Positions 1 to 64,000 of a stretch of 64,000 nucleotides of DNA are shown here, in pieces. The notes below the pieces were generated by a model that saw nothing but the letters and a program-made list of their open reading frames with translations, had not been told where the DNA came from and searched no databases. The stretch is from contig NZ_CP020469.1 in the NCBI RefSeq assembly GCF_003031405.1, forward strand, positions 3,658,001 to 3,722,000, read 5' to 3'. A program made the translations under genes and the position numbers. How positions within the stretch are numbered: the first letter of the stretch is position 1; the number at the start of each line of letters is the position of its first letter. The DNA is from Halomonas sp. 'Soap Lake #6' (lineage in GTDB: Bacteria; Pseudomonadota; Gammaproteobacteria; Pseudomonadales; Halomonadaceae).

Positions 1-852
1 GGGTAGCGACCACTCGGGCAACAGGCGTACCAGCCGACCAGCATGTATGTCTGCTTCAGCGGTGAAATCGGGTAACACCGAAATCCCGGCGCCAGCCACC
101 AAAAGTGCGCTCAGTCCTGCAGTAGAGTTAGCCGATAACTGGGCGCGCATTTGTACCTGTAGACGCTCCTCTCCTGAGTGGAGTGTCCACGTTAGCGGGG
201 AGCTCAGCGGTGTGAAGGCCACCCACGCATGGTTAGGCAACTGCGCGGGGTGGGTAGGAGTGCCATGCTCGGCAAGATAATCCGGCGACGCCAGGAGATG
301 CTGTTGAAACTCCCCGAGGCGGCGGGCACGTAGAGACGAATCCTTCAACCAGCCCAGGCGAAAGGCGATATCGATCCCCTCTTCCAGCATATCGCTGATC
401 TGGTCACCACTGCGCAGCTCAATGCGTAGCTCAGGATGCTGACGCCCAAACACCGCCACCGCCGCTCCCAACACACGAGCGGTGTAATCCTCCGGCGCAG
501 TAAGGCGCAGCTCGCCGCGTAGCAGGTGATCATTCCCCTCCACAGCGGATAGCGCATCCTGCAACCCCGCCATCAGAGGGCTGCACTCACGGTAGAAAAT
601 CTCCCCGGCCTGTGTCAGCTGAACTCTACGTGTGGTGCGCTGAAAAAGCGTTACGCCAAGGCGCTCCTCCAACTGGCGAATCTTAAGGCTAACCCGTGTT
701 TTCGTGCAGCCCAGACGCTCCGCTGCCGCAGTAAAGCTGCCCGCCTCTACCAATGCCAGGAAGACAGGCAGACCGTTGAGATCAAGATCGCTTGACCAAG
801 ACACCTGTTCACCATTGATTGTTGTTGAATTGATAACAGTGAATACCGACAT
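1..852 (-). CDS. LysR-family transcriptional regulator (partial, 3' end outside window)
   Basis: The minus strand is open from an ATG at 852 to the left edge (284 codons, no stop). Residues about 27-85 form a LysR winged helix-turn-helix (FLALVEAGSFTAAAERLG, then LFQRTTRRVQLTQAGE), followed by a LysR substrate-binding domain that runs off the window. The helix-turn-helix starts later than usual, so a GTG at 804 (17th codon) is a credible alternative start. It is divergent from the NAD(P)-binding protein at 927, only 74 bp away, which makes that gene the likely target. The effector is unknown. The C-terminus cannot be assessed. Confidence 0.88.
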   Translation of the reverse strand, partial: MSVFTVINSTTINGEQVSWSSDLDLNGLPVFLALVEAGSFTAAAERLGCTKTRVSLKIRQLEERLGVTLFQRTTRRVQLTQAGEIFYRECSPLMAGLQDALSAVEGNDHLLRGELRLTAPEDYTARVLGAAVAVFGRQHPELRIELRSGDQISDMLEEGIDIAFRLGWLKDSSLRARRLGEFQQHLLASPDYLAEHGTPTHPAQLPNHAWVAFTPLSSPLTWTLHSGEERLQVQMRAQLSANSTAGLSALLVAGAGISVLPDFTAEADIHAGRLVRLLPEWSLP

Positions 853-926
853 TCCATATTTATCAAGACAATCCTCTGCTCAATAATGTCTCCATCGCTT
901 GATCCACTCAGCACAAGGAGATTCAC

Positions 927-1565
927 ATGAAGATTGCACTAATCGGCGCCAGCGGCTTTATCGGTTCGGCCCTACTTGATGAAGCGCTCGCACGCGGCCA
1001 CCAAGTCACAGCTCTGGTCACTCGCCCTGAACGCCTACCGACCCGTGACGGTCTGGTGGTCAAGCAGAGCGATGCTCTCGATACCGCCACACTTGCCGAG
1101 CAACTGTCCGGGGCTGACGTAGTGCTAAGCGCCTTCAGTGGCCATGCCCAAGAGGACGTATACGACTACTACGTCAAAGGCTTTGACTCAATTCTCGCAG
1201 CCACTCAGTCGGCCGACGTACCGCGTCTACTGGTGGTTGGGGGTGCCGCCACCTTGGAAGTAGCCCCGGGTCAACTGCTGCTTAACTCCGCTGGGTTCCC
1301 CGACGAGTATCGCGCCACCGCTGAAGGTGCCAAAACAGCCCTAGAGCGGCTACGCAATCAACAGGCACAGCAGTGGACAATGCTCTCTCCTGCCGCAGAA
1401 ATTTTCCCTGGTGAGCGCACCGGTCAGTTTCGCTTAAGCGGTGACCTCTTACTCAGCGATGCAGAAGGCAATAGCCGCATATCCGTACAAGACTATGCCG
1501 TGGCAATGCTGGATGAGCTGGAAACCCCTAACCACACCAATCAACGCTTCAGTATCGCCTATTGA
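927..1565 (+). CDS. NAD(P)-binding atypical SDR / NmrA-like oxidoreductase
   Basis: A 212-residue protein that opens with a Rossmann dinucleotide-binding motif (IALIGASGFIGSALLDEA), as in the YwnB/COG2910 group of atypical short-chain dehydrogenases that resemble flavin reductases and NmrA. A canonical YxxxK active site is not obvious, so catalytic activity cannot be assumed. AAGGAG lies 8 bp before the ATG. The divergent LysR gene at 852 probably controls it, a common arrangement for stress-responsive quinone or flavin reductases. The substrate cannot be told from sequence. Confidence 0.85.
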   Translation: MKIALIGASGFIGSALLDEALARGHQVTALVTRPERLPTRDGLVVKQSDALDTATLAEQLSGADVVLSAFSGHAQEDVYDYYVKGFDSILAATQSADVPRLLVVGGAATLEVAPGQLLLNSAGFPDEYRATAEGAKTALERLRNQQAQQWTMLSPAAEIFPGERTGQFRLSGDLLLSDAEGNSRISVQDYAVAMLDELETPNHTNQRFSIAY

Positions 1566-1622
1566 TACACACCCTGGCCCGCTACTAGCGGGCTATGCTT
1601 ACTCAACCTAAAGAGGCACGCT

Positions 1623-2267
1623 ATGCAAGCTCACTCTCTTCCCGATCTGGGCACACAAGTGCTGTACGTTGCCGACGCCTATTGTGGATGGTGCTGGGGG
1701 TTCGCCCCTCATCTGGCCGAGCTGGAAGCAGCTTGGCATCATCGGTTGCCGTTTCGGGTGATTTCAGGTGGGCTGTTCGTTGGCGAACGCAGCGCACCCC
1801 TTAAAGCTTACCCACATATCCCAGAGGCTAACGAAAACATTACCAAGGTTACGGGGGCACAATTTGGCCGCGACTACCAAGCCTTACTGGAGGAAGGAAC
1901 ATTTCGCATGGACTCGTTCGATGCAGCGCGAGGACTCGCCGGTCTCAGAACACAGGCTCCCGAACGAGGACTACACCTGCTCCACTGTATGCAGCAGGCT
2001 TTCTACCTAAAAGGCCAAAGCTTCTCCGACCCAGACACCTATCGACGTATTGCCGAAGCAGAAGGGCTGGATGCCGACAGGGCTGCCGACTATTTGGTTA
2101 ACGATGAGGGACGCCAAGCGGCAGAGGCGGATTTTCAACTGGCACGCCATCTCGCAACAAATACCTATCCGACGCTATTACTTTTAAAAGATGGCCAAGC
2201 TCACCGTCTACCCGCAACAGGTACTAGCCTTAGCGCCTTCAACAGTGCATTAGACCGCTTTCTCTGA
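1623..2267 (+). CDS. DsbA-family protein (FrnE-like thioredoxin-fold oxidoreductase)
   Basis: A 214-residue protein with a CxxC redox motif in an aromatic setting near residue 20 (YCGWCWGF) at the start of a thioredoxin fold, then the helical insertion typical of DsbA/FrnE and 2-hydroxychromene-2-carboxylate isomerase relatives. There is no signal peptide, so it probably works in the cytoplasm. The cis-proline loop is recognisable as NTYPTLLL near residue 180. AGAGG precedes the ATG. It lies 57 bp after the SDR-like gene and may be cotranscribed with it. The role is likely thiol-disulfide exchange; the substrate is unknown. Confidence 0.82.
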   Translation: MQAHSLPDLGTQVLYVADAYCGWCWGFAPHLAELEAAWHHRLPFRVISGGLFVGERSAPLKAYPHIPEANENITKVTGAQFGRDYQALLEEGTFRMDSFDAARGLAGLRTQAPERGLHLLHCMQQAFYLKGQSFSDPDTYRRIAEAEGLDADRAADYLVNDEGRQAAEADFQLARHLATNTYPTLLLLKDGQAHRLPATGTSLSAFNSALDRFL

Positions 2268-2320
2268 CGTGTTAACACACCCACGATCCAACATAGGCTA
2301 TGAAGATGAGGAGATAATCA

Positions 2321-2344
2321 AATCCCGGTCAACTGACCGGGATT
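2321..2344. terminator. Perfect inverted repeat between convergent genes
   Basis: An 11-bp perfect stem with a 2-base loop (AATCCCGGTCA / TGACCGGGATT) sits between convergent genes ending at 2267 and 2382. It has no clear T-run on either side, so Rho-independent function is uncertain, but the position fits a bidirectional terminator. Confidence 0.5.
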
Positions 2345-2381
2345 ACCATGGTTGTAGTGGTCAAGTAAAACTCGCCAGCGA

Positions 2382-2756
2382 TCACTCAACCAGTGTTTGG
2401 GCAGCACTTAGATACTCTTGACCGTTCGTTAACACACGCTCTTGATCCAGCGTTTCCGAACCCAGGTGTACTTCTTCCAGCAAGATGGCCATAGCATCGA
2501 CTTCTTCATCGATTTTTTGCAATGCATTCTCAATGGTATAAGAGAGCATATGGATTTCATTCATCTGCTCATCTGATATCGAATCAGCAGCAATTAGCTC
2601 AGCAAGGCGTTGGTTACCCTCTGAGAAGTTGGTCACTGCTTCGGCCAGCGTTTCCGATGGTTTTCCTTCAAAGTGTTCGTAACGATCATGCTCATCCGCC
2701 ACGACCATACCACTGCTTAACAAACCGGCTAAGATTGCCAGGGCAAAACGTTTCAT
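2382..2756 (-). CDS. Small periplasmic helical protein (DUF6746-like)
   Basis: A 124-residue protein with a clear Sec signal peptide (MKRF, hydrophobic core, cleavage near VVA-DE at residues 20-21). The mature part is acidic and looks helical throughout, with regular heptad-like spacing, no cysteines and no catalytic motif. It resembles small gammaproteobacterial periplasmic proteins annotated only as domains of unknown function, DUF6746 type, from memory. It faces the DsbA-like gene convergently and has about 250 bp of non-coding DNA upstream, so it probably has its own promoter. Function unknown. Confidence 0.75.
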   Translation of the reverse strand: MKRFALAILAGLLSSGMVVADEHDRYEHFEGKPSETLAEAVTNFSEGNQRLAELIAADSISDEQMNEIHMLSYTIENALQKIDEEVDAMAILLEEVHLGSETLDQERVLTNGQEYLSAAQTLVE

Positions 2757-3006
2757 AAATCGCTCCCAATGGATTTACTAGGGTGTACATGGCGAATCGA
2801 AACAAATACTAACGATTCGCATTTAAATCTAACATTCAGCCCATAAATAAGAAACATTCTTTTATGAGAATTGATCAACATCACTGGTCTTTTAGATACG
2901 TTGCTTAAAAAGCAACAAACTCGTCGCTAAAACCTCTCTTTCCTGTCAGCCAAGTCGCTTAGCTTAAGAAAGCCTAAAAAGACATCGACAACGGCAAGGA
3001 CAGGAA

Positions 3007-4161
3007 ATGTTTTCAGATCAACAAATCGGCGCAGCCACTGCTCTGCGGCACAAGTTGCACCAACATCCCGAACTAAAATTCCAGGAAAATGGTACCGCTG
3101 CACTGGTTGCAGAACGGCTTCACGCGCTTGGCTACCGCGTCACCGAGGGTATCGCCACCACGGGCGTTATGGCTGAATTGGATACCGGACGTGAGGGCCC
3201 TGTAATCGCCTTTCGCGCCGATATGGACGCGCTGCCCATTAAAGAAGCCAACACATTTGCGCACCGCTCACAGCAGGAGGGCTTAATGCATGCCTGCGGT
3301 CACGACGGTCATACCGCCACACTGCTGCTGGCCGCCGAAGCCATCATGGCACTACGTGATGAACTATGCGGGCACATTAAGCTACTGTTTCAGCCTGGTG
3401 AAGAGGGCGGCAATGGTGCTGATATCATGGTCAAAGAGGGTGTCTTGGATAACCCCAAGGTAGATGCGATTTTTGGCTACCATAACCGCCCCGGCTTCCC
3501 CGAAGGCCAGCTGTTCGTTAAACCAGGCCCCGCCATGGGCGGCAACGACACTTACAAAGTCACTATTACAGGTGTTTCTGGTCATGCGGCCATGCCGCAT
3601 TTAGCAGTAGATCCTATCTACGTGGGCGCATCGCTGGTACAGCAGTTGCAAGGACTAGTCGGTCGCCACAAATCGCCGCTGGAAGCAGGCGTAATCACCG
3701 TTGCCGCCTTCCATGCAGGTGACGCCGCCAACGTAATTCCTGGCCAAGCTGAACTGCTGGTGAATATCCGCAGCGACCGCTCCTCTTCCCGCGAGGCGCT
3801 CGCGGGCAAGCTTGAGCAGGTAACGGCTGGTGTTTGTGCCGCCCACGGTGCGCAATTTCATCTGGAGCATTTGCACCAGGTCCCCCCACTGGTTAACGAC
3901 CCAGAGTGGTCTGAACGACTACTCGCAATTGCTCGCGAACACCAGGTAAGCACCGACATCCAGCGACTGGACTATATGCCCACCATGGGCGCAGAAGATT
4001 TCGCGTTCTATCTGCAGGAAGTACCGGGCTGTTTCTTCTTTGTTGGTAACGGAGACAGCGCCTACCTGCACAACGAGCACTACGACTTTAACGATGCCGT
4101 TCTCCCAGTAGCTGGCGGCATGTTTGTAGCGCTGGCAAAAGGGCTGCTATCGCGGGCCTAA
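3007..4161 (+). CDS. M20-family amidohydrolase (hippurate hydrolase / N-acyl amino acid hydrolase type)
   Basis: A 384-residue M20D peptidase-family zinc/manganese amidohydrolase. Metal-ligand motifs are intact: FRADMDALPIKE near residue 77, HACGHDGHTATLL near 96, FQPGEEGGNGA near 130, and the C-terminal MGAEDFAFYLQEVPG near 330. A dimerisation lid occupies the middle third. This group hydrolyses N-acyl or N-aroyl amino acids, such as hippurate or p-aminobenzoyl-glutamate. An AbgT-family carrier follows 58 bp downstream, so uptake and hydrolysis of a related amidated substrate is the likely job. It is not a typical allantoate amidohydrolase, so it does not obviously fill the gap in the purine pathway further along. 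AAGGACAGGA precedes the ATG. Confidence 0.9.
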   Translation: MFSDQQIGAATALRHKLHQHPELKFQENGTAALVAERLHALGYRVTEGIATTGVMAELDTGREGPVIAFRADMDALPIKEANTFAHRSQQEGLMHACGHDGHTATLLLAAEAIMALRDELCGHIKLLFQPGEEGGNGADIMVKEGVLDNPKVDAIFGYHNRPGFPEGQLFVKPGPAMGGNDTYKVTITGVSGHAAMPHLAVDPIYVGASLVQQLQGLVGRHKSPLEAGVITVAAFHAGDAANVIPGQAELLVNIRSDRSSSREALAGKLEQVTAGVCAAHGAQFHLEHLHQVPPLVNDPEWSERLLAIAREHQVSTDIQRLDYMPTMGAEDFAFYLQEVPGCFFFVGNGDSAYLHNEHYDFNDAVLPVAGGMFVALAKGLLSRA

Positions 4162-4219
4162 ATGCCCTGCAAGCTATTCATAAAACTTAAAATAATGTTA
4201 ATAAACAAGGATTAATACG

Positions 4220-5725
4220 ATGCAAGGTGTCCTTTCATCCATCGAGCGTGTGGGCAATAAGCTGCCCCACCCGTTTATTCTATTTGTCATTTTGGCTGGC
4301 GTAGTTGTGGTCGTCTCAGCCCTGCTTGCCACACTTGGCGTTTCAGCGGTTAACCCGCAAACCGACGCCGTGGTACAAGTGCGCAGCCTACTCTCGGCAG
4401 ATGGTATTGAGTTTATGCTGACCAGTGTGGTCAGCAACTTTGTAAACTTCCCTCCGCTAGGCCTTATTTTGGTGGTGATGTTCGGCATTGGTTTGGCCGA
4501 TAAAGTAGGCTTGATGTCTACCTTGATGCAGGTAAGTGTGGCTAAGGCGCCACCCTCGCTGCTCACCTTTAGCGTTTTTATGGCAGGTATCTGCGGCAGT
4601 ATCGCCTCTGATGCAAATTACCTGATCCTAATCCCCCTGGCTGCTATGGTGTACTACTCGGTAGGTCGTCACCCGGTCGCTGGTGCTGCGGCCGCCTACG
4701 CTGCAGCAGGCGCGGGGTTTGATGCTAGCCTGTTTATCACCGTCGGTGATGCACTGTTTGCCGGTATTACCACCGAGGCTGCGCGCTTAGTAGACCCCGA
4801 TGCCTATGTTTCACCTGTTGATAACTACTACTTTGTGGCCTGCTCAGTATTTGTCCTCGCGATTGTGGGCACATTAGTGGTCGACAAATTTGTGGAACCG
4901 AGGCTGCAGCGTACCCTGCCACTCAGCAAAGACTTTAAAACCGAAGTCATAAAGCCAGAGCTAACCGATGCAGAAAAGCGTGGCTTGAAGCGGGTAGGCG
5001 TTGCCACGCTCATCTATCTAGCGCTGATCTTAATTGCCGTAGTGCCAGAGGCCTCTCCACTACGTAATGAGGATGGTGGCCTGATTCCCTCTCCCTTCCT
5101 AAGCTCGCTAGTACCGCTGATGTTTGGCTACTTCGTTACGATTGGCTTGGTATATGGCATCACCACTGGCAAGATCACCAGCAGCCGTGATGTGCCGCAG
5201 CGCATGGCCGAATCCGCTAGCGATTTAGCCCCCACCCTGGTGCTATTCTTTGCGATTTCACAGTTTATTGCCTATTTCCGCTGGTCGGAACTAGGCCAAT
5301 ATATTGCCATTGAAGGTTCCAATATTCTGCAAAGCACAGGGTTTACTGGGCTTCCGTTGGTAGGTGCGTTTATCGCCATGAGCGCAGTGCTGAATGTCTT
5401 TATGACCAGCGGCTCGGCCCAGTGGGCGTTAATGGCGCCAGTGTTCGTCCCGATGCTGATGATGATCGACTTCGACCCAGCCTTTGTACTGGCGATGTTC
5501 CGTATCGGGGACTCCAGTACCAACATTATTTCACCCATGAGCCCCTACTTTTCAGTAGCACTGGTATATATGCAGCGCTACAAGCCGGATATGGGGTTAG
5601 GTACACTGATAGCCACCATGCTGCCGCTGGCCGTGGGCTTCCTGCTCGCTTGGTCGGTATTCTTGATGTTCTGGCTGGCAATGGGCTGGCCGATTGGCCC
5701 CGGTGTCTACATGATGGCGAGCTGA
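4220..5725 (+). CDS. AbgT-family transporter (p-aminobenzoyl-glutamate type)
   Basis: A 501-residue polytopic membrane protein of the AbgT family. Seen: an N-terminal amphipathic start (VERVGNKLPHPFILF-like), about 11-13 hydrophobic segments, and the family's polar re-entrant stretches (GICGSIASDANYLILIP, and near the C-terminus FRIGDSSTNIISPMSPY). Known members move p-aminobenzoyl-glutamate or export sulfonamides, driven by ion gradients. Its position behind an M20 hydrolase favours import of an aroyl or acyl amino acid. AAGGA lies 9 bp before the ATG. It converges with the LysR gene ending at 5756; the 30-bp gap holds one copy of an 18-bp duplication. Confidence 0.9.
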   Translation: MQGVLSSIERVGNKLPHPFILFVILAGVVVVVSALLATLGVSAVNPQTDAVVQVRSLLSADGIEFMLTSVVSNFVNFPPLGLILVVMFGIGLADKVGLMSTLMQVSVAKAPPSLLTFSVFMAGICGSIASDANYLILIPLAAMVYYSVGRHPVAGAAAAYAAAGAGFDASLFITVGDALFAGITTEAARLVDPDAYVSPVDNYYFVACSVFVLAIVGTLVVDKFVEPRLQRTLPLSKDFKTEVIKPELTDAEKRGLKRVGVATLIYLALILIAVVPEASPLRNEDGGLIPSPFLSSLVPLMFGYFVTIGLVYGITTGKITSSRDVPQRMAESASDLAPTLVLFFAISQFIAYFRWSELGQYIAIEGSNILQSTGFTGLPLVGAFIAMSAVLNVFMTSGSAQWALMAPVFVPMLMMIDFDPAFVLAMFRIGDSSTNIISPMSPYFSVALVYMQRYKPDMGLGTLIATMLPLAVGFLLAWSVFLMFWLAMGWPIGPGVYMMAS

Positions 5726-5736
5726 TAGCTCAGCAT

Positions 5737-5772
5737 ATTACTGCACCGTCATCCATTACTGCATCGCCATCA
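5737..5772. repeat. 18-bp tandem duplication at convergent gene ends
   Basis: Two adjacent 18-bp copies beginning ATTACTGCA match at 15 of 18 positions (5737-5754 and 5755-5772). They lie 12 bp behind the AbgT stop, and the second copy forms the last codons of the convergent LysR gene. This belongs to a wider pattern of tandem repeats next to stop codons in this window. Confidence 0.6.
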
Positions 5773-6652
5773 TTAACTTCCACAGATAGTCGGCAGCAGG
5801 CGAAAGCCTTCTGCCGACTCTACGTACCAAGTTGCCCTGGCTGCTAGCGGCCATAGGGTGATCAATGGGAATTGCCCTCAGCAAACCTGCTTCTATTTCA
5901 CTGCGTGCTGCTGCAGCTGTCATAAACGATACGCCAATGCCTGCGCTGGCCATGCGCCGGGATACCGAATGTAGGTTGCAACGATAGGCAGGCGTGGCCA
6001 ACTGTCCGGCAGCACTAAATAGTGCGTTCACAAACTGCTGTGAACCTGATACGTCAGGCAAAAATATCAGCTTATGTTGCAGTAATTCTGTGACAGCCAC
6101 GCTCTCCTGGCTGGCAAGCGAATGGGATGGTGCTACCAGCGCACACAGCGGTCCTCGTTCAAAGGAGTGCACCACTAAGCGGGGATCTGATACGGGGCCG
6201 TAGGTAATCGCGATATCCACTTCGTCGCTGGCGACCATTTCATGAGGCTCGCGAGGGTAGTAAATACCCGTTTTGATCTCAATCAAGACGTCGGGATACT
6301 GCTCGGAAACACGCCGCATCACGTGGTTGATAAAGCTATCCACAAAGCCATCACCCACCGAGACCACCACCTTCCCCGCCTGCAAGTTACGCAGCCGAGA
6401 CAGCGTATCCCCCAGCTCTGAATTCAGCCGCCGCTGGGCAAGAAACCCATCCACCACCATCTGGCCTGCTTCGGTCAAAATCACATGCCGTCCCTGGCGT
6501 TCCAACAGCGCCATACCCAATTCCCGCTCCAAGCCGCGCACTTGGCGGCTCACCACGGAAGGATTGATATGTAGATGCTCCGCCGCCGCACGTATTCCCC
6601 CGCAGCTGCTTACCTCAAACAAGTAGAACGCACGTTTATCCAGTAGGGTCAT
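5756..6652 (-). CDS. LysR-family transcriptional regulator
   Basis: A 298-residue LysR protein. The helix-turn-helix occupies residues 5-63 (FYLFEVSSCGGIRAAAEHLH, then LLERQGRHVILTEAGQ), followed by a type 2 periplasmic-binding-like effector domain. The reading frame continues upstream to 6751, but that 33-residue extension is hydrophobic and basic and lies before the usual LysR start, so the ATG at 6652 is preferred. It converges on the amidohydrolase/AbgT pair and is the nearest candidate regulator of it, although the arrangement is not the classic divergent one. The effector is unknown. Confidence 0.87.
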   Translation of the reverse strand: MTLLDKRAFYLFEVSSCGGIRAAAEHLHINPSVVSRQVRGLERELGMALLERQGRHVILTEAGQMVVDGFLAQRRLNSELGDTLSRLRNLQAGKVVVSVGDGFVDSFINHVMRRVSEQYPDVLIEIKTGIYYPREPHEMVASDEVDIAITYGPVSDPRLVVHSFERGPLCALVAPSHSLASQESVAVTELLQHKLIFLPDVSGSQQFVNALFSAAGQLATPAYRCNLHSVSRRMASAGIGVSFMTAAAARSEIEAGLLRAIPIDHPMAASSQGNLVRRVGRRLSPAADYLWKLMMAMQ

Positions 6653-6807
6653 GACGATCTCGTATGAATAATCTTGTGACAACAACCTTGTATATTTGCG
6701 CTTTAAAATTGATGGCAACGATAAAACCACCCTACCCAAGGCCGCTTGCACCCAGCCTTTGTTATGCTACTTTCGAAATGCAGCTAATTTGAAGCAGGGA
6801 AGCTCGT

Positions 6808-7086
6808 ATGACCAATAAAATCAAACCTGCGAAAGTGAAAGCATTAAATGTCGTCTGTAGTTTTTCCCTTTTGACTTCAGCTGGCTACATCTTTTTCGCA
6901 GGCTTCAATTTGTTTGTATTAATGGTAGTCGCCGCCGCCCTCTCTAGCATGGCAGCTCCTGTGTTAGTAGGTGGCAATAATAGTTTTCTGGAGGTATTGC
7001 TGGGCATCTTGGAGGCGATTACTGAGGGCGTGGTGGCAATTTTCACAGGAATCTATAATGCGATATCCGCGCTGTTTAATTGGTAG
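6808..7086 (+). CDS. Small hydrophobic protein of unknown function
   Basis: A 92-residue ORF with a lysine-rich N-terminus (MTNKIKPAKVKA) and two or three hydrophobic stretches (about residues 14-50 and 58-90), so probably an inner-membrane protein. A purine-rich AGGGAAG lies 6 bp before the ATG. I do not recognise a family. A strong bidirectional terminator lies 30 bp behind its stop, which supports it being a real transcription unit rather than a chance ORF. It is convergent with the cold-shock gene. Confidence 0.6.
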   Translation: MTNKIKPAKVKALNVVCSFSLLTSAGYIFFAGFNLFVLMVVAAALSSMAAPVLVGGNNSFLEVLLGILEAITEGVVAIFTGIYNAISALFNW

Positions 7087-7116
7087 TCATGGTAAATAAT
7101 AGCAGCACTGTAACGC

Positions 7117-7142
7117 AAAAACCCCGCTCTTGGCGGGGTTTT
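7117..7142. terminator. Bidirectional Rho-independent terminator
   Basis: A GC stem (ACCCCGC / GCGGGGT) with a short loop, flanked by an A-run at 7117-7121 and a T-run at 7139-7142. It can therefore stop both the small membrane ORF on the plus strand and the cold-shock gene on the minus strand. Confidence 0.85.
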
Positions 7143-7185
7143 AAGCTTACCGATCTAGTCGGTAGCTAATATCACAATATGGAGT

Positions 7186-7392
7186 TTATTCCATAACCTT
7201 GATATTAGAAGCTTGAAGGCCTTTTTGGCCCTGGGTAACGTCAAAAGAAACCTTCTGACCGTCTTGCAGGGATTTAAAGCCATCTGCTTGAATTTCAGAG
7301 AAGTGTGCAAACAAATCGTCGCCGCTAACTTCAGGAGAAATAAAGCCGAAGCCTTTAGTGTCGTTAAACCACTTTACGGTACCAGTTGCCAT
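7186..7392 (-). CDS. Cold-shock domain protein (CspA family)
   Basis: A 68-residue single cold-shock domain, the usual length of the family. Both RNA-binding motifs are present: KGFGFISP (RNP1) near residue 13 and DLFAHFSEI (RNP2) near residue 26. GAGGA lies 8 bp upstream of the ATG. These proteins are RNA chaperones that melt mRNA secondary structure, often but not always induced by cold. About 370 bp of gene-free DNA upstream leaves room for the long structured 5' leader known from cspA. It shares a terminator with the small membrane ORF. Confidence 0.95.
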
Positions 7393-7765
7393 GATCGAAG
7401 TCCTCGATTTAGCGAAATTAAAGCCGGGGAAATACCCGAGTTACAGAGGGTAGAACAAGAAACTTTCACCAGGCTCAACGCTAAAATGCTTCGATACTGC
7501 TGACAACGTTCGACTTGCTAACCAACTGCATACAGTCTGCGCTTCTATCTTACCCACGTCAACAGCAAGTACGAAAAAGATTTCAAATCTCGAATAATAA
7601 TATTAAACAGCGAATATTTAATTAAAAAACAGCGCCAATAAATATCACTCCAACACTGCTCACTAGATGATTTACCGCCCGATAAACATGAGCAGCGGGC
7701 GGCATGCAGTATATTTTTTAAATTAAAAACACACCTTTGAAACTTATATCCGTTAATTAATCCTC
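7393..7765 (-). promoter_or_regulatory. Gene-free stretch upstream of the cold-shock gene (probable leader and promoter)
   Basis: These 373 bp hold no plausible gene. The part nearest the cold-shock gene probably forms a long 5' leader as in cspA. A TTGACG hexamer on the minus strand near 7555-7561 could be a -35 element, but I cannot pair it with a convincing -10. The distal part (7580-7765) is very AT-rich and adjoins the 3' end of the LysR gene. Confidence 0.35.
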
Positions 7766-8653
7766 CTAATCCAACCGATCACGTATCCATTCAATAAAAG
7801 CGCGTAGTTTATAAACATCCACCATATGTTCCGGGTAGGCCATGTAATAGGCATCCTGGCTTTTAAGCGAGAACTGCCAAGGAATGACCAACTTTCCCTC
7901 ATCAAGCTCTTCTTGAGCAAGAAACCTAGGCACTAACGCGACGCCGCAACCCGCTCGTGCAGACCTTAACGCCATATAAAAGGTATCAAACCTTGGTCCA
8001 TGGTAACTGTGCTCAGTGTATAGATCTTGTGCTTCAAACCAGTCATGCCACCCCTCTGGCCGAGTAGAGACTTGTAACAACACCATATCTGTTAAATCTA
8101 GCGGGTCGCGTACCGTTGTCTGCTGCAAGGCGGAAGGCGCACATACAGGAACCACTTCTTCATCCAGTAATTTCATGCACTCGGCGCGCGGCCATACCCC
8201 ATGACCAAAAAAGAAAGCAACTTCTATGCGCTCCTTTTGCATGTCAAATGGCTCGGTACGGTTAGAAATATTGAGATTAATGCTCGGATGTTTAAAGCGA
8301 AACCCATTCAACCGTGGGATAAGCCAGCGCGCCCCAAAAGTGGGCAACGTAGCAATATTAAGCACATCAGCCTCTACACCATAAGATTGCATATAGCGCG
8401 TGGACATCTCTACTTGAGCCAATATTTTACGCGCCTCACCGAGGTAGACCGCCCCCTCTGGCGTTAGGTGCAGACGCTTTCTAACCCTTCTGAATAGTGG
8501 ATGCTGCAGTGTTATTTCCAGCTGTGATACCTGCTTGCTCACAGCGCTTTGAGTCAGGCTAAGCTCATCTGCTGCCCGAGTGAAGCTAAGGTGTCTAGCC
8601 GCTGCTTCAAAACAGTGCAAGCTGGTCAAAGAAGGTAAGTTGCGACGGCGCAT
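7766..8653 (-). CDS. LysR-family regulator, GcvA-like (paralog of the gene at 22559)
   Basis: A 295-residue LysR protein with the GcvA-type N-terminus (RNLPSLTSLHCFEAAARH, then LSLTQSAVSKQVSQLE). The ATG at 8653 is preferred to a GTG two codons earlier because it aligns with the paralog at 22559, which is also 295 residues. The two share most of the DNA-binding domain and many effector-domain stretches (AFFFGHG/AFFYGHG, LSTRP/VSTRP, SYHGPRFDTF/SYHGTRFETF). It is divergent from the AmaB-type dehydrogenase, with a perfect dyad between them. It likely regulates the lysine/pipecolate genes; this is inference from position. Confidence 0.9.
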   Translation of the reverse strand: MRRRNLPSLTSLHCFEAAARHLSFTRAADELSLTQSAVSKQVSQLEITLQHPLFRRVRKRLHLTPEGAVYLGEARKILAQVEMSTRYMQSYGVEADVLNIATLPTFGARWLIPRLNGFRFKHPSINLNISNRTEPFDMQKERIEVAFFFGHGVWPRAECMKLLDEEVVPVCAPSALQQTTVRDPLDLTDMVLLQVSTRPEGWHDWFEAQDLYTEHSYHGPRFDTFYMALRSARAGCGVALVPRFLAQEELDEGKLVIPWQFSLKSQDAYYMAYPEHMVDVYKLRAFIEWIRDRLD

Positions 8654-8682
8654 AAACACCCCACTTGGTGAAATTAAGGAAT

Positions 8683-8701
8683 GATGTTTTTCACAAACAT
8701 C
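8683..8701. promoter_or_regulatory. Candidate LysR operator in the divergent promoter
   Basis: A perfect 7-bp inverted repeat with a 5-bp spacer (GATGTTT, TTCAC, AAACATC) lies between the divergent LysR and dehydrogenase genes. It contains the nonamer TTCACAAAC (8690-8698), which also occurs at 19135-19143 upstream of the aminotransferase operon. The length and position fit a LysR recognition site. Confidence 0.45.
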
Positions 8702-8777
8702 GTTTGATGAGTTGCTTATAGCTTGGCAATACTGGCCCTGTAACCAATTTACTCACAACTCAATATTTGGTGAAGCA

Positions 8778-10271
8778 ATGATTCATTCCCTGATGGAAAA
8801 AATGGGCGTCGCAAAAGAGCAGTACCAAGGCGGTAGCCTTGTTGTTACAACTCCCATTGATGGCAGCGAAATTGGGCGTCTAAAAACGGCATCCAGCAGT
8901 GAAGTGGATACAGCTATCGCGAATGCAGAAAAAGCCTTTCTAGCCTGGAAAAGTGTGCCAGCTCCTCGTCGTGGTGAGTTGGTTCGCCTGTTTGGCGATC
9001 AACTGCGCCAGCACAAAGAATCACTCGGCGAGTTGGTCACTTGGGAGTGCGGCAAGATTCTTCAGGAGGGACTTGGCGAAGTTCAGGAAATGATCGATAT
9101 CTGTGACCTTGCCGTCGGTCAATCGCGCCAACTATTTGGGCTAACAATTGCTTCCGAGCGCCCCGGCCACCATATGCGTGAAAGCTGGCATCCATTAGGC
9201 CCGATTGGCTTGATTACAGCTTTCAACTTTCCGGTCGCTCCCTGGGCATGGAATTCAGCATTAGCCCTGGTGTGCGGCAACAGCTTGCTGTGGAAGCCTT
9301 CGGAGAAAACGCCGTTAACGGCGCTGGCATGCCAAGCCCTACTAGAGCGTGCCATTAAACAATTTGGTGATGAGGCACCAGAGCACTTGAGCCAAGTGAT
9401 TATTGGTGAGCGCGATGCTGGAGAGCAGTTGGTCAACGATGCTCGGGTTGCTCTCATTAGTGCAACCGGCAGTACTCGCATGGGGCGCGAAGTAGGGCCT
9501 AAAGTCGCTGCACGCTTTGGCCGTAGCATTCTTGAGCTGGGCGGCAACAATGCGATGATTTTGGCACCGAGTGCCGATCTTGATATGGCAACTCGCGCCA
9601 TCCTGTTCTCAGCGGTCGGTACAGCAGGGCAACGCTGTACAACGCTGCGCCGTTTGGTCGTCCATGAGTCCATTAAAGATGAAATTTTGGTTCGTCTTAA
9701 AAAGTCCTACAGCGCAGTGACTATTGGCAACCCACTTGAAGGCAACCTGGTGGGTCCCTTGATTGATCACCAAGCCTTTGATGCGATGCAGAGTGTGTTA
9801 GCCAAGGCGCGTGAGCAAGGTGCAACGGTGTTTGGTGGAAACCGTGTGGAGATCGCCAACAGCGATGAAGGCTATTACGTCGAGCCAGCCATTGTGGAAG
9901 TGACCGAGCAGAACGCACTGGTCAAGCACGAAACCTTTGCGCCGATTCTTTACGTGCTTACCTACCAAGAGCTTGATGAGGCCATTGCAATCAATAACAA
10001 CGTTCCCCAGGGCCTTTCATCCTGCATATTTACCACCGATGTGCGTGAAGCAGAAACCTTCGTCTCTGCAGTAGGCAGCGACTGCGGCATAGCCAACGTC
10101 AACATCGGCCCCAGCGGCGCTGAAATCGGCGGAGCGTTCGGAGGTGAGAAAGAAACTGGCGGTGGCCGTGAGTCCGGCTCCGACGTTTGGAAGAGCTATA
10201 TGCGCCGCCAAACCAATACCGTTAACTACTCCCGTGAGCTCCCGTTAGCCCAAGGCATTAAGTTCGACTAA
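8778..10271 (+). CDS. amaB: Aldehyde dehydrogenase, AmaB/ALDH7 type (2-aminoadipate semialdehyde dehydrogenase)
   Basis: A 497-residue NAD-dependent aldehyde dehydrogenase. Seen: the ALDH-specific AFNFPVAPWAWN stretch, the glutamate motif ELGGNN, the catalytic cysteine in GTAGQRCTTLRR near residue 287, and a C-terminal GGAFGGEKETGGGRESGSD segment characteristic of ALDH7/antiquitin and bacterial AmaB. Known members oxidise the open form of 1-piperideine-6-carboxylate to 2-aminoadipate in lysine catabolism. The frame extends upstream to 8712, but the ATG at 8778 begins the conserved region. The flanking NhaC carrier, AmaA-like oxidase, HglS and D-2-hydroxyglutarate dehydrogenase strongly support this role. 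A hairpin at 10285-10312 follows. Confidence 0.88.
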   Translation: MIHSLMEKMGVAKEQYQGGSLVVTTPIDGSEIGRLKTASSSEVDTAIANAEKAFLAWKSVPAPRRGELVRLFGDQLRQHKESLGELVTWECGKILQEGLGEVQEMIDICDLAVGQSRQLFGLTIASERPGHHMRESWHPLGPIGLITAFNFPVAPWAWNSALALVCGNSLLWKPSEKTPLTALACQALLERAIKQFGDEAPEHLSQVIIGERDAGEQLVNDARVALISATGSTRMGREVGPKVAARFGRSILELGGNNAMILAPSADLDMATRAILFSAVGTAGQRCTTLRRLVVHESIKDEILVRLKKSYSAVTIGNPLEGNLVGPLIDHQAFDAMQSVLAKAREQGATVFGGNRVEIANSDEGYYVEPAIVEVTEQNALVKHETFAPILYVLTYQELDEAIAINNNVPQGLSSCIFTTDVREAETFVSAVGSDCGIANVNIGPSGAEIGGAFGGEKETGGGRESGSDVWKSYMRRQTNTVNYSRELPLAQGIKFD

Positions 10272-10284
10272 TCCTCCATGCAGC

Positions 10285-10312
10285 AAGGGCCCTTCTCCCC
10301 TAAAGGGCCCTT
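10285..10312 (+). terminator. Hairpin after the dehydrogenase gene
   Basis: An 8-bp perfect stem (AAGGGCCC / GGGCCCTT) with a 12-base loop begins 13 bp behind the stop at 10271. It has no T-run, so it may be an mRNA-stabilising or partial-termination hairpin rather than a full terminator. Confidence 0.5.
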
Positions 10313-10343
10313 CAATATAAAACATAAAAAATGAAGGTGATTT

Positions 10344-11801
10344 ATGCGTGACGATGTCCAAATCGGCCCGACGCCGGGCCTCGCGATGGCGCTATTACCG
10401 CTGCTGGCCACTACCGCCATTCTTATACTGCAATTTTTTATCTTTGCTGATTTCACTCCTCATATCCCTTTAGCGTTCGGCATTATGATTTGCGCCTTGT
10501 GCGGGCGCGTACGCGGTGTTCCCTGGGAAAAAATGGAAGCCTCGATGCTAGAGGTGGTCAAGCTAGGAATGCCCGCTATTTTTATCCTGTTGGCGGTAGG
10601 CATGGTGATTGGTACCTGGATTCTTTCCGGCACGGTACCCACGCTGATGTACTATGGCTTTCAGCTGGTATCCCCCTCTTATTTTCTCGTCGCTACTTGC
10701 CTGGTGAGCGCGCTGGTCTCATTGGCAACCGGCACCTCTTGGGGCACGGTCGGTACACTTGGGCTTGCCCTAATGGGGATAGGGGAAGGCCTGGGTATTC
10801 CCATGTATTTAACTGGCGGGGCGTTAGTATCAGGCGCCTTCTTTGGCGATAAAATGTCGCCGCTATCAGAAACAACCAATTTAACACCAGCGGTTTGCGA
10901 AACCGACCTATGGAGCCACATACGCAGCATGATGGCGACTACCGTTCCCGCCATGCTGATAGCGTTAGTGTTGTATGTATGGCTCGGCGCCGAATATGGT
11001 CATCAATTTGAACAAAGTACTAATATCGAGACATTCCGTCAGGCACTGGATGACAACTTTACACTCTCTTGGGTAACACTGATTCCTCCCTGTGTTGTGA
11101 TTGGCCTGGCGCTCGCCAAATTTCCGCCTTTTCCGACTATTTTCACTGGCGCGGCAATAGGTGGCTTAGTCGCCATCGGTGTGCAAGGCGAAACCTTACA
11201 TGCGGTATTTGACGCCATGCAAAATGGCTTTAGCAGCGATACCGGCAATCCAGCCATTGATGCACTGCTAAGCAGTGGTGGTGTGCTCTCCATGACCTGG
11301 GTCGTTACCTTAACGTTCTTCGCGTTAGGTTTTGCAGGCATGCTTGAAGCTTATGGCACCGTGGATGCGGTGATTAAACAGCTAATGCGACTTATCAAAG
11401 GTCGCTTCAGTTTAGTAGCAACGAGTTCCGGCACGACGCTTGCGGTGAGCACTATTATTGGCGATGTCTATACCACGCTGGTGTTACCAGGCCGCTTATT
11501 GAAGGGTCAGTACCAAGCCATGGGCTATAAGACCTCGACGCTGTCACGCACCATTGAAGACAATGGCACGCTTTCCTCTCCACTGATCCCTTGGAATATG
11601 GGTGGAGGTTTTGTGTCCTCGACGATTGGGGTACCCACACTAGCCTATGCCCCCTTTGCCTTCGCTTGCTGGCTATCACCTCTGTTCGGCCTCCTGTGGG
11701 CACTAACCGGCCGTTTTATTCCCCAAGAAGCCCCTAAAGATACTGCTGAAAATACGCTCCATACACCACAAACCGAACTCTCCTCTCAACCTACCCCATA
11801 A
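10344..11801 (+). CDS. NhaC-family carrier (candidate lysine/pipecolate-related transporter)
   Basis: A 485-residue polytopic membrane protein of the NhaC Na+/H+ antiporter superfamily. Family marks include ATGTSWGTVGTLGLALMGI near residue 130, FGDKMSPLSETTNLTPAV near 170, and a C-terminal-half DNGTLSSPLIPWNMGG motif. Family members include Na+/H+ antiporters, malate/lactate antiporters and the LysW group, predicted from lysine-riboswitch association to import lysine. Being sandwiched between AmaB- and AmaA-type genes, it more likely imports an amino acid such as pipecolate or lysine than acts as a housekeeping antiporter. No lysine riboswitch fits in the 72-bp gap upstream. GAAGG precedes the ATG. 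Confidence 0.85.
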   Translation: MRDDVQIGPTPGLAMALLPLLATTAILILQFFIFADFTPHIPLAFGIMICALCGRVRGVPWEKMEASMLEVVKLGMPAIFILLAVGMVIGTWILSGTVPTLMYYGFQLVSPSYFLVATCLVSALVSLATGTSWGTVGTLGLALMGIGEGLGIPMYLTGGALVSGAFFGDKMSPLSETTNLTPAVCETDLWSHIRSMMATTVPAMLIALVLYVWLGAEYGHQFEQSTNIETFRQALDDNFTLSWVTLIPPCVVIGLALAKFPPFPTIFTGAAIGGLVAIGVQGETLHAVFDAMQNGFSSDTGNPAIDALLSSGGVLSMTWVVTLTFFALGFAGMLEAYGTVDAVIKQLMRLIKGRFSLVATSSGTTLAVSTIIGDVYTTLVLPGRLLKGQYQAMGYKTSTLSRTIEDNGTLSSPLIPWNMGGGFVSSTIGVPTLAYAPFAFACWLSPLFGLLWALTGRFIPQEAPKDTAENTLHTPQTELSSQPTP

Positions 11802-11808
11802 CTATACA

Positions 11809-11842
11809 AGGTCGGCCCTGGGCCGACCTGCGCTTCTTTTTT
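11809..11842 (+). terminator. Intrinsic terminator between the NhaC carrier and FAD oxidase genes
   Basis: A 9-bp perfect stem (AGGTCGGCC / GGCCGACCT) with a CTG loop, followed within 6 bases by a pyrimidine-rich tract ending in T6. The ribosome-binding site of the next gene (AGGAGA) starts right behind it, so the oxidase gene is either attenuated or has a promoter inside the carrier gene. Confidence 0.7.
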
Positions 11843-11856
11843 CAGGAGACATTAAG

Positions 11857-13149
11857 ATGCAAACAACCCTCTCCGAGCGCTGCCTTTGGCTACACACAAG
11901 CGCGGAAGCCCCATTAAACTACCCTGCATTACACAGCCAGGAAGAGGCAGAGGTTTGTGTTGTGGGCGGAGGGATTACAGGCCTCTCCACGGCACTACAT
12001 TTGGCTGAAAAAGGCATCAAGGTCATTTTGCTGGAGGCGGGTGAGATTCCCAGCGGGGGGTCGGGACGCAATGTTGGACTGGTCAATGCCGGCCTTTGGA
12101 TTCCACCCGATGACATTGTAGCTACGCTGGGGGAAGAGAAAGGAGAGCGCGCAAACACTGTGCTAGGCGGTGCCCCATCCAAGGTATTTGGCCTTATTGA
12201 GCGGCATGCTATTGCATGTGATGCAACCCGTACGGGGACGCTGCACCTTGGCCATAACAGTAAAGGCTGCCAAGCGCTTGAAAGACGCCTGGACCAGCTA
12301 CAAAAACGTGGCGCGCCCGTAAGCTTATTAACGGGTGAGGCATGCGAGCAGATCACCGGCACTTCGAAAATACACGCGGCGCTATTGGATAAACGTGCAG
12401 GCACCCTAAACCCTTGTGCCTATACGCGAGGCCTCGCGCGTGCTGCTACCAACCTGGGCGCCACCCTGTACTGCCAAAGCGCAGTAACAGGCATCGAGCG
12501 ACAAGCAGACTGCTGGAGCCTGTTGACCCAAAACGGTCGCGTAACGGCGGATAGAGTTGTCATGGCCACTAACGCTTATACCGAAGATGACTGGAACCAG
12601 GTTCGCCAACACTTTTTCACCGGCCATTACTATCAACTAGCGTCACAACCGCTTACCGGTGCAGCTGCCGAGTCGATTCTTCCCGACAAACAAGGCTCCT
12701 GGGATACGCGCACCGTGCTTAGTAGCATTCGTCGTGACAAGGATGGGCGCCTTCTGCTGGGTAGTCTGGGTAAAGGTGAAGGTAAGCCGCTGGCCTATCT
12801 CACCCGCTGGGCCGATACGATACAGAACCACTACTTCCCCGCGCTCGGCAAGGTCCGCTGGGAATACACATGGACAGGTAAAATCGCATTTACTCCAGAA
12901 CACACCCTACGTATTTTTGAACCGGCCCCTGGGATCTTGTCAGCCACCGGCTACAACGGTCGCGGCATCACTACCGGCACCGTAGTTGGTGAAGGGTTTG
13001 CTCACTACATTACAACCGGGGAAGACAGCCTGCTGCCTCTTCCGTTATCACAGCCCAAGCCCATCAAAGCACGACCGCTATGGAGCTGTGCCTATGAAGG
13101 CGGTTTCTCGCTGTATCATGCAGGCCAGTGTCTACGGGTGCTGATTTAA
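11857..13149 (+). CDS. amaA: FAD-dependent oxidoreductase, DAO family (L-pipecolate oxidase, AmaA type)
   Basis: A 430-residue flavoprotein of the D-amino acid oxidase/glycine oxidase superfamily. The FAD-binding VVGGGITGLSTALHLA lies near residue 34, the SGGSGRNVG segment near 68, and the C-terminal flavin loop ATGYNGRGITTG near 365. In Pseudomonas putida the related AmaA oxidises L-pipecolate to 1-piperideine-6-carboxylate and its gene neighbours amaB. Here the AmaB-type gene is two genes upstream. Gamma-glutamylputrescine oxidase and related DAO enzymes look similar, so the substrate rests on context. AGGAGA lies 8 bp before the ATG. A terminator follows at 13181. Confidence 0.78.
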   Translation: MQTTLSERCLWLHTSAEAPLNYPALHSQEEAEVCVVGGGITGLSTALHLAEKGIKVILLEAGEIPSGGSGRNVGLVNAGLWIPPDDIVATLGEEKGERANTVLGGAPSKVFGLIERHAIACDATRTGTLHLGHNSKGCQALERRLDQLQKRGAPVSLLTGEACEQITGTSKIHAALLDKRAGTLNPCAYTRGLARAATNLGATLYCQSAVTGIERQADCWSLLTQNGRVTADRVVMATNAYTEDDWNQVRQHFFTGHYYQLASQPLTGAAAESILPDKQGSWDTRTVLSSIRRDKDGRLLLGSLGKGEGKPLAYLTRWADTIQNHYFPALGKVRWEYTWTGKIAFTPEHTLRIFEPAPGILSATGYNGRGITTGTVVGEGFAHYITTGEDSLLPLPLSQPKPIKARPLWSCAYEGGFSLYHAGQCLRVLI

Positions 13150-13180
13150 TAAGAGTGTCACTACTTACGATTCTTTAAAT

Positions 13181-13221
13181 AAAAACGTGCACCGCGAGTT
13201 AACCGCAGGCGCACGTTTTTT
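13181..13221. terminator. Bidirectional terminator between convergent lysine-pathway operons
   Basis: A stem AAAAACGTGC / GCACGTTTTT encloses a smaller GCG-rich loop. An A-run on the left and T6 on the right allow termination in both directions, here of the plus-strand oxidase gene and the minus-strand hglS operon. Confidence 0.8.
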
Positions 13222-13294
13222 ATGTTGTAACTTATGATCTGAAAAATTATTTAAATCACAAAATGGCAGCACCTCCTTGTGCTGCATACAAGCG

Positions 13295-14668
13295 CTAAAC
13301 TAATGCTGCGCCTTTTAAACTTGCCAGCACTTGGACTTTAGAGGCGTTTTCACGCTCGGCATACAGGGATAATTCATCGGTTACCTTGGCGCCCAATGCT
13401 TCTTCAAAGGCATCACGATTGGCATTAGCAGCATAGGCTTCACTTTGTGTGCCGCCTAAGTTTGACTGAAAAATGCCTGCTGCGCTCACCGGCAAAAAGT
13501 CTTCATAGGTAATCGGCTGAGCTTCTACCAAGCCTTGTTTCACCAACGCATTTATATCTTCCTCAGCACTGCCTTTAAAGGCCCGACCAGCATCGGTCAG
13601 GTGATAGTGGAAGTATGCCAGCTGTTCTTGACGAATCGCTTCGTCATTGTCTGGAAATGCAGCAAAGATCTTATCCATTACCGCTTGGTGGGCGTCGTTA
13701 TCAAGCCCTGCCGTTTGTTTACGACCTTCATTAAGCAGTTGGTCATACAGCGCACGGCCTTTTGGAGTCAGCGCCATACCGCGCTGCTCAATCTCACCAA
13801 AGCGTGCTGTGTGGGTGCCTTGTGCATCACCGGCAAAGCGAATCGACTCTTCTAACGCTTTGAAGCTGGTTTGACGCAATAAAATGGGGCATGCGCGGCG
13901 CGGCGGCCCTTCAATTACCGCTTTGGGGTTCATCCCCATTTCAGGCATACGGCGCTGAGCTTCATCGATATCCAGGGTGCGCGGCGTCAGATGGTTAATA
14001 TGCGGGCCCTTGAAGCACACAACATCGGCAATCAAACGGTGCTCATCATGAAGTGCATGATAGGTATCCAAGTCAACAGTGGCATCCTGGTGCCAGCGGA
14101 AGGTTTCCAGCGCCTCTTTGACAAACTGGTCCGCTTCTTCACTGGTTAACCCACCCTGGGTTTCATGGCGCTCAATCAACTCACGCACCTGAGCCGTGAA
14201 AATATCCCGCTTCGCCAGAATCTCTTCGGCACGCTGGCGCAGCGCTTCACTGTCAATGAGCTCTAAACGTAGTAACGAAGTAAACACTCGGAAGGGGTTC
14301 CGGGCCAGCGCCTCATCTTCGATAGGCCGGAAAGCAGTTGAATGCACAGGCACCCCCGCCTCAGAAAGGTCGTAATAACCGACCGGATACATCCCCATCA
14401 CGGCAAACAAGCGGCGCAACATGGAAAGCTCGGCGGCGGTTCCCACCCGAATAGCGCCATGGCGCTCCACGCTAAGGCGTGCCAGTTCACCCTGTGCTTC
14501 CAGACGGCGGTGCAGCTCTGGTTGTTGGCTAAGCGTTTCTTGATTAACGCGCTCCACAAGTTCAAGCAGTGTGCCGTACTGGGGTACTTCTGCCTGGTAC
14601 ATGGCCGACATTGCTTTAGAAAAACGGTCGCGAACATCATCAGTTGGAAGAAGGGCTATTTGGGTCAT
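13295..14668 (-). CDS. hglS: 2-oxoadipate dioxygenase/decarboxylase (HglS, formerly DUF1338/YdcJ)
   Basis: A 457-residue DUF1338 protein. The iron ligands reported for Pseudomonas putida HglS, as I recall His70, His226 and Glu294 with substrate-binding Arg74, all occur here at those same numbers (VERHGAIR, GPHINHLTP, FGEIEQRG). The enzyme converts 2-oxoadipate with O2 to D-2-hydroxyglutarate and CO2. It is the last gene of a minus-strand operon, 11 bp behind the D-2-hydroxyglutarate dehydrogenase gene that consumes its product. The matching residue numbers make this one of the safer functional calls in the window. Confidence 0.93.
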   Translation of the reverse strand: MTQIALLPTDDVRDRFSKAMSAMYQAEVPQYGTLLELVERVNQETLSQQPELHRRLEAQGELARLSVERHGAIRVGTAAELSMLRRLFAVMGMYPVGYYDLSEAGVPVHSTAFRPIEDEALARNPFRVFTSLLRLELIDSEALRQRAEEILAKRDIFTAQVRELIERHETQGGLTSEEADQFVKEALETFRWHQDATVDLDTYHALHDEHRLIADVVCFKGPHINHLTPRTLDIDEAQRRMPEMGMNPKAVIEGPPRRACPILLRQTSFKALEESIRFAGDAQGTHTARFGEIEQRGMALTPKGRALYDQLLNEGRKQTAGLDNDAHQAVMDKIFAAFPDNDEAIRQEQLAYFHYHLTDAGRAFKGSAEEDINALVKQGLVEAQPITYEDFLPVSAAGIFQSNLGGTQSEAYAANANRDAFEEALGAKVTDELSLYAERENASKVQVLASLKGAALV

Positions 14669-14679
14669 GGTATGGCTCT

Positions 14680-17600
14680 CTATTGCATATTGTTGGGATA
14701 AAGATGAGATACCGACTTCAATTGCGCCAATAGCGCCTGAAGTGGGTGATGCAAAGTTTGCGCTGAGTAGCGCTTTACCTGGCTGCGGCAGGAGTAACCG
14801 GTTGCCAGCAACTTGCCCGCGTTTTCGTCCGCTTCCACCTGGGGTTGCCAGGATTGGGCGTAAATGGTTTTGGAGGTTTCCACATTGCGGGTTTCATGCC
14901 CGTAGGTGCCAGACATACCGCAGCAACCGCTATTTGCCAGTTCAAGCTGTAAGCCAAAAGCGGCAAACACCTGCTGCCAGGCTTTTGGACTACCTGGGGC
15001 GTTGGTCTTTTCGGTACAGTGCGACAGCAGCTTGAAACCTGGGTCGGTGAGCGCGAGCTGGCGGGGGGCAAGTGTGTTGATGCGGGTTCCCAGCCACTCC
15101 TGGAGCATCAGTACCTCGGGTACCTGCTCGGCACCTAGGGCTTTGACGTACTCCTGGCGGTAGGTGAGCGTCATGGCCGGGTCGATACCGACCATGGGCA
15201 CCTGAAATTCGGCCAGTGCCCGTAGGCGTTTGGCCTGCTTTTCCGCGGTGCGCTCAAAGGCACCTAAAAAGCCCTGCACCTGCAGCGGTTTGCCGTTGGC
15301 AGAAAACGGCATCACAAACACCCGCAGGTTAAGCCGCGACAGCAGTTCCACTACATCCATCACCAGCTTGGCTTCAAAGTAGCTGGTGAAGGCGTCCTGA
15401 ACAATAATCACGCTGTTGGCCTGCTGTTGCTCGGTGAGCAGGGCCAGTGACGTGGGGGTGGCTTCTGCCACGCCCCAGGCACGCAGCTGCTTTTTCACGC
15501 TAGCACGAGACAGGTGCGGGGAGTCGCTAATGCCTAACCCTTTGCGCATCAGGCCATCGATCCAGCGCTGGCCGAGCAGGGCGTTATACAGTGGGGCGAC
15601 CTTGGCAAGTGTTGGCAGCATCAGCTCTGTACCGCCCATAATGTAGTCCCGCACGGGGCGCAGGTAGCGGCCGTGGTAGACCTCTAAAAACTGCGAGCGG
15701 AATTGGGGTACATTGACTTTGATCGGGCACTGGCCCGCACAGGATTTACACGCCAAACAGCCTGCCATGGCGTCGTATACCTGATGGGAGTAGTCGTGGT
15801 GCTGCTGCTTGCTGAGCGTGTTCATGGCGCGCTTAGGGAAGCTTTTGATAAACCCCCAGCTGCGCTCGGCCTTTTTCTTGCGCGACTCTTCCACGACATC
15901 GATACCCGCCTGGGACTGTAGCCGCAACCACTCGCGGATTAAGCTGGCACGGCCCTTGGGTGAATGCACCCGGTCGCGGGTGGCCTTCCAGGAAGGGCAC
16001 ATGGGGTCATCAATATCGTAGTTGTAGCAGGCGCCGTTGCCGTTACAGTAGACCGCCGCGTCATAGGCTTGCCAGGCACGCTCATCGATAGTGCGGTCCA
16101 ACTGACCGCGCATCGGCACGCCATCAATGGTTAACAGCTCCGGGTCGCTGTCTTTGGCAATCAGTGCATTGCCTGCGGGCCTACCCGCGGCTTCGGGCGG
16201 GCTGGACAGAGGCGAGGCAATCTTGCCTGGGTTCAACTGATTATGCGGATCAAAGGCGGCTTTTACCCGCTGCAGGCTGGGATACAGCTCGCCAAAGAAC
16301 TTAGGGCCGTACTCAGAACGCACCCCTTTGCCGTGTTCACCCCACAGCAAGCCACCGTACTTCTGGGTAAGGGCCGCCACTTCATCGGAGATCTCGCGGA
16401 TCAGTGCTTCCTGCTCGGGATCTTTCATATCCAGTGCCGGGCGCACGTGGAGCACCCCCGCATCCACATGACCGAACATGCCGTACGCAAGCTTGCGGGC
16501 ATCCAACGCAGCACGAAATTCCGCAATGAACTCGGCCAGGCACTCCGGCGGGACGGCGGTATCTTCCACAAAGGCAATCGGGCGCTTTTCACCCTGCACA
16601 TTCCCCAGTAAGCCCACTGAGCGTTTACGCATGGCGTAGACTTTCTGGATCTGCGGGCGGCCTTCGGCCAGGGTGTAGCCTAACCGCTCTACCGTGGGGT
16701 CTTGGCTGAGATGGTCCGTAAAGGTTTGTACCCGCTCGGCCAGGCGCTCAGGATCATTGTCATTAAACTCAATCAGGTTAATGCCCCGAATCGGCGTGCT
16801 ACCGGTGGCGGGGAAGAACGCCGCTACGCTGTCCCAGACAAAGTCCTCCATGGCCAACTGCAACACGGTGTCGTCGATGGTTTCAATGGAGGTGGGACTA
16901 GCGCTGGCGGTCATGAGCGCTTTGGCATCGCGTAGCGCATCCATAAAACTGGCGTAGCGCACATTAACCAGCGTGGCGTGCTTAGGAATCGGTAGCACGT
17001 TGAGGACGGCTTCATTCAAAAAGCCTAGTGAACCTTCCGAACCGCACAGCAAGCTATTCAGGTTCAACTGACCGTCTGCTTCCCGCAAATGCGCCAAATC
17101 GTAGCCGGTTAAACATCGGTTGAGCGGTGGGAACTTCGCCTCAATCAACGCGCGCTGCTGATCGATAATGGTGGCAGCGGTGGTATGCACGCGCCCAAGA
17201 ATGCCTGCCTGGGCAACGGCCTGCTGCTCCTCCTCAGCACTTAGTGGGCGGCTATGCAGGTGTTGGCCACCCAGCAAAACCGTATCCAGTTCCAGCACGT
17301 GGTCACGGGTTTTGCCGTACTCGCAACTGCCCTGGCCACTGGCGTCGGTGGAGATCATGCCACCAATGGTGGCACGGTTAGAGGTGGAGAGTTCAGGCGC
17401 AAAAAACAGCCCATAGGGCTTGAGCGCCGCATTGAGCTGATCTTTCACCACCCCTGCCTGGACGCGCACCCGTCGTGCCTCCACATCGATCTCAAGGATC
17501 TGGTTCATATGGCGGGACACATCCACCACGATCCCATCGGTTAGCGACTGGCCATTGGTGCCGGTACCGCCACCGCGGGGGGTGAGCACGATATCGCGGT

Positions 17601-17823
17601 GGGGCAGTTCCGCCGCCAGTTTGGCCAGGCGCTCCAGGTCGTCGGCGTGCTTGGGAAACACGGCAGCCTGGGGCAGGCGCTGGTAAATCGAGTTATCCGT
17701 CGCCAGCACGGTACGGTTGGCGTAGTCGGGGGCAATCTCGCCCTCGAAGCCGCGGGCGCGGAGAGCTTCAAGAAACGCAGCATATGACCTTTCTTCAGCA
17801 ACCCCGCCAACCTTTGCAATCAT
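14680..17823 (-). CDS. ydiJ: FAD/4Fe-4S D-2-hydroxyglutarate dehydrogenase (YdiJ type)
   Basis: A 1047-residue fused flavoprotein of the YdiJ family (E. coli YdiJ is about 1018 residues). Order: FAD-binding type 4 domain in roughly residues 40-190 (TPRGGGTGTNGQSL), FAD-linked oxidase C-terminal domain to about 540, cysteine-rich Fe-S regions near 591 (CNGNGACYN) and 690 (CLACKSCAGQCP), and a CCG domain near 966 (CCGMSGTYG). Family members oxidise D-2-hydroxyglutarate to 2-oxoglutarate and pass electrons to the respiratory chain. Its ATG overlaps the stop of the aminotransferase gene (ATGA), so the two are translationally coupled, and hglS follows 11 bp later. Confidence 0.9.
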   Translation of the reverse strand: MIAKVGGVAEERSYAAFLEALRARGFEGEIAPDYANRTVLATDNSIYQRLPQAAVFPKHADDLERLAKLAAELPHRDIVLTPRGGGTGTNGQSLTDGIVVDVSRHMNQILEIDVEARRVRVQAGVVKDQLNAALKPYGLFFAPELSTSNRATIGGMISTDASGQGSCEYGKTRDHVLELDTVLLGGQHLHSRPLSAEEEQQAVAQAGILGRVHTTAATIIDQQRALIEAKFPPLNRCLTGYDLAHLREADGQLNLNSLLCGSEGSLGFLNEAVLNVLPIPKHATLVNVRYASFMDALRDAKALMTASASPTSIETIDDTVLQLAMEDFVWDSVAAFFPATGSTPIRGINLIEFNDNDPERLAERVQTFTDHLSQDPTVERLGYTLAEGRPQIQKVYAMRKRSVGLLGNVQGEKRPIAFVEDTAVPPECLAEFIAEFRAALDARKLAYGMFGHVDAGVLHVRPALDMKDPEQEALIREISDEVAALTQKYGGLLWGEHGKGVRSEYGPKFFGELYPSLQRVKAAFDPHNQLNPGKIASPLSSPPEAAGRPAGNALIAKDSDPELLTIDGVPMRGQLDRTIDERAWQAYDAAVYCNGNGACYNYDIDDPMCPSWKATRDRVHSPKGRASLIREWLRLQSQAGIDVVEESRKKKAERSWGFIKSFPKRAMNTLSKQQHHDYSHQVYDAMAGCLACKSCAGQCPIKVNVPQFRSQFLEVYHGRYLRPVRDYIMGGTELMLPTLAKVAPLYNALLGQRWIDGLMRKGLGISDSPHLSRASVKKQLRAWGVAEATPTSLALLTEQQQANSVIIVQDAFTSYFEAKLVMDVVELLSRLNLRVFVMPFSANGKPLQVQGFLGAFERTAEKQAKRLRALAEFQVPMVGIDPAMTLTYRQEYVKALGAEQVPEVLMLQEWLGTRINTLAPRQLALTDPGFKLLSHCTEKTNAPGSPKAWQQVFAAFGLQLELANSGCCGMSGTYGHETRNVETSKTIYAQSWQPQVEADENAGKLLATGYSCRSQVKRYSAQTLHHPLQALLAQLKSVSHLYPNNMQ

Positions 17824-19073
17824 GCCTGCAGCGTCTCCAGCGCTTGCTCTAGTAGACTAAGCCCCTCAGCCATCACTTCTGGCTCAGTGGTTAAAGGCGG
17901 TAATAAGCGTAAGACATTACGTTTCCGGCCGCTGGGCATTAATAAAACACCTGCATCGCGACCTGCAGCTAACAGCTTGGCCAAGTGCTCTGCACCGGTC
18001 GCATTTTCGGTATCTTCAAACACGATACCTCGCATAGCACCCACACCTGTTAAAGCACCCAACATAGGGAAACGCTCGCTTGCTTTCCAGTTCTGGTAAG
18101 CACTAACAATCGCCGTTTCTTGCCCATTTGCCCATGCGTTTAGCGCATCGTCTTGCATGATGTCCATCACCGCCAATGCTGCTGCACAGGCCACCGCATT
18201 ACCTGAGTAAGTGCCTCCCAGCGCGCCTTTCGGTAACGCATCCATTAACTCTTTACGCCCTACCAAGGCGGCAAGGGGTAGGCCTGCGGCAATACTTTTC
18301 CCCAACAGCATAAGATCGGGCTCAATGCCTAGATGGCTGAAACCAAAACGCTGGCCAGTTCGCCCAAAACCCGACTGAATTTCATCACAAATCAACAGCA
18401 TGCCGTGCTGGTCACAGAGTGCACGTAACGCTTTAGCAAACTGGGGGCATAACAAGCGAAAGCCCCCCTCTCCCTGAATAGGCTCAACGATGACACAAGC
18501 CACTTCACTGGGTGCAATCTCTACCTCGAAAATACGCTCGAACGCAGCAAGCGATTGCTCTGCAGTAATACCACTATCCTGGCTAGGAAACGGGACGTGA
18601 TAAACCGGCCCCGGTAGCGCCCCTAACCCTGCTTTGTAGGGCTTAACTTTGCCGTTCAAATTGAGGGCTGCCAGCGTTCGGCCATGGAAAGCATCATCAA
18701 AGGCGATAACTGCTTGCCGTCCGGTAACACCTCGGGCGACTTTCAGAGCATTTTCTGTCGCTTCCGCACCGCTGTTCGTCAGCATGCAGGCAAGCGGGTA
18801 AGACACAGGGACAAACTTATTTAGCCTCTCTACAACAGATAGGTAGCCACGGTGTGGCAGTGCATTGAAAGCCGAATGCATTAGGGTGTCGACCTGAGCC
18901 TTCACAGCCTCAACAACCACTGGGTGGCTGTGGCCTAAATTAAGCACACCAATACCACCAATAAAGTCGATATAGCGCTTGCCCGTTTCATCCCATACCT
19001 CCGCATTACGCCCTTTGGTAATACAGACCGGATGTAGGATCCCTAATGCACTGCTGACGTGGGGAAGGTCCAT
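17820..19073 (-). CDS. Class III PLP aminotransferase (GabT-like; probable 2-aminoadipate transaminase)
   Basis: A 417-residue class III aminotransferase. Seen: TNSGAEATENALK near residue 99, FHGRTLAAL near 129, the cofactor aspartate in CDEIQSGFGRTG near 230, and the PLP lysine K259 in LLGKSIAAG. By sequence alone it would be called 4-aminobutyrate aminotransferase. Being first gene of an operon with the 2-oxoadipate dioxygenase and D-2-hydroxyglutarate dehydrogenase, its likely reaction is 2-aminoadipate to 2-oxoadipate. 5-aminovalerate or GABA remain possible. AGGAGAG lies 8 bp before the ATG. The TTCACAAAC motif lies about 60 bp upstream. Confidence 0.88.
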   Translation of the reverse strand: MDLPHVSSALGILHPVCITKGRNAEVWDETGKRYIDFIGGIGVLNLGHSHPVVVEAVKAQVDTLMHSAFNALPHRGYLSVVERLNKFVPVSYPLACMLTNSGAEATENALKVARGVTGRQAVIAFDDAFHGRTLAALNLNGKVKPYKAGLGALPGPVYHVPFPSQDSGITAEQSLAAFERIFEVEIAPSEVACVIVEPIQGEGGFRLLCPQFAKALRALCDQHGMLLICDEIQSGFGRTGQRFGFSHLGIEPDLMLLGKSIAAGLPLAALVGRKELMDALPKGALGGTYSGNAVACAAALAVMDIMQDDALNAWANGQETAIVSAYQNWKASERFPMLGALTGVGAMRGIVFEDTENATGAEHLAKLLAAGRDAGVLLMPSGRKRNVLRLLPPLTTEPEVMAEGLSLLEQALETLQA

Positions 19074-19473
19074 CGTCGTGAGCTCTCCTGAAAATGCCTG
19101 ATAAGTCCCATATCAAAGCAAGTTCACCCTATAGTTCACAAACGAAAAAAATAGCCAAATATATGCCTTTCAGGAATGCATAGTAAATTAAGTGTTAACA
19201 CAGAGGGGGACAGGCACTAGCGAGCCTCACAGGATTTCATAAACAAACCAAAGCGCGTAAATAGACTTCAAAATCATGCGTAAGCTTACTGCTGCTTCGA
19301 AACGCATGAGCAAATGGAATGCGTATACAACTTAATTTCTTTTGTCTGATGTGCTGTATACGTGAACAATAGCCAGCTACCTTTTCGCTACATTTTTGCC
19401 ACCCCCGACGGCCAGATTGCGAAAACTGGACTGCTCAAACCTACTATAAAGATTTTGATTTGCAGGAGTTACT
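19074..19473. promoter_or_regulatory. Divergent control region between the aminotransferase and TAXI genes
   Basis: Four hundred bases without a credible gene. It holds the TTCACAAAC nonamer at 19135-19143, shared with the dyad at 8683-8701, and two GTATAC-centred sites, GCGTATACAA at 19321-19330 and CTGTATACGT at 19354-19363, 33 bp apart. The latter resemble the FadR-type operators of the purine genes. The aminotransferase promoter lies at one end and the TAXI promoter at the other. Confidence 0.5.
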
Positions 19474-20469
19474 ATGACACACCTCCCCTCTAAAGCTCTT
19501 TGTGGCTTTGGCGCTGCGCTTTTGCTTGCAGGCTGTGGCAGTGAAAGCAAACCCAACATCGCCATTGGCCCGCCTGCCAGTACAACGCAGAGCGTCTCCC
19601 AATTGCTTTTTGATGCCTATGGTATCGGTAGCGATAAATACAATACGTACCAGGAAGGGTTTGGCGCAGCGCTGGATGGGGTTCAGGATGGCAACATCGA
19701 TATCTCTGTCGGCATCCTTGGTCTACCTTCAGGTAGCATCGAAAACTTGCAAGCCTCTAGTGGCGACGTACGTCTGATTAGCTTAAGCGATGATGCTATT
19801 GACTATATTGAAAGCAATAGCGCCTACCAGCGTTTTACCATTCCAGCTAATAGCTATGCCTTCCAGGATGAAGACGTTAACACGATTACGGCGTATGCAG
19901 TTTTAGTTGGCAACACCAATACCATTGACGAGCAATTGGGGTATGAGCTGGCACGCTTAATGCACGAGCACGCCGAAGAGAACACCCACTCCCAGTCAGC
20001 ATTCATAACGCTTGATAACGCGCTTAATGGCTCGGAAGGCTTGCCTATTCACCCTGGTGCAAAGCGTTATTATGAAGAGCAAGGGCTTAGCGTTGAAAAC
20101 TCCGTCGCAGAGCTTGGCGATATCACCTCTAAAAGAGAGTTTGTGTTAGGTACTGGCAGCCAAGGGGGCACTTATTACCCTCTCGGTGGTGAAATGGCCA
20201 CTATTTGGAACCGTTATTTGGATGACCAGAACTTCACCAATATTGAAACAGGCGCCTCTATCGAGAACCTGGTAAGCATTCGTGATAACAACCTGGATCT
20301 GGGTATGACTGTTCATGCCCCCGCGCAGGATGCTGTAGCAGGGCGCGGCGAGTTTGACGGTATGGAGATTGGTAACGTCGCGTTTATTGGTCACATCTAC
20401 CCTGAAGTGATTCAAATCGTTACTCGCGAACGCTCCAACATTAATAGCTTAAGTGATCTAGCTAAATAA
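19474..20469 (+). CDS. TAXI-family TRAP solute-binding lipoprotein, apparently circularly permuted
   Basis: A 331-residue lipoprotein with lipobox LLAGC (Cys21). Its segments are in an order I do not know from other TAXI proteins. Residues 28-205 match the part that normally comes last: NIAIGPPAST, then LGLPSGSIENLQ, the IPANSYAFQDEDV stretch and LPIHPGAKRYYEEQGL. Residues 223-331 match what normally comes first: VLGTGSQGGTYYPLGG, TGASIENL, and HIYPEVIQIVTRE to SLSDLAK, where the protein stops. The cut falls at the junction usually reading DLKGK-xxIGxPGSG. The signal peptide, ribosome-binding site (AGGAG) and downstream permease show a working gene, not debris. Its ligand is unknown. Confidence 0.9.
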   Translation: MTHLPSKALCGFGAALLLAGCGSESKPNIAIGPPASTTQSVSQLLFDAYGIGSDKYNTYQEGFGAALDGVQDGNIDISVGILGLPSGSIENLQASSGDVRLISLSDDAIDYIESNSAYQRFTIPANSYAFQDEDVNTITAYAVLVGNTNTIDEQLGYELARLMHEHAEENTHSQSAFITLDNALNGSEGLPIHPGAKRYYEEQGLSVENSVAELGDITSKREFVLGTGSQGGTYYPLGGEMATIWNRYLDDQNFTNIETGASIENLVSIRDNNLDLGMTVHAPAQDAVAGRGEFDGMEIGNVAFIGHIYPEVIQIVTRERSNINSLSDLAK

Positions 20470-20480
20470 TTATCCATTTT

Positions 20481-20505
20481 TCGCCGCTGGTTTAGCCAGC
20501 GGCGA
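20481..20505 (+). other. Intercistronic hairpin between binding-protein and permease genes
   Basis: A perfect 10-bp stem (TCGCCGCTGG / CCAGCGGCGA) with a TTTAG loop, 11 bp behind the TAXI stop. It lacks a T-run. Such hairpins commonly protect an upstream binding-protein mRNA so that it exceeds the permease in amount. Confidence 0.6.
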
Positions 20506-20531
20506 TATATACATGAGGTTTAATCGTGGAT

Positions 20532-20540
20532 AAAAAAAAA
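20532..20540 (+). repeat. A9 homopolymer that breaks the permease reading frame at its start
   Basis: A GTG at 20526 with a good ribosome-binding site (GAGGT, 8 bp upstream) leads into GAT and nine A residues, then hits a TAG within 13 codons. A tenth A would join GTG-GAT-Lys-Lys-Lys to the open permease frame (TPDEAALLEKYDRE). The permease would then be 651 residues, against 652 for the second TRAP permease in this window. Confidence 0.75.
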
Positions 20541-20635
20541 CACCTGACGAAGCGGCTCTTTTAGAAAAGTATGACCGAGAATCTCAAGTACGCTCAACGC
20601 CACAGTTAGGTAAATGGGCTTGGCTTATCACCCTA

Positions 20636-22480
20636 ATGGGCGTGTCGCTGACTTGCTTTCACCTTTATACCGCTTATTTCGGCACTCTCCCCTCTCAGCA
20701 ACAGGGCGCTGTCCATTTAGGAATGGCACTGGGGATGATATTCATTCTATTCCCTGCCTCAACTAAAGCTGGCTATCGGCAAGGCGTTCCTTGGTACGAC
20801 ATTGTATTGGCCTTTACGGGAACATTTGCCGCCTACTATAAGATTCTATTTTATGAAGAAGTCCTGCGCGCCCGCATAACGGGTTACTCAAGCTTTGATC
20901 TTGCAATCGCCGCGATTGGGGTATTGTGTGTACTCGAAGCGACCCGGCGTACAGTTGGGATGCCAATTGTTATTATGGCAGCACTGGCCATTTCATATGC
21001 GCTGTTTGGTAACCTGATACCGAGTCCTTTGCTTTCTCACGCGGGCTTTTCTTTTGATCAGGTCTCTCCCTACCTGTGGTTTAGAGAAAGTGGGGTATTT
21101 GGTACACCACTACAAATATCCGCTCGCTTTATTTTCTTATTCCTGTTTTTTGGTGTTGTGTTAATGCACACCGGTGTAGGGCGTTTCTTTAATGACTTGG
21201 CTTTTGCCGTAACGGGTCGTTTTACCGGAGGGGCTGGAAAAGCAGCCGTTATGGCGAGCTCTCTACAAGGAATGATTTCAGGTAGTTCGATAGGCAACAC
21301 GGTAGCTTCGGGCTCCTTCACCATTCCGATGATGAAAAACGCACGCTTTAAGCCAGAAGTCGCAGGAGCAGTTGAAGCCTCTGCGTCAACTGGCGGCCAG
21401 ATCATGCCCCCTTTAATGGGTGCAGCGGCCTTTATCATGGTCGAATATGTGGGCGTTTCTTACCGGGAAATTATGTTCTCAGCACTGATCCCCGCCATAC
21501 TCTACTTCGCCAGTATCTTTATTGGGGTCCACTTCGAAGCTAAACGGCACCGCATTCTGGGGCTACCCAAGGATCAGTTACCCAGTAAACGTAAGCTCAT
21601 GCTTTCAAAAGGCTATATGCTACTGCCTTTGCTGGTCATCGTGACCACCATTAGCATTGGATTTACCGCCCAGCGAGCTGCATTACTCGGTATTGCCTGC
21701 GCATTTGCTGTCAGTTTAATACGTAAAGAAACACGCCCATCACTACTTGGCATACTGAATATTTTTGAGAAAGGCGCCCGAGTAGCGCTACCCGTTATTG
21801 CGGCTGTGGCCTGTGCAGGCATCATTGCTGGTGTTGTAGGTATGACCGGGATGGGGTCAAAGTTTGCAGCCGGCATCATTAGCCTGGCTGATGGCGTACT
21901 AATACTCGCCCTGCTATTTACGATGGTGGCATGTATCGTACTTGGCATGGGACTACCGACAACAGCGAACTATGTTGTTACGGCCACCATTGCAGCACCC
22001 GCGCTAATCAACGAATTTGGTCTTCCGCCCATGGCGGTACACCTCTTTGTGTTCTATTTCGGCATCATTGCCGACATAACTCCCCCGGTGTGTCTTGCCG
22101 CTTTTGCTGGAGCTGGCATTGCACGTGCCAACCCAATGAAAACCGGCTTTACCGCAGTCAAGCTGGCGATTGGCGCATTTATTATTCCCTACGCCTTCAT
22201 CTATAATCCCATGCTGGTACTCGTTGATCCTACGTTACCAGGCCTTATCAGCGCGTTATTCTTTTCGCTGGTCGGTATTATGGGGGTGAGTAGCGCACTA
22301 TTAGGCTACTTTGTGCGCGATTCCCTCTTCTGGGAGCGGCTGGTACTGTTCGTAGCCGGGCTTGCCATGGTGGTTCCCGAGTTGGTGACGAGCAGCTTAG
22401 GCTTGCTAGCGATGGCTATTATCGGATGGCTACAGTCTCGCCGCCCTAATGCATTTCAGGAGGCGCAATCACTCGCTTAA
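20636..22480 (+). CDS. TRAP transporter fused permease (4TM/12TM, DctQM type), 5' end frame-disrupted
   Basis: The intact ORF encodes 614 residues of a fused small-plus-large TRAP permease, the kind that pairs with TAXI binding proteins. DctM-type motifs are present: MASSLQGMISGSSIGNTVASG near residue 205, ASTGGQIMPPLMGAAAF near 250 and GMGLPTTANYVVTA near 440. The ATG at 20636 has no ribosome-binding site and lies inside the first membrane helix. The same frame is open back to 20534 and codes for the expected cytoplasmic N-terminus, but has no start codon there. The natural start is probably the GTG at 20526, one base out of frame across an A9 tract. It partners with the TAXI lipoprotein immediately upstream. 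Confidence 0.85.
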   Translation: MGVSLTCFHLYTAYFGTLPSQQQGAVHLGMALGMIFILFPASTKAGYRQGVPWYDIVLAFTGTFAAYYKILFYEEVLRARITGYSSFDLAIAAIGVLCVLEATRRTVGMPIVIMAALAISYALFGNLIPSPLLSHAGFSFDQVSPYLWFRESGVFGTPLQISARFIFLFLFFGVVLMHTGVGRFFNDLAFAVTGRFTGGAGKAAVMASSLQGMISGSSIGNTVASGSFTIPMMKNARFKPEVAGAVEASASTGGQIMPPLMGAAAFIMVEYVGVSYREIMFSALIPAILYFASIFIGVHFEAKRHRILGLPKDQLPSKRKLMLSKGYMLLPLLVIVTTISIGFTAQRAALLGIACAFAVSLIRKETRPSLLGILNIFEKGARVALPVIAAVACAGIIAGVVGMTGMGSKFAAGIISLADGVLILALLFTMVACIVLGMGLPTTANYVVTATIAAPALINEFGLPPMAVHLFVFYFGIIADITPPVCLAAFAGAGIARANPMKTGFTAVKLAIGAFIIPYAFIYNPMLVLVDPTLPGLISALFFSLVGIMGVSSALLGYFVRDSLFWERLVLFVAGLAMVVPELVTSSLGLLAMAIIGWLQSRRPNAFQEAQSLA

Positions 22481-22505
22481 CCGATCATTATTTTTGGTAC
22501 TCTAT

Positions 22506-22531
22506 CGCCCCGGTGGTTAACCGCTGGGGCG
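22506..22531 (+). terminator. Hairpin after the TRAP permease
   Basis: CGCCCC and GGGGCG arms enclose a GGTGGTTAACCGCT loop, followed by GTTTGTT, 25 bp behind the permease stop. It probably separates this operon from the LysR gene that starts 28 bp later. Confidence 0.5.
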
Positions 22532-22558
22532 GTTTGTTAGCCAGCAGGAGCACTTTGT

Positions 22559-23446
22559 TTGGCATCTCGTAACCTTCCCTCAACGGCGGCAATGCAGTGC
22601 TTTGAAGCAGCAGCGAGGCATATGAGTTTCACTCGGGCAGCCGATGAATTAAGCCTGACACAAAGTGCGGTGAGTAAGCAGGTCGCCCATCTTGAAACAC
22701 TGCTGCAGCACAAGCTTTTTCGTCGCGTACGGCGAAGCCTGATACTTACCCCTGAAGGCGCCATCTTCCTTAGTGATGTACGCAAAGTACTCACCCAAAT
22801 TGAGATGTCAGCCCACACGATTATGACCTTTAGTGGCAATAGCGAGGTGCTCAAGGTCGCCACCTTGCCAAGCTTCGGCAGCCGCTGGCTGGCCGACAAA
22901 CTCCCCTCTTTTTTATCCGCTAACCCCGGCATTAGCTTAGAGTTTCATGACCGGGTAAAAGATTTCGATCTTGAACAGCAAAATATCGATATTGCGTTTT
23001 TTTATGGCCACGGCAGTTGGCCGAGCCTTGCATGCCATAAGCTCTTTGATGAAGAGATGGTGGCGGTTGTCTCCCCTACTTTGCTAGCTCAGCACCCCGT
23101 CCACACGGTGGATGATTTAGCACAGCTACCCTTGCTTCACCTTTCAACCCGCCCTGATGCATGGCACCACTGGTTTGCTGGCCAAAGAATCACCACTGAC
23201 CGTAGCTATCATGGTACTCGCTTTGAGACCTTTACGATGCTGGTGCGAACAGCAATGGCGGGCGGTGGTGTAGCGTTAGTGCCCCACTTTATAGTGGACG
23301 AAGAGCTCGCGGCAGAACGGCTAACACTTGCCTGGCCACATAGGCTTTTAAGCGAAAGTGCTTATTACCTGGTGTACCCCGAGCACTTGGGTGAGCTAGC
23401 CAAGGTTAGGCGCTTTGTAGAGCATATTACCCAGTTCAGCGCTTAA
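22559..23446 (+). CDS. LysR-family regulator, GcvA-like (paralog of the gene at 7766)
   Basis: A 295-residue LysR protein with a TTG start preceded at 8 bp by CAGGAG. The N-terminal helix-turn-helix (CFEAAARHMSFTRAADE, LSLTQSAVSKQVAHLE) and effector-domain stretches (DIAFFYGHGSWP, HLSTRPDAWHHWF, RSYHGTRFETF) closely follow those of the regulator at 7766, of identical length. The two therefore bracket the lysine/TAXI-TRAP block. It probably responds to the same or a related compound and may act on the TAXI-TRAP or aminotransferase operons. This is inference from position and similarity. Confidence 0.9.
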   Translation: MASRNLPSTAAMQCFEAAARHMSFTRAADELSLTQSAVSKQVAHLETLLQHKLFRRVRRSLILTPEGAIFLSDVRKVLTQIEMSAHTIMTFSGNSEVLKVATLPSFGSRWLADKLPSFLSANPGISLEFHDRVKDFDLEQQNIDIAFFYGHGSWPSLACHKLFDEEMVAVVSPTLLAQHPVHTVDDLAQLPLLHLSTRPDAWHHWFAGQRITTDRSYHGTRFETFTMLVRTAMAGGGVALVPHFIVDEELAAERLTLAWPHRLLSESAYYLVYPEHLGELAKVRRFVEHITQFSA

Positions 23447-23556
23447 CCCCTCAAGAGGTTTTAAAGAGGGTTTTCTAAAGCCAGTATTGAAAAGCATTTT
23501 TTAAAAGGTGTAATTTTAGATAAAAAACTAAAAGATGACTTTCATCCAGATCTCAC

Positions 23557-23575
23557 TGGGGGCATATAGCCCCCA
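23557..23575 (+). terminator. Terminator-like hairpin
   Basis: A perfect 7-bp stem TGGGGGC / GCCCCCA with an ATATA loop, between convergent genes ending at 23446 and 23679. A weakly T-rich stretch follows on the plus strand. Confidence 0.5.
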
Positions 23576-23678
23576 ACTACTTTCTATAATTAAAATAAAT
23601 TCAAGTACAATAAAAACCTGAATTAAAACATTCAGCCTAACGTTGCTACGCTATATTTTTAGGCAACATCTATAATCA

Positions 23679-24545
23679 TCAGAAGTGCCACTCAAGATTA
23701 AGTGTCATGGCATCGGTATCTACACCGGGCTTACCATGATTGCCAAATTTATTGCGCCAGTACTCATACCCAACACCCACCCATAGTGAGTTTTCAGCCC
23801 CCCAGGCGACCTGCCCAACATCCAGCATCAGCGAGGTACGCATTAACTGCTCAGGCTTCGTCAGATCGCCAAAGTAGTCATCTCCTTTCGCACCGTTATA
23901 GCTATAGAAGCCTTGGAATTTTAGCGGCAACGCTGCTGCTTCAAACGGCAATCCCCAGGCCAAATTGATTTGGTAGTAAGGATCAAAAGAGAGACTGTTC
24001 TGGTTTTCTGGTAGCCCACAGGGGGGCAGGCCACAGTGGTTCCACTCCCGGCTATAAAATAGGCTGAGATCCACAAAACCGCGTGGCACATCAAACTTGA
24101 AGGTTGGCCCCACCACAATCTGGCGCTTACGAGGCGCAAAGCCGGTATTTTTCGTGTTGAGATCAAACCCAAAGGTCAGTGCCATATCTCGAACAGGCCC
24201 AAAGGCTATCGGCTCCCCAAATACACCCCCCGCATGTAATTGATGGCGGTATGCCAGATAGGCTTCCGTTGCACCTGTATCGCTGTTATTGGCGGGGTCA
24301 GCACTGCTGGACTGCAAAACATCTAGGTTGAAAAAATTTTGCCCCAGTGAGTAACCACTTACATGGGTGACTTGGAGAATGTGCTTCTCTACATTTTCGG
24401 AATTATTAGGCTCGGTAAACTGTGTTCCGTAGCGATACCCCACAAAGGTATCGCTCCACGTTGCCGCCTGAGCTCCAACCGACATCGTGCCCAATAGAGC
24501 AGCCAAGGTTACATAGCTGGCCATTGCTCGATCTCTCTTCAGCAT
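23679..24545 (-). CDS. Outer-membrane channel, Tsx/OmpK (nucleoside-specific porin) family
   Basis: A 288-residue protein with a signal peptide cleaved near GAQA-ATWSD (about residue 28) and alternating beta-strand pattern ending in a C-terminal phenylalanine (LNLEWHF), as required for outer-membrane insertion. TWSDTFVGYRYG after cleavage and WGVG/YEYW-type strands match the Tsx/OmpK nucleoside channel family. A two-cysteine loop (HCGLPPCGLP, near residue 170) is an unusual feature. The ATG at 24545 has AGAGG upstream and is preferred to the upstream start at 24614. It is divergent from uraD and shares an ATTGTATACAAT palindrome with it, so it probably admits purines or their breakdown products. 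Confidence 0.85.
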   Translation of the reverse strand: MLKRDRAMASYVTLAALLGTMSVGAQAATWSDTFVGYRYGTQFTEPNNSENVEKHILQVTHVSGYSLGQNFFNLDVLQSSSADPANNSDTGATEAYLAYRHQLHAGGVFGEPIAFGPVRDMALTFGFDLNTKNTGFAPRKRQIVVGPTFKFDVPRGFVDLSLFYSREWNHCGLPPCGLPENQNSLSFDPYYQINLAWGLPFEAAALPLKFQGFYSYNGAKGDDYFGDLTKPEQLMRTSLMLDVGQVAWGAENSLWVGVGYEYWRNKFGNHGKPGVDTDAMTLNLEWHF

Positions 24546-24670
24546 GCGAAAACCTCTTTTGTTTGATTTTGTTGTTAGAAATATCTTTAACGCCGCAGTA
24601 CCTGCTGCCGGCATTAGTGACCGTTTTTCTTGCGAAAACGGCTCTTTTTAGAGTACATTTAGATATATTT

Positions 24671-24682
24671 ATTGTATACAAT
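24671..24682. promoter_or_regulatory. Perfect FadR-type operator (tsx/uraD divergent promoter)
   Basis: ATTGTATACAAT is a 12-bp perfect palindrome, 34 bp before the uraD ATG. It fits the FadR-subfamily GntR consensus (yGTM-N0-1-KACr). Identical or near-identical cores occur upstream of other purine-catabolism genes in this window. Confidence 0.65.
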
Positions 24683-24715
24683 AAGAAAGACAAAATAATA
24701 CAACTGGAGAATACA

Positions 24716-25249
24716 ATGCCGCGCATTTTAAATTCAGCTCGCCCCAGCAGCCTTGATTTAGAGGCTTTTCTTACCCACTACGGCGACATTTTTGAGCACT
24801 CGCCTTGGGTAGCTGAAACAGCCTGGGAGCAGGGCCTTACCACTCAACATGATGATGCAGATGTATTAGCAGATAGCATGGGAGCAATACTTCAGAGCGC
24901 TGATATTGATCAACAAATTGCGGTTATTCGTGCTCACCCTGACCTCGCTGGAAAAGCAGCCTTGGCAGGCGAATTAACCCAGGATTCCACGCGTGAACAG
25001 GCGGGTGCAGGACTAGATCAATGCACCGCTGCAGAGTTTGAGCGCTTCCAACGCATGAATCAGGCTTACCAAGATAAATTCGGCTTCCCCTTCGTTATCG
25101 CCGTGAAAGGGCTTGATCGACATGCCATTCTCGAAGCGTTCGAAGCACGTCTTGAAAACGATGCTGCGACCGAACGCCAAACTGCCATTCAGCAAATCAT
25201 TCAGATTGCTCGGTTCCGCTTGCACATGCGTGCAGAGGCGGCTGAGTAA
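24716..25249 (+). CDS. uraD: 2-oxo-4-hydroxy-4-carboxy-5-ureidoimidazoline (OHCU) decarboxylase
   Basis: A 177-residue UraD protein. The catalytic histidine lies in HPDLAGKAAL near residue 69, followed by the family's QxxS-xEQ region (TREQAGAGLD) and a FGFPFVIAVKG motif near 120. It decarboxylates OHCU stereospecifically to S-allantoin, third step of urate oxidation after PuuD and UraH (encoded about 18 kb away in this window). GGAG lies 7 bp before the ATG at 24716; the frame is open further upstream but not conserved there. It is divergent from the Tsx-like porin. A 14-bp tandem repeat begins 29 bp behind its stop. Confidence 0.93.
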   Translation: MPRILNSARPSSLDLEAFLTHYGDIFEHSPWVAETAWEQGLTTQHDDADVLADSMGAILQSADIDQQIAVIRAHPDLAGKAALAGELTQDSTREQAGAGLDQCTAAEFERFQRMNQAYQDKFGFPFVIAVKGLDRHAILEAFEARLENDAATERQTAIQQIIQIARFRLHMRAEAAE

Positions 25250-25278
25250 CTTTCCACCCCTTTTCTGCTCACGCGCTT

Positions 25279-25320
25279 AGTTGCACAGCTTAAGTTGCAC
25301 TGCGCTAGCTGCACTGCTTT
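25279..25320. repeat. Three 14-bp tandem repeats behind uraD
   Basis: Three tandem 14-bp units with core AG(T/C)TGCAC(A/T)GC (25279-25292, 25293-25306, 25307-25320) lie in the uraD-aceE gap. A hairpin-like AGCCTGA...TCAGGCT follows. Confidence 0.65.
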
Positions 25321-25390
25321 TCCCCAGCCTGAACGGTGCTCACCTTCAGGCTGTGAGGCTTACCCTTTATCGTCATTCGGAGAGACCTCT

Positions 25391-28063
25391 ATGAGTCTGG
25401 AGACAAGAGAAGATCTCGATACGGTCGAAACCACGGAGTGGCTGGAATCCCTGGAATCTGTACTGGATCGTGAGGGCGAAGATCGTGCCCGCTACCTGAT
25501 GACCCGCCTGGCGGATCGCCTGCGCCGGGACGGGATGAAGGTACCCTTCTCGGTGACAACCCCGCACCGTAATACGATCCCGGTTCACCGCGAAGCGCCG
25601 ATGCCCGGCGATCTGTTTATGGAGCGCCGGATTCGCTCGTTGATCCGTTACAACGCCATTGCCCAGGTCATTCGCAACAACCGCGCTAACCCAGGCCTGG
25701 GCGGACACATCGCCAGCTTTATGTCGTCTGCCACGCTGTACGATGTGGGGTTCAACCACTTCTTCCGCGCCCCCAAAGGCGATTTTGAAGGCGACCTGAT
25801 TTACATCCAGGGGCACGTAGCACCGGGTATTTACGCCCGCTCCTACCTGGAAGGCCGCCTGTCAGAAGAGCAGATGGACAAGTTCCGTCGCGAAGTCGAC
25901 GGCGGTGGCCTCTCGTCTTACCCGCACCCCTGGTTGATGCCGGACTACTGGCAGTTCCCCACCGTGTCCATGGGCCTTGGCCCGATTCAAGCGATCTATC
26001 AAGCCCACGTGATGAAGTACCTGCATCACCGTGAGCTAAAAGACATGCACGACCGCAAGATCTGGTGCTTTATGGGCGACGGCGAGTGTGACGAGCCAGA
26101 ATCCCTGGGTGCCATCTCCCTGGCGGGCCGCGAAAACCTCGACAACCTGATCTTCGTCATCAACTGCAACCTGCAGCGTCTGGACGGCCCGGTACGAGGC
26201 AACTCCCGCGTCATGGACGAGTTCGAAGGCGTGTTCCGCGGCGCCGGTTGGAACGTCATCAAAGTCGTCTGGGGCCGCCACTGGGATCCGCTGTTCGAAA
26301 AGGACAAAAAAGGCATCCTGCAAAAACGCATGGACGAAGCGGTCGACGGCGAATACCAGAACTACAAGGCCAATGGTGGCGCTTACACCCGCGAGCACTT
26401 CTTCGGTAAGTACCCCGAAACCGACGAAATGGTCAAAGACCTCTCCGACGACGACATCTGGAAGCTCAATCGCGGTGGCCACGACCCGTTCAAGGTCTAC
26501 GCGGCCTACCACGAAGCGGTCAACCAAACCAACGGCAAACCCACCGTCATCCTGGCGCACACCGTCAAAGGCTACGGCATGGGCAGTGGCGATGGCGAAG
26601 CCGCCAACGAGTCCCACCAGGTCAAGAGCATGGAGTACGAAGCGCTGCGCAAATTCCGCGACCGCTTCGGCATCCCGCTCACCGACGAACAGCTCAAAGA
26701 CGTGCCCTACTACAAGCCGGAAGAAGACTCCCCCGAGCTCAAGTACATGCACCTACAGCGCGAACGCCTCAACGGCTACCTGCCGAGCCGTCGCAGCGAC
26801 TTTGAAGCCCTCGAGATCCCCAGCCTCGACGACAAAACCTTTGCCTCGCAAATGGTCGGCTCCAAAGGGCGTGAAGTCTCCACCACCATGGCCTTCGTAC
26901 GGATTCTCAACGGCCTGGTAAAAGACAAACAGCTCGGCAAGCAGGTCGTACCGATTATCCCGGACGAAGCCCGTACCTTCGGTATGGAAGGCATGTTCCG
27001 TCAGCTCGGGATCTACACCTCCGAAGGGCAGAAATATGAGCCGGTCGATAAAGGCCAGATCATGTTCTACCGCGAAGACCAGAAGGGCCAGATCCTCGAG
27101 GAAGGCATCTCTGAAGCCGGCGCCATGTCCGCCTGGATCGCCGCTGCCACCTCCTACAGCAACAACAACGTCACCCTGCTGCCGTTCTACATCTACTACT
27201 CGATGTTCGGCTTCCAGCGTATCGGCGATTTGGCCTGGGCAGCCGGTGACCTGCAAGCCCGCGGCTTTATGGTCGGCGGCACCGCCGGGCGCACCACGCT
27301 CAACGGCGAAGGCCTACAGCACCAGGATGGACACAGCCTGATTCAGGCCTCCACCATCCCCAACTGCCGCAGCTACGACCCCACCTACGCCCACGAAGTC
27401 GCGGTCATCGTACAGGATGGTCTGAAGCGCATGTTCTCCGACAAAGAGAACTGCTTCTACTACCTCACCGTCATGAACGAAAACTACGAGCAGCCCGCCC
27501 TTGAGAACGTCCCCGCAGACGACATCATCAAAGGCATGTACCTGCTCAACGAAACCCAGGGCGACAAAGGCCGCGTCCAGCTACTGGGCTCCGGCACCAT
27601 CCTGCGCGAAGTCGAAGCCGCCGCTGAGCTGCTGGCCAACGACTGGGGCATCGGCGCCGACATCTGGAGCGTCACCAGCTTCAACGAGCTGCGCCGCGAA
27701 GCCCTGCTGCTCGAGCGCGAAGCCTTCCTCAACCCCGACGCCGAGGCCACCAAGCCCCACGTCACCCAGTGCCTGGAAGGCCGCGACGGCCCGGTGATTG
27801 CCTCCACCGACTACATGAAACTCTACGCCGACCAGGTACGTGCCTGGGTGCCAAGCGACTACACCGTCCTGGGTACCGACGGCTTTGGCCGCTCCGACAC
27901 CCGCGAGAAGCTGCGCTACTTCTTCGAAGTAGACCGCTACTTCGTCACCGTCGCAGCACTGCGTGCCCTGGCAGCGCGTGGCGAGATTGATCGCAAGCAC
28001 GTCAGCGAAGCGCTGAAGAAGTACGGCATCGATGCCAACAAGCCCAACCCGCTGACCAGCTAA
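25391..28063 (+). CDS. aceE: Pyruvate dehydrogenase E1 component (homodimeric)
   Basis: An 890-residue homodimeric E1, the normal size for the AceE family. The thiamine diphosphate motif GDGECDEPESLG through FVINCN lies near residues 230-262. The ATG at 25391 (MSLETRED) begins the conserved protein; the frame continues upstream without homology. It decarboxylates pyruvate and reductively acetylates the lipoyl groups of AceF, encoded next. Codon use is strongly GC-biased compared with its neighbours, with almost all third positions C or G, as in highly expressed genes; this bias also creates long antisense ORFs over it. The E3 gene lpd is not in this window. Confidence 0.96.
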   Translation: MSLETREDLDTVETTEWLESLESVLDREGEDRARYLMTRLADRLRRDGMKVPFSVTTPHRNTIPVHREAPMPGDLFMERRIRSLIRYNAIAQVIRNNRANPGLGGHIASFMSSATLYDVGFNHFFRAPKGDFEGDLIYIQGHVAPGIYARSYLEGRLSEEQMDKFRREVDGGGLSSYPHPWLMPDYWQFPTVSMGLGPIQAIYQAHVMKYLHHRELKDMHDRKIWCFMGDGECDEPESLGAISLAGRENLDNLIFVINCNLQRLDGPVRGNSRVMDEFEGVFRGAGWNVIKVVWGRHWDPLFEKDKKGILQKRMDEAVDGEYQNYKANGGAYTREHFFGKYPETDEMVKDLSDDDIWKLNRGGHDPFKVYAAYHEAVNQTNGKPTVILAHTVKGYGMGSGDGEAANESHQVKSMEYEALRKFRDRFGIPLTDEQLKDVPYYKPEEDSPELKYMHLQRERLNGYLPSRRSDFEALEIPSLDDKTFASQMVGSKGREVSTTMAFVRILNGLVKDKQLGKQVVPIIPDEARTFGMEGMFRQLGIYTSEGQKYEPVDKGQIMFYREDQKGQILEEGISEAGAMSAWIAAATSYSNNNVTLLPFYIYYSMFGFQRIGDLAWAAGDLQARGFMVGGTAGRTTLNGEGLQHQDGHSLIQASTIPNCRSYDPTYAHEVAVIVQDGLKRMFSDKENCFYYLTVMNENYEQPALENVPADDIIKGMYLLNETQGDKGRVQLLGSGTILREVEAAAELLANDWGIGADIWSVTSFNELRREALLLEREAFLNPDAEATKPHVTQCLEGRDGPVIASTDYMKLYADQVRAWVPSDYTVLGTDGFGRSDTREKLRYFFEVDRYFVTVAALRALAARGEIDRKHVSEALKKYGIDANKPNPLTS

Positions 28064-28121
28064 ACCGCAGCCCGGCGGGCAACGGCCCGCCGGCTCGATC
28101 CGATTTGGAAGGAGCGCGACC

Positions 28122-29813
28122 TTGAGTAGCGAAATCATCAAAGTTCCCGACATCGGTGGCGATACCGATGTCGAAATCATCGAGATTGCGGTGTCAGAAG
28201 GCGACGTCATTGAAGCGGAAGACACCCTGATCACGTTAGAATCCGACAAAGCCAGCATGGACGTGCCCACGCCGAAAGGTGGCAAAGTCCTCAAAGTGCT
28301 GGTGAAAGAAGGCGACACCGTCTCCGAAGGCGACGATATCGTTGAGCTGGAAGTTGCAGGCAGCGCCAGTGACGAACCGTCGCCAGCCCCCGCGGAAAGC
28401 ACCCCGCCAGCACAGGCCCCCGCCCAGCAGCAGGCACCGTCTGAGCCCGCCCCGGCAGCGAAAAAAGCCAGCGGCGGTAAGCAGACCGTTGGTATCAAAG
28501 TCGTTGATATCAAAGTACCGGACCTCGGCGGCTCGGACAGCGTTGAGATCATCGAAGTGGCGGTCAGCGCAGGCGATGAGGTTAACGCTGAAGACACCCT
28601 GATTACCCTGGAGTCCGACAAAGCCTCCATGGACGTGCCCAGCCCACACGGCGGCAAGATCGTGGCACTGACGGTCAAAGAGGGCGACACGGTGTCGGAA
28701 GGCGACGTGATCGGCCAGATGGAAATCGCCGGTGATGGCGCCGGGGAAGAGCAGGCGCCTGCTCAAACAGACGAGCCAGCTGCTGCCCATAAGCCTGCTG
28801 AAGACACGCCTGTGGAAGCAAAGAGGGTATCTTCACCCGCTGGAACGCCCAGCCCTGAAGCGCAAATGGCGGTTTATCAACCCCGTAAGGGCAAGCTGGT
28901 ACACGCAGGCCCAGCAGTACGCATGCTAGCCCGTGAACTCAATGTTGATCTTAGTCTGGTTAAACCCAGTGGTCCGAAAGAGCGGGTGCTCAAAGAGGAC
29001 GTGCATGCCTATGTGAAGCAGGCCATTGCTAACCAGGGTAAAGCCCAGGCTGCGGCGCCTGCTGCCACTGGCGGTGCGGGCATTCCGGCGGTGCCGGAAG
29101 TTGACTTCAGCCAATTTGGTGAAGTGGAAGAGAAACCGATGGGCCGCCTGCTGAAAATGGGCGCGACCAACCTGCATCGTAGCTGGCTGAACGTGCCCCA
29201 CGTGACCCAGTTTGACGAAGCAGACATCACTGAGCTTGAGAACTTCCGTAAAGCCATGAAGGCTGAGGTCGAAGCCCAGGGCGCCAAGCTAACGCCGTTG
29301 CCGTTTATGGTCAAAGCCTGTGCTTTTGCCCTGCGTAAATTCCCGCAGTTCAACGTCAGCCTGAAAGGCGATGGTGAAACGCTGGTATGGAAGAACTATG
29401 TGCATATCGGTATCGCTGTGGATACACCGGATGGTCTGATGGTGCCGGTTGTGCGCAACGCCGATAAGAAATCCTTGATTGAAATTGCCAAGGAGATGGC
29501 GGAACTGGGTAAAAAGGCGCAAACCAAGAAGCTCAAGCGCGATGAGATGACCGGTGGCTGCTTTACCATTTCGAGCCTTGGCTCTATCGGTGGCACAGCG
29601 TTCACACCGATCGTTAATGCACCGGAGGTAGCGATCCTGGGTGTGTCGAAAGCGCAAATGAAGCCGGTCTGGGATGGCAGTACCTTCCAGCCGCGTCTGA
29701 TGATGCCGCTCTCGCTCTCTTATGATCACCGTGCAATCAACGGTGCGGATGCAGCGCGCTTTACCGCTTTCCTAGCGGATGTGTTGACAGATATCCGTCG
29801 TTTACTGCTGTAA
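28122..29813 (+). CDS. aceF: Dihydrolipoyllysine acetyltransferase (PDH E2)
   Basis: A 563-residue E2 with a TTG start and GGAAGGA 8 bp upstream. Domains: lipoyl domain 1 (residues 1-80, lipoyl Lys43 in ESDKASMDVP), an Ala/Pro/Gln-rich linker, lipoyl domain 2 (about 125-205, same motif), a second linker, a peripheral subunit-binding domain near 265-300 (GPAVRMLARELNVDL), and the acetyltransferase core with its catalytic histidine in SYDHRAINGADAARF near 535. Two lipoyl domains is common outside the enterics, which have three. It follows aceE by 58 bp, and a terminator follows it. Confidence 0.96.
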   Translation: MSSEIIKVPDIGGDTDVEIIEIAVSEGDVIEAEDTLITLESDKASMDVPTPKGGKVLKVLVKEGDTVSEGDDIVELEVAGSASDEPSPAPAESTPPAQAPAQQQAPSEPAPAAKKASGGKQTVGIKVVDIKVPDLGGSDSVEIIEVAVSAGDEVNAEDTLITLESDKASMDVPSPHGGKIVALTVKEGDTVSEGDVIGQMEIAGDGAGEEQAPAQTDEPAAAHKPAEDTPVEAKRVSSPAGTPSPEAQMAVYQPRKGKLVHAGPAVRMLARELNVDLSLVKPSGPKERVLKEDVHAYVKQAIANQGKAQAAAPAATGGAGIPAVPEVDFSQFGEVEEKPMGRLLKMGATNLHRSWLNVPHVTQFDEADITELENFRKAMKAEVEAQGAKLTPLPFMVKACAFALRKFPQFNVSLKGDGETLVWKNYVHIGIAVDTPDGLMVPVVRNADKKSLIEIAKEMAELGKKAQTKKLKRDEMTGGCFTISSLGSIGGTAFTPIVNAPEVAILGVSKAQMKPVWDGSTFQPRLMMPLSLSYDHRAINGADAARFTAFLADVLTDIRRLLL

Positions 29814-29836
29814 GCGTTGTCGGAGCAAGCCACAAG

Positions 29837-29864
29837 CGGCGCCCTTTTAGGGCGCCGTGTGTTT
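29837..29864 (+). terminator. Terminator after aceF
   Basis: A perfect 9-bp stem CGGCGCCCT / AGGGCGCCG with a TTT loop, followed by TGTGTTTT, 23 bp behind the aceF stop. Confidence 0.8.
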
Positions 29865-29943
29865 TGAGGCATTAGCGCAAAATGCGAGAAAGTGAATTGT
29901 GCACCGATGAGTGATGAGCCAACGGAGTGGTGCGATTAACGCG

Positions 29944-30711
29944 TCAGAAAGAAGCGGATTGGCCACCTAGAATAGCCTTCAGGTCAGTGTTTACACCTCT
30001 CGGAGAGAGATCAAGCAGAGCTTCTAAACTGTGAAGGTGGTCATGTACGCACTGTCTGGCCCCCTCGGCATCACCGCTAGCCAGATGCACCAATAGCGTG
30101 GCATGGTCACCTTCCAGGTAACACGAGGCCAGCGTTGGCCGCTTATATAAAGCAATAACAATAGAGGTGCGTAGAATCAGGTCGGTCAGCATGGTGCCTA
30201 AAATGCGATTGGAAGCATGTTCTGCAAGCAGATGGTGAATAGCCAGCGAGTGTTCAATGCGCGCTGGTTCATCCTTCCTGGCATAGGCCTGCTTTTCATC
30301 TTCTACTTGTTCTTGCAGTGCTGTCATTGTGATGGCGTCAAGCTTACCCGCCTGCAGTGCCACTATCTCGCCCTCAATCAACCTGCGCGCTGAAAACGTC
30401 TCGCGGGTTTCTTCAACAGAGGGGGCTCGAACACGGGCAACTTGGTTGGGGCGTTGATTGATGACATGCTCAGCAGCAAGCCGCGTTAGCGCCTTGCGCA
30501 CCACCGAGCGGCTGACGCCAAACACTTCTCCCAGGGTGATTTCTGGCAATTTGGTATTCGGCGGCAGACGCTGCATCAGTACCGCGTTGCGGATATGTTC
30601 AACGATCGTCTGGTCGTTATACCCACCTCGCTTGGAAGTGCTCAAAGGTTTATTGTGCCAGCCGAGGCTCATGATGCCTTTCTCCAGGTGGTCCTCATTC
30701 AACTTTCGCAT
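29944..30711 (-). CDS. GntR-family (FCD) transcriptional regulator
   Basis: About 255 residues. An N-terminal winged helix (TLGEVFGVSRSVVRKALTRL near residue 55) is followed by an all-helical FCD effector domain with the expected metal/ligand histidines (HSLAIHHLL, GDHATLLVHLASGD). The ATG at 30711 is chosen; a GTG at 30726 and an ATG at 30672 with GGAGAAAGG upstream are alternatives. It is convergent with aceF and downstream of the gcl-pyk operon, so candidate targets are purine/glyoxylate genes. Either this or the GntR gene at 41968 may read the TTGTATACAA sites. Confidence 0.85.
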   Translation of the reverse strand: MRKLNEDHLEKGIMSLGWHNKPLSTSKRGGYNDQTIVEHIRNAVLMQRLPPNTKLPEITLGEVFGVSRSVVRKALTRLAAEHVINQRPNQVARVRAPSVEETRETFSARRLIEGEIVALQAGKLDAITMTALQEQVEDEKQAYARKDEPARIEHSLAIHHLLAEHASNRILGTMLTDLILRTSIVIALYKRPTLASCYLEGDHATLLVHLASGDAEGARQCVHDHLHSLEALLDLSPRGVNTDLKAILGGQSASF

Positions 30712-30767
30712 TGTTACCCCGGCCACTATAACAGCACAATGTTTTGGCTTCCTAACAGCGCTATTAC

Positions 30768-30806
30768 TTATCAGTACTAATTACTTAGCAGCACAAGTAC
30801 TGATAA
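30768..30806. promoter_or_regulatory. 11-bp inverted repeat between gntR and pyk
   Basis: TTATCAGTACT (30768-30778) and AGTACTGATAA (30796-30806) are perfect inverted copies separated by 17 bp, upstream of the GntR gene and downstream of pyk. It could be an operator for the GntR protein or an mRNA hairpin behind pyk. No T-run follows. Confidence 0.45.
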
Positions 30807-30810
30807 TCAT

Positions 30811-30891
30811 AAGCGCTTGTGCGACTGCTTATAAAAACTTGTGCGACTGCTTATAAAAACTTGTGCAACTGCTTATAAAAATTTATGCAAC
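30811..30891. repeat. 22-bp tandem repeats directly behind pyk
   Basis: Three full 22-bp copies (30826-30847, 30848-30869, 30870-30891) with core TGCTTATAAAAACTTGTGC plus a partial fourth (30811-30825). The copy nearest pyk is the most diverged. The array starts 5 bp behind the pyk stop codon. Confidence 0.85.
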
Positions 30892-30896
30892 AACAC

Positions 30897-32372
30897 TTAG
30901 CTACGCTGGTGCTCAGGCTTTACATCCAATATTTTCAGGGTGTTAGTACCGCCATGGGCATTCATATGGTCGCCACGGGTAAGAATGACGTGATCATTCG
31001 GGACAGCAATGCCATGGGTGACCAGTAATTCCAAAGCCCGGTCGTTGAGTTCTTCCGCTTTCATCTCAGTCGTATCAAACGCCAGAGAGACCACGCCACG
31101 GTATAGCGCCATACGCCGTTGGGCAATCTCGCTATGTGCAAGCCCCACGATGGGTAAGCCAGAGTGAATGCGCGAGGCAATTAACGCCGTGAAACCGCTT
31201 GAGGTCATACAGGCGATAGCAGCAACCCCCTGCAAATGGTTGGCGGCATACATGGCGGATAGCGCCACGGTTTCGTCAATCTTAGAGAAACCCTGATGAA
31301 TGCGGTGGCCAGACTCTTGAGCACTACGCTCGCGCTCAGCCCCCAAACACACTCGGTTCATTGCTTCAACGGTTTCTACAGGAAAGTCGCCAGCCGCGGT
31401 TTCAGCGGAGAGCATCACCGCATCAGTGCCATCCAGTACCGCATTGGCAACATCGAATACCTCGGCACGCGTGGGCAGCGGTGCACTGATCATCGTCTCC
31501 ATCATTTGGGTGGCGGTGATAACTGCACGGTTTAGGCTGCGCGCACGCTTGATCAAACGTTTTTGCACGCCAATCAGCTGTGCATCGCCGATCTCTACTC
31601 CCAGGTCACCTCGCGCCACCATCACCGCCTCAGAAGCAGTGATAATGCCATCTAACGTTGCCTCGTCAGCGACTGCTTCGGCACGTTCAATCTTGGCGAT
31701 AAGGCCAATTTCCTTGCCCGCGTCACCCAGCAATTCACGAGCCTCCTGCATATCAGCAGCACTGCGTGGGAAAGATACCGCCAGATAGTCCACCCCAATT
31801 TCGATCGCAGTCTTGAGATCTTGCTTATCCTTGTCGGTAAGTGCTGCTGCCGATAACCCGCCCCCTTGCTTATTAATACCTTTATTGTTGGAAAGCTTAC
31901 CGCCAACGATAACCCGGGTGTGGACTTCTTTACCCCGAATGGCGCTAACCTCAAGTACCAAGCGGCCATCGTCAAGCAACAGGCGGTCTCCAACGCTGAC
32001 ATCGTCCGCCAACGTTTTGTAGTCGCAGCCAACACGGGCCGCGTCACCCGCATTGCCATCCAATAGCATATCGAGTACGAAGGGCTGCCCCTCTTCAAGT
32101 ACCACTGCTCCCTCTTTGAAGCGAGCGATGCGAATTTTAGGGCCTTGCAGGTCCGCCAGTGCTGCCACGCTTCTGCCTAACCGCTGGGCAATCTCACGTA
32201 CTTCATTCAGACGCCGACGATGATCCTCAGCCGACCCATGGGAGAAGTTGAGCCGAACAACATCAACCCCAGCCCGCAACATCTTCTCCAGCACGCCTTC
32301 ACGGTCACTAGCGGGGCCTAACGTGGCAACTATTTTTGTACGGCGAATCGGGGTATATGAGGTTGGTTTCAT
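30897..32372 (-). CDS. pyk: Pyruvate kinase
   Basis: A 491-residue pyruvate kinase. Seen: [13 protein letters not shown] at the N-terminus, [12 protein letters not shown] near residue 40, the active-site stretch IARKIE-like [11 protein letters not shown] near 225, [13 protein letters not shown] near 250 and [18 protein letters not shown] near 315. Its ATG overlaps the stop of the glycerate kinase gene by 4 bp. It closes the glycerate branch: glycerate kinase gives 2-phosphoglycerate, which reaches PEP through enolase (not here) and then pyruvate. The same gene order gcl-hyi-glxR-ttuD-pyk occurs in pseudomonads. A 22-bp repeat array lies behind it. Confidence 0.95.
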
Positions 32373-33697
32373 GACTGCCTCGGGAGAACAAGAATGGCTC
32401 GAAAATCGTTGACGTTCGTACGGGTCGGACCGGTCACGATCAGGTCATCAAGGGCGGCAAAAAAGCTGTAGGCATCATTGCGAGCCAAGTACTCTTGCGC
32501 TGACAGCTGTATAGCTTCAGCGCGTTTCCAGCACTCAGGACCGATCAGTGCACCAGCGTTATCCTCCGAGCCGTCAATCCCGTCGGTATCAATTGCCAGG
32601 GCGTAAATACCTTCCGCTCCCTTGAGGCTATCGAAAAGCCCCAATAAGTATTCGACGTTGCGTCCACCACGCCCATCGCCTTTTACGGTAACACTGGTTT
32701 CACCACCGGAAAGCACCAATAGGGGCCGTGTGATTTCATCTTGTAGCTTGAGCACCATACGCGCTTGAGCAGCACCCAAGTCGCGGGCCTCGCCCTCTAA
32801 ATCGTCACCCAATACCCTGATATCAATCCCGTCTTTTCCAGAACTCTCTTCAGCACTGCGGCACGCAGCATCAAGCGCATCACAGGCACGTGCGAGGATG
32901 ATATGTTGGTCGCGAGCAAACTCAGGGCTACCGGCTTGTGGCGCGTTATGCTCGCCCACTAGGTGTTGGCGCACGTTATCGGGTACTTCTATCGCGTAGC
33001 GTTTGAGAATCGCGAGCGCATCAAGTGGTGTGGAATGATCAGGTAGCGTAGGGCCAGAGGCAATTAACGACGCTTCATCGCCTGGAACATCAGAGATCAG
33101 GTACGTAAATACACGGGCTGGGTGCGCGCAAGCAGCTAAACGGCCGCCCTTAATCGCAGATAAGTGGCGACGCACAGTGTTGATTTCACGAATCGACGCA
33201 CCGCAGCGCAGTAGGGTTTTGTTGATTGCTTGCTTATCTTTTAGACTGATTCCATCGGCAGGCAACGCCATTAGCGCAGATCCCCCTCCGGAAATTAACG
33301 CAATCACCTGGTCGTCTTCGCCCAGCTCTTTTACTGCCGCCAACATTCGTTTAGCGGCCTGCTCACCGAGCGCATCTGGCATTGGGTGAGAAGCTTCCAG
33401 CACCTCGATGCGTTGGCATTCGGCACCATGCTGATAGCGGGTTACCACTAGGCCTTCCAAGTCGGATGGCTCACCAGAGGATCGTGCCTCCCAGGCTAAC
33501 TCCAACGCACGCGCCATGGCCGCAGCGGCTTTTCCAGCACCAACGACAACGGTGCGTCCAGTAGGTTTGTCAGGTAGTTGGTCGGGTAGCAAGCTATCGG
33601 GATGCACCGCAGCGACAGCCTTTTCAGCCAGGCGCTTCAGCCACTGGCGAGAGGCTTCTTCACTGGTGAAGGGGGCTAAACGAAAAACGGCATTCAT
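32369..33697 (-). CDS. ttuD: Glycerate 2-kinase, MOFRL/DUF4147 type (TtuD/GckA)
   Basis: A 442-residue class II glycerate kinase, often mislabelled hydroxypyruvate reductase. Seen: [16 protein letters not shown] near residue 52, [11 protein letters not shown] near 135, an acidic [12 protein letters not shown] motif near 375 and a C-terminal [15 protein letters not shown]. It phosphorylates D-glycerate from GlxR. GAGGAG lies 8 bp before the ATG. A terminator-like hairpin sits in the 187-bp gap before it, so it may be partly uncoupled from glxR. Confidence 0.9.
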
Positions 33698-33744
33698 CGG
33701 CAGACTCCTCAGGCAAGAGCCAGGGCAAACAAGAAAAATGGGGA

Positions 33745-33795
33745 AAAAAGTCCGGTGGTAGAGAAATGGCAGGACAAAGGAAAGCTACCACCGGA
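33745..33795 (-). terminator. Terminator-like hairpin between glxR and glycerate kinase
   Basis: On the minus strand, CTCCGGTGGTAG-type arms (33785-33795 and 33751-33761, 11 bp perfect) enclose a 23-base loop and are followed by C-T6 at 33745-33750. Inside an otherwise continuous gcl-to-pyk gene row it could attenuate the last two genes. Confidence 0.55.
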
Positions 33796-33884
33796 GAAAA
33801 GCAACGCGTCACATGTAATAGCAGCGGCGGGTAGCGGGCAGAGCCCCGCCTTCACTCAATAACGCCGCACCCGGGAACCTAGAA

Positions 33885-34769
33885 TTACTCACCCACCTCG
33901 TGATCCGCCAATTTCTCCAAAGCACGTAAAATGCCAGCATGATCCCAATCAGCACCACCATTAGCAGCACACGCCTGGAACAGCTGTTGCGCATTGGCGG
34001 TACCCGGTAATGAAAGGTTCAGGCTACGCGCACCTTCCAAGGCCAGGTTAAGATCTTTTTGGTGCAGGCGGATACGGAAGCCTGGGTCAAAGGTGCGTTT
34101 GATCATGCGCTCGCCATGCACATCAAGGATCTTCGACTGGGCGAGCCCACCCAGCAGCGATTCGCGCACTTTAGCCACATCGGCACCCGCCTTAGAGGCA
34201 AACAGCAGGCCTTCAGCAACGGCTTCTATGGTCAATGCAACAACAATTTGGTTGGCCACCTTACAGGTTTGGCCAGCACCGTGGCCGCCAATACGGGTAA
34301 TAGTCTTGCCGACAACTTCAAGTAGTGGCTTAGCACGCTCGAAGCCTTTATCCGTCGCCCCGACCATAATAGTTAGCACGGCATTAATGGCACCGCCTTC
34401 ACCACCAGACACCGGGGCATCCACATACTCGCCGCCAGCCTCGGTAATGCGCTTGGCAAACGCCTGGGTCTGCATCGGCGCGATAGAGCTCATGTCGATG
34501 ACCAAGGTGCCGGGTTGAAGACCTTCGATCACGCCATCTTCACCGAACAGTACAGTTTCCACGTCCGAGGTGTCCGGCACCATGGTGATAATCACCTCGG
34601 CGGCTTGGGCAACCTCTTTCGGGCTTGCCACTTCCTGCATGCCTTTTTCGGCAAGCGCCGCATCCAGTGTGCCGCGCTTTACGGTTACCAAGGAGTGACC
34701 CGCGTCGAGCAGGTGGCCTGCCATGGGGCGGCCCATAATGCCCAAACCAATAAAACCTATCTTGCTCAT
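33885..34769 (-). CDS. glxR: 2-hydroxy-3-oxopropionate (tartronate semialdehyde) reductase
   Basis: A 294-residue beta-hydroxyacid dehydrogenase. The N-terminal NAD(P) motif is GFIGLGIMGRPMAGHLL, the substrate-binding DAPVSGGEGGA lies near residue 118 and the catalytic lysine is in GAGQTCKVANQ near 170. It reduces tartronate semialdehyde from Gcl to D-glycerate. AAGGAGA lies 7 bp before the ATG. It follows hyi by 75 bp in the operon. Confidence 0.94.
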   Translation of the reverse strand: MSKIGFIGLGIMGRPMAGHLLDAGHSLVTVKRGTLDAALAEKGMQEVASPKEVAQAAEVIITMVPDTSDVETVLFGEDGVIEGLQPGTLVIDMSSIAPMQTQAFAKRITEAGGEYVDAPVSGGEGGAINAVLTIMVGATDKGFERAKPLLEVVGKTITRIGGHGAGQTCKVANQIVVALTIEAVAEGLLFASKAGADVAKVRESLLGGLAQSKILDVHGERMIKRTFDPGFRIRLHQKDLNLALEGARSLNLSLPGTANAQQLFQACAANGGADWDHAGILRALEKLADHEVGE

Positions 34770-34810
34770 CGTCTTTCTCCTTCAGTCTCATTCTGCACAA
34801 ACCAGCTCAA

Positions 34811-34840
34811 TGCGTTCTTGTGCGCTCTTGTGCACCTGGA
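34811..34840. repeat. Short 10-bp direct repeat behind hyi
   Basis: TGCGTTCTTG and TGCGCTCTTG are adjacent (34811-34830) with a diverged third TGC unit behind them, within 15 bp of the hyi stop. Weak on its own, it fits the pattern seen behind neighbouring stop codons. Confidence 0.4.
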
Positions 34841-34844
34841 GTGC

Positions 34845-35621
34845 TTAACGCGCGCTATCCAACCAGCCCAGGCCTTGTGACGTTCCCGCTTTGGGTTTGT
34901 ATTCGCAGCCAATCCAGCCGTCGTAGCCCAAGCGCTCAAGATGCGCGAACAGGAAGGGGTAGTTGATCTCACCGGTCCCTGGCTCATGACGGCCCGGGTT
35001 GTCCGCAAGCTGTACGTGGGCAATTCGTGCCAGATGCTTTTCTATGGTGGGCGCTAGATCGCCTTCCATAATCTGCATGTGGTAGATGTCGTATTGCAGC
35101 TTCAGGTTGTCGCTGCCGACCTCGTCGAACAGAGCCAGCGCCTGCTCAGTACGGTTGAGGAAAAAGCCTGGGATATCACGGGTGTTGATTGGCTCGGCGA
35201 TCAGCAGAATGCCAGCGGCCTTAAGCTTCTCAGCGGCGAAGCGCAGGTTTTCAACCACCGTCCTGCGAGCCTCATCATCACTAACACCATCTGGCTGGAT
35301 GCCGACCAGGCAGTTGACTTGGGTATTGCCCAGCACCTGAGCGTACTCAATCGCCTTATCGACGCCAGCGCGGAACTCCTCAACACGGTCCGGATGGCAG
35401 GCAATGCCACGCTCACCGGCTCCCCAGTCGCCTGCCGGCAGGTTGAACAACACCTGAGTCAAACCATTGGTATCCAGGTGCTGCTTAATTTCCGCAGCTG
35501 TATAGTCATAGGGGAAAAGGTACTCGACCCCTTTGAAGCCAGCCTCGGCGGCGGCCTTAAAACGATCGAGGAAGTCCACTTCGGTGAACAACATGCTGAG
35601 ATTTGCAGCAAACTTGGACAT
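34845..35621 (-). CDS. hyi: Hydroxypyruvate isomerase
   Basis: A 258-residue TIM-barrel sugar-phosphate-isomerase-like protein matching Hyi: MSKFAANLSMLFTEVDFLDRF start, LFNLPAGDWGAGERG near residue 80, EPINTRDIPGFFLN near 145, QYDIYHMQIMEGD near 180 and GCEYKPK near 240, carrying the metal-binding acidic residues. It interconverts hydroxypyruvate and tartronate semialdehyde. The ATG at 35621 with AAGGAG is preferred; the frame upstream to 35741 is His/Asn/Arg-rich and comes from a repeat array, not from the protein. Confidence 0.93.
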   Translation of the reverse strand: MSKFAANLSMLFTEVDFLDRFKAAAEAGFKGVEYLFPYDYTAAEIKQHLDTNGLTQVLFNLPAGDWGAGERGIACHPDRVEEFRAGVDKAIEYAQVLGNTQVNCLVGIQPDGVSDDEARRTVVENLRFAAEKLKAAGILLIAEPINTRDIPGFFLNRTEQALALFDEVGSDNLKLQYDIYHMQIMEGDLAPTIEKHLARIAHVQLADNPGRHEPGTGEINYPFLFAHLERLGYDGWIGCEYKPKAGTSQGLGWLDSAR

Positions 35622-35650
35622 GTAGATCTCCTTGCTTCTTACCGTGGAGC

Positions 35651-35733
35651 GAAAGTTGTGGCGATAGCTGTAGTGACTGTTGTGATGACAGTTACGATGA
35701 CGATTGTGGCGACAGCTGTGGCAATTGCTGTTG
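35651..35733. repeat. Degenerate 12-15-bp repeats between gcl and hyi
   Basis: On the minus strand a CCACAACTGTCG-like unit recurs about six or seven times with changes. The array lies in the 154-bp gap between gcl and hyi and creates a spurious upstream extension of the hyi frame. Confidence 0.55.
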
Positions 35734-35775
35734 TACTTCACCCTGGTGTTGAACGCGTCGCAACCAGGGCGAAAC

Positions 35776-37563
35776 TCAGGTCAGGCTGGCGATGGAACTA
35801 GGTGCATCAGTCAAATTTTCGGCCAGCTCTTCAAACTCATTGACCCCATCAAGATCGGTCCCCATGGAGATATTGGTGACACGCTCCAGGATGATTTCCA
35901 CAACTACTGGCACACGGTGTGTACGCATCAGTTCACGGGCTTGCTCAAGAGCCGGTGCAATATCCTCAGGCTTGGTAACACGCAATGCCTTACAGCCCAG
36001 GCCTTCAGCAACGGACACATGGTCGACACCATATTCAGCCAACGCCGCTTCTTCATCGGTATAGTTGATATTCTTGAACGACAACTGCACGCAGTAATCC
36101 ATGTCGAAACCACGCTGGGCCTGACGAATCAACCCAAGATAGGAGTTGTTCACCAGTACATGGATATAGGGCAGATTAAATTGCGCCCCTACTGCCAGCT
36201 CTTCGATCATGAACTGGAAGTCGTAATCACCAGACAGCGCGACGACTTCGGCCTCGGGGTCAGCGCGGCAAACACCAAGCGCCGCAGGAATAGTCCAGCC
36301 GAGTGGGCCCGCCTGGCCACAGTTGATCCAGTGGCGGGGCTTGTAAACGTGCAAGAACTGGGCACCAGCAATCTGGGAAAGCCCAATGGTGCTGATGTAG
36401 CGCGCATTTTTGCCAAACACTTTATTCATTTCTTCGTAAACACGCTGGGGCTTAACCGGCACGTTATCGAAGTGTGTTTTGCGCAGCAGGGTGCGTTTGC
36501 GCTCCTGGCACTCTTCGGCCCAGGCGCTGCGATTCTTTAGCTTGCCGTCCGCCTTCATTTCCCGTGCAACTTCAAGAAATAGTTCTAGCGCCAGCTTGGC
36601 ATCTGAAACGATGCCGTAGTCGGGTCCAAAGATACGGCCTATCTGGGTTGGCTCAATATCAACGTGTACAAATTTTCTATCTTTCGTATACGTTTCAATA
36701 TTACCAGTATGGCGATTAGCCCACCGGTTACCAATCCCCATCACAAAATCTGAGGCAAGCATGGTCGCATTGCCATAACGATGAGAAGTCTGCAGCCCCA
36801 CCATACCGGCCATCAGCGGGTGATCGTCTGGAATTGTGCCCCAGCCCATCAACGTCGGAATTACCGGCACGCCAGTCAGCTCAGCAAACTCAACAAGCTG
36901 CTCTGAGGCATCTGCATTGATGATGCCCCCCCCTGCGACCAGCAGTGGTTTTTCAGCTTCGTTGAGCATCGTCAGTGCCTTTTCAACTTGGGCACGGGAT
37001 GCTGATGGCTTATAAGCCGGGAGTGATTCGTAGGTGTCTGGATCGAATTCAATCTCGCTCATCTGAACGTCGATCGGCAAATCAATCAGCACCGGGCCAG
37101 GACGGCTGGAGCGCATGAGTTGAAAAGCTTTCTGAAAAGCCCGAGGCACTTGGGCAGGTTCCATCACTGTCACAGCCCATTTAGTAACGGGGCCAGCAAT
37201 TGCCTGAATATCGACTGCCTGGAAATCCTCTTTATGCATCTTGGCGCGTGGCGCTTGCCCAGTGATACATAGAATCGGGATGGAGTCGGCACTGGCGGAA
37301 TAGAGTCCAGTGATCATATCGGTACCCGCAGGGCCAGAGGTACCGATACATACCCCGATATTGCCAGCAATTGTGCGGGTATACCCTTCTGCCATGTGCG
37401 ATGCACCTTCCACATGTCGTGCCAGCACGTGATCAACACCACCTACCTTACGCATTGCCGCGTAAAAGGGGTTTATCGCGGCGCCCGGCACACCAAAGGC
37501 AACATCAACACCCTCTTTTTTCAGGACGTGAATGGCGGCTTCTGCAGCGGTCATTTTAGCCAT
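35776..37563 (-). CDS. gcl: Glyoxylate carboligase
   Basis: A 595-residue thiamine diphosphate enzyme. The hallmark of Gcl is a valine in place of the usual catalytic glutamate; here Val51 occurs in [13 protein letters not shown] exactly at that position. The ThDP motif [12 protein letters not shown] to [10 protein letters not shown] lies near residues 445-475. It joins two glyoxylates to tartronate semialdehyde and CO2, using the glyoxylate from ureidoglycolate cleavage. GAGGAG lies 8 bp before the ATG. It is the first gene of the minus-strand gcl-hyi-glxR-ttuD-pyk row, behind a cluster of TTGTATTCAA sites. Confidence 0.96.
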
Positions 37564-37581
37564 TACAACTTCTCCTCAACA

Positions 37582-37767
37582 GTTGAATACTATTTTTGTA
37601 TCCATTTTTTGTATTCAATATGGTATTTGTTCTTGTATTCAAAGTATGCGCCAGGCGAACCACTGTCAATAATTAATGGAAAATATTTCCACATAATCAC
37701 CAACCAAGAACATAACCAACTATTAATCAATACCTTAGATCAATTAATGGTTAGATATTGCATACAA
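37582..37767. promoter_or_regulatory. Cluster of FadR-type half-conserved operators upstream of gcl
   Basis: Related 10-mers lie in front of gcl: TTGAATACTA at 37582-37591, TTGTATTCAA at 37609-37618 and again at 37633-37642, and TTGCATACAA at 37758-37767. TTGTATTCAA is the reverse complement of TTGAATACAA, found beside the urate permease start. Three sites within 60 bp suggest cooperative binding. Confidence 0.5.
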
Positions 37768-37847
37768 AAGACAGAGCAAAGCGCTGGGCGGGATAAGCAG
37801 GCATGGGTAAGGGACCGGCAGCTTGGCTACCAGTCCACTCATTAACA

Positions 37848-37959
37848 AATAGCTATGTATGAATAACTATGTGTGAGTAACTATGTGTGAATAGCTATGT
37901 GTGAGTAACTATGTGTGAATAGCTATGTGTGAATAACTGTGGGTGAAGATCTATAGATA
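37848..37959. repeat. 14-bp minisatellite, seven to eight copies, behind allA
   Basis: Seven tandem 14-bp units from 37848 to 37945 with core A(A/G)TA(A/G)CTATGTGTG, and a degenerate eighth to 37959. The array starts 24 bp behind the allA stop and ends about 285 bp before gcl. It is the longest tandem array in the window. Confidence 0.9.
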
Positions 37960-37982
37960 CATAGCTACGGGCGGCTAACGCA

Positions 37983-38471
37983 TCAGTCGATAACAACTTT
38001 GATGGCTAGCGGATATTCAAGGCAGTTGTTGCCTTCTCCGCCACGGTCCACCACCAGGAAGCGCCCTTCTCGCTCCAAAACCGACTGGATCGCATGCCAG
38101 GTACCGGCATGGTAGTTAACGCCTTGGTGGCCATCGGTCACAAAAGCCCGCACCTCTTGGCTGTCAATTGTTTCGCCCTTCGGTGCCACTACCACCACAA
38201 AACGCTCTTCATGTAGTGGCATAAAGGCTTGGCTGCCCAGCGGGTGGCACTCAAGGAAATCCAGCGCCAGGGGCATCTCAACCGGCTGGCTGACAAAGAT
38301 ATTGATCAACGTACGCGCATTTGCACCCAATGTTTCAACTTGCGCCAGGTCATGGTAACGACGCGTACGCCCAGCATTAATGGGAAAATAATCCGCTGTA
38401 CGCGTGTCAATCACGTCACCAAAAGGTGCAAAGGCCTCCGGCGTCAAAGGCTGTGCTTTTAATTCCAGCAT
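37983..38471 (-). CDS. allA: Ureidoglycolate lyase
   Basis: A 162-residue AllA protein of cupin-like fold, of normal length. Seen: FAPFGDVIDTRTAD near residue 14, FECHPLGSQAFMPL-like LECHPLGSQAF near 72, and NYHAGTWHAIQSVL near 120 with the expected histidines. It cleaves S-ureidoglycolate to glyoxylate and urea, feeding glyoxylate to Gcl. AGGAG lies 6 bp before the ATG. It follows allE on the minus strand after 98 bp. Confidence 0.93.
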   Translation of the reverse strand: MLELKAQPLTPEAFAPFGDVIDTRTADYFPINAGRTRRYHDLAQVETLGANARTLINIFVSQPVEMPLALDFLECHPLGSQAFMPLHEERFVVVVAPKGETIDSQEVRAFVTDGHQGVNYHAGTWHAIQSVLEREGRFLVVDRGGEGNNCLEYPLAIKVVID

Positions 38472-38569
38472 CGGCTTGCTCCTATGTGTGCATTAACCGC
38501 CTGTGTATTCCGCCCGTTTGTTTATTACAACTACGGCTTATGCTAAGGCGTGGCTATAACGCAGCAGAC

Positions 38570-39406
38570 TTAGCGCGGGCCCACACCACCCAGTTTCATA
38601 TGGCGATTTACATCTTTATAGAGCAGGTAGCGGAATGGCCCTGGGCCACCGGCGTAACATGCCTGCGGGCAAAAGGCGCGCAGCCACATAAAGTCACCTG
38701 CCTCGACCTCTACCCAGTTCTGGTTCAGGTGATAAACCGCTTTGCCTTCCAGCACATAAAGCCCGTGCTCCATGACATGCGTTTCGTCGAAGGGGATAAC
38801 CGCGCCAGGCTGCAAGGTAACAATATTGACATGCATGTCATGACGGATGTCGTTAGGGTCGACAAAGCGTGTGGTGACCCACTTTTCGTCAGTTCCCGGC
38901 ATGGCAGTGGGCTCAATATCGTTCTCATTGGTAACGAAGGGCGCAGGTATCTCAATGCCTTCAACCTGTTCATAAGCTTTGCGCACCCAGTGAAAACGCA
39001 CCGGCTCTTCAGCGTTGTTATGCGCCTCCCAACGGGTGCCGGGGGGTAAATAGGCATAACCGCCAGGCTGCATGATATGTTTTTCACCTTTCAAGGTGAG
39101 CGTTAGCTCGCCTTCAACGATGAACAGCACCCCTTCTGCCGCTGGATTGGGCTCTGGCTTCTCGCTGCCACCACCGGGGGAGACTTCCATAATGTATTGG
39201 GAAAAGGTTTCGGCAAACCCTGACAGTGGCCGCGACAACACCCACAGTCGGGTTTTATCCCAAAACGGTAAATTACTGGTCACGATGTCACGCATGACAC
39301 CTTTAGGTATCACTGCATAGGCTTCGGTAAATACGGCGCGATCCGACAACAGCTGTGTTTGTGCCGGGTGCCCCCCCTGCGGAGCATAATAATTGCGCTT
39401 GGTCAT
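38570..39406 (-). CDS. allE: (S)-ureidoglycine aminohydrolase
   Basis: About 278 residues with two cupin domains. The N-terminal one contains GGGSEKPEPNPAAEGVLF and PGGYAYLPPGTRWEA. The C-terminal one has FDETHVMEHGLYVLEG with metal-binding histidine and glutamates. It releases ammonia from S-ureidoglycine to give S-ureidoglycolate, the AllA substrate. Two adjacent ATGs lie at 39409 and 39406; AGGA spacing favours the second. The frame is open to 39463, overlapping the IclR stop, without conserved sequence. Confidence 0.92.
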   Translation of the reverse strand: MTKRNYYAPQGGHPAQTQLLSDRAVFTEAYAVIPKGVMRDIVTSNLPFWDKTRLWVLSRPLSGFAETFSQYIMEVSPGGGSEKPEPNPAAEGVLFIVEGELTLTLKGEKHIMQPGGYAYLPPGTRWEAHNNAEEPVRFHWVRKAYEQVEGIEIPAPFVTNENDIEPTAMPGTDEKWVTTRFVDPNDIRHDMHVNIVTLQPGAVIPFDETHVMEHGLYVLEGKAVYHLNQNWVEVEAGDFMWLRAFCPQACYAGGPGPFRYLLYKDVNRHMKLGGVGPR

Positions 39407-39455
39407 CATCTTTCCTTTTATCGTTGGCATATTGTGAGGCATCAACTCAACTGAC

Positions 39456-40232
39456 TTAGCCATGGCCTAGCATGCCTGAAATATTCAATGCTGCCTCAGC
39501 CACCAGTTCCTGTAACCGACCGTGGGTGTCCGTAGGAATCTCGTGCACGGGCACCATAATGCTGACAACGCCCTCCATCGCCCCATCTTGGTTATAAAGG
39601 GGGTAGACAATCGACGAGATACCAAAATGAAAATATGAGTCCGCAATGACATAACCCCGGCGGCGATCTTGCTGCACTAATTCCCATAAGGCATCACGAT
39701 TTGCTGGCGTCCCAGGCTTGTTGTCTAACAGCTCACCCGATGGATAAAGAGCCTCAAACTCATCATATGACAGTTCAGCCAGCAACATCCGGCCTAATCC
39801 AGTACGGTGCAGTGGTAGTCGTGTGCCGACGCTGACACGGCGGACGGTTGCATTGGAGGCCCCCACCCGTGCCACATAAACGGCGTCGCGGCCATCGCGA
39901 ATCGCAATATGGCTTGAGCACCCCGTTACTTCGCACAACGCCTCAATCACCGGTTGCCCCACTTGCACTACATCCAGTGAGGCCACGTACTCAAAACCCA
40001 GCCGCAACACATTAACGCCCAGCGAATACAGTCCGGTCACAGGGTGATGACGCAAAAACCCCATATGCTCCAGCGTTTGTACTGTTCGATAGGTCGTAGA
40101 CTGAGGAAACCCGACGCGCTTGACGAGCTCGGCAAAACTCATCTCGCGATGATGGCGGTTAAGCTCCATTAATATCATCAGCCCCCGCTCAAGCGCTGGG
40201 ATTAGCCGTTTTTGTTCATCCTTGCTCCTCAT
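39456..40232 (-). CDS. IclR-family transcriptional regulator (AllR-like)
   Basis: A 258-residue IclR protein: N-terminal winged helix (LIPALERGLMILMELNR, then FPQSTTYRTVQTLEHMGFL) and C-terminal ligand-binding domain (GCSSHIAIRDGRDAVYVARVG). In enterics AllR is an IclR repressor of ureide genes released by glyoxylate. This gene is embedded among puuE, allE and allA, and its ATG overlaps the puuE stop by 4 bp, so a similar role is likely. The ligand is inferred, not shown. Confidence 0.9.
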   Translation of the reverse strand: MRSKDEQKRLIPALERGLMILMELNRHHREMSFAELVKRVGFPQSTTYRTVQTLEHMGFLRHHPVTGLYSLGVNVLRLGFEYVASLDVVQVGQPVIEALCEVTGCSSHIAIRDGRDAVYVARVGASNATVRRVSVGTRLPLHRTGLGRMLLAELSYDEFEALYPSGELLDNKPGTPANRDALWELVQQDRRRGYVIADSYFHFGISSIVYPLYNQDGAMEGVVSIMVPVHEIPTDTHGRLQELVAEAALNISGMLGHG

Positions 40233-41170
40233 GATTCACTCACTTCAAAACGAGCAGGGTGGTGCTCAGCCCAGTGACGTGCAATATCGACACGCCGAGT
40301 CACCCAGACGCGCTCATGAGCCTCAATGTGGTCAAGGAAACGCTGTAAGGCGCGGAAGCGGCCAGGGCGGCCAATCAGCCGGCAGTGTAAGCCGATAGAG
40401 AGCATTTTCGGCGCTTCATCACCTTCGGCGTATAAGACATCAAACGCATCGCGCAGGTAATTAAAGAAGTGATCAGCAGTATTAAAGCCCTGCGGCGAAG
40501 CAAAGCGCATGTCGTTGGAGTCAAGAGTATAAGGCACCACCAAGTGGGTGTGAGTATCACCCTGGCTATCCTGCTCGCGCGTCCAGAACGGTAGGTCATC
40601 ACCGTAGTAGTCGCTGTCATACAGAAAGCCCCCCTGGTCCAGAACCAAACGGCGTGTGTTAGGGCTATCGCGGCCGGTATACCAACCCAATGGCTTTTCG
40701 CCATAAAGCTTCTGGAACACCTCAATTGCACGTTGCATGTGCTCACGCTCTACCGCTTCCGGCACTTCTTGGTAGTTAATCCAGCGATAGCCGTGGCAGG
40801 CGATCTCGTGGCCAAGCTCTTTGAATGCATGTGCAACGTCAGGGTGACGCTCCAAGGCCATCGCCACCCCGAAAATAGTCAGTGGCAAGCCCCGCCGTTC
40901 AAACTCACGCAAGATCCGCCATACCCCGCTCCGCGAGCCATACTCATAGATCGACTCCATGCTGAGATGACGGTTAGGGAAGGCGGGAGCGCCTAATATC
41001 TCCGAAAGAAATTGTTCGGAGCCAGCATCGCCGTGGAGTACTGAATTCTCTCCGCCCTCTTCATAGTTCAGCACAAACTGCACGGCAATTTTCGCTTTAC
41101 CGGGCCAGTTAGCATGAGGGGGGGTACGGCCATAGCCGACCAAGTCGCGGGGGTAGTCGGGCGAGTGCAT
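40229..41170 (-). CDS. puuE: Allantoinase, polysaccharide-deacetylase-fold type
   Basis: A 313-residue PuuE. It is a NodB/polysaccharide deacetylase homologue, unrelated to the metal-dependent AllB. Seen: YPRDLVGYGRTPPHANWPG at the N-terminus, NYEEGGENSVLHGD near residue 35, HEIACHGYRWINY near 120 and SIGLHCRLIGRPGR near 255. It opens allantoin to allantoate. AAGGAAA precedes the ATG and a perfect TTGTATACAA lies 67 bp upstream. Translationally coupled to iclR. Confidence 0.94.
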   Translation of the reverse strand: MHSPDYPRDLVGYGRTPPHANWPGKAKIAVQFVLNYEEGGENSVLHGDAGSEQFLSEILGAPAFPNRHLSMESIYEYGSRSGVWRILREFERRGLPLTIFGVAMALERHPDVAHAFKELGHEIACHGYRWINYQEVPEAVEREHMQRAIEVFQKLYGEKPLGWYTGRDSPNTRRLVLDQGGFLYDSDYYGDDLPFWTREQDSQGDTHTHLVVPYTLDSNDMRFASPQGFNTADHFFNYLRDAFDVLYAEGDEAPKMLSIGLHCRLIGRPGRFRALQRFLDHIEAHERVWVTRRVDIARHWAEHHPARFEVSES

Positions 41171-41236
41171 GATATAAGTTTCCTTGTTGTGGAACAGCGT
41201 GCCGGTTTGTTCTTTGAGAAATCTTTGCCGACAACT

Positions 41237-41246
41237 TTGTATACAA
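41237..41246. promoter_or_regulatory. FadR-type operator upstream of puuE
   Basis: A perfect TTGTATACAA palindrome in the 111-bp gap between the racemase-like gene and puuE. It implies a promoter for puuE-iclR-allE-allA separate from the upstream gntR unit. Confidence 0.6.
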
Positions 41247-41281
41247 CAAGAAGATAAACTGTACTCAGCAAACGTGCAAGC

Positions 41282-41968
41282 CTACCCGAAAGGTTCGTTA
41301 ACCTTAGGCAGGGTCATCAACGCATTCGCCTGGGCCAAAGCCGCATCCAGAGAGTCGAGCAGCTTGATTGATGATGGGCGCGCCACCTCATCACGCAATC
41401 CTGCCAAGGCCGCGCCGCCGATTATGATGACATCCGGCGCCAACCGTGAGCACTGTTCATCAATCACTGTTTGCAGCCTTATTTTTGCCTGCTCCCGCTG
41501 CTCGGGCAGCACTAAATCGTCTATCACAACAGCGTCAATTCCGAGGCAGTGTCGATTCACCCCGAGTCCATTAAGGGTATCTTCAATCATCCGCGGCCAA
41601 CGCCTACCTGGAGTAATGATCGAGAAACGCTGCCCCAACTGCATTGCGGTAAGTACAGACGCTTCCAGCATGCCAACAACAGGCACAGGACTGAATTCTC
41701 GCACCGCAGCCATGCCTGGCTCACCAAAACAGGCCAGTAAAAGGGCGTCCGGCGGTATAGAAGTGGGTGAAAAGCAGTGCTCAGCCATATTCACTACAGC
41801 GGAGGCGGCTGCTACACAGTCTCGCTGTGAGGCGATGTAGGGAACGCTCTCGTTCGCAGTCATCGTCGAGATTTGCACGGCATCCCCCAGCAGTTGCTGG
41901 GCGCGAGAGGCCATCGCTTCCGTCATCGCCAGATTGGTATTACCGTTCAACAGTAGCAAGTGTTTCAT
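41282..41968 (-). CDS. Asp/Glu/hydantoin racemase-family protein (allantoin racemase-like) missing one catalytic Cys
   Basis: A 228-residue protein of the HyuE/HpxA hydantoin-allantoin racemase group. The first acid/base cysteine is present as Cys80 in LLACFGEPGM. At the second site, where family members have GCAGMAGL, this protein has IIIGGAALAGL with Gly185. A two-base racemase needs both cysteines, so it may be inactive as a racemase or have a one-cysteine chemistry. Its ATG overlaps the GntR stop (TGATG), so the two are coupled. In context a role on allantoin or its enantiomer is likely. Confidence 0.82.
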   Translation of the reverse strand: MKHLLLLNGNTNLAMTEAMASRAQQLLGDAVQISTMTANESVPYIASQRDCVAAASAVVNMAEHCFSPTSIPPDALLLACFGEPGMAAVREFSPVPVVGMLEASVLTAMQLGQRFSIITPGRRWPRMIEDTLNGLGVNRHCLGIDAVVIDDLVLPEQREQAKIRLQTVIDEQCSRLAPDVIIIGGAALAGLRDEVARPSSIKLLDSLDAALAQANALMTLPKVNEPFG

Positions 41969-42711
41969 CAAGAAGTCATACCAAATATTTGATGCAGGTC
42001 AGGCGCTACCGCCTCTTCTTCAACAATCGAAAGCGAAGCCTCAATCTCCATCAGATGATGATTCATAAACGCTTTAGCTTTTTCACCATCACCTTCGGCC
42101 AGGTAGTTAATTAGGTCCTCATGATCGTGGGACCCACACCCCAGATGCCCAGCACTTCCGTAAACCGCCAGAATTAACGATGAACGTGAACAGAGCTGGC
42201 TAACAAAGGCTGCCAAGGTGGCATTACCCGAGAGCTGAGCCAAGCGCTCATGAAAAGCCGCTGAAAGCCTAATCGCCGTGCTTTGCTCTCCGGCTTTGAG
42301 AGCCTTATGTTCACGCTTGGCCATGTCACGTAGCTCGCTGACATCCTGCGGGGTAATATGCAGCGCCACTTCGGGCATCAAGCCACACTCCACCATCTTC
42401 CGAGCAGCGAATACATCACGGGCTTCTGCCGCCGTTGGACGAGTGACACTGGCCCCCCGCCGTGGGGTAATCGTTACCAGTTGCTCAAGTGCTAAACGCT
42501 GAAGAATTTTGCGTATGCCTGTTCGGCTAACATTGAATACTTCTGTTAGTGCATCCTCTCGCAGCCTAGCACCAGGTTGCAGTTGCTGTTTGATAATGGC
42601 ATCACTGATAGCCCGGTAAATGACCTCATGGCGCTCATCGCCATCACCGTTTTTACCTAAGCGCTTGAGTTGCGGTTTCGTCCCATTTATTAGGCTCAAT
42701 TCTTGCTCCAC
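41968..42711 (-). CDS. GntR-family (FCD) regulator, probable purine-catabolism regulator
   Basis: A 247-residue FadR-subfamily regulator with a GTG start (AAGGAG 7 bp upstream); the longer upstream frame to 42909 is not conserved. The winged helix (LTEVFNVSRTGIRKILQRLALE near residue 55) precedes an FCD domain with metal-binding residues (RLSAAFHERLAQLSGN, HDHEDLINYLAEGD). TTGTATACGT lies 35 bp upstream of its own start, suggesting autoregulation. Because the TTGTATACAA series fits the FadR-type consensus and clusters around this gene, it is the best candidate regulator of the purine block. Confidence 0.88.
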   Translation of the reverse strand: MEQELSLINGTKPQLKRLGKNGDGDERHEVIYRAISDAIIKQQLQPGARLREDALTEVFNVSRTGIRKILQRLALEQLVTITPRRGASVTRPTAAEARDVFAARKMVECGLMPEVALHITPQDVSELRDMAKREHKALKAGEQSTAIRLSAAFHERLAQLSGNATLAAFVSQLCSRSSLILAVYGSAGHLGCGSHDHEDLINYLAEGDGEKAKAFMNHHLMEIEASLSIVEEEAVAPDLHQIFGMTS

Positions 42712-42745
42712 GATAAGTCTCCTTGTATGCCTTATGCATATACTA

Positions 42746-42755
42746 TTGTATACGT
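42746..42755. promoter_or_regulatory. FadR-type operator upstream of gntR
   Basis: TTGTATACGT, one arm imperfect, lies 35 bp before the GTG of the purine-cluster GntR gene and is a candidate autoregulatory site. Confidence 0.5.
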
Positions 42756-42803
42756 ATTCAGGTGCGACTTTCACCGCATGGAGTCCCCATGCAAAAGAAG
42801 CGT

Positions 42804-42840
42804 CTAAAAAGCGCACAGCCCGCCATAGGGCGGGCTGTGC
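42804..42840 (-). terminator. Terminator after puuD
   Basis: A perfect 12-bp stem GCACAGCCCGCC / GGCGGGCTGTGC with an ATAG-type loop; on the minus strand it is followed by GC-T5. It ends the uraH/puuD side of the cluster. Confidence 0.85.
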
Positions 42841-42871
42841 TAGCAATACAACTAACGAGACGATGCTAAGG

Positions 42872-44077
42872 CTATTCCGACCAAGCTTGAATAACTGCCC
42901 GCTCCTCATCTGTCATATTGGTCATATTGCCAAGCGGCATATAGCCACTCTGCACAACCTGCTGAGTCCTCTCTTTCTGGAGCAGGATCTGCTCAATACT
43001 ATCGTACGCCACCCCAGCTGGAGGTGCTGAGAAACCGGGCTGAGTGGGCGACTGCGAGTGGCATGCCACACAGTGTTGATTAACCAGTGCGGTTACCTCG
43101 GTGATATCAGGACCACTTCCCTCTAGCTGCACACTGGAAGATGTGGCTTGGGACGGCATTGCTATCCAAAAGGCCACCAGAATAAGCGCGACACCTACCA
43201 CCGGGTAAGCAGGCTGTATTTTACCCGCGTGCATCAAAACAAAGTACTGACGGATCAACGCCCCAGCAAAGATAAATAGTGTCATCAACACCCAGGCGTA
43301 CTCATGGGTGTAAGCAAAGGAGTAGTGATTGCTGATCATCAGCAATACGACAGGCAGCGTGAAATAGGTATTATGAACTGAACGCTGTTTACCACGCTTA
43401 CCATCAAGCGGGTTGGGCGTTTCGCCAGCTTTCATCGCTTTTACCATGCGGCGCTGACCAGGAATAATCCAAAAGAACACGTTGGCAGACATTGCGGTTG
43501 CCATTACCGCCCCCGTTAACAGGAAAGCCGCCCGGCCCGAGAACATCTGAGTACTCAAGTAGGCAACCACCACCATCATGACTGCCACACCGATGCTCAG
43601 CAAACCATCGCGTTCCATATTAGGGCTGATGCGCTTACACATTTCGTTATAAACGACCCAACCTAGCAACAGGAAGGCCAATGCCAGGATGTTGGCTTGC
43701 CAACCGGTAAGGTTTGCTGCCCACTCCCAGTTACTGTTGGGGTTCACCAAGTAGAAACTTGGATTGACCATATACAAAATAATGAACAGGGCAAAACCGG
43801 ATAGCCAAGTGGTGTAAGCCTTCCAGAACGACCAGTGCAGATCATCCGGGAGCTTTTCCGGGCTAGTGGCATATTTCTGGTTATGGTAGAAGCCGCCACC
43901 ATGTACAGCCCACATTTCACCAAACACGCCCTTCTTGCGGCAGTTTTCGTCTTTCGGTGTTTTGAGGCCGTTATCCAGCATCACAAAATAGATAGACTCG
44001 CCTATCCAGGCGATAGCAGCGATGACATGTAGCCAGCGCAGCATAAAGTTTCCAAATTCAATTAAATAGGCTTGCAT
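42872..44077 (-). CDS. puuD: Membrane urate oxidase with cytochrome c domain (PuuD)
   Basis: A 401-residue protein: eight or so membrane helices in residues 1-310 (LRWLHVIAAIAWIGESIYF at the N-terminus, SVHNTYFTLPVVLLMISNHY near 240) and a C-terminal cytochrome c domain with a heme motif in QHCVACHSQ near 345 and a distal methionine in SGYMPLGNM. It oxidises urate to 5-hydroxyisourate using the respiratory chain rather than making peroxide. The ATG at 44077 with GAGGT upstream is preferred to a GTG three codons earlier. It follows uraH by 78 bp. Confidence 0.95.
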   Translation of the reverse strand: MQAYLIEFGNFMLRWLHVIAAIAWIGESIYFVMLDNGLKTPKDENCRKKGVFGEMWAVHGGGFYHNQKYATSPEKLPDDLHWSFWKAYTTWLSGFALFIILYMVNPSFYLVNPNSNWEWAANLTGWQANILALAFLLLGWVVYNEMCKRISPNMERDGLLSIGVAVMMVVVAYLSTQMFSGRAAFLLTGAVMATAMSANVFFWIIPGQRRMVKAMKAGETPNPLDGKRGKQRSVHNTYFTLPVVLLMISNHYSFAYTHEYAWVLMTLFIFAGALIRQYFVLMHAGKIQPAYPVVGVALILVAFWIAMPSQATSSSVQLEGSGPDITEVTALVNQHCVACHSQSPTQPGFSAPPAGVAYDSIEQILLQKERTQQVVQSGYMPLGNMTNMTDEERAVIQAWSE

Positions 44078-44155
44078 GAGGGGCACCTCGCCTCGTTTGT
44101 TTATTGTTGGGCGGCTATATACAAGTAACTTTTATTGTCGTTAAGCGGTTGATCT

Positions 44156-44509
44156 TCAGCTGCCGCGATAAGTCGAGTAGGCGTAGGGCGACAGCAATAG
44201 CGGCACATGATAGTGCTGCGATGCATCATTAACTCCGAAGCGAAGAGGAATAATGTCCAAGAAGCTCGGCGTTTGCTCTTTCACCCCTTGGCGTACCAAG
44301 TAGTCGCCAGCATGAAATACCAATTCATATTCACCCGTTACTAGCTCACTGCCTTCAAGTATCGGTGCATCACAACGGCCATCATCATTAGTCTCAACCG
44401 TCTTAATAAGCTGTCGTAATCCTCCTCCTAAACGATAAACCTCGATTTTAATGCCTTCTCCAGGGCATCCCTGGGCGGTATCTAGAACATGAGTCGTAAG
44501 GCGTCCCAT
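44156..44509 (-). CDS. uraH: 5-hydroxyisourate hydrolase (transthyretin-like)
   Basis: A 117-residue protein of the transthyretin-related family. The signature C-terminal YRGS is present, together with THVLD at the N-terminus, IPLRFGV and HYHVPLLLSPYAYSTY. It hydrolyses 5-hydroxyisourate to OHCU, the UraD substrate. CAGGAG lies 6 bp before the ATG at 44509; there is no signal peptide, so it acts in the cytoplasm. Confidence 0.95.
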   Translation of the reverse strand: MGRLTTHVLDTAQGCPGEGIKIEVYRLGGGLRQLIKTVETNDDGRCDAPILEGSELVTGEYELVFHAGDYLVRQGVKEQTPSFLDIIPLRFGVNDASQHYHVPLLLSPYAYSTYRGS

Positions 44510-44983
44510 CAGTTTCTCCTGAGGCTGTCTAACGACGCCACCATGGGCGGCGCACAATTGGCAACGAAGTAGCTGAGCATGCTACACAGCATTTCAGCAT
44601 ATACTGACAACATTTTTATACTCTTAGTATCAACATTTCAAAGAATTTTTGTATACATTTTTATTTTTTATAGCCGTAACCTAGCATTATCGCCCTACAC
44701 CTATCCCGCCAAGCGATAGAAAATGCCTGATTCGCTTCATTGCCTAAGCAGTACATTGCACTAAAAAATAGCGGATCTTGGGCCAGATGGGCCTACCTCA
44801 AGGGAAAACACCGTGAGCCAACCCCTCTATCAAACCCACTTGTCAAAAATTACAAAGACATCAGAGCCGCGAATAAATCCCACAAAAATATTTATCATTC
44901 ACTGACATTTTGTGTACAGTACGAACCAATAATATCCACAATAGCTAATGACTATTGAATACAAAAACAAGGGAGATGCAGCT
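44510..44983. promoter_or_regulatory. Divergent uraH / urate permease control region
   Basis: An AT-rich stretch of 474 bp without a convincing gene. It holds three sites of the TTGTATACAA series: TTGTATACAT at 44649-44658, TTGTGTACAG at 44910-44919, and TTGAATACAA at 44955-44964, which ends 20 bp before the permease ATG. Confidence 0.55.
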
Positions 44984-46441
44984 ATGAGTGAAGTCTCAGC
45001 CTCTTCCGATCAGCGGAAGCCACCTAATCAGCGCAATACCTCTCTGTTTGATTTCTATGGAAAACCTCGTTTTCTGAAAGCACTCCCCCTCTCTCTTCAG
45101 CACCTGCTGGCGATGATCGCTGGCGTCATCACTCCGCCCATTATCGTCGCTGGCGTCGTAGGTGCGAGCATAGAAGAGAAACTGCTGCTTATTCAGATCG
45201 CCGTACTAGCATCAGGTATATGTACCGTTTTCCACCTTTATGGGGTTTGGAAATTCGGCGCCCGACTGCCAGCAATCTTCGGCGTAGGTTTTGCCTATGT
45301 GCCTACATTAGTCGCGGTAGGAGCTCAGTATGGTATTGAAGGGATTCTTGGCGCGCAGTTGATTGGCGGCATGACGATGGTAGTGGTGGGCTACTTCATC
45401 CAGTACATTCGTCACCTCTTTCCGCCTGTCGTTGCCGGAACAGTCGTATTGGTTATCGGCTTATCGCTTTACGATATTGCTATTCGCTACATGGCGGGCA
45501 GCGGTAATGTGAATGCACCAAATTTTGGCGACCCTATCAACTGGCTGGTAGCAATGGTCACCCTAGTGACGGTACTGGTCGCAGCGCAATTCGGTAAAGG
45601 AGTAGTCAAACTTTCCGCGATTATCGTAGGCATCGTAGTGGGCTACCTTCTTTCACTCGCACTGGGGATGGTCAGCTTTGAGAATGTAGCAAATGCCTCC
45701 TGGGTTGCCGTGCCCAAAGTGATGCCTTTCCAAATGGAGTTTCATGCTGCTGCTATCGCCTCGATGATGGTCATCTGCATTATCAACTCTGTGCAAACCA
45801 TTGGTGATCTTTCAGCCACCACAGTAGGCGGCATGAACCGCGAACTGAAGACTAAAGAGTTAACCGGCGGCTTGCTGGGTAATGGTCTTACCACCACCGT
45901 AAGTTCTTTCTTTGGCGCATTACCTACGTCTACGTTCAGCCAAAACGTTGGCATTGTAGCGATGACCAAAGTGATCAGCCGTTATGTATTGGTATTGGCC
46001 GGTATCTTTATGATCCTGGCGGGTCTTAGCCCGAAGTTCGGGGCAATCATGACGACTATCCCCTATCCAGTGCTCGGTGGCGCAACGATTACCGTATTTG
46101 GCATGATCACCATGACGGGTATTCAATTGCTGATCAAAGATGAGATGACTGCACGCAACATGACGATCGTAGGCCTTGCACTGGCGCTAAGCCTAGGTAT
46201 TGCAACGGTTCCAGCCGCGATAGAGCAGTTCCCTGCCATTGTGAGGAACCTGATTGGCGGTGCCCCCATTGTAGTGGCGGCAATCACAGCCTTCACACTT
46301 AACATCATATTACCTAACAAATCACTTTCGGATGAAGCCAAAGAGCGCGCAGCCATCGCCAAAGCGGATGAGGAAGCGGCTAAAGCGGAAAGTAACAAAC
46401 TTAGCCAAAAGCTTTCCCAACATAACGGCAATGCAAGTTAA
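44984..46441 (+). CDS. NCS2 (NAT) family uric acid / xanthine permease
   Basis: A 485-residue nucleobase:cation symporter-2 protein with about 12-14 membrane segments. The NAT signature QNVGIVAMTKV lies near residue 320 and an acidic-residue helix (INSVQTIGDLSATT) near 270. Charged Ala/Glu/Lys-rich C-terminal tail. The group to which bacterial urate carriers belong fits the context of puuD and uraH. GGGAG lies 8 bp before the ATG at 44984; a possible start 12 codons earlier overlaps a putative operator. Confidence 0.92.
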   Translation: MSEVSASSDQRKPPNQRNTSLFDFYGKPRFLKALPLSLQHLLAMIAGVITPPIIVAGVVGASIEEKLLLIQIAVLASGICTVFHLYGVWKFGARLPAIFGVGFAYVPTLVAVGAQYGIEGILGAQLIGGMTMVVVGYFIQYIRHLFPPVVAGTVVLVIGLSLYDIAIRYMAGSGNVNAPNFGDPINWLVAMVTLVTVLVAAQFGKGVVKLSAIIVGIVVGYLLSLALGMVSFENVANASWVAVPKVMPFQMEFHAAAIASMMVICIINSVQTIGDLSATTVGGMNRELKTKELTGGLLGNGLTTTVSSFFGALPTSTFSQNVGIVAMTKVISRYVLVLAGIFMILAGLSPKFGAIMTTIPYPVLGGATITVFGMITMTGIQLLIKDEMTARNMTIVGLALALSLGIATVPAAIEQFPAIVRNLIGGAPIVVAAITAFTLNIILPNKSLSDEAKERAAIAKADEEAAKAESNKLSQKLSQHNGNAS

Positions 46442-46509
46442 TTAAAGAGCCATAAACCTCGTTTAAAAGGCTCCTACCGGTCGAACGAGCTCGAGCACCA
46501 ACAACCAGG

Positions 46510-46546
46510 AAATAGAACTGCTGCACTCGTCGGCAGTTCTATTTTT
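46510..46546 (+). terminator. Terminator after the urate permease
   Basis: A perfect 12-bp stem AAATAGAACTGC / GCAGTTCTATTT with an 11-base loop running into T5, 69 bp behind the permease stop and 43 bp before the chemoreceptor gene. Confidence 0.85.
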
Positions 46547-46588
46547 CGTTTATGGCTAATGCCCATATGGCTAAACTTAGGAATACCA

Positions 46589-48193
46589 ATGCGTTTACTA
46601 GATAATATGACGTTAAGAGTTAGCTGGTCGCTGGTCCTGCTCTCTTTCCTACTTATGCTTTTTGTGCTCAGCAGCACAGGGCTTTATGCCGTCAATCATA
46701 GCCAGCAAAGCATTGAGCAGCTCACTAATGTCAATGTTAACCAGCAGTCCACTCTTAATAGAACTAACTCAACGCTACAAGATACGCGCCTTAGCATGGC
46801 GCAACTTTATGAAGAGCTAATTGAGTCTCAAGCATCGCTTACCACGGAAGAGAGGCAACAACGCGCCTCTGATCTGCAGAGTTCGCTCAACAATGCTCGT
46901 GATGTGTTTACGGCATTCCTATCACTACCCGCCAATACCGCACATAACACTCTTATTGCCCCTATCGCCACAAGCTTCGATAGCATGCTGGATGAGCATC
47001 TCCTGCTACAGGTAGCGGCTTTACAGCAAGGCGATGTGGCGACTTATCGCCAGCAGCGTGATGCCGCCCACCAGGCTTATGCCGCTTTCTATCAAGATGC
47101 TGTTGGCTTCTTTCATCATGTAGAAGAAGAAGGGAATGAGCTACTGGCCAATTTTGACTCCGTCATCAGCATATCCACTATCACCATCATTACTGTCTTC
47201 CTTATTGCGCTCATGGTCAGCCTGGTTGTCTATTGGGGAGTAGGCGCTAATTTAATACGCCCCATGCACCGCATTACCGAACATTTCCAGAGCATGGCTA
47301 AAGGTGACCTTTCCAGAGAAGTGGAGATCCGTGGCCGCAATGAAATCGGTGTGCTTTTCGCCGCGCTGCGCCATATGCAGCAGAGTTTACTAGGTACTGT
47401 TACCACCGTCCGAGATAGCAGTAGCGAGGTACTTACCAGCGCCCAGGAGATAGCGAAAGGCAATCAAGACCTCGCAGCACGCACTGAACGACAGTCCGCC
47501 TCTTTAACCGAAACCGCTTCAAGTATTGAAGAAATGACCTCAACAATGGAGCGCAATAGCGACAATGCCACCCAGGCAAGACAGGTTGCCCGAGAAGCCG
47601 AACTCAGCGCCCAGCAAGGTGGCAGCGTGGTCACCAATGTCATTAGCCACATGCACAACATTCGCGAAAGCTCACGGAAAATAACCGACATTATTGAGTT
47701 GATCGACTCCATAGCCTTCCAAACTAATATTTTAGCGCTCAATGCATCCGTAGAGGCAGCACGCGCAGGAGAGCATGGCCGTGGCTTTGCCGTGGTTGCC
47801 AGCGAAGTGCGCCAGCTAGCCACCCGTAGCGCTAACGCCTCAACGGATATTCGCAAACTGATTGAAACATCGGTCAGCCTAGCGGAAGTCGGGACACAAC
47901 AAGCGGACCAGGCAGGTGAAACCATGGCGGAAATCATGGCATCGGTGAAGCAAGTCACCACCTTGATGGATGAAATCGCTGTTGCAACCGAAGAGCAGCG
48001 CGCAGGCATTAGAGAAGTTAATATCGCGACCAACGATATGGAGCAAACTACCCAGCAAAATGCTGCAATGGTCGAACAAGCCAGTACCGCCGCTATCCAG
48101 CTACAACACGAGGCAGAGCGCCTAACCGCGATTGTTGCTCGGTTCAAACTTAATGAATCACCATTGCTTATTGCGCAAGCAAGCACTACTTAA
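46589..48193 (+). CDS. Methyl-accepting chemotaxis protein
   Basis: A 534-residue chemoreceptor. A first membrane helix (residues 12-32), a periplasmic four-helix-bundle-like sensor (about 35-185), a second membrane helix (about 188-212), a HAMP domain (NLIRPMHRITEHFQSMAKGDL), and a cytoplasmic signalling domain with the conserved hairpin (IDSIAFQTNILALNASVEAA, then GRGFAVVASEVRQLATRSA). There is no C-terminal NWETF-like pentapeptide. AGGA precedes the ATG. Its place between the urate permease and the UreI-like channel suggests a purine or ureide attractant; the ligand is inference. Confidence 0.93.
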   Translation: MRLLDNMTLRVSWSLVLLSFLLMLFVLSSTGLYAVNHSQQSIEQLTNVNVNQQSTLNRTNSTLQDTRLSMAQLYEELIESQASLTTEERQQRASDLQSSLNNARDVFTAFLSLPANTAHNTLIAPIATSFDSMLDEHLLLQVAALQQGDVATYRQQRDAAHQAYAAFYQDAVGFFHHVEEEGNELLANFDSVISISTITIITVFLIALMVSLVVYWGVGANLIRPMHRITEHFQSMAKGDLSREVEIRGRNEIGVLFAALRHMQQSLLGTVTTVRDSSSEVLTSAQEIAKGNQDLAARTERQSASLTETASSIEEMTSTMERNSDNATQARQVAREAELSAQQGGSVVTNVISHMHNIRESSRKITDIIELIDSIAFQTNILALNASVEAARAGEHGRGFAVVASEVRQLATRSANASTDIRKLIETSVSLAEVGTQQADQAGETMAEIMASVKQVTTLMDEIAVATEEQRAGIREVNIATNDMEQTTQQNAAMVEQASTAAIQLQHEAERLTAIVARFKLNESPLLIAQASTT

Positions 48194-48194
48194 T

Positions 48195-48236
48195 CAGTAA
48201 CACTTAACCAGCAATGCTTAACCAGTAATACTTAAA
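48195..48236. repeat. Three 14-bp tandem repeats directly behind the chemoreceptor gene
   Basis: Units CAGTAACACTTAAC, CAGCAATGCTTAAC and CAGTAATACTTAAA follow one another immediately after the stop codon; the preceding 14 bases are a weaker match that includes the stop. Confidence 0.75.
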
Positions 48237-48308
48237 TTAATAAAACCCTAAAAATACAAACCAGAAAATTAAAGCTAATTAAAAATCAGAGCGTTGGAGC
48301 GAGTTGCC

Positions 48309-48824
48309 ATGATACTGGGTCTTACACTACTTTATGTAGGCGCTGTTCTGTTCATAAATGGTATCTGGCTACTGGGAAAAATCAGCAACCAGGAAGTATC
48401 GGTCATCAACGTATTAGTTGGGCTGCTGAGCTTTATTATCGCCCTCCACTTAATATTTACAGACCCTAGTAACACAATCGCCATTAGTGCGGGGGCTTTT
48501 ACGCTCCTATTTTCCATCACCTACCTTTGGGTAGGTGCCAACCAGTGGTTAAAAGCAGATGGGAGAGGTCTAGGGTGGTTCTGTCTTTTCGTTAGCATCA
48601 CCGCTGCGATTATTGGTGTACACTCAATATTTGGAGAAGCGACGAGTTTTAAGCTGTGGAATACCATAAATTGGCTTGCATGGTCTCTCTTATGGCTCAG
48701 CTTCTTTTACCTGTTAGCGCTGGCGAAACCCATTCAACGCCCCGTGGCAACCTATACCATTTTTTGTGCTGTTTTTACCGGCTGGATTCCAGGGGTAATG
48801 ATCCTGCTAGGAATTATCAATTGA
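48309..48824 (+). CDS. AmiS/UreI-family channel (urea / short-chain amide)
   Basis: A 171-residue integral membrane protein with six hydrophobic segments, as in the UreI/AmiS family (LGLTLLYVGAVLFINGIWLL at the N-terminus, TYLWVGANQWL near residue 75, WIPGVMILL at the C-terminus). Members are proton-gated urea channels or amide permeases. Urea is a product of AllA, so a urea channel at the edge of the ureide cluster makes sense; export or uptake cannot be told apart. The ATG at 48309 is preferred to a TTG five codons earlier. No urease genes are in the window. Confidence 0.87.
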   Translation: MILGLTLLYVGAVLFINGIWLLGKISNQEVSVINVLVGLLSFIIALHLIFTDPSNTIAISAGAFTLLFSITYLWVGANQWLKADGRGLGWFCLFVSITAAIIGVHSIFGEATSFKLWNTINWLAWSLLWLSFFYLLALAKPIQRPVATYTIFCAVFTGWIPGVMILLGIIN

Positions 48825-48997
48825 GCAGTGAAATACCACCATGCTCTTCCCTCAATCGGCATTGCTCAGAGTGAGCACGGTGTTAGTATTGAGGGGAGGA
48901 CCAGCATCACTTTTAACACATTGAGTAGCGCGGCTTTTACTGGCTATATCCACTAAACTATTTAGCCTAATAATGACTGATAAAAAAGATTATACCT

Positions 48998-49474
48998 ATG
49001 ATGAAAGTTGCGATATTTGTGGATATACAGAATGTTTATTACACCGTACGTGAAGCGTATGGCAGAAATTTTGATTACAACAAATTTTGGGCTCAAGCAA
49101 CGGCTAATAGAGACGTAGTAAAAGCTGTTTGCTATGCCATCGACAGAGGTGACAAAAAGCAGCGAGAGTTTCAAAACATACTCAGAGCTATTGGGTTTGA
49201 TGTAAAGCTAAAGCCTTTTATTCAACGATCAGATGGCTCCGCAAAAGGTGATTGGGATGTTGGCATCGCTCTAGACGCAATGGAGTACGCCGAACAGGCC
49301 GATGTGATTGTGTTGGTATCAGGTGATGGAGACTTTGATCTTTTGGTAAATAAAATTCGTGTTAAGCATGGGAAAAAAGTTGAGGTTTATGGCGTCCCTC
49401 AACTGACAGCAGCATCACTAATGAGCGAAGCCAGTGAGTTTATCGCGATAGATAACGAGCTGTTGCTGGGTTAA
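48998..49474 (+). CDS. NYN-domain (LabA/DUF88) protein
   Basis: A 158-residue PIN-like NYN domain. Acidic residues expected at the metal site are present: VAIFVDIQNVYY at the start, DWDVGIALDAMEYAEQADVIVL near residue 86 and SGDGDFDLLVNKI near 108. Such proteins are predicted RNA nucleases. Two adjacent ATGs, no strong ribosome-binding site, and lower GC than its neighbours. No operon partner, so its target is unknown. Confidence 0.88.
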   Translation: MMKVAIFVDIQNVYYTVREAYGRNFDYNKFWAQATANRDVVKAVCYAIDRGDKKQREFQNILRAIGFDVKLKPFIQRSDGSAKGDWDVGIALDAMEYAEQADVIVLVSGDGDFDLLVNKIRVKHGKKVEVYGVPQLTAASLMSEASEFIAIDNELLLG

Positions 49475-49544
49475 AACTTGCCATAAAGCCGCTTTCCTGC
49501 CGACTCAATAATAGTGGTGCACTTTGCGGCAGACCTTTTCTTCA

Positions 49545-49898
49545 CTAGTCACTTTGCAACTGATCGACCCCCGTTAGGATCAGCCGCCTCCCCTCATCCG
49601 GTGAAAAGTAAAACTGGCCTTCTACTTCCACGGTTTTACCTAAATACGAGGCTATTTTCTGGTGGGGGAGTATTTCAACTCGATTAAGATATTCGTCTTC
49701 GATCCAATAATGAAGAGGATCATGAAAGTGCCGCACGACGCCGTGGGTAATTATTTGACTGTCATCAAAGGCCGCAGGGTTTTTCACCAATATTGGCAGT
49801 GGCACCGTTGCTGCTTGCTGCCCGCGACATCCACTCATAAGGATTGTTATAAGCAATATCGCTGCCATACAGCCGGTGCGTTTTGGTATTGACCTCAT
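49545..49898 (-). CDS. Small lipoprotein of unknown function
   Basis: A 117-residue protein with a lipobox (LMSGC, Cys about residue 23). The mature part (VKNPAAFDDSQIITHGVVRH...VEVEGQFYF) looks like a small OB-like beta-barrel of the kind found in predicted nucleic-acid-like or bOB-fold periplasmic proteins, but I cannot name a family. GGGAG precedes the ATG at 49898; the frame continues to 49976 without a better start. Confidence 0.65.
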   Translation of the reverse strand: MRSIPKRTGCMAAILLITILMSGCRGQQAATVPLPILVKNPAAFDDSQIITHGVVRHFHDPLHYWIEDEYLNRVEILPHQKIASYLGKTVEVEGQFYFSPDEGRRLILTGVDQLQSD

Positions 49899-50286
49899 GG
49901 CGTTGCTCCCATCGATTGTTCTTTGGACTTCTCCAGTGTTAGTGCCGCACGCGTGCAGCACTCCTGCTATTACCACAATGTCTTATGCACTTTTTATACC
50001 CCCGAAGGCTCGGGACAATGTAAATACTCAACGGTCTCCCTGGTGTATCTGATGATGCCCCTTCCAGTAACAGTGGAAATCTTTAAATGAGAACGATCTG
50101 CGTGATGAAGGCTGCTGATTAATCGTAAAGCAATAGTCGCCAACTTGCAGCGTCAGAAGCTGTGCGTTAAAGCAGTTTGTAAGCTCAAAGCCATGACAAG
50201 CGCCTAACATTAGTTGCCAATAGCACCAAGTCTGCTAAGGCAAAACCTCACGACCTCAGCCCCCAATCAAAAGTAGGCTGGCCACA
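49899..50286. other. Gene-poor stretch with one weak short ORF
   Basis: The only candidate is a 60-codon minus-strand ORF at 50028-50210 starting MLGACHGFEL, without a ribosome-binding site or recognisable family; I do not call it a gene. I see no terminator behind the TRAP permease that ends at 50287. Confidence 0.4.
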
Positions 50287-52245
50287 TCATCTACTTGGCG
50301 GCGGCCGAAGGCTGGTTTTAAAGGTGGCTACATCTTTGGCTACGGGGCGCCTTGTACGCTGGGTCACATAGTGAGCAACGTAGTACGACGCCAACAAGCC
50401 ACACCCGATCAAATCAGTGACCCAGCCTGGGTAGATCAGCAGCCCTGCGGGTAGTAGGAAGAAGACACGCGCAAAACGACCAATTACACCGACTCGGTAG
50501 AGGTACCCCTCCATTGCGGCAGCCACCAGCCAGATAGCCACCAACGCCGTTATGGACGATATAACAACCCTTAGCGGCTCACCCTGTAGAATCAACGCCG
50601 GATTAAGCACAAACAGGAAAGGCAGCACAAACAAGATACCGCCCAGGCGCACCGCGTGAAGGCTGGTTTTGGTATTATTAGCCCCCGCCACGCCAGCCGC
50701 AGTTATGGCGGCCAATGCCACCGGTGGCGTAATGTAGGAAAGCATTCCCCAATAGAGAATAAACAGATGACTACCCATGGGGTTGAGGCCAGCGGATACC
50801 AGTGCAGGGGCGAGCAGGATAGACAGGAAAATATAGCAGGCACTGACCGTCATCCCCATTCCGAGAACAAAGCTCGTAATAGCACCCGCCGCCAGCATCA
50901 ATGGAATACTACCGCCGGCATAAAGCAGTAGTTCGCGTGAAAATGATCCCGCGACACCGGTATAAGAGAGTCCCCCAACGACAAGACCAATACCTGCCAA
51001 CACTGCTACCAAGTTGCCAATGCTTTTTGCCAGCTGAAAGAAAAAATCCAGACCTTTTTGGATATTGAGCTGCTGCTGGCGACGAAACAGCGAGATGCCC
51101 AGCAACACCAGCGTTGCGTAGTAAGGCGCATAGCTTTCCAGACGCATCACCAACAGCATGTAAATCAGCAACGCTAGGCTTAACAGGTAGGGCCAACCAG
51201 CCTTCAGTGTTGGCCAAATACAGGGGATCTCATCGGCATGCATGCCTTTCAAACCGTTACGGGCAGCGTAGTTGTCCACCTGCAGAATAAGTGCCATATA
51301 GAACAGTATCGCTGGCAACAAGGCGGCAATCATTACTTCGGAATAACTGACGCCCAGAAAGGAGGCCATAATGAACGCCACAGCTCCCATAACGGGGGGC
51401 ATCAAGGTGCCGCCTGTGGAAGAACAGGCTTCGACGGCAGCCGCATACTCCTTCGAATAGCCACTGCGCTTCATTGCAGGGATAGTAATCGCACCAGTGG
51501 TTAGAATATTGGACACTGCACTGCCCGACAAACTACCCATAAACGCACTGGAAATCACGGCGACCTTGGCAGGCCCGCCACGGCTTTTACCCATAAGCGC
51601 GGTGGCAAAGTCCATAAAAAACTTACCACCACCGGTAATCGTCAGGGCGATGCCAAACACCACAAAGCCTATAATAAGGTTGGCAACGACCTGCATGGGC
51701 ACACCAACAATGCTTTCCACACCCATCACATGGGAGCGAATGGTTTCCCCTAGCGTGAAAGGGTTACTCCATAAAAATCCTGGCATGTGACCCGCATAAA
51801 TCGGATATAAACCAAACACTAAAGCCACCGCAAAAATAGCCCATCCGCCACACCGTCGGACCCCTTCGAGCACCAATAACACCATTATGCTGGCAATGGC
51901 GGTTGCTTCAGTAGGCGCAAAAAACTCCCACCCCTCCTGCATCATGCGCAGTCCGTTCATACCTAGATAAGTAGCACAGCCTAATGCCGTAGCGGCCAAC
52001 CCCCAGTCATACCAAGGCAGGCGGTGCCTATCCACTTCCCGGGCGGGGTAACACAGTAGTGCCGATGCCAGGAAAACACCGATCAGGTAGTAAAGAAATG
52101 CATTCCCCAGAGGGGAAAAACCAAACAAGGACAACGAAAAGGTTTGATTGATGGCCATTAACAGGCCCACCAACCCCAGCAACATAACAATTGCACGGGA
52201 CATCTTGTTCAGCCGTACTGGGCTGTTATCGCTATTATGACTCAT
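50287..52245 (-). CDS. TRAP transporter fused permease (4TM/12TM)
   Basis: A 652-residue fused DctQM permease: an N-terminal small-subunit portion (about residues 1-170) and the large DctM portion with VISSAFMGSLSGSAVSNI near 230, ACSSTGGTLMPPVMGAVAF near 270, and GMGMTVSACYIFL near 455. It pairs with the TAXI binding protein encoded just upstream. This intact N-terminus gives a length standard for the frame-disrupted permease at 20636. A short hairpin lies in the 56-bp gap to the TAXI gene. Confidence 0.92.
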   Translation of the reverse strand: MSHNSDNSPVRLNKMSRAIVMLLGLVGLLMAINQTFSLSLFGFSPLGNAFLYYLIGVFLASALLCYPAREVDRHRLPWYDWGLAATALGCATYLGMNGLRMMQEGWEFFAPTEATAIASIMVLLVLEGVRRCGGWAIFAVALVFGLYPIYAGHMPGFLWSNPFTLGETIRSHVMGVESIVGVPMQVVANLIIGFVVFGIALTITGGGKFFMDFATALMGKSRGGPAKVAVISSAFMGSLSGSAVSNILTTGAITIPAMKRSGYSKEYAAAVEACSSTGGTLMPPVMGAVAFIMASFLGVSYSEVMIAALLPAILFYMALILQVDNYAARNGLKGMHADEIPCIWPTLKAGWPYLLSLALLIYMLLVMRLESYAPYYATLVLLGISLFRRQQQLNIQKGLDFFFQLAKSIGNLVAVLAGIGLVVGGLSYTGVAGSFSRELLLYAGGSIPLMLAAGAITSFVLGMGMTVSACYIFLSILLAPALVSAGLNPMGSHLFILYWGMLSYITPPVALAAITAAGVAGANNTKTSLHAVRLGGILFVLPFLFVLNPALILQGEPLRVVISSITALVAIWLVAAAMEGYLYRVGVIGRFARVFFLLPAGLLIYPGWVTDLIGCGLLASYYVAHYVTQRTRRPVAKDVATFKTSLRPPPSR

Positions 52246-52270
52246 GGCCGTTACCTTTAAGCTCGAGCGT

Positions 52271-52292
52271 AGCTGGGGTAACAGCCCCAGCT
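52271..52292 (-). other. Intercistronic hairpin between TAXI and permease genes
   Basis: AGCTGGGG and CCCCAGCT arms (8 bp perfect) with a 6-base loop, in the gap between binding-protein and permease genes, as at 20481-20505 in the other TRAP operon. Confidence 0.5.
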
Positions 52293-52301
52293 GGATCGGA
52301 A

Positions 52302-53441
52302 TTAAAGCGCGTCAAGCGTAGCCTGACGGCGCTCTTCCCAACGTGCTTTAAAGGCGTCATCGGCAAGGTCGCTGGCGTCTGCAACTGTCGATTCCCAGGC
52401 CTCTTGCAAGGCTTCCAGGCGTGCAATGCGTGCATCATTCCAGGCCTGCATGTCTTCGTCCCAAAGGCCTTTTTCTTCCATATAGCGTACGGCACCGGCA
52501 TGGAAGGGAATATCAATGGGTGGCACACCGGAATCGCTGATCACCCAACGATGAATCGCCGAGGTGGCGCCCTTATAAAGGTCGTAGGACTCATCCAGCG
52601 ACTTAATCATGGCGTACACCTCCTCCTCATCCTTGTCCGCCATGGAGACAATGATGGGATAGCGGTAAGCCAGCATGTTAGCCGGAGTGTCTTCAGATAA
52701 GCCCGCACCAATGGTCTCGGTGAACGACTGGAATACCGGCGCGACCTGATTCATGCGCGCCCAGCCCTCTTCATCGTCAGAGGGAATATCCACCCAACGC
52801 AGTCCTCGGGGCGACTCTTTAAGCTCGTAGAGCTGGCTTGCCGTTGTTGTCGTACATACTGCATCGGCCTGCCCCTGTACCAGCGAACTCATAGCAGCGC
52901 TGTGAGCTGGGAACATCACTGCTTCAACGTCATCACGCGTGAGGCCACCGAAAGCGAGAATGGCATCACACTTGACGCTAACCGAGGGGTTACCCGCGGT
53001 ATACGCGACTCGTTTACCACGCAGATCCTCCAAACTATGGATTCCTGCATCGGCAGCGGACGGAATCCCAAACGAGGAGGGTCGGCCAGCCACCGCGCGA
53101 AGATCCTGAGGCCCCCAACGGCGCTCAGCAAAGTCGAAGGTTCCTTCTGATGCAAAGAATGACTCGGTCGCCAGGAAAGCATAATCCGCCCGCCCTGACA
53201 CAAGTGGTTGTAACCGGCCTATGGCAGAACCGGCGGGTTGAATACGAATACGCGTGTCGTAAGCACGGCCAAAGGCATCCGCAATGGCAGATGCTTCAGA
53301 ATGCCCCTGGGAACCAACATCGTAGGCTGTCCAGGTCATGGTATCCGGCAGTTCTTGAGCGACCGCTACGCTACCCAGTGTAAACATCGAAAATGAAAAA
53401 GAGGCGGCGATAATGCTGGCGTTAAGTGTCTTATATTTCAT
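52302..53441 (-). CDS. TAXI-family TRAP solute-binding protein (canonical order)
   Basis: A 379-residue periplasmic binding protein with a signal peptide ending near VAVAQ-E (about residue 29). Segments come in the normal TAXI order: YDVGSQGHSEASAIADAF near residue 41, AGSAIGRLQPLVSGRADYAF, then HSLEDLRGKRVAYTAGNPS near 135, and IPFHAGAVRYMEEKGLW near 317. This contrasts with the permuted TAXI protein at 19474. The lack of a lipobox indicates a soluble protein. Ligand unknown; the operon with CoA-transferase and acyl-CoA dehydrogenase suggests a carboxylic acid. Confidence 0.9.
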   Translation of the reverse strand: MKYKTLNASIIAASFSFSMFTLGSVAVAQELPDTMTWTAYDVGSQGHSEASAIADAFGRAYDTRIRIQPAGSAIGRLQPLVSGRADYAFLATESFFASEGTFDFAERRWGPQDLRAVAGRPSSFGIPSAADAGIHSLEDLRGKRVAYTAGNPSVSVKCDAILAFGGLTRDDVEAVMFPAHSAAMSSLVQGQADAVCTTTTASQLYELKESPRGLRWVDIPSDDEEGWARMNQVAPVFQSFTETIGAGLSEDTPANMLAYRYPIIVSMADKDEEEVYAMIKSLDESYDLYKGATSAIHRWVISDSGVPPIDIPFHAGAVRYMEEKGLWDEDMQAWNDARIARLEALQEAWESTVADASDLADDAFKARWEERRQATLDAL

Positions 53442-53505
53442 GATGACATCTCACTTATTGTTGAAGTTGTTAGTGATGCGCTGACGCGATAAAAGCAAGC
53501 TGTAT

Positions 53506-54702
53506 TTAGCGTTTCTTTTCGGTAGGTGTAATGCCTTGTTCAATTAAGCGTGCGATACGTTCTGGGCTAGTGCCGATATCTCTAAGTATGTCCTCCGTAT
53601 GTTGTGCAAAAGTGGGCGGTGGGCGCTGGTAGCGACAAGGGGTACGACTTAGCTTGATCGGTGAGCCGGTGCCTTTGTAATCACCCAGTTCGACGATCAT
53701 TTCCCGATGTGCGGTGTGTGGATGCGCCAGAATTTGAGACGCTTCCAACACAGGGCCACAGGGCACGCCATTACCAATAAGATGCTCTGCCAACGCCAGA
53801 CCATCCCGATCCCGCATAGCCTCTTCCAGGGCGTCGCGCAGCGCATCACGGTTTGCTAGGCGCGCTCCGTTATCAACAAAGCGAGGGTCTTCGGTCAATG
53901 CCGGACAGTTCAGTTCGTCACATAACTTGGCAAACTGGCCATTGTTGCCCACGGTCAAAAACAGCGGCTGCGTCGCAGTTTTGTATACCTCATAAGGCGC
54001 AATATTCGGGTGGGCATTGCCGGTACGCTGGGGAGCCGGGCCACCATAAAATATGTTAGGGAAATGCGGATGCATCAACGAAAGGCCTGAATCAAACAGC
54101 GCTGCTTCGACAAATTGTCCTTGACCACTGTGTGCCCGCTCATGCAATGCCAGGGTAATACCGATGACCGCGTTTAACCCCGTCACGATGTCCACAATGG
54201 GAAGCCCTACCCGCAACGGATCACCCCCCTGCTCACCATTGACACTCATCAGCCCCGCCATGGCCTGAATAACCGCATCGTATCCAGGCAAGCCTCCCAT
54301 GGGTCCATCCGCACCAAAGCCACTAATCCGGCAATGGATCAGACGTGAGAAGCGCTTTTTCAAATCGTCATAACCCAGCCCCCACTTTTCCAGCGTGCCG
54401 GGTTTGAAGTTCTCAACCAGCACATCGGCGCTTTCAAGCAGTTCTAGTAATAGAGCACGCCCCTCCTCCTGACCCAAATCCAGCGACATGCCTCGCTTAC
54501 CCCGGTTCAAACCGTGGAAGTAGGAAGCTGCATCCCCCTGGAACGGAGGCCCCCAACCACGGGTTTCATCTCCGCTGGGTGGCTCTATTTTGACGACGTC
54601 TGCACCGTGATCCGCCAACACTTGCGTGCAATAGGGGCCACCAAGCACTCGGCTTAAATCAATCACGCGCAACCCACTTAACGAGGCACTGCTGAGGCTC
54701 AT
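53506..54702 (-). CDS. Family III CoA-transferase (CaiB/BaiF)
   Basis: A 398-residue class III CoA-transferase. Seen: VIDLSRVLGGPYCTQVLADHG at the N-terminus, KRGMSLDLGQEEGR near residue 70, and the catalytic aspartate in LPGYDAVIQAMAGLM near 143. It moves CoA between carboxylic acids, probably activating the acid brought in by the TAXI-TRAP carrier next to it. Its ATG overlaps the stop of the acyl-CoA dehydrogenase gene by 4 bp. Confidence 0.92.
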   Translation of the reverse strand: MSLSSASLSGLRVIDLSRVLGGPYCTQVLADHGADVVKIEPPSGDETRGWGPPFQGDAASYFHGLNRGKRGMSLDLGQEEGRALLLELLESADVLVENFKPGTLEKWGLGYDDLKKRFSRLIHCRISGFGADGPMGGLPGYDAVIQAMAGLMSVNGEQGGDPLRVGLPIVDIVTGLNAVIGITLALHERAHSGQGQFVEAALFDSGLSLMHPHFPNIFYGGPAPQRTGNAHPNIAPYEVYKTATQPLFLTVGNNGQFAKLCDELNCPALTEDPRFVDNGARLANRDALRDALEEAMRDRDGLALAEHLIGNGVPCGPVLEASQILAHPHTAHREMIVELGDYKGTGSPIKLSRTPCRYQRPPPTFAQHTEDILRDIGTSPERIARLIEQGITPTEKKR

Positions 54703-56462
54703 GACATTACCTCTTCTTGAGAATGTGCAGTAACGCCTAAACTTGCGACGAGTTCCGCGACGCTGGCAGTACTCATTGGCTGCTCGGTCAACAGTTCGGC
54801 AAGCAGCTGTGAAGGCGCCTCATCAATAGCCAATGGGTTCTGCGGCTGCAAGCGATAACGCATCACCAGCGCCGCCAGTGCTGCACGGCGTTGATTATCG
54901 CCTTGTTGTGCCGCTTCCCAGGCCAGAAAAGCTGCCGAGGCAATGTGGTAAAGCGTGCTCGCCATGCGCCGGACCTCATGCTCAGCATCCGCACTATCCG
55001 CCACTTGCTGGGCTGCTCGAACGCCTTGGTCCAACACCCTTGCTAACCAGCGCTGCTGCTGCGTTGCCAAGGCTGATTCATTGATCAGACGATGCAAGTA
55101 TTTGGCTAGTACGGGCAGGGCGCCTTCCCGGCGAATCGCACGAAAAACATCGAGAGCAACGATATTACTCGTACCTTCCCAAATCGAACCTAAATGAGCA
55201 TCACGTACAACCCGTGCGTCCGACCACTCTTCGATATAACCGCACCCGCCCCGCACTTCCATCCCATCCCCAGCTACTTTCCGAGCATCGCGTGTGGTAC
55301 GAAACTTGATCAGCGGTGTCAGGATACGTAGCAGCTGGGCGGCTTCCTGGTCGCCTTGATCTGCTCGGCGCAGGCACTCAGCCGTATGGAACACCATGCT
55401 GCGTCCCTGCTCGGCGGTCACCATCATTTTGAGCAGCTGGCGCTGCATCAGCGGCAACTCAATCAGGCGGCGACCAAAAGCATAACGATTACGCGCAATG
55501 AACAGACTCTCATTGATGGCGCGCCGCATAAGCCCAGCGGAGCGCACGCCATTGGAGAGCCGTGACATGTTGATCATGTCGGTCATATGTTTGAAGCCCT
55601 TGCCCTGCTCGCCCACCACATAGGCTTCAGCACCTTCCAGGACAATCTCACCACTGGCCATGGAGCGAGTGCCCATCTTGTTCTTAAGACGCAAGATGCG
55701 GTAGTGGTTCAAGTTGCCATCAGGCAACCGGCGCGGCAGTAAAAATAGGCTTAACCCACGGGTGCCTGCTTGGTCGCCCTGTGGCCGTGCAAGCACCATA
55801 GCCAACTCCGCGTCGGGGTTGGAACAGAACCACTTATCTCCGTAAAGGCGCCACTGGCCGTTCTCGAAACGAGCTTCCGTGGTAATCGCACCAACGTCAG
55901 AGCCTGCGTCCTGCTCGGTCATGAACATCGCGCCCTGAAAATGCTGCTCCTCATCCTGGGTGGTCAGCTGTTCAATAAACTGGGCGACCAGCTCGGGCGA
56001 GCCAAATTTACGTAGGGTACGCGTCAGCGCATCACTCATGCTCAGCGGGCAGCACAAACCAAACTCTGCCTGCACGAACAAAAACGTCAGGCCATACTTG
56101 ACGGTCGGTGGCATCGGCTCCGGCCAATCAAGCACACCGCCACGGTGTGACATGGCCGCCAAGCCAAAATGGGAATACGCGTAATGCTCAAGTCGCAGGT
56201 AGGCCGGGTGTTTATCTATATGCTGGGCATCAGCCCCATTGCGTGTACGCAGATGAAGTACCGGCGGGTTTTGATCCGCGACCAGTGCTAATGCCTCAAG
56301 TTCATCGCCGACCAGCTCCCCCATTTCTTGAAAAAAAGGCGCTGTGTGTTGGCGCAATGCAGGGGCAAGATACACGTCTAGCAGGCAGGATAATTCCGGG
56401 TCGCTGGCAAATGCATTGTGCCCACGGTTATCGGGGATATTGCGATGTATCGCAGTAGACAT
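54699..56462 (-). CDS. Acyl-CoA dehydrogenase (AidB-like, large form)
   Basis: A 587-residue flavoprotein of the acyl-CoA dehydrogenase superfamily, longer than the 380-residue classic enzymes and closest in layout to AidB/DmdC-type members. Seen: AMFMTEQDAGSDVGAI near residue 180, GDKWFCSNPDAEL near 213, and the base glutamate in GSIWEGTSNIVALDV near 445. It probably introduces a double bond in the CoA ester made by the coupled CoA-transferase. AAGGAGAA lies 6 bp before the ATG. First gene of the minus-strand operon. Confidence 0.9.
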   Translation of the reverse strand: MSTAIHRNIPDNRGHNAFASDPELSCLLDVYLAPALRQHTAPFFQEMGELVGDELEALALVADQNPPVLHLRTRNGADAQHIDKHPAYLRLEHYAYSHFGLAAMSHRGGVLDWPEPMPPTVKYGLTFLFVQAEFGLCCPLSMSDALTRTLRKFGSPELVAQFIEQLTTQDEEQHFQGAMFMTEQDAGSDVGAITTEARFENGQWRLYGDKWFCSNPDAELAMVLARPQGDQAGTRGLSLFLLPRRLPDGNLNHYRILRLKNKMGTRSMASGEIVLEGAEAYVVGEQGKGFKHMTDMINMSRLSNGVRSAGLMRRAINESLFIARNRYAFGRRLIELPLMQRQLLKMMVTAEQGRSMVFHTAECLRRADQGDQEAAQLLRILTPLIKFRTTRDARKVAGDGMEVRGGCGYIEEWSDARVVRDAHLGSIWEGTSNIVALDVFRAIRREGALPVLAKYLHRLINESALATQQQRWLARVLDQGVRAAQQVADSADAEHEVRRMASTLYHIASAAFLAWEAAQQGDNQRRAALAALVMRYRLQPQNPLAIDEAPSQLLAELLTEQPMSTASVAELVASLGVTAHSQEEVMS

Positions 56463-56591
56463 ATCGATTCTCCTTGTTATATTTTCGATAATGTTTCCTG
56501 CATACTAGAAGCCGTTAACACGGCGCAGCCAATACTGATTTTGGATGCATTGATAGCCTTTTTTGTATCGTTGACACTCCAGGAGTCGTTT

Positions 56592-57479
56592 ATGGCGTTG
56601 ACCTTTCGGCAACTACGTTACTTCCTGACCCTGGCGGAAGAGCTACACTTCGGTCGTGCCGCCGAAAAGCTGCATATTTCACAGCCACCGCTTAGCACGA
56701 GCCTGCGACAGCTCGAAGATGATCTGGGCGTCAAATTGCTACAACGCAGCAGCAAGAGCGTTAAGCTGACCACTGCAGGCGAGGTGTTTCAGCGTCAGGC
56801 AAGGCGCTTGCTTGAGGAGCTGGAAGAATCACGCATCATGATGCAACGCATCGCAGATGGCGCCTCGGGTATTTTGAGAATCGGCTTTACTCCCGCCATG
56901 CTATTCCGCGGTTTGCCACTTGCGTTACAGAAACTCAAATCGGCACACCCTGGAATTGAGGTAAAGCTGCTTGAGCGCAATTCATCCGATCAAGTTGAGG
57001 GTATCGAGTCCGGGCAGCTCGATATCGGTTTTATTCATGCTATGCCACTGCCTAATACGCTGGAAAAACTGACACTGGCTAGTGAGCCATTACTGGGCTG
57101 CGTACCCAGCCACCATCCGTTAGCACAACGACAATCAATCCGCCTCAAAGATCTGTGTAGCGATTCGTTTATCACGTTTCGCCGTGATCTTTCCCCTCAC
57201 TATTATGACCGCATCATGGGCCTGTTCCACGTAGCCGACCTAACACCGAATGTGACACATGAGGTGTCACAATGGCTGACAGTGATCGCATTGGTCGCCA
57301 ACAGCATGGGAGTCGCACTGGTACCGAAATCACTGATTGACACTCAGTTTTCTAATGTTAGCTTCCTTCCTTTGGCAGATGTCTCTATAACACACGAGTC
57401 ACACGGCATTTGGTTAAAAGATAATAAAGCAGAAAATCTTGAACTGCTGGTTAGCATTCTCCACGACTTCCACGCATAA
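56592..57479 (+). CDS. LysR-family transcriptional regulator
   Basis: A 295-residue LysR protein resembling the BenM/CatM/TfdT branch in its N-terminus (LRYFLTLAEELHFGRAAEKL, ISQPPLSTSLRQLEDDLG). The ATG at 56592 with CAGGAG upstream is the natural start; the longer frame to 56418 is not conserved. Divergent from the acyl-CoA dehydrogenase/CoA-transferase/TRAP operon across 129 bp, it is very likely its activator. The effector may be the imported acid or its CoA ester. Confidence 0.92.
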   Translation: MALTFRQLRYFLTLAEELHFGRAAEKLHISQPPLSTSLRQLEDDLGVKLLQRSSKSVKLTTAGEVFQRQARRLLEELEESRIMMQRIADGASGILRIGFTPAMLFRGLPLALQKLKSAHPGIEVKLLERNSSDQVEGIESGQLDIGFIHAMPLPNTLEKLTLASEPLLGCVPSHHPLAQRQSIRLKDLCSDSFITFRRDLSPHYYDRIMGLFHVADLTPNVTHEVSQWLTVIALVANSMGVALVPKSLIDTQFSNVSFLPLADVSITHESHGIWLKDNKAENLELLVSILHDFHA

Positions 57480-57627
57480 CGATGGAGATGCCATTATCTT
57501 TTAAAGAACGCTGCTAATTAAATTCACTTTACCCACCTTTTGCATAGTACTTAAGAGAAGTGCATAACCACCTTACTGAACGGTGGGCTAACACTGCCAA
57601 CGACTCAGACCACTGCACAAAAAAACG

Positions 57628-57635
57628 TGATACGA
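57628..57635. promoter_or_regulatory. Candidate PaaX site upstream of paaX
   Basis: GTGATACGATAAT at the start of the paaX upstream region shares TGATACG with the two sites in the paaN/paaF promoter region and resembles the TGATTCGCG core reported for PaaX of E. coli. Confidence 0.4.
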
Positions 57636-57708
57636 TAATCTTTTATATTAGCTAAATTTTCTGTGATTTTTACCGACAGTACCATCGCAAAGGGAAACTG
57701 CTTTCACC

Positions 57709-58635
57709 ATGTCGTCAGCTACAGACTGTGTCGCTACGCTTATTGATGACTTCCAGCAACGTCGGCCAATTCGCGCTGGTTCACTGATCATTACCGTCTA
57801 TGGCGACTCTATCGTGCCGCGTGGTGGCACAGTGTGGTTGGGTAGCCTATCGAAATTGGTGGAGCCAATCGGCATCAATGAGCGGTTGGTGCGTACCTCG
57901 GTCTATCGACTAACCCATGAAACATGGCTACGCGGTGAAAAGGTTGGCCGTCGCAGCTACTATCGTTTAAGCGGCCCCGGACGGCGGCGTTTCGAACAAG
58001 CCTTCAAGCGTGTCTACCACGGCGCCCAACCGGCTTGGTCAGGGCAATGGACCCTGGTCTTGCTGACACAGCTTCCCCCAGACCGGCGCCAGCAGATTCG
58101 TGATGAGCTAGAGTGGCTAGGTTTTGGTAGTTTTGCCCAAGGTCTGCTGGCACATCCCACGCTGTCACGCGCAGAGACCATGGTGGCATTACAGGAACTG
58201 GATGCGGCCGACGATGCTATCGTGATGCAAACTCAGACCATGGAGCCAATGACCAGTAAGCCGCTGCGTCTCCAGGTCAGAGACAGCTGGAATCTCGATG
58301 AACTAGCTGAGCTCTACCAACGCTTTCTCGTCAAGTTTCGCCCTTTGTGGAATGCACTTAATACAGAGAACCACCTCGGCCAAGAAGAGTGCTTTATTGC
58401 CCGCACCTTACTTATTCACGAGTATCGCAAGGTTCAATTACGCGACCCCCTCCTGCCTGACGAACTACTTCCCACCGCATGGGAAGGACGCTATGCCCAT
58501 CAGCTCTGCCGTAATCTCTATCGTTTGCTCTACGAGCGTGCAGAACGCTGGCTGGATCAACATCTGGAAACCGCCGAAGGCCCACTACCCGCCCCCGGGC
58601 CCAGCTTCTACCAGCGTTTTGGAGGATTGGACTAA
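57709..58635 (+). CDS. paaX: Phenylacetate-responsive transcriptional repressor PaaX
   Basis: A 308-residue PaaX: N-terminal winged helix (SLIITVYGDSIVPRGG, INERLVRTSVYRLTHETWLRGEKVGRRSYYRL) and the family's C-terminal domain (QECFIARTLLIHEYRKVQLRDPLLPDELLP). PaaX represses paa genes until phenylacetyl-CoA binds. It stands convergent to paaY, 42 bp apart. Candidate TGATACG operators lie upstream of it and between paaN and paaF. Confidence 0.94.
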   Translation: MSSATDCVATLIDDFQQRRPIRAGSLIITVYGDSIVPRGGTVWLGSLSKLVEPIGINERLVRTSVYRLTHETWLRGEKVGRRSYYRLSGPGRRRFEQAFKRVYHGAQPAWSGQWTLVLLTQLPPDRRQQIRDELEWLGFGSFAQGLLAHPTLSRAETMVALQELDAADDAIVMQTQTMEPMTSKPLRLQVRDSWNLDELAELYQRFLVKFRPLWNALNTENHLGQEECFIARTLLIHEYRKVQLRDPLLPDELLPTAWEGRYAHQLCRNLYRLLYERAERWLDQHLETAEGPLPAPGPSFYQRFGGLD

Positions 58636-58677
58636 AGCGTTAACTTAACAGATCGATGGGTCGTCGCATGGCGCATG

Positions 58678-59289
58678 CTATCGCTCATGATTATCCAAGG
58701 TCTGCTGCTTAGGTTGTGTGTCACCAGCCAGCAAGGTTGGGCGATCAGCATCGAGCTCTGTCAGCGGTTCACAAGGTTCCAAACTGTCACGACAACGAGT
58801 CACTAAGCGCTGATACTCTTTAGTGCCCTGCTGTTTCCATGCAAACTCCTCATCACTCAGCGGGCGTTTGACCTTAGCGGGAGCCCCCATCACCAGTGAC
58901 TGAGGGGCGCACTCGAAACCCGCTTTGACGAATGCTGCCGCGGCAACGATAGAGCGCTCGGCAATCTTGGCGCCATCCATCACCACGGCGTTCATGCCGA
59001 CCATGGCATCACGCCCGATCACACAACCATGCAGCACCGCGCCGTGCCCGATATGGCCATCTTTCTCAACCTTGGTGACGCACCCTGGGAAGCCGTGCAT
59101 CACGCAGGTATCCTGAAGGTTCGCCCCCTCTTCCAGCACTAGGCGACCGAAATCACCACGCATCACCGCGCCAGGGCCGACATAACAGTTGGGGCCCACA
59201 ATCACGTCACCAATCAACACCGCAGTAGGATGGACATAGGCGGTCGGGTGTACCACCGGCGTCACCCCTTCAAGTCGATAGTAAGGCAT
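58678..59289 (-). CDS. paaY: Phenylacetate cluster hexapeptide-repeat protein / thioesterase PaaY
   Basis: A 203-residue left-handed beta-helix protein of the gamma-carbonic anhydrase-like family, built from hexapeptide repeats ([33 protein letters not shown]). Three histidines for metal binding are present in the [13 protein letters not shown] stretch near residues 65-90. In E. coli PaaY acts as a thioesterase on the toxic ring-opened CoA intermediate. GGAGAG precedes the ATG; it follows paaN by 11 bp. Confidence 0.92.
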
Positions 59290-59300
59290 AACACTCTCCG

Positions 59301-60977
59301 TTAGCTTAATTGGCCGTGGCGGCGGCTTTGCACCACGACAAAGCGGCTGGCGACAAAGGCCTGATTACACACAGATGCATTCGCGGCAGGATTACCGCCA
59401 GTAGCGTGAAAGTCACTGAAAGCCGCCGACTGGTTGACGAAGATCCCCCCATCCAGATTCAGAGAAAGAGGGGTGAGCACCTCCATCGCTAACTGCTCGA
59501 ACTGCTCGGCCACTATCGCGTCGGTCGTATAGGCACCGAGGGTTATCGCGCCTTTTTCCTGAATCACCTCACGCGCCAACTTAATGCTGTGCGCGGTGCT
59601 ATCAGTCGCGATGACAAAGCTGATGGGGCCGAAGCGCTCCTCGCTATAGGCAGCTCTCTGCTCTGCATCCACCTTGAGGATAAGCGGTGTGTGAATGCGG
59701 GCTTTAGGGAACTGAGCTTGCCCGCGTGGCTCGCTATCCAGCACTATTTCGCCTAAGCCACGGCATTCATCAATCCGCGCCTCCGTCTCTGGGGACTGCA
59801 GGGCTCCCAGCACTGTACGAGCTCGGTCGTTATCACTCAGAAACGCTTGAACAGCGTTAGCAAGCGCTGCCGTAACGTCGTCAAAACTCAAATGGCCATC
59901 CGCTGTTTCAATACCGCTTCTAGGCACATAGATAGCCTGGGGGGTCGTACACATCTGGCCAGAATAAAGGCTCAGCGAGAAAGCCAGGTTCGCCGTAACA
60001 GCTTTAAGGTTATCCACGCTGTCGATAATGACCGTGTTGATACCAGCTTTCTCGGCGAATACCTGGGCCTGAGTGGCGTTCTTTATCAGCCAGTCTCCAA
60101 AAGCGTTGGAGCCGGTGAAGTCGATCAACTTAACGGCAGGATCAAGCGCCAACGTCTTGGTTAGCGGTGCATCAGCAGTGTCGGGCACCAGGCTGACCAA
60201 GCAGGGGTCGAAGCCCGCTTCCTCAAGTACCTGCTGAGCAACACGGGTAGTCATCGCCACCGGCAGAATCGCGCCTGGGTGCGGTTTAATAATGACCGGG
60301 TTGCCGGTCGCCAAACTGGCAAACAGGCCTGGGTAAGTGTTCCAGGTGGGGAAAGTAGAACAGGCTACCACCAACGCAATACCACGCGGCACGATGTGAA
60401 AACGCTTATCCATCACTAGAGGGTCATGCTTACCCTGGGGCTTAACCCATTGCGCAGTGGCAGGAACTTGTGACATTGCCTGCCAGGCATAAGCTACGGC
60501 TTCAAGACCGCGGTCTTGGGCATGGGGCCCGCCTGCCTGAAACGCCATCATCGGCCCTTGCCCACTGGTATGCATCACCGCCTGGGCGATCTCAGGGCTT
60601 ATGGCATTAAGGCGCGACAAGATTTCCAAACACACCCCGACGCGCACTTCGGCCCCGGCATCCCGCCAGTCGCTCATTGCCCCTTGCATGGCCGCGATCA
60701 ACTCTTGGGGGGTTGGCTGAGCATAGGTAATACCCAGCTCAATACCATAGGGAGATACTTCGCCCCCCACCTGTTGGGTGCTACCAGTATCATTAAGCGC
60801 AAACGGCTGATTGAGCAGTGACTCGAACTTAGTCGGCGCAGTGGTAACTACATCCTCAGGATATTTCCGCATACTTTCTGGATAAGGCGTCCAAAAGCGG
60901 CGGTTTGTGATAGCTGTAACGGCTTGATCCAGAGTTTCACGGTGAAGATCAAACATCTGCTGCGCTGCTTGCGTCAT
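59301..60977 (-). CDS. paaN: Phenylacetate degradation aldehyde dehydrogenase PaaN
   Basis: A 558-residue aldehyde dehydrogenase-fold protein of the PaaN type, without the hydratase domain of PaaZ. The catalytic cysteine is in [13 protein letters not shown] near residue 335, and an [15 protein letters not shown] stretch near 205 marks the family. It probably oxidises the ring-opened semialdehyde of phenylacetyl-CoA catabolism. AGGAGCG lies 7 bp before the ATG at 60977; the frame extends five codons upstream. Divergent from paaF across 370 bp. Confidence 0.9.
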
Positions 60978-61347
60978 GGGGCGCTCCTGCACTCACTTAT
61001 TTTTTTGATACGCTATATACACAAAGACTATATTTCCCGTAACAAAACATCAAACGCTTTCCTAGGCGCCATCTACTTAATAGTTAGCGAGAAACGTCTA
61101 GAACCGCCCAAAGTTTCTAGCGTTGAAGTGACTTTTTACTCTACAAAACGAGAGTTCATACCATGGTCTAACAGAGGTTATTAATTCTAAACAAAGCTAC
61201 GTAAGCCACTGTAAAAACAGAGAAAACCATTAACATCGACAATAAGCGACACACTAATAATAAATAAGCATCATTGATGCGTATCAAAATAAACCTATAC
61301 TCGGCAGATAGCCCCTCCCGTGCGCCACAGGTCGAACTGAGGAAAAA
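60978..61347. promoter_or_regulatory. Divergent paaN/paaF control region with two PaaX-like sites
   Basis: No gene lies in these 370 bp. TTTTTGATACGC occurs at 61006-61013 (plus strand) and its inverse GCGTATCAAAA at 61279-61286, one near each promoter. Both carry the TGATACGC core, which resembles the PaaX operator core. Confidence 0.5.
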
Positions 61348-62121
61348 ATGCTGACTACACTAAAAACAACCCCACCCCGGGACGGCGTTTTATGCATCAC
61401 GCTGAATCGCCCGGAAGCACTGAATGCGCTTAATACGCAGCTTCTCGGTGAGCTCGCCGACACCCTGAGCGATGCTGATAATGACGATAACGTTCGCGCT
61501 GTAGTGATTAGCGGCAATACGAAAGTGTTCGCCGCCGGTGCAGATATTAAAGAAATGGCCGAGCGCGACCTAGTCGGCATGCTGGAAGACCCCCGCCAGT
61601 ACCACTGGGCCACCATCACGCGTTTTCGTAAACCGATCATTGCTGCCGTTAACGGCTATGCCTTGGGCGGTGGCTGCGAACTAGCCATGCATGCCGACAT
61701 TATCATTGCTGGTGAAAACGCCCAGTTCGGTCAGCCGGAAATCAACCTGGGCATTATGCCCGGCGCTGGCGGCACCCAACGCCTGCTTAGGGCGGTTGGC
61801 AAATCTCTGGCCTCTCAGATGGTGCTCACTGGCGAGCCGATCTCCGCTCGCCACGCACTTGACGCTGGCTTGATCAGCGAAATTACCCAACCCGAATTGA
61901 CGCTAGAGCGCGCTATGGCTATCGCAACACATATCGCAGCCAAGGCACCGCTAGCCGTGCGTCTGGCAAGGGAGTCGCTGCACAAGGCGATGGATACCGA
62001 CTTGGCCACTGGCCTGCGCTTTGAGCGCCATGCCTTCACCTTGCTGGCGGGCACCGCCGACCGCGAAGAGGGTATTCGCGCCTTCCAAGAAAAACGACCT
62101 GCCACTTTTAAAGGGCACTGA
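61348..62121 (+). CDS. paaF: 2,3-dehydroadipyl-CoA hydratase PaaF (enoyl-CoA hydratase family)
   Basis: A 257-residue crotonase-fold enzyme. Seen: LNRPEALNALN, the oxyanion-hole VFAAGADIKEMAERD near residue 60, NGYALGGGCELAMHADIIIA near 98, and catalytic glutamates in QPEINLGIMPGAGGTQR near 125-140. In the paa pathway PaaF hydrates 2,3-dehydroadipyl-CoA. GAGGA precedes the ATG. First gene of a plus-strand paaFGH row; paaG starts 16 bp behind it. Confidence 0.92.
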   Translation: MLTTLKTTPPRDGVLCITLNRPEALNALNTQLLGELADTLSDADNDDNVRAVVISGNTKVFAAGADIKEMAERDLVGMLEDPRQYHWATITRFRKPIIAAVNGYALGGGCELAMHADIIIAGENAQFGQPEINLGIMPGAGGTQRLLRAVGKSLASQMVLTGEPISARHALDAGLISEITQPELTLERAMAIATHIAAKAPLAVRLARESLHKAMDTDLATGLRFERHAFTLLAGTADREEGIRAFQEKRPATFKGH

Positions 62122-62137
62122 GACAAGGATATTACCC

Positions 62138-62929
62138 ATGAGCCAAGCGCCCCTGCTTTACAGCGTAGAAGACGGCGTCGCCCGCATCACGCTAAACCGC
62201 CCCGACAGCCTGAACAGCTTTAATACCGAGATGCATGCCGAGATGCGCAAGGCGCTTAAAGCCGTGCGCCAAGACCCAAGCGTTCGCGCTCTGCTACTGA
62301 CGGGTAGCGGCCGAGGCTTCTGCGCCGGTCAAGACCTTTCCGACCGTAGTGTCGCGCCCGGCGAGCAAGCGCCCGACCTCGGCGAGTCGTTGGAGAAGCG
62401 TTACAACCCCATGCTGCGCGCTCTTAAGGACATGCCATTTCCCACCATTTGTGCGGTGAACGGCGTAGCGGCTGGTGCTGGGGCCAATATCGCGCTGGCC
62501 TGCGACATCGTCTTGGCAGCCCGCTCGGCAAGCTTTATTCAGGCCTTCTGTAAGATCGGCCTGATCCCAGACTCTGGTGGCACCTGGACATTGCCTAACC
62601 TAGTGGGCATGGCACGCGCCAAGGGCTTGGCGATGCTGGGCGACAAGCTACCCGCCGAGACCGCCGAGCAGTGGGGCATGATTTGGCGCTGCGTCGACGA
62701 CGAGGCTCTCCAAGAAGAGGCTATGAACATGGCGCGCCACTTGGCCACTCAACCCACACGCGGTTTGGCACTGATTAAGCGCGCCCTGCATGCCAGCAGC
62801 AATAACAGCTTCAACGAACAGCTCGATCTGGAACGCGACCTTCAGCGACTGGCCGGGCGCTCTGAAGATTACCGCGAAGGCGTCAGCGCCTTCATGGAGA
62901 AACGTCGTCCCACCTTTAAGGGAGAGTGA
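62138..62929 (+). CDS. paaG: 1,2-epoxyphenylacetyl-CoA isomerase PaaG
   Basis: A 263-residue crotonase-fold protein with the PaaG-typical SGRGFCAGQDLSDRS near residue 60, NGVAAGAGANIALACDIVLAA near 105 and the catalytic Asp in LIPDSGGTWTLPNLVG near 135-145. It isomerises ring-epoxidised phenylacetyl-CoA to the oxepin form and later intermediates. The ATG at 62138 has AAGGA upstream. paaH starts 1 bp behind its stop region. Confidence 0.93.
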   Translation: MSQAPLLYSVEDGVARITLNRPDSLNSFNTEMHAEMRKALKAVRQDPSVRALLLTGSGRGFCAGQDLSDRSVAPGEQAPDLGESLEKRYNPMLRALKDMPFPTICAVNGVAAGAGANIALACDIVLAARSASFIQAFCKIGLIPDSGGTWTLPNLVGMARAKGLAMLGDKLPAETAEQWGMIWRCVDDEALQEEAMNMARHLATQPTRGLALIKRALHASSNNSFNEQLDLERDLQRLAGRSEDYREGVSAFMEKRRPTFKGE

Positions 62930-62930
62930 T

Positions 62931-64000
62931 ATGCCAGCCCTTCCTACCACCGCCACTATTGGCGTCATCGGCGCAGGTGCCATGGGTGCCGGTATCGCTC
63001 AGGTAGCCGCCCAGGCTGGCCACTCGGTGATTCTCCATGACAATCAACCGGGCGCAGCAAAAGCCGGTATCGATAACATTCGTCGCCAGTTGGAACAGCG
63101 TGTCGCCAAGGGCAAAATGACCCAAGACGATGTGGATAACATCATCGCTCGCCTGCAGCCTGCCGATGCCATTAATGCCCTGGCCGACAGCCGCCTGATT
63201 ATCGAAGCCATCGTCGAGAACCTTGAGGTTAAGCGTCAGGTGTTTGCTCAGCTCGAAGCACTATGCTCGCCGGATACCTTGCTCGCCAGCAATACATCGT
63301 CGCTATCGATCACCTCCATTGCCGCCAACCTTGAACACCCGGAACGCATGGCGGGGCTGCATTTCTTCAACCCCGCGCCGGTGATGAAGCTAGTGGAAGT
63401 GGTGTCTGGCCTGGCCACTACCACCAAGGTTGCCGACACCCTTTTCGACACCGCCAGCGCCTGGGGCAAAGTCGCGGTGCACGCCAGCTCCACCCCTGGG
63501 TTCATCGTTAACCGCGTGGCTCGTCCTTTCTATGCTGAAGGGCTGCGCCTGTTACAGGAAGGTGCCAGCGATGCCGCCACCCTGGATGCGCTGATGCGCC
63601 AGGCCGGCGGTTTTCGCATGGGGCCTTTCGAGCTGATGGACCTGATCGGTCATGACGTTAATTACGCCGTAACCCGCTCAGTGTTTGATGCCTACTACGG
63701 TGATACCCGATTCAAGCCCTCCCTGGTGCAGCACGCCCTGGTCGAAGCCGGACGCCTGGGGCGCAAATCCGGTCAAGGCTTCTATGGCTACTTTCGTGAA
63801 GAACAGCGTGACAAGCATCGTGAAGGCCAGCGTGAAGGCGCCGCGAAGCCGCAGCCCAAGTTTGCAGCACCAGTAAACGCGGAACTGCCAGCACTTGTCG
63901 TACAGGGCGCGAATGGCACCATCGCTCCGCTGCTGGAACGCGCCCAGGAAGCCGGACTCGACGTGGTACATCGCGAATCACTGCAGCAAGACGGCACGCC
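62931..64000 (+). CDS. paaH: 3-hydroxyadipyl-CoA dehydrogenase PaaH (partial)
   Basis: An ATG right behind paaG (GGGAG 9 bp upstream) opens a frame that runs off the window after 356 codons. The N-terminal NAD motif IGVIGAGAMGAGIAQVAAQAG, SNTSSLSITSIA near residue 123, the catalytic histidine-bearing GLHFFNPAPVMKLVEVV near 140, and NRVARPFYAEGLRLL near 185 identify the 3-hydroxyacyl-CoA dehydrogenase family. In this position it oxidises 3-hydroxyadipyl-CoA to 3-oxoadipyl-CoA. A charged linker after residue 285 leads to a second dehydrogenase domain as in PaaH/PaaC of about 500 residues. Confidence 0.93.
   Translation, partial: MPALPTTATIGVIGAGAMGAGIAQVAAQAGHSVILHDNQPGAAKAGIDNIRRQLEQRVAKGKMTQDDVDNIIARLQPADAINALADSRLIIEAIVENLEVKRQVFAQLEALCSPDTLLASNTSSLSITSIAANLEHPERMAGLHFFNPAPVMKLVEVVSGLATTTKVADTLFDTASAWGKVAVHASSTPGFIVNRVARPFYAEGLRLLQEGASDAATLDALMRQAGGFRMGPFELMDLIGHDVNYAVTRSVFDAYYGDTRFKPSLVQHALVEAGRLGRKSGQGFYGYFREEQRDKHREGQREGAAKPQPKFAAPVNAELPALVVQGANGTIAPLLERAQEAGLDVVHRESLQQDGT

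Follow-up and report, generated by a model that had tools for sequence, protein, structure and literature searches.

Locus layout and chain order of the TAXI gene

The window, the whole 64,000-nucleotide stretch analysed here, belongs to a genome assembled as one contig of 4.8 Mb. At positions 19474 to 20469 on the plus strand, an open reading frame with an ATG start encodes a lipoprotein of 331 residues. Profile and structure-sequence matches indicate a circularly permuted solute-binding protein (SBP) of the TAXI family of TRAP transporters. Reading of the sequence points to a likely ribosome-binding site and to a lipobox, LAGC (residues 18–21; 19525 to 19536, plus strand), with Cys21 as the predicted lipid-anchored residue. 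The adjoining gene (20534 to 22480, plus strand) encodes a fused TRAP permease (TIGR02123, DctM), assigned by profile search (689.7 bits, cut-off 320.65) and by its conserved N-terminus, and a LysR-family regulator lies downstream (22559 to 23446, plus strand). Divergent from this TRAP operon, three minus-strand genes occupy 13310 to 19073. They encode a 2-aminoadipate transaminase (17820 to 19073; NF049976, 748.4 bits, cut-off 650), the D-2-hydroxyglutarate dehydrogenase YdiJ (14680 to 17823; NF049975, 1538 bits, cut-off 1350), and a homologue of the 2-oxoadipate dioxygenase/decarboxylase HglS (13310 to 14653). The latter scores 751 bits in its own genome and matches at 72.5% the HglS of locus L043, which passes NF049974.

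The window protein exceeds both curated TAXI cut-offs, with 206.5 bits against Pfam NMT1_3 (PF16868; cut-off 27) and 216.7 bits against NCBIfam TRAP_TAXI (TIGR02122; cut-off 84.35). Each profile hits it as two stretches in swapped order. The best stretch, residues 28–204 or 29–204, aligns with model positions 113–289 of 289 or 144–320 of 320, and residues ~223–330 align with the start of the models. The solved TAXI proteins 8s4j and 9ibo map in the same manner, their start falling on residues 223/224–330 and their end on residues 29–205. A single collinear match over the TAXI model, as ordinary members give, was not found across the reading frame. By this profile and sequence mapping, residues 28–205 (19555 to 20088, plus strand) are the C-terminal segment of an ordinary TAXI protein, now placed N-terminally. 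Residues 223–331 (20140 to 20466, plus strand) are the former N-terminal segment, and the protein ends at the start of DLKGK. Between them, alignments and model pLDDT delimit a 17-residue linker from the old C-terminus to the old N-terminus (residues 206–222; 20089 to 20139, plus strand).

Homologous halves, swapped order, and joined old termini are what characterizes a natural circular permutation, and the two model stretches in swapped order indicate a permuted variant descended from the TAXI family rather than an ordinary member. A profile score above cut-off does not expose such a rearrangement, and the chain order can be read only from where the stretches align. The second TAXI gene of the window (52302 to 53441) is collinear with both models (residues 60–325 on positions 28–289; residues 8–325 on positions 8–320), as are all seven further TAXI matches listed for the same genome. 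The preliminary description had proposed a permuted TAXI protein with segments 28–205 and 223–331 alongside this ordinarily arranged gene, and the two profiles, together with 8s4j and 9ibo, bear out that arrangement. Taken as a whole, the evidence is best explained by a genuine, naturally arisen circular permutation of a TAXI-type SBP, a reading we hold with high confidence.

Structure prediction gives a compatible picture. The predicted secondary-structure elements of permuted and ordinary proteins agree one for one in rotated order, in a comparison that uses predicted models on both sides and aligners that follow chain order. The five models of the permuted protein range from 72.4 to 85.8. 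Mean pLDDT over residues 201–210, 211–220, and 221–230 is 97, 92, and 81, respectively, and residues 230–232 fall below 50. Among the 50 structural matches listed for the permuted model, 9ibp is the only solved TAXI entry, which is put down to chain-order alignment and not to another fold. The entry 9oz4, a sequence match to the ordinary-order protein L133 described below, is absent from a second listing of solved matches, and a viral structure library returned nothing informative. The permuted protein is predicted to fold as an ordinary two-lobe binding protein.

Distribution and origin of the swapped order

A full-length match at 1e-40 or better is present in 19 of 82 genomes of the genus, the source genome included, and the order is swapped in all 18 others. 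A search of genome_contigs returned 75 loci, in which order was called by mapping each query half separately onto every ORF; 62 are swapped and 13 ordinary, and most of loci L027–L040 repeat genomes of L009–L026. Swapped loci occur in Halomonadaceae, one Pseudomonas, Alcaligenaceae, one unplaced proteobacterial bin, and Bacillota (Oceanobacillus, Virgibacillus, Sporosarcina, Psychrobacillus, Bhargavaea, Lentibacillus, and others). Each swapped gene is one open frame, that of L088 being cut by the contig end. When 398 genomes sampled across the window's phylum were searched, with at most five candidates scored per genome, only the source genome and one of the same genus matched at 1e-30, so the swapped form looks rare in that phylum. 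Plasmids yielded only two partial 34% matches, both from Proteus mirabilis. A second, independent permutation was sought by scanning 143 Gammaproteobacteria genomes with TIGR02122, a scan that weaker or more distant swapped cases would escape; 33 genomes gave matches at 1e-15 or better, and the gene of the window was the only swapped one among those listed.

The permuted gene is under purifying selection. Of the eight pairs compared, three with high dS (1.25–2.83) give dN/dS of 0.027–0.069, and the remaining five are saturated in dS. The absence of a permease match in the 6 kb downstream of one swapped locus, L058, would suit a decaying, rearranged copy devoid of function. Against this reading stand purifying selection, the conserved lipobox or signal peptide, the retention of the swapped form across two phyla, and a permease homologue adjoining 60 of the 62 swapped loci (the exceptions being L058 and L088, which lies at a contig end). 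Decay is hence very improbable, and the apparent functionality and cognate permease put forward in the preliminary description find support here.

Equally improbable is a separate, distant binding-protein family whose native order merely looks like rotated TAXI, for instance one related to OpuAC. The halves of the permuted proteins are about 54–64% identical to L133, compared with 11–13% to OpuAC, and trees nest the permuted proteins within ordinary TAXI. An assembly or sequencing rearrangement can be practically dismissed, since no sign of one was found and the same order recurs in the 18 other genomes of the genus and the 62 genome_contigs loci, independent assemblies from many projects.

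L133 is the closest ordinary-order relative found. It is encoded by one genome (G745) among 398 genomes of Bacillota, sampled as the phylum of an Oceanobacillus carrier, and lies with its permease at 6622–9695 of a 2.36 Mb contig (L168). The window protein is 58% identical to L133 over residues 28–206 and 57% over residues 221–329. Across the 23 permuted proteins in a listing of 25 (every third row taken), identity to L133 is 55–63% and alike in both halves; the next ordinary-order proteins reach 43%. L133 matches solved TAXI proteins in one collinear stretch. Its layout comprises a signal peptide, lipobox, ITMGTGSVGGTYYPLG ... SDLEGK-RVAIGPAGSGT ... HPGAERYYQEQGILE, and the permuted proteins are cut exactly at its SDLEGK-RVAIGP site. 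A second close ordinary-order sister was not found in 63 genomes of the same order, and L133 stands for a single genome.

For the trees, the halves were aligned separately and then set in ordinary order. Permuted proteins form one clade (SH-aLRT 99 in a 107-row tree; 100/99 in a 57-row tree) with L133 as its sister (99; 100/96). Next outward come proteins in ordinary order from Brevibacterium and others of its class (99; 91/80). All 20 ordinary rows of the 57-row tree fall outside the permuted clade. The 107-row tree leaves out the same-genus rows L010–L026 and, as weak distant ordinary rows, one of two L150 rows, L158–L162, L165, and L166. The 57-row tree, thinned further by hand from that set, is the more careful of the two. 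Sequences from Alcaligenaceae cluster with L080, a single Bacillaceae sequence (100/98; 99 in the 107-row tree), so their swapped gene was probably acquired from Bacillota. The Halomonadaceae/Pseudomonas group is firmly recovered (100/100), and branch order elsewhere within the permuted clade, including the placement of this group, lacks resolution.

The trees support common descent of the permuted clade with ordinary TAXI members. With an ordinary sister and all ordinary rows outside the clade, the ordinary order appears ancestral and the rotated order derived. As far as sequences can tell, the permutation traces to one old event. L133 and most permuted branches come from Bacillota, which would place the event in that phylum.

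Natural circular permutations in which order is swapped and the fold kept are known from swaposins, concanavalin A, and some DNA methyltransferases. What sets the present case apart is a single rooted event and the availability of a sister in ordinary order that is about 60% identical. To our knowledge, few natural permutations combine one rooted origin with a close sister of ordinary order and a partner protein that is intact. Given about 60% identity and a shared permease lineage, the effect of rotation on folding, hinge motion, ligand affinity, and docking can be asked directly, and so can the importance of the position of the lipid anchor. The pair thus amounts to a natural experiment in protein evolution.

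Junction, lipid anchor, and probable route of rotation

The cut falls in the loop with the sequence DL-(K/E/A)GK in ordinary proteins, immediately ahead of the first strand that follows once the chain has crossed from lobe 1 into lobe 2. The preliminary description had set the break in a loop between the lobes; the loop itself is confirmed, and the position is not midway between the lobes, since it sits just before the first strand on the lobe-2 side. Its "about 17" joining residues become exactly 17 in the window protein. Across 67 distinct permuted proteins, the stretch separating the two aligned halves, taken as the linker, measures 17 residues in 43, 19 in 23, and 18 in one, and V207, V211, A212, and K220 are invariant in a 22-sequence alignment. 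Most permuted proteins end in DL plus one or two residues, and their NIAIGPP-like stretch begins a few residues after the signal. Roughly three residues, the xGK of ordinary proteins, were lost at the junction, and the linker of 17–19 residues was gained.

A lipobox-like motif is present in 61 of the 67 proteins and absent from six; sequences of the Alcaligenaceae type show an AxA-type signal end instead. In 56 of the 61, five to eight residues separate the lipid Cys from the first aligned residue. The same spacer has a median of 19 residues in 57 ordinary proteins, with eight or fewer in six of them, and measures about seven in L133. A shorter tether was considered as the point of the rotation and rejected, given these six ordinary proteins and the sister. 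With a spacer this short in L133 as well, what is peculiar to the permuted form is the point of attachment and not the leash.

Ordinary TAXI SBPs (1us4, 8u79, 8s4j, 9ibo, 9ibp, 4ddd, and 9oz4) share with the permuted form two homologous halves, scores above cut-off, the same predicted secondary-structure elements, and an adjoining fused TRAP permease. Unlike them, the permuted proteins have a rotated chain and a conserved linker of 17–19 residues where ordinary proteins have free ends. Both termini would now lie on the lobe-2/hinge side, and rotation would relocate the lipid anchor, which in ordinary proteins sits at the lobe-1 end, to the lobe-2/hinge end of the chain.

OpuAC (2b4l, 5nxx, 3chg), a glycine betaine-binding protein, is itself a lobe-swapped binding protein. 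It serves ABC rather than TRAP transport, is 11–13% identical to the permuted protein in structural alignment, and its family is not among the profile matches of the window protein at E 0.001. If OpuAC shares the lobe order, two unrelated transport families would have reached this topology independently, and in that event the position of the anchor would matter for the encounter of lipid-tethered binding proteins with their permeases. The main text of PMC2861598 holds no word beginning with permut, swap, or dislocation.

The rotated form goes back to a single ancestor, most likely in Bacillota, in which the break opened in the DL(K)GK loop ahead of the first lobe-2 strand and a linker of 17–19 residues came to connect the old termini. 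The most likely route would be an in-frame, head-to-tail gene duplication, after which the front half of the first copy and the back half of the second were lost. The start of the linker, TVDNPVAEL, resembles the C-terminal tails of some ordinary TAXI proteins, such as TIPDELRP and TVPEELKPG. In another gammaproteobacterium, two ORFs of 653 and 637 residues (L175, G1251:C213; L176, G1251:C124) each carry a pair of TAXI domains arranged head to tail in a single frame; permutation by duplication would need an intermediate of this kind. The likeness of tail and linker and the existence of tandem TAXI proteins would be weakly consistent with head-to-tail duplication followed by trimming. Another route, such as a split and re-fusion of the gene or direct transposition of one half, seems unlikely to us. 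It would accord with the failure to find a duplication intermediate in the permuted lineage; the tail-like linker start, which a head-to-tail fusion would leave, and the tandem proteins elsewhere lean slightly against it. The rotated protein was retained by selection and is found in two phyla, accompanied by a fused TRAP permease of its own.

Permease lineage, neighbouring genes, and permease start

The permease of L133 belongs to the same lineage as that of the window (57.7% identity), and this lineage also adjoins two ordinary-order SBPs of the Brevibacterium class (L173, L174). At the ordinary-order Brevibacterium loci L089 and L090, the stretch fetched contained no permease match. One permease lineage beside both permuted and ordinary SBPs suggests that it tolerated the rotation. 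As a side observation, Virgibacillus sp. MSJ-26 carries two permuted copies. The paralogue at L058 (4352–8570), the one lacking a downstream permease match, is followed by an ORF of 996 residues, presumably a PAS-type sensor; the other copy (L172) has a permease.

By analogy with the family, the permuted SBP would bind a dicarboxylate or amino-acid ligand in its cleft and pass it to the ion-driven permease encoded alongside. Transaminase, HglS, and YdiJ together convert 2-aminoadipate to 2-oxoglutarate. At least one of the three is encoded, at >55% identity, in the fetched stretch of 22 of 25 Halomonadaceae/Pseudomonas loci, and 23 of the 25 have a LysR orthologue downstream. None of the three reaches >55% identity in the fetched stretches of the 37 other permuted loci, in a tally that left weaker matches uncounted (transaminase at 33% in L068, YdiJ at 27% in L055). 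Placement varies, upstream and divergent in some Halomonadaceae loci and downstream in others, which suggests more than inherited gene order. A genome-level link between the permuted protein and HglS was sought and not found: HglS occurs in 78 of 82 genomes of the genus, with or without the permuted protein, and in none of 15 permuted-carrying Bacillota genomes tested. These counts confine any ligand inference to Halomonadaceae loci at most. There, the neighbouring genes tentatively suggest 2-aminoadipate or a relative as the ligand.

A real permutation with ordinary glutamate or a different dicarboxylate as ligand, the aminoadipate genes being neighbours by chance, has a nearly even prospect of being right. 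The titles of solved TAXI entries name glutamate as the bound or specific ligand, and the restricted occurrence of the three genes and the HglS counts agree with this reading. Their recurrence at varying positions in the 22 Halomonadaceae/Pseudomonas loci speaks against it.

The permease gene begins with a conserved frame break (20526 to 20540, plus strand). A GTG at 20526, with TGAGG ahead of it, opens a frame reading GTG GAT AAA AAA AAA, the A9 run covering 20532–20540, and then falls out of frame. Relative to this GTG frame, the conserved N-terminus of the permease, TPDEAALLEKYDRESQVRS...LGKWAW, is shifted by one base. In the permease frame, a stop overlaps the A-run and the first start codon is an ATG at 20636; the 34 codons upstream of this ATG are conserved and in frame after the break. 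By alignment reading, A9 with an overlapping stop in the permease frame recurs in 21 of 25 Halomonadaceae/Pseudomonas genome_contigs loci. Loci with A9 include L027, L028, L031, L041, L044, and L050, as well as L048, where the nearest ATG lies at a different offset from the GTG starts. In L020/L036 the run is ten long (A10) and the frame is kept; L045 and L046 lack an A-run and start in frame; and L043 combines A9 with an open frame that has no start codon. Bacillota and Alcaligenaceae loci that have a permease show no run of nine at this site (A7 in L054, A8 in L080) and possess in-frame upstream starts. For the 31 codons that follow the run, the permease frame has a pN/pS of 0.08 and the two alternative frames 1.17 and 5.0, from 120 pairs of 16 sequences, many of them close relatives.

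Programmed transcriptional slippage or ribosomal frameshifting at A9 is the likeliest reading of this arrangement, and phase variation at the run is its rival. A slippage-controlled permease start in Halomonadaceae can be joined to the remainder in one account, possible yet doubtful as a whole, in which an SBP was rotated once, its anchor came to lie on lobe 2 near the hinge, the permease accepted it, and the gene moved between Bacillota and Pseudomonadota. The A9 is the sole A or T run of eight or more in the window.
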